Shown here one piece after another: positions 1 through 64,000 of a DNA stretch of 64,000 nt; positions within the stretch are counted from its first letter, which is position 1; each line of letters opens with the position of its first letter. Location of the stretch: the NCBI RefSeq assembly GCF_003284725.1, contig NZ_PGTO01000002.1, positions 248,001-312,000 of the forward strand, given 5' to 3'. A model generated the notes under the pieces. The model saw only the letters and a list, made by a program, of their open reading frames with translations. It searched no databases and had not been told where the DNA came from. The position numbers and the translations under genes are program-made. This DNA is from Paramagnetospirillum kuznetsovii. GTDB lineage: Bacteria > Pseudomonadota > Alphaproteobacteria > Rhodospirillales > Magnetospirillaceae.

Positions 1-104
1 CTGGCCTGCAAGGCGGCCAAGCCGCCCGCCCGATGGAGCAGGCAGGCCACCGCCGAGGCGATTTCGCCCGTGCCGCGTATCAGGATTCGAGTCGGCTTCA
101 TCAT
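1..104 (-). CDS. N-terminus of a Rossmann-type protein, truncated by window edge
   Basis: Reading leftward from an ATG at 104 (a second ATG follows directly), 34 codons run off the window. The visible residues begin MMKPTRILIRGTGEIASAVA and look like a beta strand followed by a glycine-rich nucleotide-binding loop. This resembles the N-terminus of the YqeB/EF2563-type proteins associated with molybdenum hydroxylase maturation, but the fragment is too short to decide. It is divergent from the lipoprotein gene at 228. No clear ribosome binding site was seen before the ATG. Confidence 0.5.
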   Translation of the reverse strand, partial: MMKPTRILIRGTGEIASAVACLLHRAGGLAALQA

Positions 105-227
105 GCTGGAGGCCATTTTCGCTTCAAGAGGCCAACCATAGCACGGCCTATGCCTGTTCGCGGATGGTTGACTTTGGCGGGGCACGGCCTACCCTCTTCC
201 CATCAAGGCAAGGGGGCATCGGTGGTC

Positions 228-1214
228 ATGGGGCAGGCAGTGTCGCGGGGAGTGCGGATTTCGGTCGCCTTGGTCGGCCTCATGGTGCTGGCCGGATGCG
301 CGGACCGAGTAGTCGGCTATCCGCCGCCGACAGAGTCCTGGCCAGCGCAACCCAAGGCGATGTCCATGATTCAGGCCCCCCTGGCGCCGCCGGTTCCGCT
401 CAACATCCCGGCGGCCTTGGCCGGAGACCACGAGGCCCAGCGGTTCTACGCCCTGCACCGGCTGATGGAAGAGGGCGTGGTTCGTCCCGACGAAGCGGCG
501 GTCCGGCGCAATGCCAATCTGGGGGCCCTGCTGCCTTATACGGCGCCGCCACCCGCCGCGGGTCTGTCCAAGCCTTCGCCGCTGCAAGAGCTGGCGACCA
601 AACTGTCCGAACTGACGGTTTCACCCAGTGCCGCCGCTCAGACGGAGCGGAACTTCCTGCTGGAAGGGCTGCTGCCCTCCGAACCGAAGTTGCGCGGCGT
701 GCCGGTGCGCACCGATGCCAACGCCCTGAGGATCGGGCGCGATCGGGTGTCCACCTTGGCCAATATGGGCCTTGTCAGTCCCGCCGAGCGGGATCGCGAA
801 TTGGCGGCCATCGGCTATGGCGAGCAGATACTCGCCACGGCTCCGCCGCCAGCTCCGCCCCCGCCGCCGGTCAAGAAGAAGCCGATCAAGAAAAAGCCTC
901 CGGTCGGCTCCGAAGGCGGGGCAAAGCCGGGCGACGTCCCCGGCGGTGCCATTCCGCCTGCTTCCGGCAAGGGCCCCATGGGGCTGCACCTGCTGTCCAT
1001 GGCCTCGGACAGCATGACCGACAAGGCGGTGGATGCCCTGAAGAAGGAGTATCCCGAACTGGCCGCCCTGACCTTCAAGGCGGTCAAGACCGATATTCCC
1101 GATCTGGGGACCACTTATCGCCTGCTGGCCGGACCCATGGCCCAGGCCGAGGCCGACCAGATGTGCAAGGCATTGAGAACCAAGGGACAATCCTGCGCGG
1201 TGGCGGCCTATTGA
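228..1214 (+). CDS. SPOR-domain lipoprotein
   Basis: A 328-residue lipoprotein. The start chosen gives a short basic N-region, a hydrophobic stretch and a lipobox ending L-A-G-C with Cys24, so it should be lipidated and envelope-anchored. A GTG two codons upstream (222) is a possible alternative start, because a G-rich Shine-Dalgarno lies at about 210-216. The frame is open further upstream but that part has no signal character. The middle is low in recognisable domains. A proline- and lysine-rich linker at about residues 205-230 leads into a C-terminal domain of about 75 residues with the SPOR pattern (a strand, a helix, then TTYRLLAGPM followed by a Cys-containing helix and a final strand). 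SPOR domains bind denuded septal peptidoglycan in known proteins. Its specific role here is unknown. Confidence 0.78.
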   Translation: MGQAVSRGVRISVALVGLMVLAGCADRVVGYPPPTESWPAQPKAMSMIQAPLAPPVPLNIPAALAGDHEAQRFYALHRLMEEGVVRPDEAAVRRNANLGALLPYTAPPPAAGLSKPSPLQELATKLSELTVSPSAAAQTERNFLLEGLLPSEPKLRGVPVRTDANALRIGRDRVSTLANMGLVSPAERDRELAAIGYGEQILATAPPPAPPPPPVKKKPIKKKPPVGSEGGAKPGDVPGGAIPPASGKGPMGLHLLSMASDSMTDKAVDALKKEYPELAALTFKAVKTDIPDLGTTYRLLAGPMAQAEADQMCKALRTKGQSCAVAAY

Positions 1215-1391
1215 GACGTTCTTGGCCAGCCATGCAAAGACGGAAGGCGGCCATGCTGTCGCGATGCAGCAAAATCAGCCGCTTTGCCTCGCTATATCAA
1301 CCGATTTGTAAGACATTCCAGACTATGCTGCATTGCATCATAAGCGTTCGCCGCTTGTGGAGCACGGTACCTTAGGACTTGGGAGCTTGCC

Positions 1392-1604
1392 ATGAAACCG
1401 TCGTCGGGCCTTCGTTTCGCACATGCGCGGCTGGTGTGCCAGGACGCGCTCGCCAAGGGGAAGAACATCCCCGCTCTCTGCGAGGTCATTCGCGTTACCG
1501 AGAATATCGTGTGGTATTCCGTGCTGGGCGGCGATGGAAGCCCCGTCAGCCGCGAATGGTGCGAGGAAGCGGTGTTTCCCGAGATCTGCGCCAATGCGGC
1601 GTGA
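1392..1604 (+). CDS. small conserved-looking hypothetical protein
   Basis: A 70-residue protein starting MKPSSGLRFAHARLVCQDAL, with a GGGAG-type ribosome binding site a few bases before the ATG. It has no signal peptide or membrane segment and two well-spaced Cys/Trp-containing segments near the C-terminus. Several overlapping frames exist on this strand. This one is preferred for its start context and normal amino-acid composition. A strong hairpin lies 36 bases after the stop. No function can be assigned. Confidence 0.5.
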   Translation: MKPSSGLRFAHARLVCQDALAKGKNIPALCEVIRVTENIVWYSVLGGDGSPVSREWCEEAVFPEICANAA

Positions 1605-1640
1605 TCCACGATAAATTCCAACAATTCCATCGGTGAGAGA

Positions 1641-1663
1641 CAGGGCATGGCGGCCATGCCCTG
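1641..1663. terminator. 11-bp hairpin after the small ORF
   Basis: A perfect 11-bp inverted repeat, CAGGGCATGGC and its complement, separated by one base. It follows the stop at 1604 and precedes the AhpD-like gene. There is no T-run, so it may act as a weak or processing terminator rather than a classic intrinsic one. Confidence 0.4.
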
Positions 1664-1735
1664 AGGGTGGATTGCGCTTTGGGGTAAGTAATATTAGAGT
1701 AATCTAATTATTGAGCCCCACCAGCGAGGTCGCCG

Positions 1736-2095
1736 ATGATCAAGGATTGGAACGAACTGGCCCAAGGCCTGTCCAAGGCGGTCGGGCAAATCCGCACCGG
1801 CGCCCCCGAAGCCATGAAGGGCTTTTCCGCCATGGCGCGGGCGGCCACCGCCCAAGGGGCGTTGGATGCCAAGACCAAGGAGCTGATGGCCCTGGCCTTG
1901 GGCATCGCGGCGCGCTGCGACGGCTGTCTCGCCTTTCACGCCAAGGCGGTCTATGACCTGGGCGGCTCGCGCGAGGAGGTGATGGAGACCATCGCCATGT
2001 CGGTCTATATGGGCGGCGGGCCGTCGCTGATGTACGGCGCCCTGGCGCTGGACGCCTACGACCAAGTCGTCGCGGCCGCGCCTCCGGAAGAATAG
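1736..2095 (+). CDS. AhpD-like carboxymuconolactone decarboxylase-family protein
   Basis: A 119-residue all-alpha protein of the CMD/AhpD superfamily. The family motif is visible as E49 followed by C61-D-G-C64 and H68, the redox-active CxxCxxxH arrangement used by AhpD-type alkylhydroperoxidases. It is therefore probably a small thiol-dependent peroxidase or disulfide reductase rather than a true decarboxylase. A GAGGT ribosome binding site precedes the ATG. An AT-rich imperfect palindrome at about 1688-1712 just upstream could be promoter or operator sequence. It stands alone, followed after 79 bp by a membrane glycosyltransferase gene. Confidence 0.8.
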   Translation: MIKDWNELAQGLSKAVGQIRTGAPEAMKGFSAMARAATAQGALDAKTKELMALALGIAARCDGCLAFHAKAVYDLGGSREEVMETIAMSVYMGGGPSLMYGALALDAYDQVVAAAPPEE

Positions 2096-2174
2096 TTTTC
2101 CACACCGGGCGACTGCGTTAGTGTGTGCCCGGCCAGGGCGGACACCGTCGCCCGCCCAGTGGAAGCCGATCCCC

Positions 2175-3707
2175 ATGAACCAGGATATCAGAAGCGAGCC
2201 CCTTCCCTCGGCCGCTCTGTTTTCGCCGGACATGGACCAAGGTGCCGGCCAGCGGGCCTACCGGCTGACGGTATGGTGCTTGGCGGCGGCGGCGGTGGTG
2301 CTGATGGCCTATCCCGCCATCCGCATGGGCTGGAATTACGAGATCGACAATACCGAGGGCTGGAACGCCTATCATCAGCTCCGGGCCATGGCCGGGCTGC
2401 CGCTGTATGAGGGCGGCTCCCCCCTATTCTTCAACAACTACCCGCCCCTGTCGTTCTATTTGGTCGGCGCGCTGTCGCTGCCGTTCGGCGATCCGGTCAT
2501 CGCCGGGCGCATCCTGTCCTTGCTGGGACTGGTCGCCATCTGCCTGTCGGCGGGATCGGTGGTCCGCTCGGCGGGCGGGTCCAGGCTCGACGGCACCCTG
2601 GCCGCCTCCACCTGCGCCCTGATCTTTGCCACTTTCATCGCCGATCATGTCGCCAAGAACAATCCGCAGCTTCTGGCCATCGCCTTCATCATGGCCGGGC
2701 TGGCCACCCATCTGGGCGGCCGCCCCGGAATCGGGCGGGCTGCGGCGACCGCCCTGCTGTTTTCCATCGGTGTCATGACCAAGCACAGCCTGATCTGCGT
2801 GCCGCTGGTGGTGGCGGGCGATGTGCTCATCAACGGGCGGGGCCGTCCCCGTCTGGCGTTCTTTGGCTTCGGTCTGGGACTGGCGGTGCTGTGCGGCGGC
2901 GCCATGTGGGTCTTCGCGGGTAAGGCCTTCTTCGTTCAGTTGCTGGCGTCGCGAACCTGGGAAGTGGACCGCTCGTTTCTGTTCACCACCGAGATCCTGG
3001 GGCAGTTCCAGGCCCCCATGGCGGTGGTCGGGCTGGGTCTGATCCATTTCCGCCGCCATCGCCCGGCCGGGTTGATTCTGGCCTATCTGGGGGCCTCCTT
3101 GGCGTTCGGCATTTTCTATTCCGGCGGCGCGGGCACCGATATCAACGTTTATTTCGATGTCTTCATCGCCCTGTCCATTGGGGCCGGACTTGTCGCCCAT
3201 CTGCTGCCGGTCCGGCGCGCGCGGGCGGTGGTGGCCTTGGCGCTCAATGCGGGGGTGCTGTTCTACACACCGTTCTCGCTGGGCCGGTTCGGCTGGGAGA
3301 TGATGGGCGAGATGACCTATCGCGAGCGGCTGTTCCAAGAAGACGTGGACTATGTCGCCGCCATTCCCGGCGTGGCTCTGTGCCATTCCCATCTCTTGTG
3401 CCTGCGGGCGGGCAAGCCCGCCTTCTACGATCCCATCAACGTGTTGCAGGCCATGATCGCCGGTCGCCTTCCCGCCGATACCCTGACCGGGATGCTGCGT
3501 CGCCACGAGATCCAGGTGGTGGAGCTGAGCGATCCGCCGCGTCACCCCGAGGACGAGAATCCAGGCCTTCCCGGATTGCCGACCCGCTTCATGGACTTTC
3601 CGGACGATGTCTTCGAGGCCCTGCGGCAGGAATACGTCATCGACCGCATCGGCATTTCCGGCCGCTTCTATCGCCCGCGCACGGATCAGTCGCCGCCGGG
3701 GAAATAG
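2175..3707 (+). CDS. GT-C-fold membrane glycosyltransferase-like protein
   Basis: A 510-residue polytopic membrane protein with roughly ten hydrophobic segments. The first periplasmic loop carries the acidic IDNTEGWNAY stretch and then FFNNYPPLSFYLVGA. This matches the layout of GT-C enzymes such as ArnT and the PMT-like family, where an Asp in the first loop is catalytic and the YPPL motif begins the next helix. It would transfer sugars from a polyprenyl-phosphate donor on the periplasmic face. The acceptor cannot be read from sequence. The start at 2175 has a GGAAG site. Its 3' end overlaps the convergent aldo/keto reductase gene by 22 bp. Confidence 0.68.
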   Translation: MNQDIRSEPLPSAALFSPDMDQGAGQRAYRLTVWCLAAAAVVLMAYPAIRMGWNYEIDNTEGWNAYHQLRAMAGLPLYEGGSPLFFNNYPPLSFYLVGALSLPFGDPVIAGRILSLLGLVAICLSAGSVVRSAGGSRLDGTLAASTCALIFATFIADHVAKNNPQLLAIAFIMAGLATHLGGRPGIGRAAATALLFSIGVMTKHSLICVPLVVAGDVLINGRGRPRLAFFGFGLGLAVLCGGAMWVFAGKAFFVQLLASRTWEVDRSFLFTTEILGQFQAPMAVVGLGLIHFRRHRPAGLILAYLGASLAFGIFYSGGAGTDINVYFDVFIALSIGAGLVAHLLPVRRARAVVALALNAGVLFYTPFSLGRFGWEMMGEMTYRERLFQEDVDYVAAIPGVALCHSHLLCLRAGKPAFYDPINVLQAMIAGRLPADTLTGMLRRHEIQVVELSDPPRHPEDENPGLPGLPTRFMDFPDDVFEALRQEYVIDRIGISGRFYRPRTDQSPPGK

Positions 3708-4540
3708 GCGGCCATGGAGCGGCATTCATCGCCGGTGAGTTCAAAATCGAAAATGCTCAAATCGTCCTTCATGTGGACGGCCGAGGTCGTGCCGGTCAGG
3801 GGAATGATTTCGATCTGGCTCAGATAGCGGAAGAATATCTGCGGCCCCGTGCGCCGGTATTTTTCCATCAGCGATTTGACCGTGGCGTGGGCAAGAATCT
3901 CGGGGTTGGCGGTCAGGGTCCAGAAGCTTTGATAAAAGATGCCGTTCTTGCGGCAATCGGCGCGGATCATGCGGTCGAACCCGGTCTGGGCGTAAAAGCG
4001 GTTCTGCAGCACGGCGGGCTTGATCCGCGCGGTCTCGCACAGATGGCGGAACAGGGTCGGGTCATAGCAATTGCTGAGTCCCAGTTGCCGGGCGCCCCCG
4101 GACTCGAAGACGGCTTCCATGGCACTCCAGACGGTGCGCAGATCGGCGGGATTGGCCAGGGGCGAGTGAAGCACCAGGCAATCCACGGTGTCGGTCCCGA
4201 GGTTCTTTTGCGAGCGCTCGAACGACTGCGCCACCTGTCGGGCGAGAGGGGCGGTGGGGTCGTAGGGGACGCGGCTGGGATCTTGGCCCGATAAGGGCGT
4301 GAACTTGGTTTGCAGATAGAGATCATGGCGGCCAAGCCCGCTCTTCAGCGCGGCGGCCACTCCGGCGCCGACGCCCGCTTCGTCGTAATGCTTGGGCTGG
4401 CAGGCGGTATCGATGCCGCGAAAGCCCAGGGCGATGGCCTGTTCCACCAGTCCCGCCGTCCTGTCTTTCTTCCAGGCGGTGCCGTAGATGATGCGGGGGA
4501 TCGCGACGCCGTGGCGGGACGTCCATGGATTGGCTGTCAT
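3686..4540 (-). CDS. aldo/keto reductase family oxidoreductase
   Basis: A 284-residue NAD(P)H-dependent aldo/keto reductase. The catalytic tetrad is recognisable: D44 in GIDTA, Y52 in PKHYDEAGVG, K79 in LQTKF and H125 in LVLHSP. The nicotinamide-contacting QNRFYAQTGF segment and a C-terminal PLTGT phosphate-binding stretch are also present. Its TIM-barrel length is normal for the small AKR group. It lies six bases downstream of a c-type cytochrome gene, so the two are probably co-transcribed. The substrate is unknown. The convergent overlap with the glycosyltransferase gene is only at the stop codons. Confidence 0.85.
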   Translation of the reverse strand: MTANPWTSRHGVAIPRIIYGTAWKKDRTAGLVEQAIALGFRGIDTACQPKHYDEAGVGAGVAAALKSGLGRHDLYLQTKFTPLSGQDPSRVPYDPTAPLARQVAQSFERSQKNLGTDTVDCLVLHSPLANPADLRTVWSAMEAVFESGGARQLGLSNCYDPTLFRHLCETARIKPAVLQNRFYAQTGFDRMIRADCRKNGIFYQSFWTLTANPEILAHATVKSLMEKYRRTGPQIFFRYLSQIEIIPLTGTTSAVHMKDDLSIFDFELTGDECRSMAAYFPGGD

Positions 4541-4546
4541 GGGACT

Positions 4547-4897
4547 CTATTGTGCCTGGCGGAGACTGAGGATATAGGCGGAGACATCCCGGATATCACC
4601 CCGGCTCAGCACCAAATCGGGCATCTTTCCGTGCGGAGCCGACAAGAAGGCGGCCAGCGACGCCTCGGTGGTCGATGGCGACTGGGCGATCCAGGCGAAG
4701 GGCGGCGCGGCGTCCGTTGCGGATTTGCGTTGCAGGGGAGCGATGAGGTGGCAGTTGCTGCACAGAACCTCGGCGATCCACTTGCCCTTCTCGAGTCCCT
4801 GTGGGCGAGGCTCGCGGCCCCCTTCCGCCGCCCATGCGCCGCAAGACAGCAGCGCCGTGAAGGCCAGCACAGGCAAGGCCGAAAAACGTGGAAGCAT
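4547..4897 (-). CDS. periplasmic c-type cytochrome
   Basis: A 116-residue precursor with a signal peptide cleaved near A-W-A (about residue 23). A single haem-binding site C46-S-N-C49-H50 follows, and M92 in HGKMPDL is the likely sixth ligand. This is the class I monohaem cytochrome c pattern. It should be exported and carry one electron. It is the first gene of a probable two-gene unit with the aldo/keto reductase. Pairing a periplasmic cytochrome with a cytoplasmic reductase gives no obvious joint pathway. Confidence 0.85.
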   Translation of the reverse strand: MLPRFSALPVLAFTALLSCGAWAAEGGREPRPQGLEKGKWIAEVLCSNCHLIAPLQRKSATDAAPPFAWIAQSPSTTEASLAAFLSAPHGKMPDLVLSRGDIRDVSAYILSLRQAQ

Positions 4898-5507
4898 GGG
4901 CGTGCTCCTTGAGAGCCATCACGCATTGTAGCAGATGGGGACGGTCTTGTCGCGCCGGGGCCGTCCGGATCAGGGCAAAGTGGCTAGGTTAACTGCGACG
5001 AGGCGAGTGTGATTCATCGCGTCGCTACCACCCGCTATAACCGTCATGCGCGGGCTTGTCCCGCGTATCCACGCCGTTCCGGCTTAAGTTGGCGTGGTTT
5101 CTTCGAGCGCCTGAGTCTGCCTGTATTTGAAGCCGTCGCCTTCGGTATGGGACTTGAAAGCCGATTGACCACCAAGACACCAAGGACACCAAGAGGGCGA
5201 CACGGTTTTTTGCCTTCCGTCATGCCCGTGCTTGTCACGGGCATCTACGCCCATTCGTCCGGATTATTGCTTCATGGGGATTTCGTGTGGAACCGCGTGG
5301 ATGGCCGGGACACGCCCGGCCATGACGAAAGAGTGAGGCTTGGCCGTTTGCTCCGCCCTCTTGGTGCTCTTGGTGTCTTGGTGGTCAATACCCTCGGCAG
5401 CCGCGAATCCTGTCGCCGAATTTAAACCGGACAGCCGTGGAACAAGTCCGGCCATGACGCTGAACTTAACGAGCTCTCAATCTGACCACGTCGCCGTGGC
5501 GCCCGAC
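4898..5507. repeat. 610-bp gene-free region of nested palindromic repeats
   Basis: No credible gene lies here. Two 35-bp arms at 5165-5199 and 5354-5388 are inverted copies matching at 33 of 35 positions, built from repeated ACCAAGACACCAAG-like units. Around and between them are shorter REP-like hairpins in which GTCATG and a G/C palindrome recur (about 5041-5075, 5219-5253, 5298-5328 and 5430-5460). The arrangement looks like a composite of dispersed intergenic repeats. Short open frames across it are repeat translations. Confidence 0.75.
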
Positions 5508-6809
5508 TCACCGCTCCCGCAAGGCCTGATCGGCATAGCCCAGGAAGGGGTCCAGCAGGTATTGCAGGACCGTCCTGCTGCCGGTGACGATATTGGCCTC
5601 CACCTGAATGCCGGGATAAAGGCGGTAGCTGAGATCGCCCGAGCGGAACTGGTCGGATTCCGTTTCGATGCGCACCTTGTAATAGGCGGCGCCGCGATCG
5701 GTGACCAGGGTGTCGGCGCTGATATGGACGACGCTGCCGTCGATGGTGCCGAACCGTGTGCCCTCGTTGGAGGCGAGACGGATCTTGGCGGGCTGGCCGA
5801 CGCGGACATGGCCCACGTCATAGACCGGCAACCGCGCCTCGACGATCAGACGGTCGCCCTCGGGGACGATGTCGAGCACGGTGTCGCCGGCCTTGATGAC
5901 GCCGCCGGCGGTGGCCACCCGCAGCGTCTTGACGACGCCGTCGACGGGCGAGCGGAGAATGGTGCGGCTCTGGCTGTCCGACAGCCGCCGCAGCCGTTGC
6001 ATCAGCTCGTCATATTCGCGCTGGGCGGCGGCCAGATGCTCCTTGACCTCCTGGTCATAGGCGTGGCGGATGCCGTCGATCTGGGACTTGGCCTCCGAGA
6101 TGGCCGATTCCGCCCGGCGCGCCGTGGCGGTGTCTTCCTCGATGCGGCTGCGCAGGGCGGACTGGTCGCGCAGCAGGGCCAGATGGTTATAGCGGTTGGT
6201 CAACTGGTCCTTCAGCAGCTCCTCGCTGATGCCCACTTGCTCCTCGATCAGTTTCAGTGAGTTGCGGGTGTTGCGCAGCCGCGCCGATATCTCGTTCAGG
6301 GATTGCTCGCGCTGGGCGATGGCCTGCTGCTGGCTGGCCAGGGCGTTGAGGTGGCGCTCGCGGCGGGACTGCAACAGGGCGAGGGCCTGGCGGGTCTCGC
6401 TGGGATGGTCGCGCGCCAGGTCGGCGGGGGGCACGAGGTCGGGGGCGCCCCCGGCTTCGGTCTGAAGGCGCAGGATGTCGAGCTTGAGCGAGGTCAGGCG
6501 CACCGACAACTCATCCACCTGGGTATCGGCCGAGGTGGATTGCAGCCCGACCAGCGGCTGGTTGCGGCTGACCCGGTCACCCTCGCGCACCATGATCTCC
6601 GAGACGATGCCGCCTTCCAGATGCTGAATGCTCTTCACCTGGGAATAGGGGATGACCTCGCCTCCGGCGCGGGCCACCACGTCGAGCCGCCCCAGCGACG
6701 CCCATAGCAGGAAGATCACGACCATGGCGGTGGCGCAGAGGATGAACAGCCGCGAGCCCGCCTCTTCCTCGCCCTCCATGGGGATCAGGCGGCGCAGACG
6801 CTCAAGCAT
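5508..6809 (-). CDS. HlyD-family type I secretion membrane fusion protein
   Basis: A 433-residue adaptor. A short cytoplasmic N-terminus is followed by one membrane segment at about residues 21-40. A biotinyl-lipoyl-like half motif follows (YSQVKSIQHLEGGIVSEI, near residues 55-75), then long coiled-coil hairpin helices to about residue 290 and a beta-barrel C-terminal region ending in the second half-lipoyl pattern. This is the PrtE/HlyD organisation that bridges an inner-membrane ABC exporter and TolC. It is the last gene of the operon and its start overlaps the exporter gene by 8 bp, which suggests translational coupling. Confidence 0.9.
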   Translation of the reverse strand: MLERLRRLIPMEGEEEAGSRLFILCATAMVVIFLLWASLGRLDVVARAGGEVIPYSQVKSIQHLEGGIVSEIMVREGDRVSRNQPLVGLQSTSADTQVDELSVRLTSLKLDILRLQTEAGGAPDLVPPADLARDHPSETRQALALLQSRRERHLNALASQQQAIAQREQSLNEISARLRNTRNSLKLIEEQVGISEELLKDQLTNRYNHLALLRDQSALRSRIEEDTATARRAESAISEAKSQIDGIRHAYDQEVKEHLAAAQREYDELMQRLRRLSDSQSRTILRSPVDGVVKTLRVATAGGVIKAGDTVLDIVPEGDRLIVEARLPVYDVGHVRVGQPAKIRLASNEGTRFGTIDGSVVHISADTLVTDRGAAYYKVRIETESDQFRSGDLSYRLYPGIQVEANIVTGSRTVLQYLLDPFLGYADQALRER

Positions 6810-8418
6810 GGACGGCGGCGTCCTCGGCGCGGGTCAGGCTGGGTATGGGCTTGGCGTCCAGATCCAGCACCATGGCGGCGCCGCGCAGGATGCCTGGATC
6901 GTTGGAGCAGACCACCAGGGTGCGACCCTCGCGGGCAAGCAGGCCGAGTGTGGCATAGACCACGGCGCGACCTTCGGAATCCAAGCCCTCGGTGGGTTCG
7001 TCCAGCAGGCACAGCTTTCCCCCGGTGGCCAGGGCGCGGGCGAGGCCGAGACGGCGGCGGATGCCGGGGGGCAACTGACGCCCGGCCTCGCCGATGGGGG
7101 TGTCGAAGCCGCGCGCCGAGGCATCCAGCCAGGGCTTCAGCCCGGCGAGGCCCGCCGCCTGATTGAGCCCGGCATCGTCGAGATCGGGATTGGCGAGGCG
7201 AATATTGTCGGCCACGGTGCCGTCCATGAAGTCCGGCTCCTGGGGCAGATAGCACAACTGCTTGCGCCACCATTCCATGCTGATCTGGCGCAGATCGACG
7301 CCGCCCACCAGGATCTGGCCGCGCAGCGGCTCCGCCAATCCCACCAGCAGGCGGGCGAAGGTGGTCTTGCCCGCGCCGTTGTTGCCGCGAACCACCAGGA
7401 TGCCCCCGCTGTCCAGGGTCAGGGTCACATGTTCGGCCAGGGGCGCCGGGGCGCCGGGATAGGCGAAGGCGAGGTCGGACAGTTCCAGGCGGCCGTCATA
7501 GGCGCCGAGCGCGCTGCCGCTGGACTGTTCGCGCGGCAGCCGGGTGAAATCGGCCAGCCGCCGCAGCGCCAGTTCCGCCTTGGCCAGCGGCTCGATCAGT
7601 TGCACCAGCCGGTTCAAGGGGCCGAGGGCGCGGCCCGCCAGGATATTGGCGCCGATCAATTGGGCGGTGTTGAGCTCGCCCTTGACGCATAGAATGGCGC
7701 CGATGGCGATGATGGCGGTGCCCTGGAGCGCGGTGACCAATTGGATGGCGGACCCCGCCAAGCCCTGGTCATTGGCGATGGCGTCGCGGGCGGCCACCGC
7801 CGTCCGGCGGCTGTCGTCCCAGCGTTGGCGCAAGCGGGTGGCGGCATTGAAGGCGCGGACCGTATCGGAACCGGTGGCGGTGGTGGTGGCCAGCGCTTGC
7901 AGCGAGGCCTCGGCGGCGGCGGCCTGGGCCAGCCGCGCCCGCGCCCGGCGCTCCCCCACCAGGGTGATCGCCGCCGAGGCTCCGGCGCAGGCCAAGGCGA
8001 CCACGCCAAGACCGGGGCTAAGCACGAAGAGCGCCAGCAAGGTAATGGCCGAGAAGGGCACGTCCAGCAGACCGGTCAGATTGCTTGCGGTATAGGCCCG
8101 CTCCATGGTGTCGAGGCCGCGCATGACCTCCAGGCGGGCGGCCACCGGCATCCGGTCCAAAAGGGCGGCGCGAACCCCCGTCATGGCGGAAAAGGCGATG
8201 CCCGCATGGCGACTTCCCTCCGGCCCGACCACGATTCCCGCCAGCCTGCGCCGCGCCTCGCGAAAGCCGAATTCCAAGGCGGCGGCGGCGGTGACTCCGA
8301 CGGTCAGGGTGACAAGGGTGGCATCGACGCCGTAGGGAACATAACGGCCCAGCACCAGCATCACGAAGGCGGTGCTGGCCAAGCCGAGCAGATTGATCAG
8401 CAAAGAGGCGACCAGCAA
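6802..8418 (-). CDS. type I secretion ABC exporter (permease-ATPase) with degenerate ATPase motifs
   Basis: A 538-residue fused transmembrane and nucleotide-binding protein of the PrtD/LapB type. The membrane domain starts with LLINLLGLASTAFVML, typical of LapB-like exporters. The ATPase has a good Walker A (GNNGAGKT, 345-352), Q393 and Walker B with E474. However, the signature LSGGQ is replaced by LPPGI (449-453) and the switch histidine near 505 is absent (VVCSNDPGIL). The start is a TTG with no close ribosome binding site. The same frame is open upstream into the tolC 3' end without ATG, GTG or TTG, so an unusual start is possible. Any N-terminal peptidase-like domain is missing. Confidence 0.82.
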   Translation of the reverse strand: MLVASLLINLLGLASTAFVMLVLGRYVPYGVDATLVTLTVGVTAAAALEFGFREARRRLAGIVVGPEGSRHAGIAFSAMTGVRAALLDRMPVAARLEVMRGLDTMERAYTASNLTGLLDVPFSAITLLALFVLSPGLGVVALACAGASAAITLVGERRARARLAQAAAAEASLQALATTTATGSDTVRAFNAATRLRQRWDDSRRTAVAARDAIANDQGLAGSAIQLVTALQGTAIIAIGAILCVKGELNTAQLIGANILAGRALGPLNRLVQLIEPLAKAELALRRLADFTRLPREQSSGSALGAYDGRLELSDLAFAYPGAPAPLAEHVTLTLDSGGILVVRGNNGAGKTTFARLLVGLAEPLRGQILVGGVDLRQISMEWWRKQLCYLPQEPDFMDGTVADNIRLANPDLDDAGLNQAAGLAGLKPWLDASARGFDTPIGEAGRQLPPGIRRRLGLARALATGGKLCLLDEPTEGLDSEGRAVVYATLGLLAREGRTLVVCSNDPGILRGAAMVLDLDAKPIPSLTRAEDAAVHA

Positions 8419-8465
8419 TTCGGCCAGCAGCTTTGGCCGGTCGGCCAGCCTCCGGATCAGCTCTC

Positions 8466-9755
8466 TCAGCGGATGGCCCCTTCGTCGAGATTGCCCATGG
8501 TGGACAGCAAGGTGAAGGCGGCGATGGCCACGTCGGCATCGGCCGAGGCCGCGCTGCTGTTGGCATTGATCAGCGCCGTCTCGCCCGCCAGCACGTCGAT
8601 CAGCGAACGGGTGCCCAGCTTGCGCTCCTTGCGCGCCAGTTCCAGGAATTCACTGGCGATGTTGGACTGGTTTTTCAGATAGTCGGCCCGCGCCTTCTGG
8701 GTCGCCAGATTTTCCCAGGCATTGCGAACCTGCTCTTCCACCAGGTCGCGGGTATCGGCCAGCCGGGCCTCGGCCGCCGCCACGTTGCTTTCGGCGGCAC
8801 GCAGCGAGTTGATGGCGGTGAAGCCGAGATTGAGCGGATAGGTGACCTGCACCTTGCCCAGCAGTTCGGTCTGATTGCCAGCGGTGCCCGCGTAATTGAT
8901 CTTGTTGCGGGCCTCGCCCACCAGATCGACGCGGGGATAAAGCTGCGACGCCTTGGTGGCCTCGGCGCTCTTCCTCGCCATATCTGCGGTCATCTGGGCG
9001 ATCTTCAGCGCGACATTGTTGCGCCGCGCCTCGTTGATGGCGTCGTTCAGGCCGAGGGGAATCAGGTCGGCGGGAACCGGCGGCGTCGCCAGAGTCGAGA
9101 CATTGGCGGGGTCGCGCCCGAACAAGGCGCGGAAGCGGTTGCGGGCGCCGTCCAGCGCCCCCTGGGCGGTGACGCGGCCCGCCTCGGCCCCGGCCAGTTG
9201 GGTCTTGGCCTGCAACACGTCGGTGGACAGGCCGGAACCGCGCTGGACGCGGGCTTCTTCCAGGCCGGTCTGCTTGCGGATATTGCTTTCGGAATCCTTG
9301 GCGAAGGTGGTCTGCTGGCTGGTGCGGACCAGATTGATATAGGCGGTCAAGCCGTCGAGGATCAGGCTTTGCTTGGCGCCCGCCCGGGTGGCCTCGGCCT
9401 GGGCCTCGGCGATCTCGGCGCGGTCGATGGTGGCGTTGGCGGCGCCGAAATCCCACAGCAATTGGCGGACCGTGGCTTCGTACTTCTTGAAGTACATGTC
9501 GGTGTCGAGCGTGCCCGGCGGCTTGTTTTCCTTCTCATAGCCGTATTCGCCGGTGAAGGTGGCGGTAGGGTACCAGCCGCCACGGGCCACTTCCCGCAGA
9601 TTCTGGGCGCCTTCCACATCGGCGCTGGCGGCCTTGACCCGGTTGTGGCCGGGCAGAACCTGTTCCAACATTTCCTTGAAGGTTTCGGCTTGGGCGTGAA
9701 TGGGCGCCAGAATCGCCAGGGCGGCGGATATGGTCGCGAATGAAACAAGTCGCAT
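8466..9755 (-). CDS. TolC-family outer membrane secretion channel
   Basis: A 429-residue precursor with a signal peptide ending H-A-Q-A (about residue 23), followed by the two-repeat helical structure of the outer membrane efflux family. Examples are RQLLWDFGAANATIDRAE and the second-half APNT-type region around LVGEARNKINYAG. It would form the trimeric outer-membrane tunnel for the neighbouring exporter and HlyD adaptor. It lies 38 bp downstream of the FecR-domain substrate gene, with a hairpin in the gap. Gene order substrate-TolC-ABC-HlyD on one strand argues for one operon. Confidence 0.9.
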   Translation of the reverse strand: MRLVSFATISAALAILAPIHAQAETFKEMLEQVLPGHNRVKAASADVEGAQNLREVARGGWYPTATFTGEYGYEKENKPPGTLDTDMYFKKYEATVRQLLWDFGAANATIDRAEIAEAQAEATRAGAKQSLILDGLTAYINLVRTSQQTTFAKDSESNIRKQTGLEEARVQRGSGLSTDVLQAKTQLAGAEAGRVTAQGALDGARNRFRALFGRDPANVSTLATPPVPADLIPLGLNDAINEARRNNVALKIAQMTADMARKSAEATKASQLYPRVDLVGEARNKINYAGTAGNQTELLGKVQVTYPLNLGFTAINSLRAAESNVAAAEARLADTRDLVEEQVRNAWENLATQKARADYLKNQSNIASEFLELARKERKLGTRSLIDVLAGETALINANSSAASADADVAIAAFTLLSTMGNLDEGAIR

Positions 9756-9774
9756 GGTGGTTCAATCCCCGTGA

Positions 9775-9792
9775 CGCCTCCGAATGGAGGCG
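9775..9792 (-). terminator. intercistronic hairpin between secreted protein and tolC genes
   Basis: A perfect 7-bp stem (CGCCTCC / GGAGGCG) with a GAAT loop, located directly after the stop codon of the large FecR-domain gene and 20 bp before the tolC start. There is no T-run. It is probably a partial attenuator or an mRNA 3'-end stabiliser that lets the substrate be made in excess over the exporter. Confidence 0.45.
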
Positions 9793-9793
9793 G

Positions 9794-12700
9794 CTAGACG
9801 CAGTGGAAGTCGCTGGTGGTCAGCGTGGTGACATCGCTGACATTGCTTAGGGTGGCGACGTCGGTCACCGTCGCCGTCGATGTGTCGGTATCGCCGTTGC
9901 CGATGGTGATGGTGGCGATGCGGGTGACGGTGCCGTTGTCATAGGCGGCCAGGAAACGGCCGCCATTGCCGATTCCGGCATTGCCGAGGGTGATGACGGT
10001 GCCGCCGCCGGTATTGATCGCCGTCTGCAGGGCCGAGGCGCTGCTGAACGAGGAATGGCTGAAGATGAAGACGTCGTTGCCTGCGGTGGCGGTGAAATCG
10101 CCGGTGCTGGCCACCGTCTGGAACGCCGTCGTCGCATTGGCCGCCGTGATGGCGACGGCGCTGGACCCGTCGCCGGTGGTCAGCAATTTGTCGGCGGCGG
10201 TGAAGCCCGAAACCAGGAAGTCCACCGCGTCCTTGGTGCCGCCCGCGGTGAAGGTGGTGATGGTGTCGCCGAAGTCGCCGGATGCCTCGTAGCGGAAAAT
10301 CGTGCTGCCGCCATTGCTGGTGGCGGTCAGGGTGTCGGCGCCGCCACCGCCGATCAGGGTGTCGGTGTTGCCGGTGGTGGCGCCGCCCGACAGGGTATGG
10401 GCGGTGGATGTGTCGGTGATGGTGCAGCCGTTGGCATAGGTCGACGACAGGGTGGTGACGTTGGTCAAGGTCTTGGCCGAGACGTCCAAAGTAGACCACG
10501 TGGCGGTTGTGATGGTGGCGCTGGCGCTGGCACCGGCTCCCACGATGGAGGTCACCGCCGCCAGACTGGCGCCATCGACGGTGAAGGTCTCAGACCCGCC
10601 GCTGGCGATCTCGATCGTGTCGATATTGGTCAGCGTCACACCCACCAGATTGAGGCTGTTGCTGTTGGTCTCGAAGATGTCGGTGCCTGCCGCATCGGCA
10701 CTGAACACGGTGGTGACGCTGCCGGGGAAGCTGGAATTGGAGACAATGATGGTAGTGTTACCGTTGAAGGTGTCGCTGATCGTCTCGACCCCCGACATGG
10801 TGAGCGATCCGAGATTCATGGTCGAGTTGGTGGTGGTTACATCGTCGGCGCCGCTGCCGCCGATCAGGGATTCCACATTGGTGACATTGATGGTTTGGCC
10901 GCCCGATCCCAATTGAACCACGTCGGTTCCGGCGCTACCCACCAGGGTCTCTACGCTGGTCACTGTGATGGTTCCGGCACTGGCCAGGGTGATGGTGTCG
11001 GCGCCGCTGCCGCCGACGATGGATTCGACGCCGCTGACCGTCACGCTTTGACCGTCCGAGCCCAGGGTCAGCACGTCGATGCCACTGCCGCCGGTCACCG
11101 ATTCGACGGCGCTGACGGTGATGGCGTTGGCTCCGGCCGCCAGGCTTATGCTGTCGGTATTGTCGCCGCCGGTAATGGTCATGCCGGTGACGGGCGCCTG
11201 GAAGGTGACGCTGTTGGTGGCGCCGTTGGCCAGATGCAGGCTTTGCACGTTGGAGATGGCGTTGATGACATGGGTGCCGGTGCTGTCCAGGTACAAGGAA
11301 TTGGTGCCGCCCGCCATGTCGATGGAATCAGCCCCCGCCACGCCCAGATGCCCGATGATGTGCCATTCCTGGTTTCCGGTGGCGCCGGACGGCGACAGGC
11401 CGTTGACCAGGGTGCCGGTCAGATTGTCGACGCCATAGCTGACATAGATGCTGGTGGTTCCGTCGCTGGCGATGTCCACGTTCTTGATGCCCATGCCCTG
11501 ATCCGTGGTCATGGAGCCGGTGAGGTCCACGGTCTCCACATTGACCACCGCGAAGGTGTTGGTGGTCCCGGCGCCCACATTGATGGTCACCCGGTCGCCG
11601 TCGCCCAGGGTGGGGTCGTAGAAGGTGTCGCCAGAGCCGAAATAGCCGACCACCGAGACTTCGTTGCCCTGGTTGGCGGTGCCGACGATGCTGTCGTTGA
11701 CCCCGTCGGTCAGGGTGACGGATTGCGGGCCGCCGGTCAGGGTGTGGGTGATGGTGGACTGGCTGGCTGCCTGCTGCTGAATTTGTTGAATCTGGTTCTG
11801 GATGGTCTGCTGGACGATATTTTGGATCTGGGCGCCGACCTGATTGATCTGAGCCCCGAGATCGAAGCCGGATGTCTGTCCCGGCCCGAACACTCCCACC
11901 GGCCCGGTCGGACCGACCACCTTGGCGACGGCGTCGCTCGTCTTGGTGGCGATGTCGTTGGCCTGGCCGGGAGTCAGTCCCAGCGCCTGGGACAGCGCGT
12001 CGGCGATCTTGGTTTCAGCCAGCTTGACCCCGTCGGTCAGCGCCTTTTCCGCCGTCAATTTGGCGATCTGGGCCTTTTCCACCCCCAGCTTCTCGCCCAG
12101 GGCCTTGTCGGCGGCCACGGCCTTTTCGGTGGCGGCCTTTTCCGTCGCCGCCTTTTCGGCGGCGGTGACCTGGGCGGTCTGCACCGCCTTCTCGGTGGGG
12201 GCCTGGCTGCCCTTCTGCTGGATGTTCTGCTGGATCTGCTGCGGCGTCGGCGGTGGCGGCAGCACCTGGAGCGCTCCGCCGTATTGCTGCTGGATCTGCT
12301 GCGGCGTCAGGATGACCGGCGGCGGCGGCGCCAGGAAGGCGCTGGCGATCTGGGTGGTGGCGCCGGGCACGCTCATCACTTGGACGCCCGCCTGGTTGCT
12401 GACCGCCAGTTCGCCGACGGTGCCGTCGGCATTGGGCATCAGGGTGATGCGGTTGGGCTGGCCTTCGGGCGCCGCCAAACCGGCGCCGGTGGTGCCGCGC
12501 ACGCCGATGGTGGCCACCGGCGTCTTGATGGACATGGCGTCGATGCCGGTCTTGGCGATCTCGCCGCTGACGAAGGAGAAGGGGCCGCTGACCACGGAGA
12601 GGGCTTCCGTGCCCTTGGCGGTGGCCGGATCCCAGGTCATCTCGTCCACGGTCATGCGGCCCTTCTGGCCCAGGGAGAACACGGCGCCATCGTCGAAGGT

Positions 12701-13150
12701 GATGCCGATCTGGCCGTTGGAGCCGGTCTGGATCACGTCGCCCTGAAAGATCTGGTCGCCCTGCTTGAGCGGCGCCGAGGTGCCATCGGCATGGCGGACG
12801 CTGGCGTCGCCGGTCAGCTTGGAGACGCTTCCCACCGAGGCGATGGCGGGGGCGTCGCCTGCTTGGGCGAATTGGCCCGGCGCCAGCGGACCCGCCAGCC
12901 GCGCCGCCAAACCGCCGCCGATCACCGCCCCGTGGTCGGTCACCAGATCGGGCAAGGTCATCTGGGCGAAATAATCGCGCACCAGCAGTTGGGCGCCGTC
13001 CTCGCCGGTCAGCAGAAGGTCGGCCCCGGCATGGGCGAATTTGGCATGAAGCAGCCAGTCGCCGCCCGGAACCGTCACCGAGCCGCCCTGTCCATCAACG
13101 CTATTGAAAGCGCTGGACATGCCATCGCCGAAATTACCGATCCGCCCCAT
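9794..13150 (-). CDS. large FecR-domain repeat protein, probable type I secretion substrate
   Basis: An 1118-residue protein without a signal peptide. Residues about 107-225 form a FecR-type domain (GSVSKLTGDASV, GDVIQTG, IKTPVATIGVRGT). A proline/glutamine-rich linker, an Ala-Glu-Lys-rich helical stretch (about 315-385) and a Gln-rich segment (about 440-475) follow. From about 545 onward there are Thr/Val/Gly-rich beta repeats. These contain single RTX-like elements such as GGSGIDVLTL, GGSGADTITL and GGGGADTLTA. The C-terminus ends in a hydrophobic/acidic tail, as type I substrates do. Being first in an operon with TolC, ABC and HlyD genes, it is most likely the exported surface or matrix protein. 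A G-rich ribosome binding site lies about 7 bases before the ATG. Confidence 0.82.
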   Translation of the reverse strand: MGRIGNFGDGMSSAFNSVDGQGGSVTVPGGDWLLHAKFAHAGADLLLTGEDGAQLLVRDYFAQMTLPDLVTDHGAVIGGGLAARLAGPLAPGQFAQAGDAPAIASVGSVSKLTGDASVRHADGTSAPLKQGDQIFQGDVIQTGSNGQIGITFDDGAVFSLGQKGRMTVDEMTWDPATAKGTEALSVVSGPFSFVSGEIAKTGIDAMSIKTPVATIGVRGTTGAGLAAPEGQPNRITLMPNADGTVGELAVSNQAGVQVMSVPGATTQIASAFLAPPPPVILTPQQIQQQYGGALQVLPPPPTPQQIQQNIQQKGSQAPTEKAVQTAQVTAAEKAATEKAATEKAVAADKALGEKLGVEKAQIAKLTAEKALTDGVKLAETKIADALSQALGLTPGQANDIATKTSDAVAKVVGPTGPVGVFGPGQTSGFDLGAQINQVGAQIQNIVQQTIQNQIQQIQQQAASQSTITHTLTGGPQSVTLTDGVNDSIVGTANQGNEVSVVGYFGSGDTFYDPTLGDGDRVTINVGAGTTNTFAVVNVETVDLTGSMTTDQGMGIKNVDIASDGTTSIYVSYGVDNLTGTLVNGLSPSGATGNQEWHIIGHLGVAGADSIDMAGGTNSLYLDSTGTHVINAISNVQSLHLANGATNSVTFQAPVTGMTITGGDNTDSISLAAGANAITVSAVESVTGGSGIDVLTLGSDGQSVTVSGVESIVGGSGADTITLASAGTITVTSVETLVGSAGTDVVQLGSGGQTINVTNVESLIGGSGADDVTTTNSTMNLGSLTMSGVETISDTFNGNTTIIVSNSSFPGSVTTVFSADAAGTDIFETNSNSLNLVGVTLTNIDTIEIASGGSETFTVDGASLAAVTSIVGAGASASATITTATWSTLDVSAKTLTNVTTLSSTYANGCTITDTSTAHTLSGGATTGNTDTLIGGGGADTLTATSNGGSTIFRYEASGDFGDTITTFTAGGTKDAVDFLVSGFTAADKLLTTGDGSSAVAITAANATTAFQTVASTGDFTATAGNDVFIFSHSSFSSASALQTAINTGGGTVITLGNAGIGNGGRFLAAYDNGTVTRIATITIGNGDTDTSTATVTDVATLSNVSDVTTLTTSDFHCV

Positions 13151-13303
13151 GGCCGCCCCCTGCGACTCTCCTTATCAAGCGATGATATTCTACTCTGAGG
13201 GAAGAAACATTCAAGCTGTAGTGATGCCGCACCCATGGCTTTCGCCATACCGAAAATGCAGGGTAGGGCAGAGCGGCTTCCCGGTGCCTGCAATGCATGG
13301 GGG

Positions 13304-13332
13304 TTGACGAGGGTCGCGTGCAGGCCTAAAAA
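13304..13332 (+). promoter_or_regulatory. candidate promoter of the TetR gene
   Basis: TTGACG at 13304-13309 and TAAAAA at 13327-13332 are separated by 17 bp, a reasonable sigma-70 arrangement. They end just before a palindrome that overlaps the expected transcript start. Motif matching only. Confidence 0.45.
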
Positions 13333-13333
13333 G

Positions 13334-13349
13334 AGATAGAACGTTATCT
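13334..13349. promoter_or_regulatory. candidate TetR-family operator
   Basis: The 16-bp palindrome AGATAGAACGTTATCT has perfect 5-bp arms around GAACGT. It lies between the candidate -10 box and the TetR start codon, where an autoregulatory operator is expected. Binding is inferred from position and symmetry. Confidence 0.5.
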
Positions 13350-13365
13350 ATAATAAAGGCCCGTC

Positions 13366-13941
13366 ATGCCCCCGAGAGGTCGCCCCCGCGTGGATTCCGT
13401 CATCCTGGATCACGCCTTGCGCCTGTTCTACCGCGAGGGCATCCGCTCGACCGGCGTCGATCGCATCATCGCCGAGGCCGGTGTGGCGGGAATGAGCTTT
13501 TATCGCAACTTCAAGTCCAAGGACGGTTTGGTCGCCGCCGTGCTCAAGCGCCGTGACGAGGCCTGGATGGCTTGGCTGACCGGCGTGGTGGAAGCGGGTG
13601 AAGCCAGCCCGGCCGGACGGGTGGCCCGGATCTTCGACGCTCTCGATCAGTGGTTCAAAGGTCCGGATTTTCACGGCTGTATGTTCATCAACGCGGCGGG
13701 CGAATTCGCCGATCCCGCCTGCACCGTCCGCCGGGCCGCCGCCGCCCATAAGGAACGGCTCAAATCCTATATGGGTGGCCTGTGCCGATCCGCCGGGCTT
13801 GCCTCCGAGATTGCCGACATGCTGTTCCTGCTGGCCGAGGGCGCCATCGTGGCTGCTTTCGTCCAAGGCGACCTCGGTGCGGCTGGAACGGCGGGCAAGG
13901 CGGCGGCCCTGTTGATTCGCGCCCAAACTTCCCAGGAGTGA
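13366..13941 (+). CDS. TetR/AcrR-family transcriptional regulator
   Basis: A 191-residue repressor. The N-terminal helix-turn-helix is clear: ILDHALRLFYREGIRSTGVD followed by IIAEAGVAGMSFYRNFKSKD, the canonical TetR recognition-helix pattern. The C-terminal ligand domain (from about residue 60) is Ala/Leu rich and contains a GCMFINAAGEF stretch common in the TetR group with C-terminal domains of the YcdC/LmrA type. It lies five bases upstream of a DJ-1/PfpI gene and is probably co-transcribed with it. It likely represses itself through the palindrome at 13334-13349. The effector is unknown. Confidence 0.88.
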   Translation: MPPRGRPRVDSVILDHALRLFYREGIRSTGVDRIIAEAGVAGMSFYRNFKSKDGLVAAVLKRRDEAWMAWLTGVVEAGEASPAGRVARIFDALDQWFKGPDFHGCMFINAAGEFADPACTVRRAAAAHKERLKSYMGGLCRSAGLASEIADMLFLLAEGAIVAAFVQGDLGAAGTAGKAAALLIRAQTSQE

Positions 13942-13946
13942 GTTCC

Positions 13947-14603
13947 ATGCCCCATCATCCCGGCTTTCGTCTCGGCATCTATGTGTTCAAGGATGCCGAG
14001 ATTATCGATTACGCCGCACCCCATGGCGTGTTCTCGGTGGCGCGGCGCCTGGACCCCGAGCTCGAGGCTTTCCTGATCGCCGATGCGGCCCGGCCGGTCC
14101 AGACCCAGGCGGGCTTCACCGTGCTGCCCAATTACAGCTTCGCCGACCGGCCCGCCATGGACGCCTTCCTGATCCCCGGCGGCTTCGGCACCCGGCAGGA
14201 AATGCATAACCGACGTCTGCACGAGTTCATCCGCGCCCTTCCCGCCGAGACGCTGTTGACCAGCGTCTGCACCGGGTCGTGGATTTACGGCGCCATGGGA
14301 TTGCTGGACGGCTTGCCCGCCACCAACCGCAAGGAGCCGGACCGGCTGGAAGCGTCCGGGGCCGGGATGGTTCCCATCGACCGGCTGGCCAAGATCGCGC
14401 CCGCCTGCCGCATCAGCCGGGCGCGGGTGGTCGACGCGGGCCGGATCGTCACCGCCGGGGGCATCGCCTCGGGGATGGAGATGGGCTTCCATCTGCTGCG
14501 CCGGGCCGGTTATGGCGAGGACTTCATCACCGAGGTGGCCCGCGTCATGGAATACGCCCAGGCCTACGAGGCCTATCGCGGCGATATCGAGTATGCCGCC
14601 TGA
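13947..14603 (+). CDS. DJ-1/PfpI-family protein
   Basis: A 218-residue class I glutamine-amidotransferase-like protein. The nucleophile elbow is at C108 in LLTSVCTGSW, preceded by the acidic strand DAFLIPGGFGTR. The family position that usually reads ATTHW reads ATNRKEPD here, so the usual histidine is missing. This fits a DJ-1 subgroup distinct from isonitrile hydratase. The start at 13947 follows a CAGGAG ribosome binding site and only five bases after the TetR stop. A stress-response or small-molecule hydratase role is plausible, but the substrate cannot be deduced. Confidence 0.8.
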   Translation: MPHHPGFRLGIYVFKDAEIIDYAAPHGVFSVARRLDPELEAFLIADAARPVQTQAGFTVLPNYSFADRPAMDAFLIPGGFGTRQEMHNRRLHEFIRALPAETLLTSVCTGSWIYGAMGLLDGLPATNRKEPDRLEASGAGMVPIDRLAKIAPACRISRARVVDAGRIVTAGGIASGMEMGFHLLRRAGYGEDFITEVARVMEYAQAYEAYRGDIEYAA

Positions 14604-14645
14604 GAGTGGGAGTGATCCGGGGCAATCGCTTGAAGGAAGAAGGTC

Positions 14646-14799
14646 GCCTTTTTCTCCCTCTCCCGCCTGCGGGAGAGGGTCGGGGTGAGGGGCTTTGCGT
14701 CGGCAAACCAGTTGCTTGGCGCGCGGACGCGCGCGGCCCTCACCCGTCTCGGCCTCGCCTCGCCACCCTCTCCCGCAAGCGGGAGAGGGAGAAAAAGGC
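14646..14799. repeat. 154-bp palindromic element with 21-bp terminal inverted repeats
   Basis: The first 21 bases (14646-14666) and last 21 bases (14779-14799) are perfect inverted repeats. Each end also forms its own hairpin, CCCTCTCCCGC opposite CGGGAGAGGG. No coding capacity or clear target duplication is visible. It sits between the convergent DJ-1 and cyanase genes. It resembles a MITE- or BIME-like repeat and may also stop transcription from both sides. Confidence 0.7.
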
Positions 14800-14833
14800 A
14801 AATGCTCCGTCACCCGATTGCCCTGGGCTCCGA

Positions 14834-15283
14834 TCAGTAGCGCTTGTAGGACAGGAACTTGCCCGACATGTTCAGCTTGACGCGGTCGCCCTTGGGGTCG
14901 GGCTGGCGCTCCATGGTCATGTCGAAGTCGATGGCCGACATGATGCCGTCGCCGAATTCTTCCTGGATCAGCTCCTTGAAGGTGGTGCCGTAGACCATCA
15001 CCAGCTCGTAGAAGCGATAGATCAGCGGGTCGGTGGGCGGCATGGACGGGATCGAGCCGCGATAGGGAATCTCGGCCAGCAGCAGCGCCGCGTCGGCGGG
15101 CAGGCCCAGCAGGGTGGCGGCCTTCTCGGCCTCGGCCTTTTCCAAGGTCATCTGGCCCAGCAGGGCGGCGGTGATGCAGATGGGAGAAACGGACGGATTG
15201 ATGGCGGCGGCGATGTCCTTCCAGGACTTGCCGCTCTTGCGCTTGGCATCATGGACCAGTTGGGTGACGTCGTCGCGGGTCAT
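14834..15283 (-). CDS. cynS: cyanate hydratase (cyanase)
   Basis: A 149-residue protein matching cyanase along its full length. An N-terminal helical domain is followed by the catalytic C-terminal domain with R90, E93 and S116. These are spaced exactly as the known catalytic Arg, Glu and Ser (Arg to Glu 3, Glu to Ser 23), within YRFYELVMVYGTTFKELIQE and GIMSAIDF. Cyanase converts cyanate and bicarbonate to ammonia and two CO2, via carbamate, in the cytoplasm. Its start overlaps the stop of the upstream ATPase gene as ATGA, so it is translationally coupled to the transporter. It is the last gene of the operon. Confidence 0.96.
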   Translation of the reverse strand: MTRDDVTQLVHDAKRKSGKSWKDIAAAINPSVSPICITAALLGQMTLEKAEAEKAATLLGLPADAALLLAEIPYRGSIPSMPPTDPLIYRFYELVMVYGTTFKELIQEEFGDGIMSAIDFDMTMERQPDPKGDRVKLNMSGKFLSYKRY

Positions 15284-16134
15284 GGCTGTTTCTCCTCTGT
15301 GGTGGTGTCGAGGCCCGGCGTGGTGAATTTGGGCTTGCGAGGATCGAAGGTGGAGCGGTCGAACTGCTTCGAGCGGTCCACCAGGAACTCGATCAGGTGA
15401 TTGCGGATGCGGTAATAATGGGGATGCCGGTGCAGATCGGCACGGTTGCGGTCGCGCGGCATGGTGTTGACCACGATCTCGGCGATCACCGCGCCGGGGC
15501 CGTTGGTCATCAGGATGATCTTGTCGGCCAGCAGGATCGCCTCGTCCACGTCATGGGTGATCATGAACACCGTCTGCGCCGTCTGGTGGCAGATGCGCAG
15601 CACCTCGTCTTGCAAGGTGCCGCGGGTGAGGGCGTCCAGGGCGCTGAAGGGCTCGTCCATCAGCAGCATCTTGGGCTCGATGGACAGGGCGCGGGCGATG
15701 CCCACCCGCTGCTTCATGCCGCCCGACAACTGGGCAGGCTTCTTGTCGGCGGCATTGCCCAATCCGACCAGTTCGATGAATTTCAAGGCGTGGGCGCGGC
15801 GCTTGGCCTTGTCCCAGTCGGGCCAGCGCGACCGCACCGCGAAGGCCACATTGTCCAGCACGCTCATCCACGGCATCAGCGCGTGGCTTTGGAAGATGAC
15901 CGCCCGGTCCAGGGACGGGCCGGATATCTCGCGCCCTCCCACCAGGATGACGCCGTCGCTGGCTTCTTCCAGCCCGGCCAGGGCGTTGAGGATGGTGGTC
16001 TTGCCGCAGCCGGAATGGCCGATCAGGCAGACGAACTCGCCCTTGCCGATGGTGAAGTACAGATTCTCGAACACCGCCGTGGCGCCGTAGGTCTTGGCCA
16101 GATCGTCGACGAGGACGAAGGGATTCACGGTCAT
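15280..16134 (-). CDS. cynD: cyanate/nitrate-type ABC transporter ATPase
   Basis: A 284-residue ATPase of the NrtD/TauB/SsuB class. Walker A GHSGCGKTT, signature LSGGM, Walker B LLMDEP and the switch histidine in MITHDVDEA are all intact. The C-terminal extension after the ATPase core (HPHYYRIRNHLIEFL) is typical of the nitrate, bicarbonate and cyanate subfamily. It follows the permease gene by four bases and overlaps cynS by four bases. Cyanate as the substrate is inferred from the adjacent cyanase gene. Confidence 0.9.
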   Translation of the reverse strand: MTVNPFVLVDDLAKTYGATAVFENLYFTIGKGEFVCLIGHSGCGKTTILNALAGLEEASDGVILVGGREISGPSLDRAVIFQSHALMPWMSVLDNVAFAVRSRWPDWDKAKRRAHALKFIELVGLGNAADKKPAQLSGGMKQRVGIARALSIEPKMLLMDEPFSALDALTRGTLQDEVLRICHQTAQTVFMITHDVDEAILLADKIILMTNGPGAVIAEIVVNTMPRDRNRADLHRHPHYYRIRNHLIEFLVDRSKQFDRSTFDPRKPKFTTPGLDTTTEEKQP

Positions 16135-16138
16135 GGCG

Positions 16139-16978
16139 CTACTCCGGATAGGTGACCAGCCTCACCAGACGGGCGAGGACTTGGTCGAGCGCCATTCCCA
16201 CCAACCCGATCATCAGGATGGCGTTCATAACGTTGGTGATGGACAGGTTGTTCCATTCGTTCCACACGAAATAGCCGATGCCGGTGCCGCCCACGAGCAT
16301 CTCGGCCGCCACGATCACCAGCCAGGCGATGCCGATGGAAATGCGCATGCCGGTGAGGATGGTGGGAGCGGCGGCGGGCAGGATGACCTGAAGCGCCTTG
16401 CGGAGCGGCCCCACTTCCAGCGTCCGGGCGACGTTCAGCCATTCCTTGCGCACCGAGGCCACCCCGAACGCCGTGTTCAGCAGCATGGGCCACAGCGAGC
16501 AGATGAAGATGACGAAGATGGCCGAGGCCGACGAATCCTTGATGGTGTAAAGCGCCAGAGGCATCCAGGCCAGGGGTGAGATGGGCTTCAAGACCTGGAA
16601 GAACGGGTCCAGGGCCTTGTGCATCAGCGGGCTCATGCCGATCAGGAAGCCCAAGGGGATGGCCACCGCCACCGCCAGCCCAAAGCCCCCCAGCACGCGC
16701 ACCAGGGAAAAGGCCAGTTGGATGCCGACGCCCTTGTCGTTGGGGCCGTTATCGTAAAAGGGATGGCTGAGATGCCACCAGAATTTCCCCAGCACCTCCA
16801 TGGGGCCGGGCATGGCCGACTTTCCCGCCACCGCCGTGGCGCCCATCAGGCGGGCGTATTCCGGGTCCACATCGGCCACCACCCCGGTTCCCAGGGTGGC
16901 CAGATGCCACAGAAGCAGGAAACCGGCCAGCAGGGCGGTCGAAACGATGGCCGCCCGCAGGCGAAGCGAGGAAATCAT
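16139..16978 (-). CDS. cynB: cyanate/nitrate-type ABC transporter permease
   Basis: A 279-residue inner-membrane permease of the BPD_transp_1 fold, with an N-terminal anchor (residues about 8-27) and around five further membrane segments. The EAA-loop-like region is seen in VGPLRKALQVILPAAAPTIL. The central stretch FFQVLKPISPLAWMPLAL is characteristic of NrtB/CmpB/CynB permeases. It starts two bases after the stop of the binding-protein gene. Together with the binding protein and ATPase it forms a complete importer. Confidence 0.9.
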   Translation of the reverse strand: MISSLRLRAAIVSTALLAGFLLLWHLATLGTGVVADVDPEYARLMGATAVAGKSAMPGPMEVLGKFWWHLSHPFYDNGPNDKGVGIQLAFSLVRVLGGFGLAVAVAIPLGFLIGMSPLMHKALDPFFQVLKPISPLAWMPLALYTIKDSSASAIFVIFICSLWPMLLNTAFGVASVRKEWLNVARTLEVGPLRKALQVILPAAAPTILTGMRISIGIAWLVIVAAEMLVGGTGIGYFVWNEWNNLSITNVMNAILMIGLVGMALDQVLARLVRLVTYPE

Positions 16979-16980
16979 GA

Positions 16981-18360
16981 TCAGCTCCGCTTGATGGCGA
17001 AGCTGTCGATGTATTCCTTGGGCTTGGACGGGTCGAATTCCTTGCCCATGATGACGTGCTTCTTGAAGCTTTCATTGGGCGCGGCGAGCCCGGCTTCCTT
17101 CATGGCCCGATTGGCGTCCACCGCCAGAAAGACCTGGGTGGCGATGCTGCCGTAATTGATGTCGTCCTTTAGTTGGCCCCAGCGCTTCATCTGCGACAGA
17201 ATCCACACCGCCATGGAATGCCAGGGGAAGGGCTCGAAGCCGATGCGGTCGGGAACCTTGCGGATATTGCCCAGGCCATCGGCGAAGGTGCCGGTCAGCA
17301 CCTGCTCCACCACCGTCACCGGCTGGTTCAGGTAATTGGCCGGGGCGATGGCGGCCGCGATCTCCTTGCGGTTCTCCGCCTTGGTGGCATAGGCGGTGGC
17401 ATCGACGATGGAGCGCAGCAGCGCCTGGAAGGTGTTGGGATTCTGGGTCACGAATTCCCGGCTGGCCGAAAAGGCGCAGCACGGATGGCCGTCCCAGATT
17501 TCCTTGGACAGGATGTGGATGAAGCCGACGCCGTCATAGACGGCGCGCTGGTTCACCGGATCGGGGGCCAGGAAGCCGTCGATATTGTCGGCCCGCAGAT
17601 TGGCCACCATCTCGGGCGGCGGCACCGCCCTGATCTGGACGTCCCGGTCGGGGTCGATGCCGTGCTCGGCCAGATAATAGCGCAGCAGATAATTATGCAT
17701 GGAGTAGTCGAAGGGCACGGCGAGCTTGAAGCCCTTCCAATCCTTGGGGTCGCGCCGCTCCTTGTGCTTCATGGCCAAGGTGATGGCCTGGCCGTTGACG
17801 TTCTCGATGGCGGGCATGGTCCAGGGAACCGGGTTGGACCCCACCCCCAGCGAGATGGCCAGCGGCATGGGCGACAGCATATGGGCGGCGTCGTATTCCT
17901 TGTTCATGGCCTTGTCGCGGATGATGGCCCAGCCGGCGGTCTTGATGACCTCGGCGTTCAGGCCGTAGCGCGCGTAAAAGCCCATGGGCTGCGCCATGAT
18001 GATGGGGGTGGCGCAGGTGATGGGGATGAAGCCGATCTTGACGTCCTTCTTCTCCAGCGGACCGATCTTCTCGGCGGCGAAGGCCTCGCGGGCGGCGGCT
18101 AATGGAAAGAATTGCGAAACGGCCGCCATGGCCGTCCCCGAGCCGACCGCCTTCAGGAAGCCGCGCCGGGTGGTGTCGTCGGGGAACAGGGCGCGCATGA
18201 TCGCCTGATCGACGACGCTGCCGTAACGGGTGTCCTCGGCGGCGGCGGCCTGGGCGCGCTCGGCGGCATCTGCGTCATGGGCTTCCTGGCTGGAATGATT
18301 GCCGCATGAACAGCGCGACAGCCCGTGCCGGGGATTGAACGCGTCATCGAACATAGCCAT
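16981..18360 (-). CDS. cynA: Tat-exported cyanate/nitrate-type substrate-binding protein
   Basis: A 459-residue protein of the NrtA/CmpA/CynA group. The start at 18360 is chosen because an AAGGGGAC ribosome binding site lies just upstream. The longer frame has no such site and would run into the sigma-54 promoter. The N-terminus carries a Cys/His-rich segment, LSRCSCGNHSSQEAH, before a twin-arginine signal (DDTTRRGFLKAVG). Folded export through Tat is therefore expected. The mature part has the family sequences IGFIPITCATPIIMAQP and DGFLAPDPVNQRAVY. Whether it binds cyanate, nitrate or both cannot be fixed from sequence. The cyanase partner favours cyanate. Confidence 0.9.
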   Translation of the reverse strand: MAMFDDAFNPRHGLSRCSCGNHSSQEAHDADAAERAQAAAAEDTRYGSVVDQAIMRALFPDDTTRRGFLKAVGSGTAMAAVSQFFPLAAAREAFAAEKIGPLEKKDVKIGFIPITCATPIIMAQPMGFYARYGLNAEVIKTAGWAIIRDKAMNKEYDAAHMLSPMPLAISLGVGSNPVPWTMPAIENVNGQAITLAMKHKERRDPKDWKGFKLAVPFDYSMHNYLLRYYLAEHGIDPDRDVQIRAVPPPEMVANLRADNIDGFLAPDPVNQRAVYDGVGFIHILSKEIWDGHPCCAFSASREFVTQNPNTFQALLRSIVDATAYATKAENRKEIAAAIAPANYLNQPVTVVEQVLTGTFADGLGNIRKVPDRIGFEPFPWHSMAVWILSQMKRWGQLKDDINYGSIATQVFLAVDANRAMKEAGLAAPNESFKKHVIMGKEFDPSKPKEYIDSFAIKRS

Positions 18361-18400
18361 GGCTTGGTCCCCTTGATCGGATTGCGTTGAGCCAACCAAG

Positions 18401-18417
18401 TGCAATGGGCTTGCCAA
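18401..18417 (-). promoter_or_regulatory. sigma-54 (-24/-12) promoter of the cyanate operon
   Basis: On the minus strand the sequence reads TGGCAAGCCCATTGCA within 18401-18417. Compared with the sigma-54 consensus TGGCACGNNNNTTGCW it differs at one defined base, and GG and GC are 12 bases apart. It would start transcription near 18390, about 30 bases before the cynA start codon. Confidence 0.8.
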
Positions 18418-18473
18418 GTGGAATGACAGCGCCAAAGGCGCGGAAACCGCCGGTTTTTCCTTGGGTGGCCATG

Positions 18474-18527
18474 TAACGAGATTTCGTTATTTACGGAACT
18501 TCGTGATCTTGTTACGATTTTTCGTAA
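18474..18527. promoter_or_regulatory. three palindromic enhancer sites for the sigma-54 activator
   Basis: Three 16-bp palindromes share the pattern TWACGRNNNNTYGTRA: TAACGAGATTTCGTTA at 18474, TTACGGAACTTCGTGA at 18491 and TTACGATTTTTCGTAA at 18512. They lie about 85-135 bp upstream of the predicted cyn transcript start, the usual distance for sigma-54 upstream activating sites. They end 10 bases before the divergent activator's start codon, so autoregulation is also likely. The bound protein is inferred. Confidence 0.72.
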
Positions 18528-18537
18528 AGGAGCCGCC

Positions 18538-20400
18538 GTGACCACTCTCGCCCCTCTTCTGCTCGATGCCATGGCCGAAGCCGTGGTCGCCTTCGATCCG
18601 GTCGACGACCGCATCCTGGCGGCCAATGCCGCTGCCTGCCGCCTCTATGGGCGGCGAAGCGAGGATCTGGTCGGCGCGCGCATGAGCGCCCTGCATCCCG
18701 ACCAGTTTCCCAGTCTGGTGGTGTTCACCGAGGCGGTGCTGCATCAAGGGCGCGGCTGGACCCGCGCCCTGGCCTTGGAGGACGCCGACGGCAAGGGTCG
18801 GCAATTGGAATATCTGGCATCGCGCCTGACCCTCGACCAGCGCCAGGTGGTGGTGAGCCTGGTCAACGACCTCGAGGATGTGCGCCGCCGCGAGGTGGAT
18901 TCCGAGGCCGACGGCTTCCTGCGCGACGGCATGGAGGGATGGCGGCGGGTCGAGCAGGTCTTTCGCGACATCGAACGGCACAACCAGCTGATCCTGGGCG
19001 CGGCGGGCGAGGGAATTTACGGCGTCAACGCCGAGGGCAAGGCCACCTTCGTCAATCCGGCGGCCGAACGCTTGTTGGGCTGGAAGGCCGCCGACCTCGT
19101 CACCAGGAACATCCATCACGTGGTTCATTACGCCCATCCCGACGGTAGCCATTACGACGAGAAGGACTGTCCCATCTATTCGGCCTTTCGCGACGGCGCC
19201 ACCCGGCGGGTGGAAGACGACGTCTTTTGGCGCAAGGACGGCGCCCCCATCCGGGTGGAATACACCAGCACGCCCATCCGCGACCGCGGATCCATCGTCG
19301 GGGCGGTGATCGTCTTCCGCGACATCACGTCGCGCAAGGAATCCGAGGAACGGCTGCGCGCCGCCCTGGAAGAGGTGGAGCAGTTGCGCCAGCGTCTCGA
19401 ACTGGAAAACGCCTATCTCCAAGAAGAAATCAAGACCGAGCGCAAGCATCACGAGATCATCGGCGCCAGCGCCGCCATCCAACGTCTGTTGCGCCAGATC
19501 GAACTGGTGGCCGCCACCGAGGCGACGGTGCTGATCACCGGCGAATCCGGCACCGGCAAGGAACTGATCGCCCGCGCCCTGCACCAGGGCTCCAGCCGGT
19601 CGCACCGGCCCATGATCCGGGTCAATTGCGCCGCCATCCCGCGCGAGCTGTTCGAAAGCGAGTTCTTCGGCCATGTGAAGGGTGCCTTCACCGGGGCGGT
19701 GCGTGACCGGGTTGGGCGCTTCGAACTGGCCGACGGCGGCACCTTGTTCCTGGACGAGCTGGGCGAAATTCCGCTGGAGCTTCAGCCCAAATTGCTGCGG
19801 GTGCTTCAGGAGGGGCATTTCGAGCGGGTCGGCGAGGACCGCACCCGCTCGGTGGATGTCCGCGTCATCGCCGCCACCAACCGCCGCCTGGACGAGGAGG
19901 TGGCGCGCGGCACCTTCCGCGAGGATCTGTTCTATCGCCTGAACGTGTTTCCCATCGAATCGGTCCCACTGCGCCAGCGGCGCGACGATATTCCGCTGCT
20001 GGCGGCCCATATCGTCAAGACCTGCGCCCTGCGGCTGGGACGCCCGGCGCCGCAATTGACCCGAGGCGGCATCGAACAGTTGATGGACTACGACTGGCCC
20101 GGCAATGTGCGCGAGTTGGAGAACATCATCGAGCGGGCGGTGATCCTGGATCAGGGCGGGCGGCTTGCCTTCGACATCCCCGGCCGACGGGTGGGACTCC
20201 CCCTTCCCGCCACGCCGAGTCAGCCCGCCGAGGCCGTCGTCACCGAAACCAACCGGCGCGCCCGCGACCGCGCCAACATCATCCAGGCCCTGGCGGCCTG
20301 CGGCGGGCGCGTCTCCGGCCCCAGCGGCGCCGCCGCCATGCTGGGAGTCAGGCCGACCACCCTGGCGTCCCGAATCAAAACCCTCGGCATTCGTCCCTAG
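18538..20400 (+). CDS. PAS-domain sigma-54-dependent activator, probable regulator of the cyanate operon
   Basis: A 620-residue enhancer-binding protein with a GTG start after AAAGGAG. An N-terminal PAS-like region (about 5-120) is followed by a second PAS domain (about 140-265, [20 protein letters not shown]) and a short coiled coil. The AAA+ domain comes next, with Walker A GESGTGKE, the sigma-54-contacting loop GAFTGA, Walker [11 protein letters not shown] and [13 protein letters not shown]. The C-terminus is a Fis-type helix-turn-helix ([20 protein letters not shown]). There is no receiver domain, so a small molecule or redox cue is expected through PAS. It is divergent from cynA, with palindromes and a sigma-54 promoter between, which makes the cyn operon its likely target. 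Confidence 0.92.
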
Positions 20401-21134
20401 GGCAAGATCGCCGCGTCGATGCGCTCGATCACGGCCTTGGGCACGGTCTTGCTGCACATCATGTAGCGCTTATTGCCCACCGGGACGTCGGGGAAGGTGA
20501 GCAAGCGAAGGCTTGCCGGAGGAATATTGGCGCCCTTGGCCAGGTCCACGTATTCTTCCTGGTCGGCGAACATGTAGTCGAATCGCCCGGCCGCCAGCAT
20601 GCTCACCATGCCGGTCGTGGTATTGCCCCGTGACAACTCGACGGTTTTCATCTTGGCGATGACGGCATCCACGGCGGTCCCATAGGAAAAGCCGTCCACA
20701 TAGCCCAACCGTAGATCCGGTGCTTCGGCCAGGGCCGCCAAGGTCTTGAACGGCGCGAATGCCTCCGAGCGATCCGCGCTGATCAGGACGCCGATGGGCT
20801 TGTTCTGATAGATCGACTTGGTGAAGACGGCATAGGCTTCCCGCTCTGGGGTCTTGAAGTTGCCCACGATGCAGATCCGGTCCTTGCCTTCCTGCACGCT
20901 TTTCAGCATCCGCTTCGGCGGCATCGCCTGAAACTGGTGCTCGATTCCGGCGCGGGTCAGAATGTCGCGGGCGATGTCGATGAACAGACCCTCGGCCTGA
21001 CGTTCCCCTTGCCAGGAATAGCCTGGGCGTTCGATGAAGCCGATGGTCAGCGGCTCCGCCAACGCGAGACCGGGGCGGAAGATCGCGACCGCAAGGCCCA
21101 AGAAGAAGATCGCACTCCGCATCTCATGCATCAT
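20397..21134 (-). CDS. periplasmic solute-binding protein of the amino-acid (SBP_bac_3) type
   Basis: A 245-residue exported protein. The start near 21134 gives [19 protein letters not shown], a signal peptide cleaved near A-L-A. Further ATGs at 21131 and 21122 are possible, and the frame is open upstream without signal character. The mature part starts [18 protein letters not shown] and has the two-lobed pattern of family 3 binding proteins ([35 protein letters not shown]). No permease or ATPase gene is nearby. It may be an orphan binding protein or a sensor-type relative. The last bases overlap the convergent activator stop. Confidence 0.72.
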
Positions 21135-21320
21135 CCTGACCACCGGCGTATGATGCGAGAATATAGACGCGACGCGCCAATTAGAAGTGGTTTCCCCCAT
21201 GCAGCCCCGAACCATACACCTATGGCAAGGGTGGGTATGACAGGGGTGATTTTGTTCTTATTCCTGGGGTTGGCGCCTTTCGCCAAATATGACGCACGGC
21301 GCTCTCGGTCCCTTTTATAG

Positions 21321-22448
21321 CTAGCCCGAGGCCGTGGTGACGGCATCCAGCAGCATGCCCTTGAACAGGGTCAGCAGGTTTAGGTCGATGTCGGCGGCCA
21401 TGCGATCGGTCATCAGGGTCAGGGCTTCCTCGGGGGCCATGGGCTCCTTGTAGACCCGGCGATCGGTCAGCGCGCTGAAGATATCGACGATGGAGGCCAT
21501 GCGGGCCAATTCGTTCAGCTGTCCGCCCTTTAGACCGTTGGGATAGCCGCTGCCGTCCAGCTTTTCGTGATGCTGCTCGGCGATGGTGACGACGCCCTTG
21601 GGCAGGGACTCGCACAGTTTCAGATAATCGACACTTTTCGGCACGTGGCTGCGCATGACCTGCAATTCGGAATCGTCCAGGCGGCCGGGCTTGTTCAGCA
21701 CCTCGTGCGGGATCTTCATCTTGCCGATGTCGTGAACCAGCCCGCCCGATGTCACCAGGTTCATATCCTCGCCTTTCAGGCCGATGGTGTGGCCGAACAG
21801 CGAGAGTAAGGTCGCCACCCGCAACGAGTGGACATAGGAGTAGTTGTCGTGGCCCTTGACGTTGTCCAGGATCACCTTGAAGTCGTGATTGCTGACGGCG
21901 TCCACCAGGGACGAGCAGGCGCCGGTGACATCCTTGTATTCCAGCGGTTCGCCCCGGTCGATCAGGTCCGAGATGGTGTTGAAGCTTTCCACCGTGCGCT
22001 GCAGGGAGTCCCGGTATTGTGGCGCCAGACTTTCCCATCTGTTTTCGACCGACTTGTTGACCAGATTGGAGATGGTCCGGATCAGGCTGCTGCGGCGATA
22101 GGGTTTTTCCAGGCAGGCATCGGTGTCGCGCGCCGTTTCGCCCAGATGGGCGATGGCGCGATTGAGGGTGCGGATGATCGGGACGCCGGGAAGGAGGCGG
22201 CGGGCCGTCTTGACCGGGTCGCCTCCCATGCGGGGCATGGCCATCTCGTCCAGCAGCAAGACGCAGGGCGGCGTCTGGGCCAAGCCTTCCATGGCCATGT
22301 CGAAATGGGAGAAATCGACCACTTGGTAGAAGGAGGTCAGGGCCGTCGCCACCTGTCGGCGGTGGTCGGCATTGGCGTCGATCACGGCGACCAAGACCTT
22401 GCGCGAATGGGCCTTGGCGGCATCGGATAGGGCGGGGGCCGCGTTCAT
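21321..22448 (-). CDS. response regulator with HD-GYP cyclic-di-GMP phosphodiesterase domain
   Basis: A 375-residue protein. Residues about 18-140 form a receiver domain (VLVAVIDANADHRRQV, phosphoacceptor Asp in CVLLLDEMAMPRMGG, conserved Lys in CLEKPYRR). The C-terminal HD-GYP domain has the metal-binding HDIGK motif, HHEKLDGSGYP and SIVDIFSALTDRR. All GYP-class residues are visible, so it is probably an active c-di-GMP hydrolase controlled by phosphorylation. No histidine kinase is adjacent. Its start overlaps the stop of an unknown 229-residue gene as ATGA, indicating coupled translation. Confidence 0.88.
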   Translation of the reverse strand: MNAAPALSDAAKAHSRKVLVAVIDANADHRRQVATALTSFYQVVDFSHFDMAMEGLAQTPPCVLLLDEMAMPRMGGDPVKTARRLLPGVPIIRTLNRAIAHLGETARDTDACLEKPYRRSSLIRTISNLVNKSVENRWESLAPQYRDSLQRTVESFNTISDLIDRGEPLEYKDVTGACSSLVDAVSNHDFKVILDNVKGHDNYSYVHSLRVATLLSLFGHTIGLKGEDMNLVTSGGLVHDIGKMKIPHEVLNKPGRLDDSELQVMRSHVPKSVDYLKLCESLPKGVVTIAEQHHEKLDGSGYPNGLKGGQLNELARMASIVDIFSALTDRRVYKEPMAPEEALTLMTDRMAADIDLNLLTLFKGMLLDAVTTASG

Positions 22449-23134
22449 GCGGTCGCCGCCGTGCGAAGCGTGGCGGCGGGCATGTCCAGCCCGCGCAGGG
22501 TGTGTTCCAACACCTCGCGGATGGAGTCCGTTTGTTGAGCCGACGGACGCAGGCCGGTGGGGGCCGGGCGGCTCATGGAGGTCAGCCAGGCCCGCTGGCC
22601 GTTGGGTGTTTCCAGGAAGCGAAGCAACCGCCGCAGGGCATGGGCCATGATCTGGCCGACCCGCGGTTCCGCGTAGAAGGTGTCCCAGTTCAGATTGTGG
22701 CCGTGCGCCACCAAAAGCGACTGGAGCAGGGCCTTGCTGTGGCGGTCGTATTCCCCGTATTTCTCGCCATAGGCGGCTTCCAGGACATCGAAATAATTGC
22801 CCAGCAGCGGACGCGGATAGGGTGCGGGCTCGCCGCTCAGCAGTGTCTCGAACGGCCGAACCATCAAACGGCGGAACGGATTGTTGCGGGCCGAGGCCTT
22901 GTCGCGGCCGGGCTGCATGTCCTGGCGGCAGGCCTTCTCCTGATGCTCGAAGGCCACGTCCAGCTCGTAGGTGCCGCGCCCGACCAGTTTCAGGATCTTG
23001 ACCGCCTCCTCGACCCGGACCATGCCGTCGCGGGCAGTCTCGCGCAGCAGACGCTCCAACACGTCGGACACGATGGTCGCGGCGGCATAGCACTTCTTCT
23101 GAGAGTCGGAACACGCGGTTCGGTGTTTGCTCAT
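22445..23134 (-). CDS. uncharacterised protein coupled to the HD-GYP regulator
   Basis: A 229-residue soluble protein with no signal peptide, membrane segment or recognisable domain. It is mostly helical and Arg/Ala/Leu rich, with aromatic patches such as LLGNYFDVLEAAYGEKYGEY and HGHNLNWDTFYAEPRVGQ. Two Cys residues occur in the first 16 positions and another in the CRQDMQPG segment. Its stop overlaps the start of the HD-GYP response-regulator gene, so the two are made together. A sensor or partner role for c-di-GMP signalling is an inference from that coupling alone. Confidence 0.7.
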   Translation of the reverse strand: MSKHRTACSDSQKKCYAAATIVSDVLERLLRETARDGMVRVEEAVKILKLVGRGTYELDVAFEHQEKACRQDMQPGRDKASARNNPFRRLMVRPFETLLSGEPAPYPRPLLGNYFDVLEAAYGEKYGEYDRHSKALLQSLLVAHGHNLNWDTFYAEPRVGQIMAHALRRLLRFLETPNGQRAWLTSMSRPAPTGLRPSAQQTDSIREVLEHTLRGLDMPAATLRTAATA

Positions 23135-23194
23135 GGCCTTATCTGCCCCAACAGATTTGCGCCCAGCCGCGAAGCGACCGTCGTCCCGGAACTC

Positions 23195-23233
23195 CCCCCC
23201 TAACCCCGGGGCAATGTGCCGGGGTTAGGGGGG
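23195..23233. repeat. perfect 15-bp hairpin
   Basis: Two perfectly complementary 15-base arms (CCCCCCTAACCCCGG and its complement) enclose a 9-base loop, upstream of the 229-residue gene. There is no T-run on either strand, so it is a strong structure without the hallmarks of an intrinsic terminator. Confidence 0.6.
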
Positions 23234-23280
23234 CAACACAATGGACGGTCAGTAACCAATGTGAATGAAATATGTCTCGC

Positions 23281-23493
23281 TCAGCGCGAGTTGGACAGCA
23301 GGGCCGACAGGTGTTCCCATAATTGTCCATGGGTACAGGCGCAGTCGTTCCACCGTTCGCAGGTCCGCAGGGCGGCGCAGCGGCTACCGCCCTTGATCAT
23401 GGCGCCAGCCTGAAACAGGGCCTGATCGCCGATCAGGCCGTGAATCCTAGGGATTCGTTGGTCCAGGCAGTCGTGTGGGTTGCCGTCGCTCAT
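23281..23493 (-). CDS. small cysteine-rich hypothetical protein
   Basis: A 70-residue ORF starting MSDGNPHDCLDQRIPRIHGL, with a GAGG site about 7 bases before the ATG. Its C-terminal half holds a cysteine cluster in SRCAALRTCERWNDCACTH, a spacing compatible with a small metal-binding knuckle. It resembles short Cys-containing proteins grouped as DUF6455, but the match is too weak to assert. It is not clearly in an operon. The next gene downstream on this strand starts at 23134, after a strong hairpin. It may be a real small protein or a chance frame. Confidence 0.42.
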   Translation of the reverse strand: MSDGNPHDCLDQRIPRIHGLIGDQALFQAGAMIKGGSRCAALRTCERWNDCACTHGQLWEHLSALLSNSR

Positions 23494-23564
23494 TCTTGCC
23501 TCATCACCCTTCCGAGGCGATCATGGCACGCGCAAGGTGACGCCGCCATCGGGCGAAGGACGTA

Positions 23565-23602
23565 TAAAAAATAGAAAAGCCCTCCCCGCGAAGGGAGGGC
23601 TT
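23565..23602 (-). terminator. intrinsic terminator of the phaAB unit
   Basis: On the minus strand a perfect 10-bp stem (AAGCCCTCCC / GGGAGGGCTT) with a 6-base loop is followed by TTCTATTTTTT. It starts 25 bases after the phaB stop. This is a textbook rho-independent terminator. Confidence 0.9.
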
Positions 23603-23626
23603 CTCATCGCGGACCTGTATCAGGTC

Positions 23627-24349
23627 TTAGTACATGTGCTGACCGCCGTTGACCGACAGGGTCGAACCGGTGAAGAACTCGGCGTCGTCGGCCACCAGGA
23701 ACATCACGCAGCGCGCGATGTCCTCGGCGCGGCCGAGACGGCCCACCGGGATCTTGGCGATGATCTTTTCCAGCACCGCCGGCGGCACGGCGCGGACCAT
23801 GTCGGTGTCCACATAGCCGGGCGCGATGGCGTTGACGGTGATGTTCTTGGCGGCGCCTTCCAGGGCCAGGGCCTTGGTGAAGCCGTGGATGCCGGACTTG
23901 GCGGCAGCATAGTTGACCTGACCGTACTGACCGGCCTGACCGTTCACCGAACCGATATTGACGATACGGCCGAAGCCGCGCTCGCGCATGGATTCGATGA
24001 CCAGACGCGCCATGTTGAAGCACGAGCTCAGATTGGTGTGGATGACATCTTCCCACTGCTGATAGGTCATGCGGTGCATGACGCCGTCACGGGTGATGCC
24101 GGCATTGTTGACCACGACCTCGATCGGGCCATGGTCGGCGACGATCTTGGCGATGGCGGTCTCGCAGGCGCCGAAATTGCCGACGTCCCACTTCATGGAC
24201 GGGATGCCGGTTTCCTCGGTGAACTTCTTGGCGGCTTCGTCATTGCCGCCGTAATTGGCGACAACCTTGTAGCCGGCGTTCTTGAGCGCCACGGAAATGG
24301 CGCGACCGATGCCGCGGGTGCCACCGGTCACAACTGCTAAACGCCCCAT
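23627..24349 (-). CDS. phaB: acetoacetyl-CoA reductase
   Basis: A 240-residue short-chain dehydrogenase. It has the N-terminal cofactor loop TGGTRGIGRA, NNAG, and the catalytic Ser in GSVNGQAGQ followed by YAAAK. The QAGQYGQVNYAAAKSG stretch and C-terminal NGGQHMY are characteristic of PhaB. It reduces acetoacetyl-CoA to (R)-3-hydroxybutyryl-CoA with NADPH, the second step of polyhydroxybutyrate synthesis. The start at 24349 follows GAGGAGATCC. The longer frame lacks conserved sequence. It is downstream of phaA and ends at a strong terminator. Confidence 0.95.
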   Translation of the reverse strand: MGRLAVVTGGTRGIGRAISVALKNAGYKVVANYGGNDEAAKKFTEETGIPSMKWDVGNFGACETAIAKIVADHGPIEVVVNNAGITRDGVMHRMTYQQWEDVIHTNLSSCFNMARLVIESMRERGFGRIVNIGSVNGQAGQYGQVNYAAAKSGIHGFTKALALEGAAKNITVNAIAPGYVDTDMVRAVPPAVLEKIIAKIPVGRLGRAEDIARCVMFLVADDAEFFTGSTLSVNGGQHMY

Positions 24350-24437
24350 GGGGATCTCCTCTTGCTTGTGTCTCCGCTCGGCTCTTGAAGCCACCGTGTT
24401 GGTCCGGCACGGCCGAGTACCACCCGAATGAATGGAC

Positions 24438-24466
24438 GGAAAGCCGCCGGGCGGGTCCGGCTTTCC
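24438..24466 (-). terminator. hairpin in the phaA-phaB gap
   Basis: The 239-bp gap between phaA and phaB holds a 9-bp stem (GGAAAGCCG / CGGCTTTCC) with an 11-base loop and no T-run. It could partly stop phaA readthrough or set the ratio of the two transcripts. Nothing else recognisable lies in the gap. Confidence 0.4.
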
Positions 24467-24588
24467 ATGATGTCGAGGTCCGGCTGTCGCGGGGGAGGAG
24501 GCGGAGCCGCCGCCGTCCGCTGGACTGGACGGCGACGATCCGATTTCTTGCCTAACGCAGGATACCCCCGGTCAAGTCGGGCCGATGC

Positions 24589-25773
24589 CTACAGGCGCTC
24601 GAACACCGTGGCGATGCCCTGACCGCCGCCGATGCACATGGTCACCAAGGCGTATTTGCCATTGATGCGCTGCAATTCGTACAGCGCCTTGGTGGCGATG
24701 AAGGCGCCCGAGCAGCCGACCGGATGGCCCAACGCGATGGCGCCGCCATTGGGGTTGGTCTTCTTCATGTCCAGTTCCAGGCCCTTGGCCACGGCCAGCG
24801 CCTGGGAGGCGAAGGCTTCGTTGGACTCGATGACGTCCATGTCGGCCAGGGTCAGACCGGCCTTCTTCAGGGCCAGCTTGGAGGCGGGGATGGGGCCTTC
24901 GCCCATGACGTCGTTGGGCACACCGGCGATGGCGTAGGACACCAGGCGACCGATGGGCTTGTAGCCGGCCTTGGCGGCCACGGCGGCGTCGGCCAGGACG
25001 AAGAAGGCGGCGCCGTCATTGATGCCCGAGGCATTACCGGCGGTGACGCTTCCGTCCTTCTTGAAGGCGGGGCGCATCTTGGCCAGGGATTCCATGGTGG
25101 TGCTGGGCTTGCCGTGTTCGTCGGTGTCGAACACCACTTCGCCCTTCCTGGTCTGCTTCACGATGGGAACGATCTGCGACTTGAAGCGACCCTCGGAAAT
25201 GGCCAGGGCGGCACGGCGCTGGGATTCCACGGCGAAGGCGTCCTGGTCCTCGCGCGAGATGTTCCACTTGGTCGCCAGATTCTCGGCGGTGATGCCCATA
25301 TGGCCGCAGCCGAAGGGATCGGTCAGCACCGCGACCATCATGTCGATGGCCTGGGTGTCGCCCATGCGGGCGCCCGAGCGCAGGGCGGGCATCATGTAGG
25401 AGCCGCGCGACATGACCTCGACGCCGCCGCCGATGCCGTAGTCACAGTCGCCGAGCAGGATGTTCTGGGCGGTGGTCACGATGGCCTGCAAGCCCGACGA
25501 GCACAGACGGTTGACGTTCTGGGCCACCGAGTCCATGGACAGACCGGCCTGGATCGAGGCAACGCGCGAGACATAAGGGTAGCGCGAATCGGTGGGGATG
25601 CAGTTGCCGACGGTGACATAGTTGATCAGGTTGGGATCGACGCCCGAGCGCGCAACCGACTCCTTCATTACGGTACCGGCCAATTCCGGCGGGTCAATGT
25701 CGCTCAAGGAACCGCCGAAAGCTCCGATGGCGGACCGCACCGCGCTCAAAACGACGACATCACGTTTGGTCAT
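24589..25773 (-). CDS. phaA: acetyl-CoA acetyltransferase (beta-ketothiolase)
   Basis: A 394-residue thiolase of the biosynthetic type. The acyl-accepting Cys is in RLCSSGLQA, the catalytic His in NGGAIALGHPVGCSGA and the proton-relay Cys in TMCIGGGQG, all intact. It condenses two acetyl-CoA into acetoacetyl-CoA, the first step toward polyhydroxybutyrate, and feeds phaB downstream. A GAGGAG ribosome binding site precedes the ATG. Together with phaB, phaC and phaR within 5 kb it completes the polymer pathway. Confidence 0.95.
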   Translation of the reverse strand: MTKRDVVVLSAVRSAIGAFGGSLSDIDPPELAGTVMKESVARSGVDPNLINYVTVGNCIPTDSRYPYVSRVASIQAGLSMDSVAQNVNRLCSSGLQAIVTTAQNILLGDCDYGIGGGVEVMSRGSYMMPALRSGARMGDTQAIDMMVAVLTDPFGCGHMGITAENLATKWNISREDQDAFAVESQRRAALAISEGRFKSQIVPIVKQTRKGEVVFDTDEHGKPSTTMESLAKMRPAFKKDGSVTAGNASGINDGAAFFVLADAAVAAKAGYKPIGRLVSYAIAGVPNDVMGEGPIPASKLALKKAGLTLADMDVIESNEAFASQALAVAKGLELDMKKTNPNGGAIALGHPVGCSGAFIATKALYELQRINGKYALVTMCIGGGQGIATVFERL

Positions 25774-25921
25774 TGCCTAGTTCTCCTCAAGGAATCCACA
25801 CATCGGAAGGCCTCAAATGCTGGGATCGGCTCCCCCAAATCCAACACGCCCACGATTAACGGTACAAACCCCCATCGCGGGTGCAGAATAGCGGGAACAC
25901 AAGCTCCAGAGAAGTCCCGAT

Positions 25922-25950
25922 ATAGCATTAAAACAAATTTAATCGGCCAA
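25922..25950 (-). promoter_or_regulatory. candidate promoter of phaA
   Basis: On the minus strand TTGGCC is followed after 17 bp of AT-rich sequence by TGCTAT, within the 201-bp phaC-phaA gap. It is a moderate match only. The AT-rich context is unusual for this window. Confidence 0.3.
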
Positions 25951-25965
25951 TTGTGCATGTGCGAA

Positions 25966-25986
25966 ATAAAGCCGCTAAGGCTTTAT
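25966..25986 (-). terminator. hairpin overlapping the phaC stop
   Basis: On the minus strand ATAAAGCC and GGCTTTAT form an 8-bp stem with the phaC stop codon in the loop, followed by a short TT. It is a plausible weak terminator separating phaC from the phaA promoter. Confidence 0.5.
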
Positions 25987-27273
25987 GTTGCGGCGCAACC
26001 AACGCACCAAGGGCCCGTAGACGTCGGTCTTGGCGCGAGGCCCCGTCAGCATGCCCACATGCCCTCCTGACAGCATCAGCAGTTTGGCATTTCTCAACCG
26101 TTCCGCCAAGGGCAAGGCGGACATGGGTGGTACGATCCTATCGCGGTGCGGAATCATCAGCAGCGCGGGAACCGCCACCTCTTCCGGCCGGATTGGGGTT
26201 CCGCCCACCATCCACCGGCCCAGGGGCGGCGTATTGTCGCCGTACCAGCCGAACAGGCATTCGCGGGCCACCGGTCCGGCGAGATCGACGCCGTCATTGG
26301 CCCAGTCCTCCAAGGCCACGAAATCCCGTGCCCGCGCGCTGGCGCGGCGAAGGCGGGCGAAGGCCATGAACTTGCGCGCCGCCAATCCGGGGTCCAGCCC
26401 GGCGAACATGGATTGCAGCATGTCGACCGGGGCGGTGCCGTTGGCGTCGATCAGGCCGCCCAAGGGCGCGGCCAGGGCGCGCATCATGGCGGCATTGGCC
26501 TCGCGACCGGCCATGAATTCGAACGGCGTCGCCAGCAGCACCAGCGCCGACACGCTGTCGGGGCGGCGCTGGGCCAGGGCCAGTGCCAGCAGCCCGCCCA
26601 TGCAATAGCCCACCACCGCCGGTTTGCGGCCGGTCAATTCGACCACCTTGTCCAGCGCGGCCTCAAGCCGTCCGGCGATGTAATCGGTCAGGGTGAAGCG
26701 GGATTCCTCGGGGCCGGGGGCGTCCCAATCCACCAGGAACGGCGCCAGGCCTTTGTCCGCCATATAGCGCATCAGGCTGCGTTTGGCCGACAGGTCCAGG
26801 ATATAGGCGCGATTGATCAGCGAGGGGACCACCAGGACCGGCGGCGCGTCGGGGGCTGTGTCGGGGTGGCGGTAGTCCAGCAGCCGGGTGGTTCCCTGCC
26901 GCCACGCCACCGGAACCGAAGGCAGGACGCGGCGATAGGGATGATGGCGATAGGCGTCGATTCCGGCCAGGAAAGCGTCGTGGCGGCGGGTGCCTTCCGC
27001 CGCGATGGCGTGATCCAGCAGCTTGACGGCGTCAGGCCCGGCGGCGTCGAGGCTTGTCTGGAGGGCCTTTGCCGCTTCCGCCAAGTGCGGCTTCCAGGGT
27101 AGCGACCCGCTTTTCAAGAGCGGCAACGCGGCGCGCGAGCTGATCATGGTGGAGGCGTGCGTCATCAGATGCAGCGGCAGCGGCCGCGGCCCCGCGCGCA
27201 AGGGCGCTTTCAGCGGTTTGGGTCTGGTCGGTGGCGCTTGGCGAGACTGCCCGTTCATCGGATCCCGGCTCAT
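25975..27273 (-). CDS. phaC: poly(3-hydroxyalkanoate) synthase
   Basis: An alpha/beta-hydrolase-fold polymerase, 432 residues from the ATG at 27273. The lipase-like box is GYCMGG with the nucleophilic Cys, and the catalytic Asp and His are in PALLMIPHRDRIVPP and LSGGHVGMLTG. LVDWDAPGPEE and the PLKSGSLPWKP-like N-terminal segment fit PHA synthases of short class III-like length. It polymerises (R)-3-hydroxybutyryl-CoA into granules. The start is uncertain. A conserved-looking GPRPLPLHL segment argues for the upstream ATG, which makes it overlap the preceding 145-residue gene by 242 bp in another frame. A start at 27165 would still overlap. Confidence 0.88.
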   Translation of the reverse strand: MSRDPMNGQSRQAPPTRPKPLKAPLRAGPRPLPLHLMTHASTMISSRAALPLLKSGSLPWKPHLAEAAKALQTSLDAAGPDAVKLLDHAIAAEGTRRHDAFLAGIDAYRHHPYRRVLPSVPVAWRQGTTRLLDYRHPDTAPDAPPVLVVPSLINRAYILDLSAKRSLMRYMADKGLAPFLVDWDAPGPEESRFTLTDYIAGRLEAALDKVVELTGRKPAVVGYCMGGLLALALAQRRPDSVSALVLLATPFEFMAGREANAAMMRALAAPLGGLIDANGTAPVDMLQSMFAGLDPGLAARKFMAFARLRRASARARDFVALEDWANDGVDLAGPVARECLFGWYGDNTPPLGRWMVGGTPIRPEEVAVPALLMIPHRDRIVPPMSALPLAERLRNAKLLMLSGGHVGMLTGPRAKTDVYGPLVRWLRRNIKP

Positions 27274-27469
27274 TCCTGACAGGGGCGGCCTTGCCCTTGG
27301 TGATCCCGGTGGCTTCCGCCACGGCGGTGGCGGTCTGGGTCATCATGGCGACACCCCGGGCGACGGCTTCGCCCAAGGCGGGGTCGGCCGCCACGGCGGC
27401 GACTTGCTCCTGCCAAAGGTCGAGGTATCGGCGCGCGAGCGCGTTGAGATCGGGCGGCCCTTCTGACAT
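27032..27469 (-). CDS. PhaE-like small protein overlapping phaC
   Basis: A 145-residue protein starting MSEGPPDLNALARRYLDLWQ. The N-terminal amphipathic helix with Trp (RYLDLWQEQVAAVAADPALG) resembles PHA-synthase-associated proteins of the PhaE or granule-binding type. A low-complexity Ala/Thr middle follows. The C-terminus is a predicted coiled coil (LHHDQLARRVAALEKRVATL) ending in a basic tail. Its last 242 bp overlap the start of phaC in another frame. It is upstream of phaC and divergent from phaR. A synthase subunit or granule role is inferred from position and helix pattern. Confidence 0.6.
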   Translation of the reverse strand: MSEGPPDLNALARRYLDLWQEQVAAVAADPALGEAVARGVAMMTQTATAVAEATGITKGKAAPVRNEPGSDERAVSPSATDQTQTAESALARGAAAAAAASDDARLHHDQLARRVAALEKRVATLEAALGGSGKGPPDKPRRRRA

Positions 27470-27618
27470 GGCCGAACTATAGCCGAGCCGATTCGGCTTG
27501 ACCAGACCATGGTGCGGATGGGGCCGCCGATCATGCTGCGCCCGCGAATATTTTCTGCTATTACTGGGGCAAGCGCCGGGTAATGACGCCCAAACACCCC
27601 TAGCGAGATGAAGCCCAG

Positions 27619-28185
27619 ATGTCAGAGCCAGAGACCTCCCCCAAGGCCCCCATCACCATTAAGAAATATGCCAACCGTCGCCTCTACAACACGGCGACCA
27701 GCAGCTATGTCACGCTTGATCACCTGTCGCAGATGGTCAAGGACGGTGACGACTTCGTGGTCTATGACGCCAAGTCGGGCGAGGACATTACCCGCTCCGT
27801 GCTGACTCAGATCATCGTCGAGGAAGAGGGCAAGGGCGGCCAGAACCTGCTTCCCATCAGCTTCCTGCGCCAGTTGATCGGCTTTTACGGCGACTCCCTG
27901 GGCGGGTTGGTGCCGCGCTATCTCGACTATTCCATGCAGTCGTTCTCGCGCAATGAGCAGCAGATGCGCGACTACATGCGCAATGCCCTGGAAGGCATGT
28001 TCCCGTTCAATCCCTTCGAGGAGATGAGCAAGCAGAACATGAACTTCGTGGAAAGCGCCATGAAGATGTTCACCCCCTTCTATCAGGCTCATGGGGCCGA
28101 AGGCGGCCAGCCCCGCGCCGACGAGCTTCAGGCTCGCCTCGACGCCCTGCAACAGCAGATCGACAGCCTCAGCACGAAGAAGTAA
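27619..28185 (+). CDS. phaR: polyhydroxyalkanoate synthesis repressor
   Basis: A 188-residue regulator. The N-terminal DNA-binding domain ITIKKYANRRLYNTATSSYV followed by TLDHLSQMVKDGDDFVVYD is diagnostic of PhaR. The PHB-accumulation regulatory region follows (LPISFLRQLIGFYGDSLGG), and the C-terminus is a helical coiled coil. PhaR binds polymer granules and, when free, represses phasin and synthesis genes. Here it is divergent from the PhaE-like/phaC pair, as in many alphaproteobacteria, so the 149-bp gap probably contains its targets. A palindrome AGCCGATTCGGCT at 27486-27498 is one candidate site. Confidence 0.95.
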   Translation: MSEPETSPKAPITIKKYANRRLYNTATSSYVTLDHLSQMVKDGDDFVVYDAKSGEDITRSVLTQIIVEEEGKGGQNLLPISFLRQLIGFYGDSLGGLVPRYLDYSMQSFSRNEQQMRDYMRNALEGMFPFNPFEEMSKQNMNFVESAMKMFTPFYQAHGAEGGQPRADELQARLDALQQQIDSLSTKK

Positions 28186-28210
28186 TTCCGCCCGTCGTTT
28201 GATGTGACCC

Positions 28211-28236
28211 GCTGGGCGGGCGTCCCGCCCGCCTGG
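28211..28236. repeat. GC palindrome between phaR and M16 genes
   Basis: A GGGCGGG / CCCGCCC stem with a 3-base loop lies in the short gap between two convergent genes. The same core with a CGTC centre recurs at about 48840-48911 and 59205-59246, so it belongs to a dispersed repeat family and may double as a bidirectional terminator. Confidence 0.5.
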
Positions 28237-28245
28237 CCGGTGACC

Positions 28246-29544
28246 TCACATTCCCGCCGGTCGGCCGACCACGACGATGGACAAGGCGTCGGGGTCGAGC
28301 AGGCGGGCGGCGGCTCGCTTGACGTCATCCAAGGATACCGCCGCGATCAGCGCGCCGCGGCGGTCCAGGAAGTCGATCCCCAAATCATCCAGGCGCATCT
28401 GAACCAACAGAGCGGCGATGGCCTCGGTGGAGTCCAACTGCAGCGGGAACGACCCGTTGAGATAGGTCTTGGCATTGGCCAGTTCCGTCTCGCTGGGGCC
28501 TTGCTCGCGCATGCGGCGGAATTCCGCTTTGATCAGGTCAATGGATTCGGCGAAACGGCCGTTTTCGGTGGCGACGCCGCCGACGATCAGTCCGGCATGG
28601 CGCAACGGCGTCAGATAGGAGTAGACCGAATAGGCCAGTCCGCGCTTTTCGCGCACCTCCTCGGTCAGCCGCGACGAAAAGCCGCCGCCGCCAAGGATAT
28701 AGTTCATCACATAGGCGGGATACCAATCGGAGTCCTTGCGCTTGATGCCCGGCGCCCCGAACAGGCCCACGGCCTGGGGATTGGCCTTGTCGATGACGGT
28801 GACGCCGCCGACGGTCGCGGGCGTCGCCTCGGGCACGATGGCGGCGGTGCCGGCGGCGGGAAGGGCACCGAAAGTCTTGTCCAGCAGGCCGCCCAATTCG
28901 GCCGGGGTGATGTCGCCGACCACCCCGACGATCAGTCGGTCGCGGGCCAGTTGGTCGCGGACATAGGCCCGCAGATCGCCCTTCTGGATGGTCTTGATGG
29001 TGTCGATCTCGCCATGGGGCGAGCGTGAATACGGGTGACCGGCGAACATGGCCTTGAACCACTGGCGCGACGCCACCGCGTTGGGGCTTTGCGTTTCGCG
29101 CATCAAGTTGGACATGATCTGGCTGCGGATGCGCTCGATGGGCTCCTTGTCGAAGCGGGGCTGGGTCAGCGACAGGCGGAACAGATCGAAGGCGGTGTCG
29201 CGATTGGCGGTCAAGGTCTTGAGATGGCCGCGCAGATTGTCCAGACCGGCATCGAAATGCAAGGTGATGACCAGATCCTCGAGCTTCTGCTGGAAGGCCT
29301 GGGAATCGTAGGGTCCGGCCCCCTCGTCCAACAGGCTCGCCGTCATCTCGGCAAGACCGGATTTGTTGGCGGGGTCCAGCGCCGCGCCGCCCTTGAAGGC
29401 GACCTCCATGGCGATGATGGGATTGGCGTGGTCTTGGACCAGCCACGCCTCGACGCCGCCGGGGCTGACGACACGCTCCACCGTCATGGCCTGGGCGGCC
29501 AGGGGCAGTAGGCAGATCATGAAAATCGGCAATTTCTTCGTCAT
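28246..29544 (-). CDS. M16-family peptidase-like subunit without catalytic motif
   Basis: A 432-residue secreted M16 (pitrilysin-type) protein. From the ATG at 29544 it begins MTKKLPIFMICLLPLAAQA, a signal peptide. The position of the zinc motif HxxEH reads NKSGLAEMTASLLDEG, so zinc ligands are missing and it is probably the non-catalytic half of a heterodimer with the next gene upstream. The C-terminal M16 domain is intact (GGGGFSSRLTEEVREKRGLA). The frame stays open to an ATG at 29664 that overlaps the partner's stop as TGATG, but that extension is encoded by a palindromic repeat. The shorter start keeps the signal peptide at the N-terminus. Confidence 0.85.
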   Translation of the reverse strand: MTKKLPIFMICLLPLAAQAMTVERVVSPGGVEAWLVQDHANPIIAMEVAFKGGAALDPANKSGLAEMTASLLDEGAGPYDSQAFQQKLEDLVITLHFDAGLDNLRGHLKTLTANRDTAFDLFRLSLTQPRFDKEPIERIRSQIMSNLMRETQSPNAVASRQWFKAMFAGHPYSRSPHGEIDTIKTIQKGDLRAYVRDQLARDRLIVGVVGDITPAELGGLLDKTFGALPAAGTAAIVPEATPATVGGVTVIDKANPQAVGLFGAPGIKRKDSDWYPAYVMNYILGGGGFSSRLTEEVREKRGLAYSVYSYLTPLRHAGLIVGGVATENGRFAESIDLIKAEFRRMREQGPSETELANAKTYLNGSFPLQLDSTEAIAALLVQMRLDDLGIDFLDRRGALIAAVSLDDVKRAAARLLDPDALSIVVVGRPAGM

Positions 29545-29643
29545 TCCCGCGAAGGCGGGAATCCATGTACGGGCAAAAATCAGCATTGACGATGCAAGGC
29601 ATCTGGCCGTGCCATGGACCCCCGCTTTCGCGGGGGTGACGAC
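29540..29643. repeat. REP-type palindrome pair inside the M16 operon
   Basis: Two oppositely oriented hairpin units (about 29540-29568, CATTCCCGCGAAGGCGGGAA, and about 29610-29643, CCCCCGCTTTCGCGGGGG) are separated by about 40 bp. The same family recurs at 36857-36957. It occupies the gap between two M16 genes and contains the start codon used by the second. Confidence 0.75.
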
Positions 29644-29663
29644 GTTGGGGGAGATATCGCTCA

Positions 29664-31055
29664 TCAATGCAGATCCCTCTTGAACCCGGCCAATGGCGAG
29701 ACGGGGGCGCGGCTCCCAGCGGGCGCCTTGGGGTCGGGCAGCAGCAGACCGGTGACCGAGCCGCGGGCGTCCAGGACCTTGGCGGCGGCGCGGGACACCT
29801 GCTGCGGCGTGACGGCGGCCACCTGGTCGGGCCAGGATTCCACCTCGGCGACGCTTTGCCCGACCGCCAGGGCCTGACCGAAGGTCTGGGCGCCGGTGTG
29901 CAGCGAATCGCGGCTATAGGCGGCGCTGGCGATCAGGCGGGTCTTGGCGCGCTCCACGTCCTCGGCGGACGGGCCGTCCTTGGCGATCCTGGCGAGGTCG
30001 TGGTCGATCAGCGCTTCCAGCTTGTCCAGCGGCACGCCGGGCCGAGGGGTCACGCCGATGCGAAAGGCGGTCGGCCCCATGGCGGTGGGGTCGTAGGAGG
30101 CGCTGGCCGAGGCGGCCAGTCCCTTGTCCACCACCAGCGAGCGGAACAAAAGCGAGGTGGAGCCGCCGCCGACGATCTCGGCCAGCACTTCCAGCGGCGT
30201 CGCCAGTTCCTTGTCGCCCGACAAGGCGCTGGGGGCGAGGTAGAGGCGGGTCCAACCGGGTTCCGCCACCCGTCCGTCGGTCAGGGTGACGCGCCGGGCG
30301 GCGCGGGTCGGCGGTTCCTCGGTGCGGCCGCGGGCGGGGGTCTCGGCCCGGTCCAGCACACCGTAATACTTTTCCGCCAGCGGCCGCACCGTGGCGGCGT
30401 CCACATCGCCCGCCACGATCAGGATGGCGTTGTTGGGGGCGTACCAGCGGCGATAGAAGGCCAGGGCGTCGTCGAGGGTGAGGGCGGCGATCTCCTTCTC
30501 CCAGCCGATGACCGGCCGGTGATAGGGGCTGTTGAGATAGAGCGCGGCTTCCATCTGCTCGGCCAGGAGGGCGGCGGGGCTGTTCTCGACCCGCGAGCGC
30601 CGCTCTTCCAGCACCACCGCCTGCTCGGTGCGAAAATTGGCCTCGTCCAGCACCAGATTACGCATGCGGTCGGCCTCGATGCGCATGACCAGTTCCAGCT
30701 TGTCGGCGGCGACGTTCTGGTAATAGCCGGTGTAATCGGACGAGGTGAAGGCATTGTCGCGGCCGCCGTTGCGGGCCACCAGCTTGGAGAATTCCCCCGG
30801 GGCCATGGTGGGCGTTCCCTTGAACATCAGGTGTTCAAGCAGATGGGCCAGGCCGCTCTTGCCCGGCTCCTCGTCGGCGGCGCCAACCTTGTACCAGACC
30901 ATGTGCGAGACGATGGGGACGCGGTGATTGGGAATCACCACCACCTGCATGCCGTTGGCCAGGGCGAAGGTCTCGGGATCGAACAGCCGGGCCTGGGCGG
31001 GGACGGCCAGCGCCAACATGACGACGACCAGCACGCAGAGACGAAGAATGGTCAT
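29664..31055 (-). CDS. M16-family zinc metalloprotease, catalytic subunit
   Basis: A 463-residue exported peptidase. The start at 31055 follows TTGGAGGTAGG and gives a signal peptide ending V-P-A-Q-A. The inverted zinc motif is complete: GLAHLLEHLMFKGT contains HLLEH and the downstream Glu lies in ERRSRVENSP, as in processing-protease-like M16 enzymes. The second M16 domain has the RVTLTDGR and PRPGVPLDKLE regions. It should act in the periplasm together with the inactive M16 partner encoded next, in a coupled operon that begins with lspA and a lipoprotein. Confidence 0.92.
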   Translation of the reverse strand: MTILRLCVLVVVMLALAVPAQARLFDPETFALANGMQVVVIPNHRVPIVSHMVWYKVGAADEEPGKSGLAHLLEHLMFKGTPTMAPGEFSKLVARNGGRDNAFTSSDYTGYYQNVAADKLELVMRIEADRMRNLVLDEANFRTEQAVVLEERRSRVENSPAALLAEQMEAALYLNSPYHRPVIGWEKEIAALTLDDALAFYRRWYAPNNAILIVAGDVDAATVRPLAEKYYGVLDRAETPARGRTEEPPTRAARRVTLTDGRVAEPGWTRLYLAPSALSGDKELATPLEVLAEIVGGGSTSLLFRSLVVDKGLAASASASYDPTAMGPTAFRIGVTPRPGVPLDKLEALIDHDLARIAKDGPSAEDVERAKTRLIASAAYSRDSLHTGAQTFGQALAVGQSVAEVESWPDQVAAVTPQQVSRAAAKVLDARGSVTGLLLPDPKAPAGSRAPVSPLAGFKRDLH

Positions 31056-31112
31056 CCTACCTCCAAGGAACGGGATGGGATGCATATGGGGGCAATCGAC
31101 CGAAGGGCAAGG

Positions 31113-31688
31113 CTAGTTGAAGACGCCTTCCAGCCAGGCGCGCTTGCGGCGCTGGATCTGTGGGGTCTCGCCTTCGGAAACCGACTTGCCCAGCGCCTGA
31201 TTTTCGCGGATGCGCTGGGTTTCCTTGGAAGGATCGACGGCGATGCCGGGCGGGTCCGGCTTGCGCCAGAACACGATGCGGTCGGTGAAATTCTTATCCG
31301 CATCCGCAAGGGACTGGGTTTCCTTGTTCACCAGAACCCGGATGTCGGGCTGGATGGAATCGGCGCCGACCCGCTTCATCAGCGAGAGGTCGCCCTGGCT
31401 GCGGCCTTCGGTGGCGATGGGGGTGACGCCGCGTTGGCCGCTCAGAACCCGGCGCGCCTGATCGCGGGTGGTGCCTTCCTGCGGACGGGCGGCGCCCGGG
31501 GTCGGCGGCCGCAGTCCGAAATCCGGCGGCATGCTGAGCGGCGCGCGCGCGACCACCTGAAACTCGTCCGGCGGCTGCTTTTCGTAGCCCAAGGCGCGCT
31601 TGGCCTCGCCACAGGCCGACAGTGCCAGCGGCAGCAAAGCGCAGGTGAGAGCGAGGACGAGGCGGGTGCGAGCGTGCATCTTGGTCAT
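31113..31688 (-). CDS. DUF3035-type lipoprotein
   Basis: A 191-residue lipoprotein. The signal ends LLPLALSAC with the lipobox Cys, then GEAKRALGYEKQPPDEFQV, the typical opening of the alphaproteobacterial DUF3035 family (ARAPLSMPPDFGLRPP follows). The rest is polar and Pro/Arg rich, likely extended. It starts four bases after the lspA stop, so a lipoprotein is encoded next to the peptidase that would process it. Function is unknown. A second ATG three codons in is also possible. Confidence 0.85.
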   Translation of the reverse strand: MTKMHARTRLVLALTCALLPLALSACGEAKRALGYEKQPPDEFQVVARAPLSMPPDFGLRPPTPGAARPQEGTTRDQARRVLSGQRGVTPIATEGRSQGDLSLMKRVGADSIQPDIRVLVNKETQSLADADKNFTDRIVFWRKPDPPGIAVDPSKETQRIRENQALGKSVSEGETPQIQRRKRAWLEGVFN

Positions 31689-31692
31689 GGCC

Positions 31693-32193
31693 TTAATTCT
31701 TAGTCGAAACCCGGCCGGCAAACAAGGAGTCGAACACAAGAATCGCTGCGCCGACGCTGATGGCCGAATCCGCCAGATTGAAAGCCGGCCAGTGATGGCC
31801 CGCCAAATGGAAGTCCAGGAAATCGGCAACCGCCCCGAAGCGGGCGCGGTCGATGACGTTTCCCAGCGCGCCGCCGATGATTCCGCCCAGGGCCGCTTGC
31901 AGCCACGGACTCTCCGCCTTGCGCAGCCAGACGACCATGACGGCGACGATGACCAGGGCGAGGCCGGACAGGATCACGGCGTTCCATTCCCCCGCATTAT
32001 TGCCGATGCCGAAGCTGACGCCCCGGTTCCACGCCATCACCAGATCGAAGAACGGGGCGACGGTGACGCGCAGGGGGGTGAAGAACGGCGTGCCCTCGAC
32101 GCCGTCCGGGCGCATGACGCGCTCCATGATCCACCACTTGCTGATCTGGTCCAGCACGATGACCAGGGCGGCGAGGCTCAGTCCCCTACGCAT
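31693..32193 (-). CDS. lspA: lipoprotein signal peptidase
   Basis: A 166-residue inner-membrane aspartyl protease with four membrane segments. The catalytic Asp pair is visible in GNVIDRARFG and FNLADSAIS. It cleaves the signal peptide of prolipoproteins before the lipidated Cys. The start at 32193 lies inside the ileS 3' end (8-bp overlap). The longer open frame upstream is ileS read in another frame. ileS-lspA adjacency is common in proteobacteria. Confidence 0.93.
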   Translation of the reverse strand: MRRGLSLAALVIVLDQISKWWIMERVMRPDGVEGTPFFTPLRVTVAPFFDLVMAWNRGVSFGIGNNAGEWNAVILSGLALVIVAVMVVWLRKAESPWLQAALGGIIGGALGNVIDRARFGAVADFLDFHLAGHHWPAFNLADSAISVGAAILVFDSLFAGRVSTKN

Positions 32194-35041
32194 GATCGTG
32201 CGCGTCCATGGCGTCAGCGCAACGGTGGCAGACACCGTCATGCTTGGCGGTTCCGACCTCGTGCAAGACCTTCCAGCAGCGTTGGCATTTGGCGCCCTGG
32301 GCCACATGGGGGACCACGGAAATGCCCGGCACCTCGGCCAGTGCGAAATCCTCGGGACGCGGCCGCCCATCGATCACCACCATGCCCGAGGTGATGCAGA
32401 TCTCCGACATGTCGAGCCCTTGGACAAGGGCGTGGATATCGCTGGACACGGTGAGCAGCGGCGCGGCCTGCAAGCTGGAACCGATGCGCTTTTCCCGGCG
32501 TTCGATTTCCAGGGCGCCGGTGACCACCTTGCGGACCTCGCGGATCCTGGCCCATTTGGCCGCCAGTTCGTCGTCGCGCCAAGCGGTCGGGATGTCGGGG
32601 AACTGTTCCAGATGGACCGAGCCGTCCTCGGAGGGATGGCGGGCCAGCCATGCTTCCTCGGCGGTGAAGCACAGGAAGGGCGCCAGCCACTTGCACAAGG
32701 TGTCCAGCAGGATGTCGAACACCGTGCGCGCCGCCCGGCGGCGCAAGGACGAGGGGCCGTCGCAATACAGCGCATCCTTGCGGATGTCGAAGTAGAAGGC
32801 CGACAGATCCACGGCGCAGAAATTGTGCAGCTCGGTGAACAGCCCGTGGAACTGGAAGGAGTCGCAGGCGCCGCGCACCTGGGCGTCCATCTCGGTCAGG
32901 CGGTGCAGCACCCAGCGTTCCAGTTCCGGCATCTGTTCGGCGCCCACGCGCTCGGAATCGGTGAAGCCGTCCAGGGCGCCCAGCAGGTAACGCAGCGTGT
33001 TGCGCAGGCGGCGATAGATATCCACCTGGGTCTTCAGGATTTCCGGCCCGATGCGCAGATCGTCGGAATAGTCGGACCCCACCACCCACAGGCGCAGGAT
33101 GTCGGCACCTTGGGCTCCCACCACTTCCTGCGGGCTGACCACGTTGCCCAGCGACTTGGACATCTTGCGGCCCTGCTCGTCGAGCACGAAGCCGTGGGTC
33201 AGCACCGCGTCGTAAGGCGCGCGCCCACGGGTGCCGCAGCTTTCCAGCAAGGAGGAATGGAACCAGCCGCGATGCTGGTCCGAGCCCTCCAGATACAGCG
33301 AGGCGGGCCAGGACAGACGCGGCCATTCCGCGCCCTCCAGCACGAAGGCATGGGTGCAGCCGGAATCGAACCAGACGTCCAGGATATCGAACACCTGATC
33401 GAAATCCTCGGCCTTGCGGTCCGCGCCTAAGAACCGTTCCGGCTTCGAGGTGAACCAGGCGTCGGAGCCTTCCGCCTTGAAGGCCTCGACGATGCGGTCG
33501 ACGACGGCCTGATCGCGCAGCGGCTGGCCGGTTTTCTTGTCCACGAAGACGGCGATGGGCACGCCCCAGGCGCGCTGGCGCGACACGCACCAGTCAGGGC
33601 GGCTCTCGATCATGGAGCCGATGCGGTTGCGGCCCTGGTCGGGCACGAAGCGGGTCGCCGCGATGGCCTCCAGCGCCTTGGCGCGCAAGCCGGTGCTCTC
33701 CATGGAGATGAACCATTGCGGCGTGTTGCGGAAGATCAGCGGCGCCTTGGACCGCCAGGAATGGGGATAGGAGTGCTCCACCTTACCGTGGGCCAGCAGG
33801 TTGCCGGTGGCGGTCATGGCCTCGATCACCGGCTTGGCGACGGGCGAGTAGTATTTGCCGTTCTTGCCCTGGTTCAGCACATCCATCCCGGCGAAGATGG
33901 CCACATGGGGGAAGTACTTGCCGTCGGGCTGGACGGTGTCGGGGATGGCGATGTCGTGTTCCTTGCCCAGATGCCAGTCGTCCTCGCCGTGGCCGGGCGC
34001 GATATGGACGAAGCCGGTGCCGGTATCGGTGGTGACGAAGCCACCCGCCAGCAGCGGCACGGCGAAGTCGTAGCCGCCCTTGGCTTCCGGGTGATGCTTC
34101 AGCGGGTGATGGGCGATGGTTCCGGCCAGTTCCGCGCCCTTGAAGCGCGCGAGCTCCTTGAACACGCATTTGGCATCCTTGGCCACCTGCTCGGCCAGAT
34201 CGGCGCAGACCACCAGCTTTTCGCCGACCACCGCGAGCGGGCTGTCACTGGATTCGATCTCGACCAGCACATAGTCGAACTCGGCGCCGTAGGCCACGGC
34301 GCGGTTGCCCGGCATGGTCCAGGGGGTGGTGGTCCAGATCACCACCTTGGCGCCGTTCAGCACGGGCAGGCTGGCCGTGACCACCGGGAACTTGACCCAG
34401 ATGGTGACGGAGGTGTGGTCGTGGTATTCCACCTCGGCCTCGGCCAGGGCGGTCTTTTCCACCACCGACCACAGCACCGGCTTGGCGCCCTTGTACAGCG
34501 AGCCGTCCATCAGGAACTTGCCCAGCTCGCCGACGATCACCGATTCGGCGTGGTTGGTCATGGTGGTGTAGGGATGGTCCCAGTCGCCCTCGACGCCGAG
34601 CCGCTTGAACTCTTCCTTCTGGATGGCGATCCACTTGGCGGCGAACTGGCGGCATTCCTCGCGGAAGGTGACGATGTCGATCTCGTCCTTGTCCTTGCCG
34701 GCCTCGCGGTATTTCTCCTCGATCTTCCACTCGATGGGCAGGCCGTGGCAGTCCCAGCCCGGCACATAGTCGGAATCCTTGCCCAGCATCTGCTGGCCCC
34801 GGGTGATGACGTCCTTCAGGATCTTGTTGAGCGCGTGGCCGATATGGAGGTTGCCGTTGGCATAGGGCGGGCCGTCGTGAAGGATGAACTTCTCGCGGCC
34901 CTTGGATTCGGCGCGCAGGCGGGCGAACAGTCCGATCTTTGACCAGCGCTCCAGCAGCTTGGGTTCCAGATCGGGCAGGCCGCCCTTCATGGGGAAGTCG
35001 GTCTTGGGCAGGAATACGGTGCTTTTCAGGTCGACGCTCAT
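32186..35041 (-). CDS. ileS: isoleucyl-tRNA synthetase
   Basis: A 951-residue class I synthetase. The HIGH motif is GNLHIGHALNK and the KMSKS loop is GRKMSKSLGN. The editing CP1 insertion (TTTPWTMPGNRAVAYG) and a C-terminal zinc finger (AKCQRCWK, then GVCHRCADAM) are present. This is the standard bacterial IleS that charges tRNA-Ile and edits valine. It lies eight bases after ribF and overlaps lspA. Confidence 0.97.
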   Translation of the reverse strand: MSVDLKSTVFLPKTDFPMKGGLPDLEPKLLERWSKIGLFARLRAESKGREKFILHDGPPYANGNLHIGHALNKILKDVITRGQQMLGKDSDYVPGWDCHGLPIEWKIEEKYREAGKDKDEIDIVTFREECRQFAAKWIAIQKEEFKRLGVEGDWDHPYTTMTNHAESVIVGELGKFLMDGSLYKGAKPVLWSVVEKTALAEAEVEYHDHTSVTIWVKFPVVTASLPVLNGAKVVIWTTTPWTMPGNRAVAYGAEFDYVLVEIESSDSPLAVVGEKLVVCADLAEQVAKDAKCVFKELARFKGAELAGTIAHHPLKHHPEAKGGYDFAVPLLAGGFVTTDTGTGFVHIAPGHGEDDWHLGKEHDIAIPDTVQPDGKYFPHVAIFAGMDVLNQGKNGKYYSPVAKPVIEAMTATGNLLAHGKVEHSYPHSWRSKAPLIFRNTPQWFISMESTGLRAKALEAIAATRFVPDQGRNRIGSMIESRPDWCVSRQRAWGVPIAVFVDKKTGQPLRDQAVVDRIVEAFKAEGSDAWFTSKPERFLGADRKAEDFDQVFDILDVWFDSGCTHAFVLEGAEWPRLSWPASLYLEGSDQHRGWFHSSLLESCGTRGRAPYDAVLTHGFVLDEQGRKMSKSLGNVVSPQEVVGAQGADILRLWVVGSDYSDDLRIGPEILKTQVDIYRRLRNTLRYLLGALDGFTDSERVGAEQMPELERWVLHRLTEMDAQVRGACDSFQFHGLFTELHNFCAVDLSAFYFDIRKDALYCDGPSSLRRRAARTVFDILLDTLCKWLAPFLCFTAEEAWLARHPSEDGSVHLEQFPDIPTAWRDDELAAKWARIREVRKVVTGALEIERREKRIGSSLQAAPLLTVSSDIHALVQGLDMSEICITSGMVVIDGRPRPEDFALAEVPGISVVPHVAQGAKCQRCWKVLHEVGTAKHDGVCHRCADAMDAHDHA

Positions 35042-35049
35042 GGGACTTC

Positions 35050-36039
35050 TCAGGCGTTGGGCGTTACCGGCACCAGGGGGCCGGGTTTCGCGGTGAATTT
35101 GCGGCCCGCCAGCAAGGCGCGGCCGGTCTCGACATCGGTGGCGATCTGCGCCCGCAATTCATCGATGCCGGAGAACTTGCGCTCGGGGCGGATAAAGTCG
35201 ATCAGCGCCACCCGCAGATGGCGGCCGTAAAGGTCTTCGTCAACGCCGAGAAGGTGCACTTCCAGCAATTCGTCGGTCTTGTCGAAGGTGGGGCGGCGGC
35301 CGAAATTGGCGACGCCGTCGTGCCAGACGGTGTCGCCGCCCTTGTCGATGCCCGCGCGCACGGCGTAGACGCCGGTAGCGGGGCGCTGATATTCGTCGAG
35401 GCGCAGATTGGCGGTGGGGAACCCCAGCTTGCCGCCACGGGCGTCGCCGTGCTCGACCCGTCCTTCCACTTCCCAGTAATGGCCCAGCAGCTTGGCGGCG
35501 TCACTGGGCCGACCCGCCACCAGATAGTCGCGCACCTGGGTGGAGGAATAGACCTCGCCGCTGGGCGCCATGGCGGGCGGCACCACGGTGACGCCGAAGC
35601 CCTTCTCCTGGCCGATTTGCTGCAGGAAGGCGCCGGTGCCCTGGCGGCCCTTGCCGAACACATAGTCGTAGCCCACCACCACATGGCTGGTGCCCAGGCA
35701 CTGGACCAGCTGTTCCTCGATGAACTGCAGGGCGCTGATGCCGGCGAAGCCGGTGTCGAAATGCTGTTGCAGCAACAGATCCATGCCCAGCGCCTCGATC
35801 AGGCGGGCCTTGACGCGGAACGGCGTCAGGCGGAAGGGCGGCTGGTCGGGATGGAAGACGGTGCGCGGATGCGGCTCGAAAGTCATGACGCCATGGGCGA
35901 CGCCGTTTTCCTCGGCGATGCGCTTGGCGGTCAGGATCACCGTCTGGTGCCCGAGATGGACGCCGTCGAAATTGCCCAGCGCCACCACGCAACCGCGGTG
36001 TTCAAGCTTGAATTCGCCACAATGCCGGACAAGGCGCAT
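35050..36039 (-). CDS. ribF: bifunctional riboflavin kinase / FAD synthetase
   Basis: A 329-residue two-domain enzyme. The N-terminal nucleotidyltransferase has ALGNFDGVHLGHQ and the SSTQVRDYLVAG motif (FAD synthetase), and the C-terminal kinase has GKLGFPTANL. It makes FMN and FAD from riboflavin in the cytoplasm. The start at 36039 is chosen at the conserved MRLVRHC segment. The frame upstream is low-complexity repeat translation. It is the first gene of the ribF-ileS-lspA run. Confidence 0.95.
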   Translation of the reverse strand: MRLVRHCGEFKLEHRGCVVALGNFDGVHLGHQTVILTAKRIAEENGVAHGVMTFEPHPRTVFHPDQPPFRLTPFRVKARLIEALGMDLLLQQHFDTGFAGISALQFIEEQLVQCLGTSHVVVGYDYVFGKGRQGTGAFLQQIGQEKGFGVTVVPPAMAPSGEVYSSTQVRDYLVAGRPSDAAKLLGHYWEVEGRVEHGDARGGKLGFPTANLRLDEYQRPATGVYAVRAGIDKGGDTVWHDGVANFGRRPTFDKTDELLEVHLLGVDEDLYGRHLRVALIDFIRPERKFSGIDELRAQIATDVETGRALLAGRKFTAKPGPLVPVTPNA

Positions 36040-36113
36040 CTGAGCACGGATCCCATGGAATGAAGGGCCAAGGGGTAGTGCATTAGCGGCCGAAGCGCAA
36101 GACCGAGCAAGCC

Positions 36114-36285
36114 CCCCACCCCAACCCCTCCCCACGAGGGGGAGGGGCTAAGCTGATCACCCCTCCCCTTGATGGGGAGGGGCCAAGCCGATTACCCTTC
36201 CCCTTGATGGGGAGGGGCCAAGCCAGTCTCCCCTCCCCTTGACGGGGAGGGGTGGGGGTGGGGGTGGGGGTGGGGTGACCCTCTC
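36114..36285. repeat. tandem GC hairpins followed by a G-run repeat
   Basis: Four tandem units of about 35 bp each contain a CCCCTCCCC / GGGGAGGGG palindrome around a TTGA-type loop (the first uses ACGA). They are followed by several copies of GGGGGT on the plus strand. The repeat fills the 251-bp gap between ribF and the MaoC gene. The G-runs could form a G-quadruplex. Confidence 0.7.
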
Positions 36286-36290
36286 GGACT

Positions 36291-36725
36291 TTAGCCCTTG
36301 GACGGGACCATCAGGGTGGCTTCGCCGTCCATGACGATCTTGCCGGCCACCGTGCAGGTGGTCTTGAAGGTGGCGAACTTCTTCTCGGGGGTCAGGGCGG
36401 TGACCTCGACGCGGGCGGTGACGGTGTCGCCGATGCGCACGGGCGCCTTGAACTTCAGCAGCTGCGAGACATAGATGCAGCCCGGTCCCGGCAGCTTGGT
36501 GCCGAACACGGTGGAGACGAAGGCGGCCGACAGCATGCCGTGGGCGATGCGGCCCTTGAACATGGTCTGGCTGGCGAATTCCTCGTTGACGTGCACCGGG
36601 TTGAAATCGCCCGAAACGCCAGCGAAGGCGACGATGTCGGCCTCGGTGACGGTCTTGGCGAAGATGGCCGACTGGCCGACGGTCAGTTCTTCGAAATACA
36701 TTCCGTTCAGGGATTCGCCGCTCAT
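36291..36725 (-). CDS. MaoC-like (R)-enoyl-CoA hydratase
   Basis: A 144-residue hot-dog-fold protein. The hydratase motif DFNPVHVNEEFA provides the catalytic Asp and His, and GRIAHGMLSAAF is the conserved loop after it. Such enzymes hydrate crotonyl-CoA to (R)-3-hydroxyacyl-CoA (PhaJ type), which would feed the polymer synthase encoded 9 kb away. A related phosphate acetyl/butyryltransferase-associated hydratase role is equally possible. The start at 36725 is preferred. Upstream codons in the same frame are repeat translations (REP pair). Confidence 0.85.
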   Translation of the reverse strand: MSGESLNGMYFEELTVGQSAIFAKTVTEADIVAFAGVSGDFNPVHVNEEFASQTMFKGRIAHGMLSAAFVSTVFGTKLPGPGCIYVSQLLKFKAPVRIGDTVTARVEVTALTPEKKFATFKTTCTVAGKIVMDGEATLMVPSKG

Positions 36726-36856
36726 TACCGGTCTCCATGGTTCAGGTTGATGCTGCGTCGCAGCGCAATGGCGGCGGGAGTATAGACTCGACCATGGGGA
36801 CGGGAAACGGAATTGTTCCAAGGCAGTTGGGGCGGTCCAACGATGGGAGATTTGCG

Positions 36857-36957
36857 TCATCCCCGCGAAGGCGGGGATCCATGGTGGGGACGAGTGGTGC
36901 GTTGGTCGGATATCATGCCGCCGGGCAAATGGATTCCCGCTTGCGCGGGAATGACGA
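36857..36957. repeat. REP-type palindrome pair
   Basis: Inverted hairpin units with TCATCCCCGCGAAGGCGGGG on the left and ATTCCCGCTTGCGCGGGAAT on the right lie in the divergent gap of 318 bp between the MaoC and small lipoprotein genes. They are the same family as 29540-29643. No other gene was found in this gap. Confidence 0.7.
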
Positions 36958-37043
36958 TCACATATTTGGCGCGGAATTTCTTTGCCCGGTTGATCGACCA
37001 AAGGCATCTTGCCAAGCATTATCGACTATGGCGGTATGGGGGC

Positions 37044-37328
37044 ATGAAGCGCTTCGCCCTCCCCATGATCTGCCTGATGCTGCCCGCCTGCGCCGCCACT
37101 TCGGTGCCGTGGACCAATCCCGACGTGCCCAAGGAGGAGTGGAGCCGCGACTATTCCGGCTGCCGCCGCTATGCCGACCGCGACGTGGGCTGGCGCGACG
37201 ACGACCGCGATACCGGCAGCGTGTTTCGCGACTACGACCGCCATCAGGCCAAGAAGCGCTATGACGCGGTTCTGGCCGCCTGCATGATCGACCGGGGTTA
37301 TGTCCCCATCTCCCGCAAGAAGGAATGA
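37044..37328 (+). CDS. small lipoprotein
   Basis: A 94-residue putative lipoprotein. MKRFALPMICLMLPAC gives a signal with Cys16 as the probable lipidation site. The mature part is short, polar and rich in Asp, Arg and Tyr (GCRRYADRDVGWRDDDRD), with two further Cys (in SGCRRY and AACMIDRG) that could pair. No known family was recognised. The next gene starts within its stop codon, so the two are co-translated. Confidence 0.7.
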   Translation: MKRFALPMICLMLPACAATSVPWTNPDVPKEEWSRDYSGCRRYADRDVGWRDDDRDTGSVFRDYDRHQAKKRYDAVLAACMIDRGYVPISRKKE

Positions 37329-37786
37329 TGCCGTTGCGCCTGCTGTCTCCCCTGGCCGCCGTCTTGATGGTCCTGTCCGTTCCGGCTTTGGCCGAGGATC
37401 TCCCCCAAGGCCCCAAGGCGCCACCGCCCGAGCCGCTGCCCGAGGCCATCTGCGACACCTCCAAGGCCGATGCGGGCAACTGGCTGCTGGGGCGCTGGGT
37501 GGCGCCTTATTCCAAGTGGGAGTTCATCCGCCCGGCCTCCGGCCCCATGACCTGGACGCTGGAGCAGAAGGCCGACCTCAACCAGTCGCTGGGCTGGAAG
37601 CAGGGAACCCGCATCGACGGCCGGGTCGCAACCCTCAGCCCGTGCTCCGCGCGGCTGGAAGCCGGTGACGACGGCCAAGTCGCCTTCACCTTCGACGGCG
37701 TGCTGACCGCCGAGGGCAAGGTCTACGGCTATGCCATGAACACCAGCGGCCAGCAGGTGCGCTGGATCCTGCGCCGGGAACGCTGA
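37325..37786 (+). CDS. exported hypothetical protein
   Basis: A 153-residue precursor with a signal peptide ending V-P-A-L-A. The mature protein has a Pro-rich start, two Cys (EAICDTSK and LSPCSARL) and beta-rich segments (WVAPYSKWEFIRPASGPMTW). This suggests a small periplasmic domain, perhaps lipocalin-like, but no family can be named. It overlaps the preceding lipoprotein stop (ATGATG), so it is translationally coupled and may act with it. Confidence 0.7.
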   Translation: MMPLRLLSPLAAVLMVLSVPALAEDLPQGPKAPPPEPLPEAICDTSKADAGNWLLGRWVAPYSKWEFIRPASGPMTWTLEQKADLNQSLGWKQGTRIDGRVATLSPCSARLEAGDDGQVAFTFDGVLTAEGKVYGYAMNTSGQQVRWILRRER

Positions 37787-37806
37787 CACCGTCTCTATTC
37801 AAATGG

Positions 37807-39867
37807 TTAGGGTCCGGCCGCCTTGTCCAGGGCGGCCAGCACCTCGGACTCACTCAGCAGTTCGGACAGCGCCAGGCCATCGGGGGCGGCCGGGCCGTAG
37901 ACGGCGTTGAAGGGAATGCCGTAGCGGCCGAACGAGGCCAGATAGCGCGAGATGGTCTCGTCGGGCTTGGTCCAGTCGGCCTTCATGGCAACGGTTTGGG
38001 GCAAGCCCAGCCGCCTGGCCACTTCGCCGCGTTCCACCACCGCCGCCTTGTTGACCTTGCAGGTGATGCACCAATCGGCGGTGACATCCACGAACACCAC
38101 CTTGCCTTCGCCGGTCAGCCGGGTCAGGGCGGCGCGGTCGAAAGCCACCCAGGGAATGGTCCCGCCCGAGGCCGAGGCCTGGCCGCCGTCGCCATGGAAC
38201 GGAGCCGCCAGGGCCAGTCCGGCCAGCGCCACCACGCAGGCTCCCACCGCCGAGCGCGACGAGGCGGGAAGGCGGTGCTTGACCGCCATGATGGCGATGG
38301 CCGCCGTTACCGCGCCGCCCGAAACCAGGGCGGCGAAGAGTCCGGTCTGCGCCGCCAGCACCGTCAGCAGCCAGATCCCGGTCGCCGCCAGGGCCAACCC
38401 CAGCAGCTTGCGCACCGTGATCATCCAGCGCCCCGGCTTGGGCAGGCGCAGCGCCGCGTCGGGCCATGCCGCCACCGCCAGGAAGGGCGACGCCATGCCG
38501 ACGCCCAGGGCGGCGAAGATGGCGGTGATCTCTTCCGGGCCGCGCGCCAGGGCGAAGCCGATGGCGGTGCCCAGGAAGGGGGCCGAGCACGGCGTCGCCA
38601 GCAAGGTGGCGAAGGCGCCCGACAGGAAATGGCCCAGCACGGTGTGATGGTTGCCGCCGCCGCCGGTCATCAGCCATGTGGGCAGCGAAATCTCGAACAC
38701 GCCCCACAGATTGGCGGCGAACAGAGCCAGCAGCACCACCATGGTGACCAGGAAGCCGGGCTGCTGGAACTGGATGCCCCAGCCGACTGCTTGGCCCGCC
38801 TGCTTGACCGCGATGGCCAGGGCAGCCAGCGCCAGGAACGAGGCGATGATTCCGGCGGCCGAGGCGAGGAAGCTGGCCCGCACATGGCCGCGCTCACCGC
38901 CGCCATGACTCAGCACGCCCAGCACCTTGATGGACAGGACCGGCAGCACGCAGGGCATCAGATTAAGGATCAACCCGCCCAGCAGGGCCACCGCCATCAT
39001 GGCCAGCAGGCCCGATTCAGTGGACGGGGACGCGGTTGCCGGGACGGGGGTGACCATGGCGTCCAAGGATCGCAGCCCATCGGTCACGGTGATGCGCAGC
39101 AAGGCTCCGGCCAGCGGCTTCAACACCGTGCCGGGGGTGACCGGGGAGTTCAGAACGGCATGCCTCTTGTCCGGCGACAGGGTGACGCGGGGCTCGCCGA
39201 ACCCGGCGACCTCGTCGGCCTCGACGAAGATGTCGGGCGCCGTCAGCGGCTCGGTGGAGGCCAGCGACAGACGCAGGACGGAGGCCTCGCCCGCGCCGAG
39301 CGCCTCGGCGGCCTCGACGGTCAGGCCATGGCGCGATCCGTCGCCGGGGACCAGGGCGCTGAACCGGCCGATGTCGTGGGCGAAGGCGGACGGCTCGGCC
39401 GGACCGGCGGGCAGGTCGAGGGAAAGCTCGGCCTTTTGTGGCACGCAGACCTGGGCGCAAGCCAGGAACTCGACGGCGAGGCGGGCGGCGACCGGCTGGC
39501 CGGGCACGGTGAGCGGCGCATCTAGCGGCAGCACCACCTCGCCCATATAGCCGTGGTTCTGCAACCCCGCCAACACGAAGCGGTGAGGGGCGGGCCATTG
39601 GATCACCGGGGCGCCCAGATTGGCCGAACCCGCCCAGTCCAGGCGCGGCGGATAGCCCGCGTCGCCAGGGCTGCGCCAATAGATCTTCCAGCCCGGCGCC
39701 AGTTGGAAGTGCAGACCGAGGCGCAGGCTGGCGGCCGAGCCGGTGGCGGCGACCGACGAGATCAGCCGGACCCGGCCCGATTCGCTGCCGGACCAGTCGG
39801 AGGACTCGGCGGCCGATGCGGGACCGGCAAGGAGCAGGACGGAAAACAGAAAGGCGAGAAGGCGCAT
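37807..39867 (-). CDS. DsbD/ScsB-family thiol:disulfide interchange protein
   Basis: A 686-residue membrane protein with a signal peptide. The N-terminal periplasmic domain has a CAQVCVPQ cysteine pair. The transmembrane core has eight or so helices with the redox Cys in NLMPCVLPVLSIK and ATPCSAPFLGT. The C-terminal thioredoxin-like domain has ADWCITCK. The large alpha-type N-terminal domain fits the ScsB branch rather than classical DsbD. It moves electrons from cytoplasmic thioredoxin to the periplasm for cytochrome c maturation or copper resistance. It converges with the exported hypothetical gene. Confidence 0.88.
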   Translation of the reverse strand: MRLLAFLFSVLLLAGPASAAESSDWSGSESGRVRLISSVAATGSAASLRLGLHFQLAPGWKIYWRSPGDAGYPPRLDWAGSANLGAPVIQWPAPHRFVLAGLQNHGYMGEVVLPLDAPLTVPGQPVAARLAVEFLACAQVCVPQKAELSLDLPAGPAEPSAFAHDIGRFSALVPGDGSRHGLTVEAAEALGAGEASVLRLSLASTEPLTAPDIFVEADEVAGFGEPRVTLSPDKRHAVLNSPVTPGTVLKPLAGALLRITVTDGLRSLDAMVTPVPATASPSTESGLLAMMAVALLGGLILNLMPCVLPVLSIKVLGVLSHGGGERGHVRASFLASAAGIIASFLALAALAIAVKQAGQAVGWGIQFQQPGFLVTMVVLLALFAANLWGVFEISLPTWLMTGGGGNHHTVLGHFLSGAFATLLATPCSAPFLGTAIGFALARGPEEITAIFAALGVGMASPFLAVAAWPDAALRLPKPGRWMITVRKLLGLALAATGIWLLTVLAAQTGLFAALVSGGAVTAAIAIMAVKHRLPASSRSAVGACVVALAGLALAAPFHGDGGQASASGGTIPWVAFDRAALTRLTGEGKVVFVDVTADWCITCKVNKAAVVERGEVARRLGLPQTVAMKADWTKPDETISRYLASFGRYGIPFNAVYGPAAPDGLALSELLSESEVLAALDKAAGP

Positions 39868-39874
39868 GGTGCCC

Positions 39875-41767
39875 TTACATCTGGACCTGAATGCCCAACT
39901 CTACCACCCGGCCGGCCGGAATGCGGAAGAAGTCGGTGGCCGACACCGCGTTGCGGCCCATGATGACATAGAGACGCTCACGCCATTCCGCCATCTCGGG
40001 ATGCACCGACGGGATCACCGTCTCGCGGCCCAGGAAGAACGAGGTGTCCATCATGTCGAATTCCAGGCCAAAGGCCTTGCACAGCCGCAGCACCTTGGGA
40101 ATGTCGGGCTCCTGGAAGAAGCCGTAGCGCACCGTGATGCGGTAGAAGCCCTCGGCGAGGCCTTCCACCACCACCCGGTCGCGGGCCGAGACGCGGGGGA
40201 TGTCGTCGGTGATCACCGTCATGAAGACGACGCGCTGATGCAGCGCCTTGTTGTGCTTCAGATTGTGCAGCAGGGCGATGGGAACGGTGTCGGTGTCGCC
40301 GGTCATGAAGATGGCGGTACCGCGCACCCGCAGCATGTGCTCGGACTGCTTTTGCTGTTGCAGGAACATCTCCAGCGGCATGGCGCCCTCGGCAAGGCGC
40401 TTGGCCAGGATGACGCGGCCGCGCCGCCAGGTGCTCATGGCCAGGAACATGGCGGCGCCCACCGCCAGCGGGAACCAGCCGCCATTGGCGACCTTCAGCA
40501 GATTGGCGCCGAAGAAGGCGAGGTCGACCACCAGGAACACCACGCCCAGGGCGATGCACAGCCATGCGGGCCATTTCCACTGATGGCGCGCCACCACCAG
40601 GGCCAGCACGGTGGTGGTGGCCATGGTGCCGGTCACCGCGATGCCGTAGGCGGCGGCCAGATTGGTCGAGCTCTTGAAGCCCACCACCAGGGCGACGATG
40701 CCGATCAACAGGCCCCAATTGGCCCGGGCGATATAGATCTGGCCCTCTTCCTCGTCGGAGGTGTGGCGGATGTCCAGGCGCGGGGAATAGCCCAGTTGCA
40801 CCGCCTGGCGCGACAGCGAGAACACGCCGGATATGACCGCCTGACTGGCGATCACGGTGGCCAGGGTGGCCAAGGCGACCAGGGGATACAGCGCCCAATC
40901 GGGGGCCAGCAGATAGAAGGGGTTCTTGACCGCCTCGGGGTTGTCCAGCAACAGGGCGGCTTGGCCGAGATAGCTCAGCATCAGGGCGGGCAGCACCATG
41001 ACGAACCAGGAAATCTGGATGGGCAATTTGCCGAAATGGCCCATATCGGCGTAAAGCGCCTCGCCGCCGGTCACCGCCAGCACCACCGAGCCCAGCACGA
41101 TGAAGGCGATCCAGCCGTGGGTGAACAGGAAGGTCAGCCCATAGGCCGGATTGATGGCGGTCAGGATGCCGGGATGACCCGCGACCTCGATGAAGCCCAG
41201 CACGGCGATGGTGACGAACCACACCACCATGACGGGGCCGAACAGCTTGCCCACCAGTTCGGTGCCGTGGCTTTGGATGGCGAACAATCCGATCAGGACC
41301 GCCAGGGTGATGGGGATGACATAGGGCTGGAACATCGGGGTTCCCACCTCGAGCCCCTCCACCGCCGACAGGACCGAAATGGCCGGGGTGATGACGCCGT
41401 CGCCGAAGAACAGCGCCGCGCCGATCAGGCCCAGCACCACCAGCGGCCCGATGCGGGCGCGGTCGGCATTGGTGGCGCGCATGGCCAGCGCCAACAGCGC
41501 CAGGATGCCGCCTTCCCCCCGGTTGTCGGCGCGCATGACGAACAGCACGTATTTCAGGGTGACCACCACGATGATGGCCCAGAACACCAGCGAGGCGATG
41601 CCGTAGATATTCTCCGGCGTCAAGGGAACCCCGTGATCGGGATCGAAGCATTCCTTCAAGGTGTAAAGCGGGCTGGTGCCGATATCGCCATAGACCACGC
41701 CCATGGCCGCCAGGGACAGGGCGCCCAGGCGTTTGATGTCGGTCTTTTCGGTGGCGGCGGGTTCCAT
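39875..41767 (-). CDS. kup: KUP-family potassium transporter, copy 2
   Basis: A 630-residue symporter. The N-terminal signature GVVYGDIGTSPLYTLKE is diagnostic of Kup. About twelve membrane segments follow, then a cytoplasmic C-terminal domain (from about residue 440). It imports K+ with protons across the inner membrane. It lies one base after the stop of a second kup gene and was most likely produced by tandem duplication. The copies are diverged but collinear (both have MRADNRGEGG and the TGAEALYADMGHFG-like segment). Confidence 0.94.
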   Translation of the reverse strand: MEPAATEKTDIKRLGALSLAAMGVVYGDIGTSPLYTLKECFDPDHGVPLTPENIYGIASLVFWAIIVVVTLKYVLFVMRADNRGEGGILALLALAMRATNADRARIGPLVVLGLIGAALFFGDGVITPAISVLSAVEGLEVGTPMFQPYVIPITLAVLIGLFAIQSHGTELVGKLFGPVMVVWFVTIAVLGFIEVAGHPGILTAINPAYGLTFLFTHGWIAFIVLGSVVLAVTGGEALYADMGHFGKLPIQISWFVMVLPALMLSYLGQAALLLDNPEAVKNPFYLLAPDWALYPLVALATLATVIASQAVISGVFSLSRQAVQLGYSPRLDIRHTSDEEEGQIYIARANWGLLIGIVALVVGFKSSTNLAAAYGIAVTGTMATTTVLALVVARHQWKWPAWLCIALGVVFLVVDLAFFGANLLKVANGGWFPLAVGAAMFLAMSTWRRGRVILAKRLAEGAMPLEMFLQQQKQSEHMLRVRGTAIFMTGDTDTVPIALLHNLKHNKALHQRVVFMTVITDDIPRVSARDRVVVEGLAEGFYRITVRYGFFQEPDIPKVLRLCKAFGLEFDMMDTSFFLGRETVIPSVHPEMAEWRERLYVIMGRNAVSATDFFRIPAGRVVELGIQVQM

Positions 41768-41768
41768 G

Positions 41769-43658
41769 TCAGATCTCTATCTGGCTGCCCAGCTCGACCA
41801 CGCGGTTGCTGGGCAGGTGGAAGTAATCCATGGCGCTGGTGGCCATGCGCGCCAATCCGGCGAAGAGCTGATCGCGCAGACCGGGCAGCCCCTTCTTGGG
41901 CAGCGGGATCAGGGTCTCGCGCGAAACGAAATAGGACACCGACATGGGCTCGTAGAAGAAGCCGATCTGGTCGCGTCGCGCCTGGGCCAGCGCCTTGGGC
42001 AGATTGGGGGTCTCCATGAAGCCGTAGCGCACGAACAGGCGGTGGAAATTGGGAGCGAGCAACTGGTGCTCCAACCGGTTTTCCTCGGTGACGAAGGGCT
42101 TTTCCTCCACCTGGATGGTAACCAGCACCACCCGCTCGTGGATGATCTTATTGTGCTTCATGTTGTGCAACAGGGCGATGGGCACGCCCTCGGAGGTGCC
42201 GGTCAGGAATACGGCGGTGCCCGGCACGCGTGGCACCCGGTCCGACAGGCTGGCCAGGAAGTCCTCCACCGGGAAGGCGTCGGCCTTCAATTTGGCCAGC
42301 AGCCGGGCGCGGCCGTGCTTCCAGGTGGTCAGCAGGGTGAACAGCAAGCCGCCGACGATCAGTGGGAACCAGCCCCCGTCGGGAATCTTGATGGAATTGG
42401 CCAGGAAGAAGGCCAGATCCACCACCAGGAAACCGCCCACCATGATCTTGACCGTGCGGGCCTTCCACTTCCAGATCAGCAGCATCACCGTGCCCACCAG
42501 CAAGGCGTCGATCACCATGGTGCCGGTGACGGCGACGCCATAGGCGGCGGCCAGATTGCTCGACGTCTTGAAGCCGACCACCAGGATCATCACCAGGACC
42601 ATCAGCAGCCAGTTCACGAAGGGCAGATAGATCTGGCCCATCTCGTCCTTGGAGGTGTGGATGATCTCCATGCGCGGCAGCAGGCCCAATTGGATGGCCT
42701 GGCGGGTCACCGAGAAGGCGCCGGAGATCACCGCTTGGCTGGCGATGACGGTGGCCAGCGTCGCCAGGATGACCAGTGGCAAGGCCATGGCGGCGGGGGC
42801 CAGCTTGAAGAATGGATTGGCGATGGCCTCGGGATGGGCGATCAGCAGGGCGCCCTGGCCGAAATAGTTCAGGATCAGGGCGGGCAGCACGAACAGATAC
42901 CAGGCCAGCCGGATGGGAAGACGGCCGAAATGGCCCATATCGGTATACAGCGCCTCGGCGCCGGTCACGCACAGCACCACCGAGCCCAGCGCCAGGAAGG
43001 CGTGCCAGTTCTCGCGAAACAGGAAGGCGATGGCGTGATGCGGACTGAGCGCCGCCAGGACGGAAGGGGCATAGGCCATGTTCTTGACGCCCAGCACCGC
43101 CAGGGTGGTGAACCAGACCAGCATGACCGGGCCGAACAGCTTGCCCACCAGATCGGTGCCGTGGGATTGGATGGCGAACAGCACGAACAGGATGGCGATG
43201 GTCAGCGGCACCACCCATTGTTCCAGATGGGGGGCCGCGACGCCGAGGCCTTCCACCGCCGACAGCACCGAGATGGCCGGCGTGATGATGGAATCGCCAT
43301 AGAACAGGGCGGCGGCGAAGATGCCGAGCGAACTGACGATCAGGGGTAGGCGGCCGCGGCCTTCCGCCGCGTGGCTGACCAGGGCCAGCAGGGACAGCGA
43401 TCCGCCCTCGCCGCGATTGTCGGCGCGCATGATGATGATGACATATTTGAACGACACGATAATGGTGATCGCCCAGAACATCAGCGACAGGACGCCGAGT
43501 ATATTTCCCCTGTCCAGCGCCACCGCGTGGGGGCCGCTGAAGGTTTCCTTTAGGGCGTAAAGCGGGCTGGTGCCGATGTCTCCGAACACGACGCCGATGG
43601 CGGCGAGCATCAGAGCGGGCACGTTCCGGGAGTGTCCCTCGCCCGGTTGGGCCGTCAT
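41769..43658 (-). CDS. kup: KUP-family potassium transporter, copy 1
   Basis: A 629-residue Kup symporter with GVVFGDIGTSPLYALKETF at its start, MRADNRGEGG after helix 3 and FGPVMLVWFTTLAVLG in the core. Topology and length match its tandem neighbour. It is the promoter-proximal gene of the pair. K+ import at low external potassium or low pH is the expected role. No sign of decay was seen in either copy, so both probably function, perhaps with different affinity. Confidence 0.94.
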   Translation of the reverse strand: MTAQPGEGHSRNVPALMLAAIGVVFGDIGTSPLYALKETFSGPHAVALDRGNILGVLSLMFWAITIIVSFKYVIIIMRADNRGEGGSLSLLALVSHAAEGRGRLPLIVSSLGIFAAALFYGDSIITPAISVLSAVEGLGVAAPHLEQWVVPLTIAILFVLFAIQSHGTDLVGKLFGPVMLVWFTTLAVLGVKNMAYAPSVLAALSPHHAIAFLFRENWHAFLALGSVVLCVTGAEALYTDMGHFGRLPIRLAWYLFVLPALILNYFGQGALLIAHPEAIANPFFKLAPAAMALPLVILATLATVIASQAVISGAFSVTRQAIQLGLLPRMEIIHTSKDEMGQIYLPFVNWLLMVLVMILVVGFKTSSNLAAAYGVAVTGTMVIDALLVGTVMLLIWKWKARTVKIMVGGFLVVDLAFFLANSIKIPDGGWFPLIVGGLLFTLLTTWKHGRARLLAKLKADAFPVEDFLASLSDRVPRVPGTAVFLTGTSEGVPIALLHNMKHNKIIHERVVLVTIQVEEKPFVTEENRLEHQLLAPNFHRLFVRYGFMETPNLPKALAQARRDQIGFFYEPMSVSYFVSRETLIPLPKKGLPGLRDQLFAGLARMATSAMDYFHLPSNRVVELGSQIEI

Positions 43659-43712
43659 ATCAGGTGTCCCCTGCAGTAACAGCGCACATGGCTACCCGGA
43701 ATGGATCAGGAG

Positions 43713-44471
43713 TCAAGCGTCCTGACGATGCAGCAATTCCTCGACAAAGGCTGGAACCAGCTCGGACGCCCGCCCCAGGCGGCTTTCGTGGAAGAGGCTG
43801 GCGCCTTCCGAGGGCTCCAGATTCAGCTCCACCGTATGGGCGAGACCGCGCTTGCGCACCCCCGCCACGAAACCGGCGGCCGGATAGACATGACCCGAGG
43901 TGCCGATGGAGACGAACAGGGCGCAGGCTTCCAGCGCCTCGAAGATACGCTCCATCTCCAGCGGCATTTCGCCGAACCAGACCACATGGGGGCGCAGCAT
44001 GCCGGGGCGGCCGCAATCGGGGCAGGCGTGGTCGAGGCCAAGGTCGTCGGTCCAAGGGAATGGCTCGGCGCAACGGCGGCAGCGGATCTTCAGCAATTCA
44101 CCGTGCATGTGGATCAGGTTGGTCGATCCGGCACGCTCGTGCAGGTCGTCGATGTTCTGGGTGACCACCAGCACCGGCGCGCCCCACTCGCGTTCCAGCC
44201 GCGCCAGCGCCGCATGGGCGGAATTGGGATGGATGCCGTCCTCGGCCAGGCTGCGCCGCCTTGCATTATAGAAGGCGTGGACCCTGGCGGGGTCGCGGGC
44301 GAAGCCTTCCGGGGTGGCGACATCCTCCAGGCGCACCTTGCTCCAGATACCGTCCTTGTCGCGAAAGGTATCCAGGCCGGATTCCTTGGAAATTCCGGCG
44401 CCGGTGAGCACGACGATGGGGCCGTTCCTGTCAATCTGGGGCATTTGGCTTCCGTCGATGGCGATTGTCAC
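43713..44471 (-). CDS. cobB: NAD-dependent protein deacylase (sirtuin)
   Basis: A 252-residue class III sirtuin. It has GAGISKESGLDTFRD, the NAD-site TQNIDDLHERAG, the catalytic His in HMHGEL and a zinc knuckle of two CxxC pairs (IRCRRCAEP, HACPDCGRP). The AFYNARRR segment supplies the Tyr and Arg known to favour succinyl or malonyl lysines in CobB and SIRT5-like enzymes, so desuccinylation is likely. A shorter start at residue 10 is possible. It is not clearly in an operon. Confidence 0.93.
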   Translation of the reverse strand: MTIAIDGSQMPQIDRNGPIVVLTGAGISKESGLDTFRDKDGIWSKVRLEDVATPEGFARDPARVHAFYNARRRSLAEDGIHPNSAHAALARLEREWGAPVLVVTQNIDDLHERAGSTNLIHMHGELLKIRCRRCAEPFPWTDDLGLDHACPDCGRPGMLRPHVVWFGEMPLEMERIFEALEACALFVSIGTSGHVYPAAGFVAGVRKRGLAHTVELNLEPSEGASLFHESRLGRASELVPAFVEELLHRQDA

Positions 44472-44559
44472 ATCTGGAGTCTTCCCGTCCGCGCCGAATC
44501 AGTCAATGATCTGGAACAAGTCATAGAGCTCCGCCAATGGGGCCGTCAGGGAGGTCATC

Positions 44560-44754
44560 ATGTCCAATTCAACGCGATCCCCCCAGGGGATAAGCGCGGC
44601 CGAGCCCAAGCCGAAGACGTGGCTGGCCCGCGCCTTCGGCCTGAACGAACCCGTTCTGATCCAGGCGCCGCCCCAACCGGCGCGCGGCTTTGATTTCACC
44701 GCCATGCACCGGTCCCTGACAAGCCTGGAACGCAAGGGCTCGGTCGGCGAATAG
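44560..44754 (+). CDS. small hypothetical protein
   Basis: A 64-residue ORF with a strong AGGGAGG ribosome binding site six bases before the ATG. It is basic and Pro/Ala rich (KPKTWLARAFGLNEPVLIQA), with no signal, membrane helix or known domain. It lies 39 bases before the phosphatase start at 44794 and reads in the same direction, so it may be the leader gene of that unit. Confidence 0.5.
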   Translation: MSNSTRSPQGISAAEPKPKTWLARAFGLNEPVLIQAPPQPARGFDFTAMHRSLTSLERKGSVGE

Positions 44755-44793
44755 GACTTGCGGCGGCCTCTTCAATCCGAGAGGATGCCCGCC

Positions 44794-45267
44794 ATGGTCA
44801 AGGTTCTGTTCGTCTGCACCGGCAATATCTGTCGCTCGCCCACCGCCCACGGGGTGTTTCGCGCCCTGGTGGCGCGCGAGGGCCTTGGCGCGGCGATCCA
44901 GGTGGATTCGGCGGGAACCCATGCCTATCACGTGGGCGAGCCGCCCGATCGCCGTTCCATGGAGGCGGCCAAGCGACGCGGCGTCGACCTCTCCGATCTG
45001 CGGGCGCGCCAGGTGGTCAAGGCCGATTACGACCGGTTCGATCTGTTGTTGGCCATGGATCGCGGCCATTTCGGGCTGCTTCTCGGCAAGTGCCCGCCGG
45101 TGCGCCAGGATGCCCTGGCCCTGTTCCTGTCCTTCGCGCCGCAGCTGAACATTCTCGATGTTCCCGATCCCTATTACGGCCCCGGCGACGGTTTCGAACG
45201 GGTGCTGGACATGATCGAGGCCGGATCGGTCGGCCTGTTGCAGCATATCCGCGAGACCTTGTTGTAG
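44794..45267 (+). CDS. low-molecular-weight protein tyrosine phosphatase
   Basis: A 157-residue phosphatase. The P-loop VCTGNICRSP lies at the N-terminus and the general-acid Asp is in the DPYYG motif near residue 125. The start at 44794 places a GAGAGG site nine bases upstream and gives the usual MVKVLFVCTGN opening. An ATG at 44785 has no proper spacing. Such enzymes dephosphorylate tyrosine kinases of exopolysaccharide systems or other proteins, but no kinase gene is nearby. It is followed 10 bases later by the DUF58 gene. Confidence 0.92.
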   Translation: MVKVLFVCTGNICRSPTAHGVFRALVAREGLGAAIQVDSAGTHAYHVGEPPDRRSMEAAKRRGVDLSDLRARQVVKADYDRFDLLLAMDRGHFGLLLGKCPPVRQDALALFLSFAPQLNILDVPDPYYGPGDGFERVLDMIEAGSVGLLQHIRETLL

Positions 45268-45277
45268 GGCATCGCCC

Positions 45278-46126
45278 ATGCCGACCATCACAAGCTTTCG
45301 TGCCCAGGAACTGGCGGCCCGCCTGCCGCCCCTGCTGGTCGCGGCCCGCCGGGTGGCGGCGACGGTGGCCCAAGGCGCCCATGGCCGCCGCCGGGCGGGG
45401 CCGGGGGAAATCTTCTGGCAGTTCCGCCGCTCCCATCCCGGCGACGCGGCAAGTGCCATAGACTGGCGCCAGTCGGCGCGTTCCGATCATCTGTTCCTGC
45501 GCGAAAGCGAATGGGCGGCGGCGCAGACGGTCTGGCTGTGGCGTGATTCATCGGCGTCCATGGACTGGCGCTCGACACCGGAGCTTACCACCAAGGGCGA
45601 GCGGGCCGATCTGCTGATGCTGGCACTGGCGGAATTGCTGCTGCGGGCGGGCGAGCGGGTGGCGCTGCTCCATGGCGGTTTGGCGCCGACCACAGGGCGC
45701 GGCGCGCTGGAGCGGTTGGCCGAGGCCATGGAACGGGGCTGCGGCGATATCGGTGGTCGGTCGCTGCCCCACCATGTTCCGGTGGTGCTGATGGGCGACT
45801 TCCTGGCGCCGCTGGATGACATCGCCGGGCAAATCCGTCGGGCTGGCGGTCAGGGCCATATGGTGCAAATTCTCGATCCCGCCGAGGAAAGCCTGCCCTA
45901 TGACGGGCGTGTCCGTTTTGAAGGGGTGGAGGGCGAGGGGCAATTGCTGGTCCGGCGGGCCGAGGCGCTGCGCGCCGCCTATGCAGAGCGTCTGGCGGCC
46001 CATCGCGACGGCTTGGCCGCCCTGGCGCGGGCCAGCGGTTGGAGCTTGGCCACCCATCGCACCGATCATTCGGCCGGTCCTGCCCTGCTGGCGCTCTACG
46101 TCCGCATGGCGGAGGGCGCGGCGTGA
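45278..46126 (+). CDS. DUF58 (MoxR-associated) protein
   Basis: A 282-residue DUF58 protein with the family centre SHPGDAASAIDWRQSARSDH, preceded by GRRRAGPGEIFWQFR and followed by a von Willebrand-like strand pattern (VWLWRDSSASMDW). Such proteins usually work with MoxR AAA+ ATPases in envelope or complex assembly. No MoxR gene lies in the window upstream, which is unusual. The next gene starts at a GTG overlapping its stop (GTGA), so DUF58 and the BatA/DUF4159 protein are coupled. Confidence 0.85.
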   Translation: MPTITSFRAQELAARLPPLLVAARRVAATVAQGAHGRRRAGPGEIFWQFRRSHPGDAASAIDWRQSARSDHLFLRESEWAAAQTVWLWRDSSASMDWRSTPELTTKGERADLLMLALAELLLRAGERVALLHGGLAPTTGRGALERLAEAMERGCGDIGGRSLPHHVPVVLMGDFLAPLDDIAGQIRRAGGQGHMVQILDPAEESLPYDGRVRFEGVEGEGQLLVRRAEALRAAYAERLAAHRDGLAALARASGWSLATHRTDHSAGPALLALYVRMAEGAA

Positions 46127-48831
46127 GCTTTCTGCCCGGCCTGGCCTTTTCCGCGCCTTGGGCGCTGCTGCTGCTGGCCTTGCTGCCGCTGCTGTGGCGA
46201 TTGCTGAAGGTGACGCCGCCCGCGCCGCGTCTGGTGCGCTTTCCCGCCATCCGCCTGCTGTTCGGCCTGAAGGAACGCGACGAGACGGCGGAGACGACGC
46301 CGCCCTGGCTGCTGCTGCTGCGCCTCGCGCTGGCCTTCACCCTGGTGCTGGCGGCGGCGCGGCCGGTGTTCAGTCCCCATCACGGCATGGGCAATACCTC
46401 CGGCCCCCTGCTGGTGGTGGTCGATGACGGTTGGGCCGCCGCCCGCGACTGGCCTGCGCGGCGGGCATTCCTCGACCGGCTGCTGGAGCAGGCGGGGCGG
46501 CAGGGCCGCCCGGTGCTGCTGCTGGGCACGGCGCCGCCCGCCCATGGCGGGCCGGTGGCCCTTGGTCGCATGATGAGTGCGGCCGAAGCGCGTCCCGAAT
46601 TGGGCGGCCTGGAGCCCAAGCCCTGGGCCACCGACCGCCGTGCCGCCCTGGCCGCCTTGCAGGCCCTTGCCCCGATTTCCCCGGGGCGCACCGTCTGGCT
46701 GGCCGACGGATTGGACGGAGACGGCGCGGCGGATTTTGCGCGGGCCTTGCAGTCCCTGGGCGGCGGGCTCGAACTGGTTGGCGGGCGAAGCGGCCGTCAA
46801 TTGCTGCCGCCCGCCGAGGACGGCGCCGCCGACCGGCTGACCATGGTGATGCGGCGAGTGCCGAGCGCGCTGCCCGAGCGGTTGGTGGTGCGCGGCCTCG
46901 ATGCCTCGGGAACCGTGCTGGCCCGCGAGGAGGTGGAGGTCGATCCCCGCCAGACCGAGGCGAGTATCGCGCTGTCCCTGCCGGTGGAGTTGCGCAATCG
47001 GTTGGTCCGCCTGGATCTGGACGGCGAGCGAGGGGCGGGCGCCACGGTCTTGCTGGATGAAAGGTGGCGACGGCGCCGGGTGGGGCTGGTCGCTGGCGGT
47101 GCCAGCGCCGGTGCGCCGTTGCTGGATCGCCTCTATTATATCGAACGCGCCCTGGCGCCCTATGCCGAGGTGCGGCGGGGCGATCTGGCCGACCTGCTGG
47201 GCGAGACCGGCCCCGACATGCTGATCATGGCCGATCTGCCGCTGACTCCGGGCGCTCTGACCGACCGGTTGATCGGCCGGGTGGAAGCGGGCGGGGTGCT
47301 GCTGCGCTTCGCCGGTCCCTTGCTGGCCCAGGCGGTTGGCCAATCGGGCGAGAAAGGCGATCCGCTGCTGCCGGTCCGCCTGCGTGACGGCGGCCGCGCC
47401 ATGGGCGGCGCCATGTCGTGGACCACGCCCATGGCGGTGGCGCCCTTCCCCGAGGGCAGCCCCTTCCACGGGCTTGCCGTGGCCACCGAGGTGGAGGTCA
47501 AGGCCCAGGTGCTGGCCGAGCCTTCGTTGGACTTGGCCGCCCATAGCTGGGCCTTGCTGGCCGACGGCACGCCGCTGGTCACCGCCGCTCGCCGGGGCAA
47601 GGGCTGGGTGGTGCTGATCCATACCGGCGCCAATGCCGAATGGAGCAATCTGCCGCTGTCGGGGTTGTTCGTGCAGATGTTGCGTCGGGTGGCCGCGTTG
47701 TCGCGCTCGGGGGGGCTGGCGCCGTCCCAGGGCGCCTTGCCGCCCATGGAGCTGCTGGACGGATTCGGCCGCCTCGGCCCGGCGACGGGGATCGCCGCCG
47801 CCCTGACCGAGGGGGCCGAGGTCACCGTTCCCGGTCCACGCCATCCGCCCGGCTATTACGGTGCGGGCGAAGGCCGGGTCGCTTTCAACCTGGCTCCCCG
47901 CCTGGGTTCGCCGCGTCCGCTGGCGGTGCCGCCGGGGGCGCGGATCAGCGGGCTGGAGGCGGCGGCGGTCGAATTGGACCTGGGACCGGCCCTGCTGGTG
48001 CTTGCCCTGCTTCTGGCCATGGCCGACGGGTTGGCCAGTCTGTGGCTGCAGGGCGGCCTGCGCCGCCTCGCGCCGCTGCTGGTCCTGCTGGCCGCCCTGC
48101 CCGCCGAGGCGGCCGAAAGCTTCGCCCTGGAGGCGGGGCAAGCGACCCGGCTGGCCTGCATCAAGACCTTCGATGCCGCCATGGACCGCGATTGCCTGGC
48201 GGGGCTGAAGGGCCTGTCCGCGGTTCTCGCCACCCGCTCCACCGCCAATCTGGCCGAGCCCATGGCGGTGGACCTGGAACGCGATCCGGTGGTGTTCTTT
48301 CCGCTGCTCTATTGGCGGATCACGCCCAACCAGCGGGGTCTGTCCTTCGCCGCCGCCGACAAGCTGAACGCCTATATGGCGCGCGGCGGGCTGATCGTGT
48401 TCGATACCGGCGACGAGGGCCAGCCGGGGGCGGGACCGGATACCGCCGAGCTGAACCGGCTGCGGGTGCTGGTCCAGGGATTGGCGCTGCCGCCCCTGGT
48501 GCCGCTGGCCGCCGACCATGTGCTGAACCGCGCCTTCTATCTGCTGAAGGAGGTTCCCGGCCGCTGGGACGGCGCCACCGTCTGGGTCGAGCAGACCGGC
48601 CGCGATTCCAATGACGGCGTGTCGCCGGTCCTGCTGGGCGGCAACGACTGGGTGGGAGCCTGGGCGGTGGACGAGCGCGGCAAGCCGCTACACGCGGTGA
48701 CGCCCGGCGGCGAGCGCCAGCGCGAGATGGCCTATCGCTTCGGGGTCAATCTGGTGATGTACGCCCTGACCGGCAATTACAAGGCCGATCAGGTCCATTT
48801 GCCCGCCATCCTGGAAAGGCTGGGGCGATGA
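46123..48831 (+). CDS. BatA-like/DUF4159 membrane protein
   Basis: A 902-residue protein starting at GTG. Two N-terminal membrane segments (about residues 8-25 and 60-80) belong to the BatA aerotolerance-type domain (PAPRLVRFPAIRLL, ETTPPWLLLLRLALA). A long periplasmic middle follows, with further membrane segments near residues 620-665. The C-terminal DUF4159 domain (from about residue 670) has the ACIKTFDAAMDRDCLAGLKG and GLIVFDTGDEG stretches. It is the central member of a MoxR-type cluster. Its exact role is unknown. Confidence 0.83.
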   Translation: MSFLPGLAFSAPWALLLLALLPLLWRLLKVTPPAPRLVRFPAIRLLFGLKERDETAETTPPWLLLLRLALAFTLVLAAARPVFSPHHGMGNTSGPLLVVVDDGWAAARDWPARRAFLDRLLEQAGRQGRPVLLLGTAPPAHGGPVALGRMMSAAEARPELGGLEPKPWATDRRAALAALQALAPISPGRTVWLADGLDGDGAADFARALQSLGGGLELVGGRSGRQLLPPAEDGAADRLTMVMRRVPSALPERLVVRGLDASGTVLAREEVEVDPRQTEASIALSLPVELRNRLVRLDLDGERGAGATVLLDERWRRRRVGLVAGGASAGAPLLDRLYYIERALAPYAEVRRGDLADLLGETGPDMLIMADLPLTPGALTDRLIGRVEAGGVLLRFAGPLLAQAVGQSGEKGDPLLPVRLRDGGRAMGGAMSWTTPMAVAPFPEGSPFHGLAVATEVEVKAQVLAEPSLDLAAHSWALLADGTPLVTAARRGKGWVVLIHTGANAEWSNLPLSGLFVQMLRRVAALSRSGGLAPSQGALPPMELLDGFGRLGPATGIAAALTEGAEVTVPGPRHPPGYYGAGEGRVAFNLAPRLGSPRPLAVPPGARISGLEAAAVELDLGPALLVLALLLAMADGLASLWLQGGLRRLAPLLVLLAALPAEAAESFALEAGQATRLACIKTFDAAMDRDCLAGLKGLSAVLATRSTANLAEPMAVDLERDPVVFFPLLYWRITPNQRGLSFAAADKLNAYMARGGLIVFDTGDEGQPGAGPDTAELNRLRVLVQGLALPPLVPLAADHVLNRAFYLLKEVPGRWDGATVWVEQTGRDSNDGVSPVLLGGNDWVGAWAVDERGKPLHAVTPGGERQREMAYRFGVNLVMYALTGNYKADQVHLPAILERLGR

Positions 48832-48839
48832 GCGAGCCA

Positions 48840-48911
48840 CCCGCGGGCAGGATGCCCGCGCTCCCCATAGAGCCCCCCTGTTGGAAGCGCGGCCGTCCCG
48901 GCCGCCCTTCC
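48840..48911. repeat. GC palindrome pair between DUF4159 and membrane-protein genes
   Basis: The 109-bp gap contains two hairpins, CGCGGGCAGGATGCCCGCG and GCGGCCGTCCCGGCCGC, of the dispersed family also seen at 28211-28236 and 59205-59246. They separate two genes that otherwise look like one operon. Confidence 0.6.
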
Positions 48912-48940
48912 CTTGATGACGTCAAGCATCGGCCGCAATC

Positions 48941-51001
48941 ATGAATGCCGTTCAGACCATCGCCTTCGCCCCCCTGATCCCCTGGCCGTGGCTGATGGGA
49001 TTGGCAATGGCCGCCCTGGCGGCGGCGGGATTGGGCATCGCGCGCGGGACTCGGGGCGGCTGGCCGCGGCTGCTGGTGGCGGTGGTGCTGGTGGCGATCT
49101 TGTCCAATCCCCGCATGGTCAGCGAACAGCGGGTGGGGCTGCCCGATGTGGCGCTGGTGGTGGTGGACCAGACCCTGTCCCAGACCATCGGCGAGCGCCC
49201 CGCCCAGACCGAGGCGGCCCTGAAGGAGGTTCAGGCGCGGCTGGCGCGGTTGCCCAATCTGGACGTGCGGGTGGAACGGGTGACCAATCCGCCCGGCACC
49301 GACGAGGGAACCCGGCTGTTCGCGGCGGTCGAGCGCGCCCTGGCCGATCTGCCGCGTCGCCGTCTGGCCGGGGTGGTGATGATCACCGACGGCCGCGTCC
49401 ACGACGTTCCCGACGATTTGGGGCGCTCGCTGGGGGCGCCGGTTCATGTCCTGCTGACCGGCGCGCCGGGCGAGCGCGACCGGCGGCTGGTGCCCGGCCG
49501 CAATCCCGGATTCGGGCTGGTGGGGCGCAACGCCACCTTTGGCTTTCGGGTCGAGGACGTGGGGGGAACCGGTGACGCCGTGGTCGCGGTGCGCTTGGAC
49601 GGCCAGCCCTATGCGGCGCTGACGGTGCCGCTCAACCGCGACGCCACCTTGGAGATCCCCGTCAATCACGCCGGGCAGAACGTGGTGGAACTGGAGGTCG
49701 AGCCCGGCCCCGGCGAACTGTCCTTGCTCAACAACCGCGCCGCCCTGTCCATCTCGGGGGTGCGCGACCGGCTGAAAGTGCTGCTGATCTCGGGTGAGCC
49801 CCATGCGGGCGAGCGTACCTGGCGCAATCTGCTGAAGGCTGATCCGGCGGTGGATCTGGTTCACTTCACCATCTTGCGGCCGCCGGAAAAGGACGACCGC
49901 ACCCCCATTCGCGAATTGTCGCTGATCACCTTTCCGGTGCGCGAGCTGTTCGAGGAAAAGCTCACCGACTTCGACCTGATCGTCTTCGACCGCTACCGGC
50001 GCCGGAGCGTGTTGTCGTCGGGCTATTACCGCAATTTGGCCGACTATGTCCGGCGTGGCGGCGCTCTGCTGGTTGCCGTGGGGCCGGAATTCGCCGAGCC
50101 GGGCGGCATCGCCGAATCCGCCCTGGCCGATGTGCTGCCCGGCCTTCCCACCGGCAGCCAGATCAATCGGTCCTTCCGCCCCACCCTCACCGAACTCGGC
50201 AAGCGCCATCCCGTCACCGCCGGTCTGCCTGGCAGCCGCGAGGGCGAGCCCGCCTGGGGCGGCTGGATGCGCCAGATCGAGGTGCGGCCCGGTCGGGGGC
50301 AGGCCGTCATGGCGGGGATCGACGGCAAGCCGCTGGTGCTGCTGGACCGGGTGGGCGACGGCCGTGTCGCCATGGTGCTGTCCGACACCATCTGGCTGTG
50401 GGCACGCGGCTGGGAGGGCGGCGGCCCCCATGGCGAGCTGCTGCGCCGCCTCGCCCACTGGCTGATGAAGGAACCCGAACTGGAAGAGCGCTCGCTGCGG
50501 GCCGAGATCGCGGCGGGAAGCCTTGCCGTCACCCGCCGCAGCCTGGAGTCCGGCAGCGTCGAGGTAACGGTGACCGCCCCCGATGGCACTCGTCAGCCCC
50601 TGACGCTGGTCGATCAATCGGATGGAAGCGCGCTCGGACGCCTCGCCATCGGCCAGTCCGGGTTGTGGCGGGTGGAAGACGGCACGGGACAGACGGCGCT
50701 GGCCGCCCTGGGCACGCCGTCGCCGGTGGAATATTCGGAACTGACCGCCAGTTCGGAACGGCTGGCTCCGGTGGCGGCCGCCACCAAGGGGGGCGTGGCC
50801 TGGCTTGCCCAGGGAATGCCGGACATTCGACGGGTGGCGACCGGCGCCACCGCCGCCGGTCGCGGCTGGATCGGGCTGTTGGAGCGCGGCGACCATGTGG
50901 TCGAAGGCGTTCGCGAGGTCTCGCTGATGCCCGCCCTGGCCTTGCTGCTGCTGGGTTTAGGCGGTCTGCTGGCCGCCTGGCGCAGGGAGGGGCGGAGGTG
51001 A
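48941..51001 (+). CDS. large membrane protein of the DUF58/DUF4159 cluster
   Basis: A 686-residue protein with two N-terminal membrane segments (about residues 15-35 and 42-58) and one near the C-terminus (about 660-680). In between is a long periplasmic part with a glutamine-amidotransferase-like core (LKVLLISGEPHAGERTWRN, DLIVFDRYRRRSVL, RRGGALLVAVGPEF) lacking an obvious catalytic Cys. This arrangement is typical of the last gene in MoxR-DUF58-DUF4159 loci. The function is unknown. A role in envelope assembly is inferred from the family context. Confidence 0.78.
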   Translation: MNAVQTIAFAPLIPWPWLMGLAMAALAAAGLGIARGTRGGWPRLLVAVVLVAILSNPRMVSEQRVGLPDVALVVVDQTLSQTIGERPAQTEAALKEVQARLARLPNLDVRVERVTNPPGTDEGTRLFAAVERALADLPRRRLAGVVMITDGRVHDVPDDLGRSLGAPVHVLLTGAPGERDRRLVPGRNPGFGLVGRNATFGFRVEDVGGTGDAVVAVRLDGQPYAALTVPLNRDATLEIPVNHAGQNVVELEVEPGPGELSLLNNRAALSISGVRDRLKVLLISGEPHAGERTWRNLLKADPAVDLVHFTILRPPEKDDRTPIRELSLITFPVRELFEEKLTDFDLIVFDRYRRRSVLSSGYYRNLADYVRRGGALLVAVGPEFAEPGGIAESALADVLPGLPTGSQINRSFRPTLTELGKRHPVTAGLPGSREGEPAWGGWMRQIEVRPGRGQAVMAGIDGKPLVLLDRVGDGRVAMVLSDTIWLWARGWEGGGPHGELLRRLAHWLMKEPELEERSLRAEIAAGSLAVTRRSLESGSVEVTVTAPDGTRQPLTLVDQSDGSALGRLAIGQSGLWRVEDGTGQTALAALGTPSPVEYSELTASSERLAPVAAATKGGVAWLAQGMPDIRRVATGATAAGRGWIGLLERGDHVVEGVREVSLMPALALLLLGLGGLLAAWRREGRR

Positions 51002-51042
51002 AAACTTCCTGACATGCGGCGATTCGATTTGGAATATCGGAA

Positions 51043-51071
51043 TTGCTGATGTAAGGAGTTCTTACCTATAG
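51043..51071 (+). promoter_or_regulatory. candidate promoter of the M23-bactofilin unit with internal palindrome
   Basis: TTGCTG and CTATAG are 17 bp apart. The spacer is exactly GTAAGGAGTTCTTAC (51051-51065) plus two bases, a perfect palindrome around GAGTT. It lies 84 bp before the GTG start of the M23 gene. The -10 match is weak. Confidence 0.35.
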
Positions 51072-51154
51072 GTTAACGCGTCCCCTTCTGGATACACTGT
51101 CGGCACCCAAGGCATCGGGCTGGCTTATCCGAAACGGAGGGGGGACGGAGGACA

Positions 51155-52363
51155 GTGGCGGAGGAACGTTTGATCCCGGCGACAGGTAAGCGCGTAAAGG
51201 CTTTGCGCCGCGCCATGGCGTGGGTGATTCCGGAATGGCAGGTCTTCATTCGCCGACCCGACGGGACGGCGGAGCAGTTCACCTTCACCCGCAAGCGCCA
51301 ATTGTGGATTTTGGCCGGGATGTGCGTCATCGCCATTTGGGCCGGTACCGTTTCCACCCTGCTGACTCGCCAGCCGGAAGAGCTTTCCGCCAAGGAACGC
51401 AAGCTGGAAGAGATGATGGCCGCCACCCGCGCCGCCCAGCATCGTCTGGCGTCGTCGCAGAAGATGGTCGGCGATATCGCCCGCGAGGTGGATCTGGTTC
51501 ACACCAATATCCTGGTTCTGGCCGAGACCAACGCGGCCCTGGCCAAGGACCATCAGTCGGGCAAGGTGGCGGCGGCGCCGCGTGGCAAGTCGGTGGTCAG
51601 CGCCGAGCCAAGCTGGAATGACGACGGTCAGCCCGCGGGCGAGGATGCCCGCGCCGTGCGCGAACAGGTCCGCCGTCTGGAAGGGTCGCTGGAACGCCTC
51701 AAGCTGGCCTATGCCCAGGCGGTGCAGAATACCAGCGACGCCACCTCGTCCAAGATTTTCGATGCGGAAAAGGCGCTGTCGCGCCTGGGCATCGACGCCC
51801 GCCAGATCTTCGACCGCCAGCAACAGCGCGACGGCGGGCGCGGTGGCCCCTTCATTCCGCTGCTCAGCTCGGCCAGCGATTCCGGGCTTTCCGGCTTGCT
51901 CGACCGGCTCGACCGCTGGAGCGGCGTCAAGGCCGTCATGGGCAAGATGCCGCTGGGCGAGCCGCTGCACGTGGATTACGACATCAATTCCGGTTTCGGC
52001 ACCCGTTCGGACCCGCTCAATCGCCGCACCGGCGTCCACGAAGGCGTCGATCTCGGCGCGCCGCACGGCAGCCCGGTCTACGCCACCGGCGAGGGCGTGG
52101 TGGAATTCGCCGGTCCGTGGGATCGCTACGGCCTGACCATCGACGTCAATCACGGCAATGGCGTATCGACCCGCTACGCCCATCTGTCGCGGATCAAGGT
52201 CAAGGAAGGCCAGCGGGTCACCCGCTCCACCGTGATCGGGCTGTTGGGCAATACCGGACGCTCCACCGGTCCCCATCTCCATTACGAGGTCCGCCTGTCG
52301 GACTCCCCCAAGGATCCCCTCAAGTTTATCGCGGCAGGTGAAAATGCTCCCAAAGCTTGGTAA
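51155..52363 (+). CDS. membrane-anchored M23 (LytM) endopeptidase
   Basis: A 402-residue inner-membrane protein. One membrane anchor (residues about 48-68), a coiled coil (about 75-115 and 165-205) and a C-terminal M23 domain follow in that order. The zinc ligands are visible in TGVHEGVDLG and GPHLHYEV, so it should be catalytically active on peptidoglycan cross-bridges. The GTG start has a GGAGG site. Its last 20 bp overlap the bactofilin gene. Bactofilins are known to position such LytM-type peptidases, which suggests a cell-shape role. Confidence 0.9.
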   Translation: MAEERLIPATGKRVKALRRAMAWVIPEWQVFIRRPDGTAEQFTFTRKRQLWILAGMCVIAIWAGTVSTLLTRQPEELSAKERKLEEMMAATRAAQHRLASSQKMVGDIAREVDLVHTNILVLAETNAALAKDHQSGKVAAAPRGKSVVSAEPSWNDDGQPAGEDARAVREQVRRLEGSLERLKLAYAQAVQNTSDATSSKIFDAEKALSRLGIDARQIFDRQQQRDGGRGGPFIPLLSSASDSGLSGLLDRLDRWSGVKAVMGKMPLGEPLHVDYDINSGFGTRSDPLNRRTGVHEGVDLGAPHGSPVYATGEGVVEFAGPWDRYGLTIDVNHGNGVSTRYAHLSRIKVKEGQRVTRSTVIGLLGNTGRSTGPHLHYEVRLSDSPKDPLKFIAAGENAPKAW

Positions 52364-52847
52364 GGCGTTCGGCGCGGTTTCCGCCGCCGCCCATTCCGCC
52401 CGTTCGTCCACCGCCAATGGCCTGCCGCTCTCGGTGATCGGTCCCGACGTGAAGATCGTCGGCAATATCTTTACCCAGGGCGAGATGCAGATCGACGGCT
52501 GCGTGGAAGGCGATATCGCCTGCCAACGCCTGCTGGTGGGCGAGGGCGGCCGCATCGCGGGCGAGGTCACCGCCGAGACCGTCCAGGTTCATGGCGAGCT
52601 GACCGGCAAGATCAACGCCTCGACGGTACTGATCACCAAGTCGGGCCGCGTTACCGGCGATGTCACCCAGGACAGCCTGGAGATCGAGGCGGGTGCCTCC
52701 ATGGAAGGCCGCCTGATCCGTCGCAGCCATCCCAAGGCGCCGGACCAAGTCGCCGTCAACAAGGGCAACGGTGCCGCCGAGCCGGCCCAGATCGCGCCAC
52801 CCCAGGCGACACCCGACCTGACCCAGGAAGCGGCCGGCAACGCTTGA
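52344..52847 (+). CDS. bactofilin
   Basis: A 167-residue DUF583/bactofilin protein. The beta-helical core (residues about 30-130) shows the repeating short strands such as VIGPDVKIVGNIFTQGEMQI, DGCVEGDI and VTAETVQVHGEL. The tails are Pro/Gln/Ala rich, as usual. It polymerises without nucleotide at the membrane to organise wall synthesis. The ATG at 52344 follows GGCAGGTG. It overlaps the upstream M23 gene by 20 bp and the downstream CorA start by four bases, so the three are translationally linked. Confidence 0.92.
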   Translation: MLPKLGKAFGAVSAAAHSARSSTANGLPLSVIGPDVKIVGNIFTQGEMQIDGCVEGDIACQRLLVGEGGRIAGEVTAETVQVHGELTGKINASTVLITKSGRVTGDVTQDSLEIEAGASMEGRLIRRSHPKAPDQVAVNKGNGAAEPAQIAPPQATPDLTQEAAGNA

Positions 52848-53821
52848 TCACCGTTCATGGCGACGCCGATCGTCCCGAGCCGGGCGATCTCTCCGATCGC
52901 GACCTGACCCGGGCCATGTGGATCGACATGCTGTCTCCCACCGCCGAGGAGACGGCCCGCGTCGAAGGCCTGACCGGAATCCACATACCGCCGCACGAGA
53001 AGATGCAGGAAATCGAGGCGTCGAGCCGCCTGTTCCGTCGCGGCGGCGCCTTGGTGGCGACGGTTCCCATCCTGACCGGTTCGGGTGGCAGCGAACCGCG
53101 CAATTCAGTGGTGACCTTCGCCTTCAACGGCCGCCAGTTGGTGACGGTTCGCTATGACACGCCAAGGGCGTTCGGTTCCTATGGCGCCCTGCTGGGCGAG
53201 TGCGGTGAGCCACTCGCATCGGCGGGCGATGCCCTGCTGGGCCTGATCGAGGCGGTGGTGGACCGCATCGCCGATGTGCTGGAAGGCCTCGTCGGCGACC
53301 TGGACGCGGTGTCGCACCGGATATTCCATCAACATGCCAGGGATCGACGCCGCCGTCGGGCGACATCGCGCGAATTGGAAACCTTGCTGCGCACCATCGG
53401 CCGGGCGGGCGACCTGTCCAGCCGGGCGCGCGAAACCATACTCGGCGTCAAGCGGATGATCGCCTTCATGCCCCATGGCGATGCCGAGATCGGCGTCGCC
53501 GCCGCCGCCACGCGGCTGGAGACCATCGGCCACGATGTGCAATCCCTGGCGGAACACATCGACTTCATGAGCAATAAGATCAATTTCCTGTTGGACGCCA
53601 CCTTGGGAATGATCGGCATTCAGCAGAATCAGATCATCAAGCTGTTCACCATCATGTCGGTGCTGTTCCTGCCGCCCACATTGGTGGGCAGTTGGTACGG
53701 CATGAATTTCAGGGTCATGCCGGAGCTTCAATGGGATTACGGCTATGTCTACGCCACGATCCTGGCGGTTCTGTCGGCCCTGGTGCCCTACTGGGTCTTC
53801 AAGCGGAAAGGCTGGATGTGA
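52844..53821 (+). CDS. CorA-family divalent cation channel
   Basis: A 325-residue CorA-like protein. The N-terminal cytoplasmic alpha/beta domain is followed by long helices and two C-terminal membrane helices. The selectivity motif GMN is in SWYGMNFRV between the helices, as required. It transports Mg2+ or other divalent ions. The start is a TTG overlapping the bactofilin stop (TTGA), giving MITVHGDADRPEP. The next ATG in frame would remove a conserved strand. Confidence 0.85.
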   Translation: MITVHGDADRPEPGDLSDRDLTRAMWIDMLSPTAEETARVEGLTGIHIPPHEKMQEIEASSRLFRRGGALVATVPILTGSGGSEPRNSVVTFAFNGRQLVTVRYDTPRAFGSYGALLGECGEPLASAGDALLGLIEAVVDRIADVLEGLVGDLDAVSHRIFHQHARDRRRRRATSRELETLLRTIGRAGDLSSRARETILGVKRMIAFMPHGDAEIGVAAAATRLETIGHDVQSLAEHIDFMSNKINFLLDATLGMIGIQQNQIIKLFTIMSVLFLPPTLVGSWYGMNFRVMPELQWDYGYVYATILAVLSALVPYWVFKRKGWM

Positions 53822-54215
53822 CCGTCCAGCGCAGCACCGTCTGGGCGTGACGTTCCATGCGCGGACGGATCAGGCCGTTTTGCATGTCCACATAGGCGAA
53901 ATGCTTCTGCGCCTTGGCCTCGTCCATCACCTTGAGATGCGGCCCTTGCGGGGTGGCGAAGGCATCGCCGACGCCTGGACCCTCGGCGGCGATCGGCTCG
54001 AATGCAAAGGCCTTGTCGGCAATGACGCTCAGGTCGTGATCGGGGTCGATATAGACCAGCCGCATCGCGTCCCGATCGGCCGGGGGCTCCAAAATGATCA
54101 AATAGTGATTGGTGTAGTCGCGGCCCGAGCGTTCCGCCTTGAGGCAAAGGGTGTCCATGCCGTCAAGCCGGGCCAAGACGAAACTCCCAGAGGCGATGCG
54201 GAAGGCCGGGCTCAT
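53799..54215 (-). CDS. hypothetical protein
   Basis: A 138-residue soluble protein, MSPAFRIASGSFVLARLDGM, with a beta-rich composition (HYLIILEPPADRDAMRLVY) and no signal or membrane segment. No family was recognised. Its ATG overlaps the stop of the upstream TPR gene (ATGA), so the two are coupled. Its end overlaps the CorA gene by 23 bp in convergent orientation. Confidence 0.65.
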   Translation of the reverse strand: MSPAFRIASGSFVLARLDGMDTLCLKAERSGRDYTNHYLIILEPPADRDAMRLVYIDPDHDLSVIADKAFAFEPIAAEGPGVGDAFATPQGPHLKVMDEAKAQKHFAYVDMQNGLIRPRMERHAQTVLRWTVTSSLSA

Positions 54216-54958
54216 TTGACCTTCACATCCATGAGTTCGAGATTGCGTCGGGCGGCATCGGCGGCGGCACTTTCGGGGACGGCGTTGATGACCTTCATCC
54301 AGTCGGCGCGGGCCCCGGTGGTGTTGTCTTCCAGGCGACGGATCATGCCGCGTTCCAGCAGGGCATCGGGCACATCGGGCTCCAGCACCAGGGCGCGGGC
54401 GATATCCTCCTTGGCCAGGTCCAGCTTGTCCAGATAGCGATAGGCGCTGGCCCGCAGCACCATGGCCTCGACCCGGTTGGGCTGAACCTTCAGCAGGGCG
54501 GTCAAGACCTCGACGGCTTCCTTGTAATGAGCGGCCTGGGCATAGGCGACCGCCTTATCCACCAGCAGGTCGGGATGATTGGGAACCAATCCCAGCGCGG
54601 TGTCGAGATCGGCCAGGGCCTTCTCCGTCTGTCCGGCCTGAAGCCAGGACTGCGCCGCCTGGGCCAGCATCTCGGCGCGCAAGCCGTTGGTGCCGTGGCT
54701 CTGGTTGGCCAGGGCTTCCAGCCGTCGGGCCGCCTCTTCGTATTTGCCGAGGCCGATCAGCGCCACGGCGGCGCAGTGGCGCGCCGGTTCGCCGCCGCCC
54801 AGCGACCCCCATGCGATGGCCTCTTCCCACCCGTCCTCGGGCTTGGACCGGGCCAGATGCAGGCAGGCGCGGTATTCCTGCTTGGGATTGATGACTTCCG
54901 CCTTGGCCGCGAACGGCGCCAGCAGGAGGGGCAGCAGAAGGATGACGCGAGGCTTCAT
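54212..54958 (-). CDS. exported TPR-repeat protein
   Basis: A 248-residue periplasmic protein. The start at 54958 gives MKPRVILLLPLLLAPFAAKA, a signal peptide. The mature part has tetratricopeptide repeats, recognisable in ALIGLGKYEEAARRLEALAN, WLQAGQTEKALADLDTALGL and AYAQAAHYKEAVEVLTALLK. It is probably a scaffold for protein interactions. It is divergent from the SDR-type gene and coupled to the hypothetical gene downstream. Confidence 0.85.
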   Translation of the reverse strand: MKPRVILLLPLLLAPFAAKAEVINPKQEYRACLHLARSKPEDGWEEAIAWGSLGGGEPARHCAAVALIGLGKYEEAARRLEALANQSHGTNGLRAEMLAQAAQSWLQAGQTEKALADLDTALGLVPNHPDLLVDKAVAYAQAAHYKEAVEVLTALLKVQPNRVEAMVLRASAYRYLDKLDLAKEDIARALVLEPDVPDALLERGMIRRLEDNTTGARADWMKVINAVPESAAADAARRNLELMDVKVK

Positions 54959-55005
54959 GGCCGCTAGTGTCATCAAAAGACGGACGGATGCAAGGGAGAG
55001 GTTTT

Positions 55006-55845
55006 GTGTCGGGCACAATGTTTATATTCGGCCTCGGCTTTTCCGCCCGGGTGATCGCGAAACGCCTGCTGGAACAGGGGTGGACCGTGGCGGGCACCAC
55101 CCGCTCGGGCGAGGCCGTGGACCTGCCCGGCGTGACGGTCCATCCCTTCGACCGCGACCATCCGCTACCCCCCAAGGTGCTGGACGGCGTGACGGCGGTG
55201 CTGTCCTCGGTGCCGCCCGACGCCCAGGGCGATCCGGTGCTGGACCTGATGGGGGAGGCGATCCGGGCGCGGGCGCCGGGCTGGATCGGCTATCTGTCCA
55301 CCACCGGCGTCTACGGCGATCACGGCGGCGGCTGGGTGGACGAGACGACGCCGGTCAATCCCAGCCTTGATCGCTCGCGCCGCCGCGCCGCCGCCGAAAA
55401 GAGCTGGCTGGCCCTATCGGCGCATGTGTTCCGGCTGGCGGGCATCTATGGCCCAGGGCGCTCGGCGGTGGACACCGTGCGCTCGGGCGAGGCCAAGCGC
55501 ATCGCCAAGCCGGGCCAAGTGTTCTCGCGCATTCATGTGGAGGATATCGCGGGTGCGGTGCTGGCCTCGCTGGCGCGGCCCCATCCTGGGCGCGTCTACA
55601 ATCTGTGCGACGACGACGCGGCGCCGCCGCAAGAGGTGATCGCCCATGCCTGCGCCCTGCTGGGGGTGGAGCCTCCGGCCGAACTGGCCTGGGAAGACGC
55701 CCAGGCGGTGCTGTCGCCCATGGCCCTCAGCTTCTACGCCGACAACAAGCGGGTCTCCAACCGACGCATGAAGGAGGAGCTTGGGGTGGTGTTGAAATAT
55801 CCCAGCTATCGGGACGGGCTGGCGGCGATTCTCACTTCAACCTGA
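55006..55845 (+). CDS. NAD-dependent epimerase/dehydratase-like SDR protein
   Basis: A 279-residue extended SDR. The cofactor loop reads FGLGFSARVIAKRLL (GxGxxx type) and the catalytic region is STTGVYGDHGG. The typical YxxxK pair is weak (no Lys three after the Tyr), so an atypical YeeZ-like subgroup is likely. The GTG start at 55006 has a GGGAGAGG site upstream. The frame extends further upstream without a ribosome binding site. The substrate is unknown. Confidence 0.75.
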   Translation: MSGTMFIFGLGFSARVIAKRLLEQGWTVAGTTRSGEAVDLPGVTVHPFDRDHPLPPKVLDGVTAVLSSVPPDAQGDPVLDLMGEAIRARAPGWIGYLSTTGVYGDHGGGWVDETTPVNPSLDRSRRRAAAEKSWLALSAHVFRLAGIYGPGRSAVDTVRSGEAKRIAKPGQVFSRIHVEDIAGAVLASLARPHPGRVYNLCDDDAAPPQEVIAHACALLGVEPPAELAWEDAQAVLSPMALSFYADNKRVSNRRMKEELGVVLKYPSYRDGLAAILTST

Positions 55846-57034
55846 GCGCCAGCGGCCCCAGGGCCACCACCGCCCCCAGCGAAGCGAAGGCGAGGCCCCA
55901 GGCCAGACCGGTGGTCGCGCCGCCCGCCGCGTCCAGCACCATGCCGAAGGCCAGCGGCCCGACGAAACCGGCCCCGAAGCCCAGCAGCGAATGCACCGCG
56001 ATGGTGGCGCCGCGCCGCGCCGGGTCGGCCGCCATCACCGCTCCGGTGGTCAGCGCCGCCGAATCGATCTGGATCAACGCGTTGTAAAGCAGCATCAGCG
56101 CCGCCACCACGCCATAGGGCAGTCCACCGCAAAATCCGATCACCGCGGCCATGGCGGCCGAACTGACCATGGCGAAGGCGCAGACCCGGCGGCGGTCGAA
56201 GCGCACCGCCATATCGGCGCCGAGGATGCTGGTGGCCATGGCCACCAATCCGCCGATGGTGGCGACCGAGGTGGGCGACAGGCCGCCCGCGCCCGGCTGC
56301 GACGCCAGCACCCAGGCCAGGAAGGCGACCATCCACGACCGCGCCCCGAACAGCTCCCACACATGCACGGCATAGCCCAGCACATAGCCCATGGCGGCGC
56401 GGTTGCGCAGGACGGGCGCGAAGTCGAACGGGTTGGTCTTGCGCTCGGGCGGGACCACCTTGACGCCCGGCAGCGCCACCGCCACCAGCCCGAAGGCCGC
56501 CGCCGCCGCCGCCGCCGCCAGCCCGAAGGCGGCAGGCCAGCCGAAAGCCTCCGCCACCGCGCCGGTGATCATGAATGACCCGGAGGTGCCCAGCGAGAAA
56601 CTGGCGGTGTAGTAGCTGATCCAGCGCGCCTGTTTCGGTCCCGATACCCGGTCGACCAGCGCCTTCAGTCCCGGCATATAGGTGCCCGCCAGACCGATGC
56701 CGCTCAGGGCCCGCCACGCCAGCGCCGACCAGAATCCCTCGGCGGTCAGGGTGAAGCCCAGGGCCGCCAGGGCGGCGAACAGGGCGCCTGCCAGATAGAC
56801 CCGCTTGGCGTCCATGCGGTCGGTGAGCGTGGTGAGAATGGGCACCGCCACGGTATAGCCCGCGAAGACCACCCCGGAAATCCATCCCGCCTCGGTATTG
56901 CTCAGCCCCCAAGCCGCGACGAAATCAGGCAGCAGGGCGGGAAAGGCGAAGACTCCGACCATGGTCAGAACCTCCGCCGCGCACAGGCAGAAGACGGCTC
57001 GGGCTCCGACGGAGGGGGCGGCGTCGCTGGTCAT
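55832..57034 (-). CDS. MFS transporter
   Basis: A 400-residue major facilitator with twelve hydrophobic segments. The MFS loop 2-3 signature is seen in TTLTDRMDAKRVYLAG, and FSLGTSGSFMITGAVAEAFG lies in helix 5. The start at 57034 (MTSDAAPSVG) is preferred over one twelve codons upstream. The substrate cannot be deduced. It converges with the SDR gene, overlapping by 14 bp, and is divergent from the toxin-antitoxin pair. Confidence 0.88.
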   Translation of the reverse strand: MTSDAAPSVGARAVFCLCAAEVLTMVGVFAFPALLPDFVAAWGLSNTEAGWISGVVFAGYTVAVPILTTLTDRMDAKRVYLAGALFAALAALGFTLTAEGFWSALAWRALSGIGLAGTYMPGLKALVDRVSGPKQARWISYYTASFSLGTSGSFMITGAVAEAFGWPAAFGLAAAAAAAAFGLVAVALPGVKVVPPERKTNPFDFAPVLRNRAAMGYVLGYAVHVWELFGARSWMVAFLAWVLASQPGAGGLSPTSVATIGGLVAMATSILGADMAVRFDRRRVCAFAMVSSAAMAAVIGFCGGLPYGVVAALMLLYNALIQIDSAALTTGAVMAADPARRGATIAVHSLLGFGAGFVGPLAFGMVLDAAGGATTGLAWGLAFASLGAVVALGPLALRLK

Positions 57035-57079
57035 GGTGGCGATGGTAGCATCAATCCTTGAACGCCGCACCCACCATCC

Positions 57080-57097
57080 TGTACAATAATTCGTACA
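57080..57097. promoter_or_regulatory. YefM operator palindrome
   Basis: The 18-bp sequence TGTACAATAATTCGTACA has TGTAC / GTACA arms. It lies just upstream of the AAGGAGG site of yefM. TGTACA is the known core of the YefM-YoeB operator, so conditional autorepression is expected. Confidence 0.65.
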
Positions 57098-57111
57098 ATA
57101 AGGAGGTCGTC

Positions 57112-57366
57112 ATGGATGTCCGATCCTATAGCAATGTGCGCCAGAATCTTGCCAGCGTCATGGATGAGGTCTGCGACAGCCATGCGCCGGTGATCGTCAC
57201 CCGCCAGAACGCCGCCTCGGTGGTGATCATGTCGCTGGACGAGTTTAACGCCACTGAGGAAACCCTGCACCTGCTGCGCAGCCCGCGCAACGCCGAGCGG
57301 CTGTTGCGTTCGACCGCCGATGCCGATGCCGGACGGCTGGTCGAGCATCCCCTGGCCGACGCGTGA
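57112..57366 (+). CDS. yefM: antitoxin of the YefM (Phd) family
   Basis: An 84-residue antitoxin, [20 protein letters not shown], with the Phd/YefM N-terminal DNA-binding fold and the [20 protein letters not shown] region. The C-terminal tail is the toxin-binding part. An AAGGAGG site six bases before the ATG supports this start. Its stop overlaps the yoeB start (GTGA), the usual coupled layout. It neutralises YoeB and represses the operon through the adjacent palindrome. Confidence 0.93.
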
Positions 57367-57620
57367 TTCGTCTCGCCTGGACCCAGGACGCCTGGGAGGA
57401 CTACCTGTATTGGCAGGCCACCGACAAGGCGGTGCTGAAACGGATCAATGAACTGATCCGCGACGTCTTGCGCCAGCCCTTTGCCGGGATCGGCAAGCCG
57501 GAACCGTTGAAGGGCGATCTGTCCGGCTGGTGGTCGCGCCGCATCACGGCGGAGCACCGCCTCGTCTACCGCATGGGCGGCGACGAGGTGGTGATCGCCA
57601 TGTGTCGCTACCACTACTGA
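57363..57620 (+). CDS. yoeB: YoeB-type ribosome-dependent mRNA endonuclease toxin
   Basis: An 85-residue RelE-superfamily toxin starting at GTG. The characteristic YoeB features are present: [17 protein letters not shown], the Arg of EHRLVYR, and the C-terminal CRYHY holding the catalytic His and Tyr. All key residues look intact. It cleaves mRNA in the ribosomal A site when not bound by YefM. Its end overlaps the convergent gcvPB gene by seven bases. Confidence 0.94.
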
Positions 57621-59116
57621 TTCGACCCGGCCTTCCAGCGCAGCACCGGGGTGCGGGCCGCCAGGGTTTCGTCCAGGCGGCGGCGCGGCGTGTTGCGGGG
57701 CGCCGACTTGAACTCTTCCGCCGCGCCCGCCTTGGCCTTGGCGGCGAGGCCGCGCACCACCGCGATGAACTGGTCCAGGGTGTCCTTGGACTCGGTCTCG
57801 GTGGGCTCCATCAGCAGGGCACCGTGCACCACCAGTGGGAAGTACATGGTCATGGGGTGATAGCCCTCGTCGATCAGCGCCTTGGCGAAGTCCAGCGTGG
57901 TGACGCCGCTGTCCTTCAGGAAGCGGTCGTCGAACAGGGCTTCGTGCATGCACGGCCCCTCGAACGAGGCGGAAAGCACGTCGCTCAGGCGGGCCTGGAG
58001 GTAGTTGGCGTTGAGCACCGCGTCGCTGGAGGCCTGACGCAGCCCGTCCGAGCCCATGGACAAGATATAGGCCAGGGCGCGCACGAAGACGCCGAACTGG
58101 CCGTGATAGCCCTTGACCCGGCCGAACGGCTTGGCGCCCTCGCGCGGGCCTTCCACCAGTTCCAGCCCATTCTTGCCATGGACCACATAGGGCACCGGGG
58201 CATAATCGGCCAGGGCGTCCGACAGCACGGTGGGACCAGCGCCGGGGCCGCCGCCGCCATGGGGGGTGGAGAAGGTCTTGTGCAGATTGATATGCATGCA
58301 GTCGATGCCGAGATCGGCCACCTTCACCCGCCCGACGATGGCGTTGAAATTGGCGCCGTCGCAGTAGAAATAGGCCCCCGCCCCGTGGATGGCCTTGGCG
58401 ATCTCGATGATCTCGGATTCGAACAATCCGCAGGTATTGGGATTGGTCAGCATCAGACAGGCCACGTCCGGCCCCAGCTTGGCCTTGAGCGCGTCGAGAT
58501 CGACCCGGCCGTTGTCCTTGGCGGGAATGGGATCGACGGTATAGCCGCACATGGCCGCCGAGGCGGGATTGGTGCCGTGGGCGCTTTCCGGCACCAGCAC
58601 GCGGCGGCGATGGCCCTCGCCCTTGTCCTCGTGGGCGCTTCGGATGGCCATCAGTCCGCACCACTCGCCATGGGCACCCGCCGCCGGGCTCATGGCCACG
58701 GCGGGCATGCCGGTCAGTTCCTTCAGCCAGTGGGCCAGCCCGTCGATGACCTCGAGGGCGCCCTGGACGGTCTTTTGCGGCTGGAAGGGATGCAGGTCGG
58801 CGAGGCCGGGCAGGCGGGCCACCTTCTCCGACAGGCGGGGATTGTGCTTCATGGTGCATGAGCCCAGCGGATAGAAGCCGGTGTCGATGCCGTAATTCTT
58901 CTGCGACAGCCGCGTGTAGTGGCGCACCACCTGGGGCTCGGACAGGTCGGGCAGGCCGAACGGCTCGCGCTTCCTGACACCGCCCATGCGGTCGAGATCC
59001 ACGGGGCCGGGCTCGGGCAGATCGACGCCGATACAGCCGGGATTGCCCAATTCGAAGATCAGCTTTTCCTCGATCTGCAGGCCCTTGTTGCCGCTGATGC
59101 TATTGGTCTCGCTCAT
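57614..59116 (-). CDS. gcvPB: glycine dehydrogenase (decarboxylating) subunit 2
   Basis: A 500-residue PLP enzyme, the C-terminal half of P protein as a separate subunit. The Lys that binds PLP lies in [20 protein letters not shown], and [11 protein letters not shown] near residue 90 is the glycine-rich substrate region. With gcvPA it decarboxylates glycine and passes the aminomethyl group to GcvH. It is the last gene of the gcv operon. A 151-bp gap with a repeat separates it from gcvPA. Confidence 0.96.
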
Positions 59117-59204
59117 TTTGTATGCCCCTCAATCGCCGGGCGGCCACATCCGTGGCCTTGGCTTTCGCGCCACGAGGCGCGCGCCCTCAACGGGCTAGTC
59201 GCTC

Positions 59205-59246
59205 TGCTGGAGCGCGGGCGTCCCGCCCGCACGTCGCGGCGCTCCA
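59205..59246. repeat. GC palindrome in the gcvPA-gcvPB gap
   Basis: GCGGGCGTCCCGCCCGC lies within the 151-bp gap and is the same dispersed family as at 28211-28236 and 48840-48911. Nothing else was identified in the gap. Confidence 0.6.
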
Positions 59247-59267
59247 TCTTCCGCATATCCGGGCGCA

Positions 59268-60617
59268 TCACACGACCTCCTTCAGGGCGGCGACGAGCCG
59301 GTCCATGTCGTCCTCGGTGTTGGTCTCGGTGGCGGCCAGGATCAGCACCGGGGCCAGTTCCGGCCAGGTGGGATAGAAGCGCGAGGCGGCGACGCCCGCC
59401 AGGATTCCCTTGTCGGCCAGGGCGTCGACCACCTCGGCCGCCTTGACCTCGTCGCCGAGATGGACGGCGAATTCGTTGTAATAGCTTTGCGGCAGCACCC
59501 GGAGGCCCTTCACCTTGGAGAGCTTCTGTTCCAACTGCACCGCCTTGGCGTGGTTCAACTCGGCCAGCTTGGCGAAACCGGTGCCGCCCAACAGGGTCAG
59601 ATGGATGGAGAAGGCAAGGGCGCACAGGCCGGAATTGGTGCAGATGTTCGACGTCGCCTTCTCGCGGCGGATATGCTGCTCGCGGGTGGACAGGGTCAGC
59701 ACCCAGCCGCGCTTGCCGTCCACATCCACCGTCTGGCCGGCGAGGCGGCCGGGCATCTGGCGCACGAACTTGTCCCGCGTGGCGAACAGGCCGAGGCCGG
59801 GGCCGCCGAAATTCATCCCCATGCCCAGGCTTTGGCCTTCGCAGACCACGATGTCGGCGCCCATGGCGCCGGGGGATTCGAACAGGCCCAGGCTGGTGGG
59901 CTCGGCCACCAGCACCACCAGCAGGGCGCCCGCCTCGTGACAGATTGCGGCCAGTGACCGCAGATCCCTGACGCCGCCGAAGAAGCCGGGATTCTGCACG
60001 ATGACGCAGGCGGTCTGGGAATCCACCCGCCCCAGCAGATCCTCGAAGCCCAGCGGATCGGGCGGCAGCAGCTCCGCCTCCATCTCGGTGTAGCGCAAGG
60101 ATGTCTCGGTGGTCTCGGCGTAATGGGGATGCAGCGAGCCCGACAGCAGCACCTTGTTGCGCTTGGTGACGCGGCAGGCCATGACGGCGGCCTCGGCGCA
60201 GGCGGTGGCGCCGTCATACATGGAGGCGTTGGCCACATCCATGCCGGTGATCATGGCCACCTGGGTCTGGAACTCGAACAGCACCTGCAGGGTGCCCTGG
60301 CTGACCTCGGGCTGATAGGGGGTATAGGCGGTCAGGAACTCGCCGCGCATCAGCAACTGGTCCAGCGCCGCCGGAATGTGGTGGCGATAGACGCCCGCCC
60401 CGATGAAGAAAGGCGCACAGCCCGCCGACAGATTCTTGCCGGCCATGCGGGTGAAGGCGCGTTCCACCTCCAGCTCGCCCTGATGGCGGGGCAGCGGCAG
60501 CGCCTCGGTCAGGCGGGCGGCGGCGGGGACGTCCTTGAACAGGGCGTCCACATCCTTGGCCCCGATATCCGCCAGCATGGCGCGGCGATCGGAGTCGGTC
60601 AGCGGCAGATAGCGCAT
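59268..60617 (-). CDS. gcvPA: glycine dehydrogenase (decarboxylating) subunit 1
   Basis: A 449-residue N-terminal P-protein subunit with [33 protein letters not shown] and [20 protein letters not shown], all characteristic. It pairs with gcvPB to form the split P protein found in many alphaproteobacteria and Gram-positives. It lies between gcvH and gcvPB, with a 107-bp repeat-bearing gap on the gcvH side. Confidence 0.96.
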
Positions 60618-60639
60618 GGGTCGGTCACCTTGTCTAAGG

Positions 60640-60718
60640 TGTCATCCTGACGACCGAAGGGCGGAAGGATCTTTCAGGCACGGCGCGTGAAAGATCCTTC
60701 GCTTCGCTCAGGATGACA
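60640..60718. repeat. inverted-repeat element in the gcvH-gcvPA gap
   Basis: Arms beginning TGTCATCCTGA and ending TCAGGATGACA, with internal AAGGATCTTTCA copies, form a long imperfect hairpin. This is a widespread REP-type repeat. It fills most of the gap. Confidence 0.7.
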
Positions 60719-60724
60719 AATTGG

Positions 60725-61102
60725 CTATTCCAGGGTCTTCAGATAGGCGTCGTAGGCGGCGCGGTCCATCAGCTCGGACAGTTCGGCGGCGTTGGACAGC
60801 TTGATGGTGAAGAACCAGGCGCCGCCCTCCGCGGCCTCGTTGACCAGACCGGGCTGATCGACGATGGCGGCGTTGCCCTTGATCACCGTGCCGGACACCG
60901 GGGAATAGACCTCGGAGGCGGCCTTGACCGATTCCACCACGGCGGCCTCGTCGCCCTTGGCCAGCTTGCGGCCGGGCTCGGGAACCTCGACGAACACCAC
61001 GTCGCCCAGGGCGTGCTGGGCGTAATCGGAAATGCCGACGGTGCCGGTGTCGCCCTCGACCTTGATCCACTCATGATCCTTGGTGAAACGCATATCGCTC
61101 AT
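60725..61102 (-). CDS. gcvH: glycine cleavage system H protein
   Basis: A 125-residue lipoyl-carrier protein. The lipoylated Lys is in [17 protein letters not shown], in the standard H-protein context, and [17 protein letters not shown] is the usual start. It shuttles the aminomethyl group between the P, T and L proteins. It follows gcvT by three bases. Confidence 0.97.
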
Positions 61103-61105
61103 GAT

Positions 61106-62221
61106 TCAGCCCTTGAAGTAACGGTGGGGAACGAACGGCAGAGCCGCGACCTCGGCGTCCAGCGCCTTGCCGCGAACCACCAGCTTGATCTTGGTGCCGA
61201 CTGCGGAAAACGCCTTGGGCACATAGCCCATGGCGACGGGCCGGTCGGCCGAGGGGCCGAAGCCGCCCGAGCAGATTTCACCCAGGCGGTTGCCGGCCTC
61301 ATCGGTGATTTCCGTATGGGCGCGGGCGGGGGCGCGGCCCAGCGGCTGGATGCCGACCCGCAGCCTCGCGGAGCCTTCGGCCAACTGCTTCTGGATGATG
61401 GCGGCGCCGGGAAAACCGCCCTCGGCGCGGCGGCGCTTGTTCATGATCCAGGCGATATTGCCTTCCACCGGGGTGATGGTGGTGTCGATATCCGAGCCAT
61501 ACAGGCACAGACCGGCTTCGAGGCGAAGCGAATCGCGTGCCCCCAGGCCGATGGGCATGACGCCGGGCAGGGCCAGCAGCGTGCGGGCCAAGTCCTCGGC
61601 CCGGGCGGTGGGCACCGAAATCTCCCAGCCATCCTCGCCGGTATAGCCCGAGCGGGTGGCGAGACAGGCGATACCGGCAATGCTGGTTTCGCGGATGGTC
61701 ATGAAGGTCATGGACAGGGCGTCGGGACAGACCATGGCCATGGCGGCGGCGGCCTTGGGGCCTTGCAGCGCCAGCAGGGCGCGGTCCTCGATCATGCGCA
61801 GCGCGACCTTGGCGCCGATGGCCGCCTTCATATGGGCGAAGTCTTCGTTCTTGCAGGCGGCGTTGGTCACCAGGAACAGGTGATCCTCGGCCAGCTTGCT
61901 GACCATCAAATCGTCCAGGATGCCGCCCTGATCATTGGTGAAGACGGTATAGCGGGTCTTGCCGATGCCGAGCCCCTGGATATCGCCAGGAACCAGGCTT
62001 TCCAGCCATTGGGCGCACTCGGCGCCCTTGATCTCCACTTGGCCCATATGGGAGACGTCGAACAGCCCGGCCTCGGCGCGGGTGTGCAGGTGTTCGGTCA
62101 TGACGCCTGCGGGATACTGCACCGGCATGGAATAACCGGCGAAGGGAACCATCTTGGCTCCCAGCTCGCGATGAAGCGAATCCAGCGGTACAGTTAGCAA
62201 CGGGGTATCAGGATCGCTCAC
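61106..62221 (-). CDS. gcvT: aminomethyltransferase (T protein)
   Basis: A 371-residue folate-dependent T protein with MVPFAGYSMPVQYPAGVMTE, DVSHMGQVEIKG, SGYTGEDGWEI and GLGARDSLRLEAGLCLYG. It transfers the methylene group to tetrahydrofolate and releases ammonia. It is the first gene behind the glycine riboswitch, followed by gcvH, gcvPA and gcvPB. No gene for the L protein is nearby, as expected. Confidence 0.97.
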   Translation of the reverse strand: MSDPDTPLLTVPLDSLHRELGAKMVPFAGYSMPVQYPAGVMTEHLHTRAEAGLFDVSHMGQVEIKGAECAQWLESLVPGDIQGLGIGKTRYTVFTNDQGGILDDLMVSKLAEDHLFLVTNAACKNEDFAHMKAAIGAKVALRMIEDRALLALQGPKAAAAMAMVCPDALSMTFMTIRETSIAGIACLATRSGYTGEDGWEISVPTARAEDLARTLLALPGVMPIGLGARDSLRLEAGLCLYGSDIDTTITPVEGNIAWIMNKRRRAEGGFPGAAIIQKQLAEGSARLRVGIQPLGRAPARAHTEITDEAGNRLGEICSGGFGPSADRPVAMGYVPKAFSAVGTKIKLVVRGKALDAEVAALPFVPHRYFKG

Positions 62222-62279
62222 CGGGTTCCTCCTTGGACAAGGGCCTTCCGGACGGAGTCATGGCGCCATCCGGCTTGCC

Positions 62280-62500
62280 CCCCTCTGTCCTTGGAACCTG
62301 AAAGATTCACCGCCTGATTCCGATGGAACGGAGGCGGCTTACATCGTCGGTGGGCAGACCGGTCCTTGCGGGGCCGATCGGCGCGCTTTCCAGAGTTTCA
62401 TCCCCCCGCGGTCCGTTTGCCTGAGAGTTTCCAGGGGCGGTTGCTCCTTCGGCGCCGCGTCCGGCTTCGAAAAGCCTGCGCGATCTCTCCCACGGGGATC
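62280..62500 (-). ncRNA. tandem glycine riboswitch of the gcv operon
   Basis: On the minus strand the first aptamer (about 62400-62495) has GTGGGAGAGATC, GCCGAAGGAGCAA and GGAAACTCTCAGGCAAACGG. The second (about 62280-62400) has GAAACTCTGGAAAGCG, CCACCGACGATGTAAGCC and GAATCTTTCAGG followed by AAGGACAGAGG. This is the conserved two-aptamer glycine riboswitch, which normally turns gcv genes on when glycine binds. It starts about 60 bp upstream of gcvT and explains most of the 366-bp gap between gcvT and the lipoprotein gene. Confidence 0.92.
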
Positions 62501-62587
62501 ATCTGTGGCCGCCATCTTAGTCGGCACGGCCAGGGAGTCAACGAGAGTCATCTCCTAGATATTGTGTTTTTATCGCGAGGCAGACAC

Positions 62588-63136
62588 CTAGCGCTTGCTT
62601 CGCCGCATGGCTTCCAAATCCTCTGGGGAAACCTGGAACCCCAGATAGATTTCGTAATCGTTGATGATTTCCTTGTTCTTCACCGGCAGCCGCAGCACCA
62701 CGTCGTCATCGGTGGTCCGCGCCTGGTTCATGCCCTCGGGGAACACCACCGGGATGGTGAACACCGCCTTGGCTTCGGGGGCGGGGTAGAATTTGGGAAT
62801 GGCGATGAAATAGGTCAGCTCCGCATTGGGGCTGGTGCTGGCCGGACCGCGATTGACGTCGAAGCTGAGCCGCATCACCACCTCGCCGCCCTTGTCGTCA
62901 TAGGAACAGTCGCCCTTGAAAGCGATGATCTCCGCCTCCAACTCCACATCGGTGAGGTCGCGGCCCGACCCTGGACGGAATTTGGTGACCTTGGCCACGT
63001 CGGACAGGATGTAGATGGGCGGGCAGGGCGGAGCCACCTTCTTCTTCGGATTCATGAAGTCGAAGTCGGCGCAGGCGGACAGGGCAAGCGGCGCCGCCAG
63101 GGCGAGACAGACGAGACGGGACGAACGATGGGTCAT
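62588..63136 (-). CDS. hypothetical lipoprotein
   Basis: A 182-residue lipoprotein. From the ATG at 63136 the signal ends LALAAPLALSAC with the lipobox Cys, then ADFDFMNPKKKVAPP. The mature domain is beta-rich with two Cys (PPCPPIYI and KGDCSYDD). It has a VVMRLSFDVNRG segment typical of small alphaproteobacterial lipoproteins of unknown function. Upstream ATGs exist but would bury the signal. It is upstream of the gcv riboswitch and read in the same direction, divergent from ispH. Confidence 0.78.
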   Translation of the reverse strand: MTHRSSRLVCLALAAPLALSACADFDFMNPKKKVAPPCPPIYILSDVAKVTKFRPGSGRDLTDVELEAEIIAFKGDCSYDDKGGEVVMRLSFDVNRGPASTSPNAELTYFIAIPKFYPAPEAKAVFTIPVVFPEGMNQARTTDDDVVLRLPVKNKEIINDYEIYLGFQVSPEDLEAMRRSKR

Positions 63137-63312
63137 GGAAATCCTGGAAATAGAGGTGCCGACCGCAAGGCGCTCCGGCGGGGTGGCGAATTCGCGCATG
63201 CCATTCTTCCTTCGACGGGGCAACATCTGCTAAACGTGGCCTCCGACTTTAGAGAAGGCCGCGACGCGGCACAAGCCGACAGCCAAGCCGAATAGAGGGA
63301 TTAACCGCGACC

Positions 63313-64000
63313 ATGTCTTCCGTTCCCGCCAAAAGGCCCCTTACCCTGGTTCTCGCCAGCCCGCGCGGCTTTTGCGCCGGTGTCGACCGCGCCATCCATA
63401 TCGTCGAGAAGGCGCTGGAAAAGTATCAGGCTCCGGTCTATGTCCGCCATGAAATCGTCCATAACCGCTTCGTGGTGGAATCCCTGGCCCAGAAGGGCGC
63501 GGTATTCGTCGAGGAACTGGACGAAGTCCCCGACGACGCGGCGGTGGTGTTTTCCGCCCATGGCGTGCCCAAGACGGTTCCGGAAGAGGCCGATCGTCGC
63601 GGCCTGACCTCCTTGGATGCCACTTGCCCGCTGGTGACCAAGGTGCACCGCGAGGCCGAACTCCATTACGACATGGGCCGCCAGATCATCATGATCGGTC
63701 ATGCCGGTCACCCGGAAGTGATCGGCACCATCGGCCAGGTTCCCGAGGGAACCGTCATGCTGGTGGGTACCCCGGCCGAGGCGGAAATGGTGCAGCCGCG
63801 CGACCCCTCCATGCTGGCCTATATCACCCAGACCACCCTGTCGGTGGACGATGCCGCCGCCGTCATCGACGTGCTCTATCGCCGCTTTCCCGACATCGTC
63901 GGACCAAAGCGGGAAGATATCTGTTACGCCACCACCAACCGCCAGGCGGCGGTCAAGACCATCGCCCCCAAATGCGAGGCCTTGATGGTGATCGGCTCGC
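63313..64000 (+). CDS. ispH: 4-hydroxy-3-methylbut-2-enyl diphosphate reductase, 5' part
   Basis: The first 229 codons of IspH, cut by the window end. The three iron-sulfur cluster Cys are in [26 protein letters not shown] and the later [23 protein letters not shown] and [11 protein letters not shown] are also diagnostic. It catalyses the last step of the MEP isoprenoid pathway, producing IPP and DMAPP. The start ATG follows a short divergent gap. Confidence 0.96.

Follow-up and report, generated by a model that had tools for sequence, protein, structure and literature searches.

Described regulators of the same kind

The closest described system is that of Pseudomonas pseudoalcaligenes CECT5344 (cynFABDS), in which cynF lies opposite cynABDS and is reported to encode a Fis-like, sigma-54-dependent regulator. 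The same report describes a CynF mutant with no cyanase activity, calls CynF essential for cynABDS, predicts a sigma-54 site before cynA and records cyanate induction and ammonium repression in this organism (PMC6627978). A Bradyrhizobium rpoN study also names cynS among the genes of reduced expression (PMC13207237). The first-pass annotation of the present locus had taken a dedicated sigma-54 activator for cyanate to be a different regulatory logic. Since CynF control of cynABDS was already on record, with a mutant phenotype and a sigma-54 promoter prediction, that claim to novelty fails, and we correct here the idea that sigma-54 cyanase control is new. The regulator type is known; the enhancer design described below was found in no literature searched. 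The string 'palindrom' has no occurrence in the main text of PMC6627978, and among the openly accessible main texts listed on cynF, on cyanase with sigma-54 or RpoN, on nit1C and on palindromes we recognised no description of the dyads.

A second point of comparison is NorR of Escherichia coli, for which three sites, all of them required, are reported to nucleate one hexamer (PMC2941729, PMC4987338). In the norR-norVW region of strain MG1655 we find GT-N7-AC sites spaced 21 and 24 bp, with 55 bp separating them from the -24/-12 box.

Genes of the cyn locus

The stretch analysed here, referred to as the window, comprises 64 kb of the Paramagnetospirillum kuznetsovii genome. The minus strand carries, in transcriptional order, cynA (16981-18360), an NMT1/NrtA-like solute-binding protein with a Tat signal (PF13379, TIGR01409); cynB (16139-16978), an ABC permease (TIGR01183, above cut-off); cynD (15280-16134), an ABC ATPase (TIGR01184, above cut-off); and cynS (14834-15283), the cyanase (TIGR00673 and PRK02866 above cut-off; PF02560). 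The start of cynA is most likely the ATG at 18360. With the cyanase last, the order across 14834-18360 matches the CynF-cynABDS type. Divergent from cynA on the plus strand is cynF (18538-20400, GTG start), whose 620-residue product has the build PAS-PAS-AAA+-Fis-type HTH with an intact GAFTGA (Pfam PAS, Sigma54_activat, AAA_lid_14 and HTH_8); its activator core is recognised by PF00158 and PF25601 and its C-terminal Fis-type HTH by PF02954. The locus thus shares with CECT5344 the divergent Fis-like regulator, the cynABDS order and a box before cynA.

Unlike NorR, whose GAF domain senses NO, the protein encoded here is built with PAS domains; no GAF domain was found among its Pfam hits, and it scores 374.7 against the NorR equivalog cut-off of 476. 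Nor is this the arrangement of the LysR-type CynR, the divergent neighbour being a sigma-54 activator and the regulator gene on the cynS side being of the TetR type. TetR-family and DJ-1/PfpI-family genes adjoin cynS at 13366-14603. We also observed that CynA carries an N-terminal C-x-C-G-x-H motif ahead of the Tat signal, present too in an open frame of locus L014, which is a possible metal site.

In CynF we found no residue specific for cyanate sensing. A His193/His197/Cys211 motif of the second PAS domain was considered as a cyanate sensor and set aside as generic, because two further PAS proteins of this genome share it (L007, L008). No claim draws on the structure model (pLDDT 77.8, pTM 0.41), and a search for solved relatives returned the usual sigma-54 activators and was used for none.

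Sequence elements of the control region

At the sequence level a sigma-54 promoter is present before cynA, as expected of a CynF-cynABDS switch. This -24/-12 box, TGGCAAGCCCATTGCA, reads from 18416 to 18401 on the minus strand and differs at one position from the consensus TGGCACGN4TTGCW. Nowhere else in the 64 kb is TGGCANGN4TTGCW matched. The -12 element at 18402 predicts a transcription start near 18390, which places the three dyads found upstream of the box at about -84 to -137. The promoter-proximal dyad 1, TAACGAGATTTCGTTA, lies at 18474-18489, leaving a gap of 57 bp to the box; dyad 2, TTACGGAACTTCGTGA, lies at 18491-18506, 17 bp from dyad 1; and dyad 3, TTACGATTTTTCGTAA, lies at 18512-18527, 21 bp from dyad 2. 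These candidate CynF enhancer sites account for all three matches to TNACGN6CGTNA in the window.

The first-pass annotation had described a one-mismatch promoter facing cynA, three palindromes about 85-135 bp upstream of the predicted start, and a divergent PAS-AAA+-Fis activator with an intact GAFTGA beginning 10 bp beyond them, and each of these features was recovered, with two PAS domains in the activator. Its 16-bp form for the palindromes, TWACGRNNNNTYGTRA, held in part: three sites are present, and the consensus fits two of them, since the first site ends in TTA. The dyads are also imperfect, with 7/8 arm pairs in site 1, 6/8 in site 3 and, by hand count, 5/8 in site 2, which fell below the 6/8 needed to be reported by the palindrome scan.

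The cynF GTG at 18538 stands 10 bp past the end of dyad 3, and the cynF ribosome-binding site, AAAGGAG (18526-18532), overlaps the end of this dyad. Dyad 3 is therefore probably also part of the cynF leader or promoter, where it may affect cynF itself.

In their half-site letters, ACGAAA/TTTCGT, the dyads resemble the FhlA upstream activating sequence CATTTCGTACGAAATG as given in PMC4987338; there, however, the half-sites stand in the reverse arrangement and the regulon is that of formate. NorR too has three palindromes between a divergent activator and its operon, its sites being of the GT-N7-AC kind.

Within the 4.4-Mb genome of the organism, TNACGN6CGTNA occurs at 22 sites, against 34 for a reversed control pattern, and the exact 17-bp-spaced ACGN6CGT pair occurs once, at the cyn array, as against one match for its reversed control. 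No second array was found there with the exact patterns. A wider CynF regulon was also considered and rejected: across 42 genomes exact 17-bp pairs occur at 32 places, 27 at the cyn array and five elsewhere, with 44 for the reversed control; no second target is supported.

Conservation of the array among relatives

The comparison used the best 80 of 566 confirmed relatives and four more from a search of 149 genomes, the window's own aside. Among these 84 loci, cynA or cynS lies divergent upstream of CynF in 83, and the window together with these 83 relatives makes up the set of 84 regions; L019, which ends at a contig edge, was left out. The regions are not independent, since L010 and L011 are near-identical and L012 and L060 look like the same genome with the same array, and they are uneven, Bradyrhizobium being heavily represented.

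In this set (the best 80 of 566, plus four) ACGN6CGT was found in 80 of the 84 regions, at 178 sites against a shuffle mean of 11.3, and a 17-bp-spaced pair of dyads in 58, with none in 100 rounds of dinucleotide shuffles. These plain-pattern counts are independent of the weight matrix, which was built from the same regions. When the matrix was used with both spacings free to vary from 12 to 29, the best triple had spacings of 17/21 in 44 regions, 17/22 in 28 and 17/23 in seven, that is 79 of the 84, and other spacings in five (L061, L064, L072, L073, L083). The best score in 252 shuffled regions was 1.4, compared with an observed median of 59.5. Boxes resembling that of cynA stand at the matching place in most relatives; none with up to three mismatches was seen in L078 or L084. 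AT-rich repeats in a GC-rich genome could arise by chance, and in one window alone they would be weak evidence for anything else. The conservation of the array in relatives, and the 58 regions with 17-bp pairs where shuffling gave none, make this reading of the palindromes negligibly probable.

Three regions score low (4.9-10.2; L056, L074, L081) because their dyad letters differ. The free search nevertheless placed them at 17/22, 17/22 and 17/23 respectively despite the altered letters. Dyads of this GCA/TGC type in a similar layout were also seen, by eye, in L153 and L154, and possibly reflect a changed operator specificity. We considered whether the operator letters of these five loci covary with the recognition helix and rejected the idea: GCA-type operators accompany basic-plus-Trp/Leu recognition helices, but not exclusively, since similar residues occur where the motif is the ordinary one.

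The Pseudomonas relatives L065, L066 and L085, with CynF proteins 57-58% identical to that of the window, carry a 17/23 array, whereas the window's own array is spaced 17/21 and stops 10 bp short of cynF. The array is also kept in L016, L025, L055, L057, L058, L089 and L092, where CynF stands opposite cynS and the stretch contains no ABC genes.

Coupling of the array to CynF

Searching 385 genomes of the class for cynA brought matches in 32, one of them the genome of the window, at 33 places. We compared 29 cynA loci besides the window; the surrounding stretch gave a CynF hit in 16 of them and none in 13. No array is present in any of these 13 CynF-less loci, where the 1.5 kb or so upstream holds no more than one ACGN6CGT and the best array score is -36.7 (spacings 17/21-23). 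Among the 16 loci with a CynF hit, 12 score at least 37, three score 1-3 and one, L147, is without the array; the 12 are not all new, since the arrays found in L130 and L148 are those already seen in L013 and L079. A box with up to two mismatches was found in 12 of the 13 CynF-less loci, a count made with no shuffle control.

The array belongs with CynF; what the sequences show are the elements themselves, their conservation and this coupling. The first-pass annotation had regarded the palindromes as candidate sites of a dedicated sigma-54 activator of the cyn operon, and had suggested comparing them wherever the gene pair is conserved. That comparison left the idea standing and supports a dedicated activator with the palindromes as its likely sites: array and box are kept in most relatives with the gene pair, and the 13 CynF-less cynA loci lack the array.

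Distance from the array to the promoter

In the 77 of the 84 regions that have both a box and a 17-bp array, the gap between them is 44-81 bp, one doubtful value of 115 bp excepted. Over the 84 regions the distance from the array to the start of cynF, extrapolated in these relatives, ranges from -9 to 272 bp. Given gaps to the box near whole helical turns and a scattered distance to cynF, the array probably serves the cyn operon promoter. One could instead suppose that the dyads act mainly in autorepression of cynF and that cynABDS is activated through another site. Only 10 bp do separate dyad 3 from cynF, and in Vibrionales a NorR site ahead of norR2 has been proposed for negative autoregulation (PMC1274295); however, the position of the array is fairly constant with respect to the cynA box and not to cynF, and inspection by eye brought out no other shared element. 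We regard this as an improbable account of the dyads; the array more probably acts on cynABDS.

Across 114 loci with an array and a box of up to two mismatches, the gaps lie near 45, 57, 67 and 80 bp for CynF, and near 90 and 99 bp for loci of the paralogue NitA (see below). On a CynF tree no fewer than nine changes of gap class are needed, the tree being a quick one with many weak and long branches and one class containing a doubtful box (L086). A first test of periodicity was discarded, as it was inflated by a single tight cluster and by shared ancestry, a fault that the smoothed null shares. When the main cluster (64-70 bp) was left out, the remaining gaps were more in phase with it than uniform gaps. 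At 10.5 bp the null reaches the observed phasing in 0.0008, 0.0065 and 0.0445 for representatives chosen at below 80, 70 and 65% identity (n = 15, 9 and 7 respectively). Because some relatedness persists among the representatives and the centre of the cluster was itself taken from these data, helical phasing of the array-box distance is suggestive only.

Nitrogen control

Ammonium control could be exerted through NtrC, and the activator of the operon might then be NtrC or some other general regulator of nitrogen use, with the dyads as its sites. For Pseudomonas both sigma-54 and ammonium control are known. After the regions were sorted by hand from record titles into 26 gammaproteobacterial and 58 taken as alphaproteobacterial, NtrC-like sites with up to two mismatches were found in 17 of the gamma regions (shuffle mean 2.1) and with up to one mismatch in nine (0.2). 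The dyads, though, do not match the NtrC consensus; the alpha regions, window included, have NtrC-like sites in two at up to two mismatches and in none of the 58 at up to one; and operons without CynF mostly keep the box and lack the array. This makes NtrC, or a regulator like it, a most improbable owner of the dyads, and CynF remains the preferred one.

Sixteen of the 17 gamma sites fall on that side of the box where the cyn operon lies; in several loci (for example L075, L080, L084, L089, L091) they stand about 64-68 bp downstream of it, inside the presumed leader. The Pseudomonas regions L065, L066 and L085 are gamma regions without such a site. From the presence of NtrC-like sites in the gamma group and their scarcity in the alpha group, ammonium control may be wired differently in the two. 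As control of the CynF-less operons NtrC sites were rejected, there being no enrichment in the 13 loci; twelve of these show a box with neither array nor NtrC-like enrichment (L126, L129, L131-L134, L136, L137, L139-L141, L143).

The NitA paralogue and other CynF-type loci

A Pseudomonas CynF query against 199 genomes of the genus of Pseudomonas sediminis gave matches in 20. They include proteins 49-52% identical to the window CynF, most of which face nitB and nitC. The nitB product matches the MSMEG_0572/Sll0783 family, and the nitC piece, cut by the end of the stretch, matches a Nit6803-family nitrilase model below cut-off. NitA is described as a Fis-family sigma-54-dependent regulator of the nit1C nitrilase cluster (PMC11049912), and the paralogue facing nitB/nitC fits this identity.

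There are 18 NitA loci, one genome being counted twice, as L175 and L182 are one place. They resemble the CynF loci in having a divergent sigma-54 activator of the same build and ACG/CGT dyads in threes, and differ in target operon and in a first spacing of 18 bp, found in 16 of the 18 (weakly in L169). The 18-bp triple dyads were seen upstream of the NitA-type gene in L164, L165, L167, L168, L170-L173 and L175-L180; L174 has another spacing, and L181 has neither an array nor a nitB/nitC hit in the stretch. Where a NitA locus has a box (15 loci), 89-90 or 98-99 bp separate it from the array, unlike in CynF loci. The window, with cyn genes and a first spacing of 17 bp, is not of the NitA type.

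Among CynF-type loci scoring at least 20, the first spacing is 17 in 113, 18 in three and another value in three, the 153 loci of the comparison including repeats of the same genome. A further 16 CynF-type loci score below 20; among these are L142, L144, L147 and L150, and also five shorter relatives (L201-L205) that have neither cyn nor nit genes beside them. The 17/18-bp split between CynF and NitA is thus strong but not absolute.

In some loci a CynF-type regulator faces a gene of the formate/nitrite-transporter family (PF01226, tested on the L163 copy), together with cynS in L161-L163, L166, L191, L196 and L200, and without cynS in the stretch in L195 and L198. In L092, too, a CynF-type regulator adjoins such a gene. 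This is apparently a second kind of cyanate operon, in which a channel replaces the ABC transporter.

A model of the switch and its implications

Taken as a whole, the region very probably acts as the switch that controls a cyanate-assimilation operon of the CynF type. In the mechanism we propose, CynF dimers would bind directly to the three ACGN6CGT dyads, and three dimers would assemble into one AAA+ hexamer; the analogy with NorR suggests that the three dyads may form the scaffold for that single hexamer. The PAS region would sense cyanate or a cyanate-derived signal. The hexamer would then loop over the roughly 57 bp to sigma-54 RNA polymerase at the -24/-12 box and, with ATP, open it, so that cynABDS would be transcribed. 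With the end of dyad 3 only 10 bp from cynF, CynF bound there probably limits its own synthesis too.

A bolder idea, which we offer tentatively and at somewhat less than even weight, is that CynF and NitA form one cyano-nitrogen activator family with one enhancer code. Three ACGN6CGT dyads would nucleate a single hexamer, and the promoter-proximal spacing, 17 bp for CynF and 18 bp for NitA, would keep cyanate and cyanide circuits apart despite like letters. The constraint to one face of the helix would have led the distance to the promoter to evolve in whole turns (about 45, 57, 67, 80, 90 and 99 bp).

The analysis provides a concrete binding motif and geometry for CynF, an operator found in no literature searched, within the scope of texts given above. 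It also links the regulators of cyanate (CynF) and of the cyanide-nitrilase cluster (NitA) by an enhancer design that both have in common. Should spacing in whole turns and the difference between 17 and 18 bp matter, the family would be a natural experiment on the assembly of sigma-54 activator hexamers on DNA and on the avoidance of cross-talk between paralogous activators.
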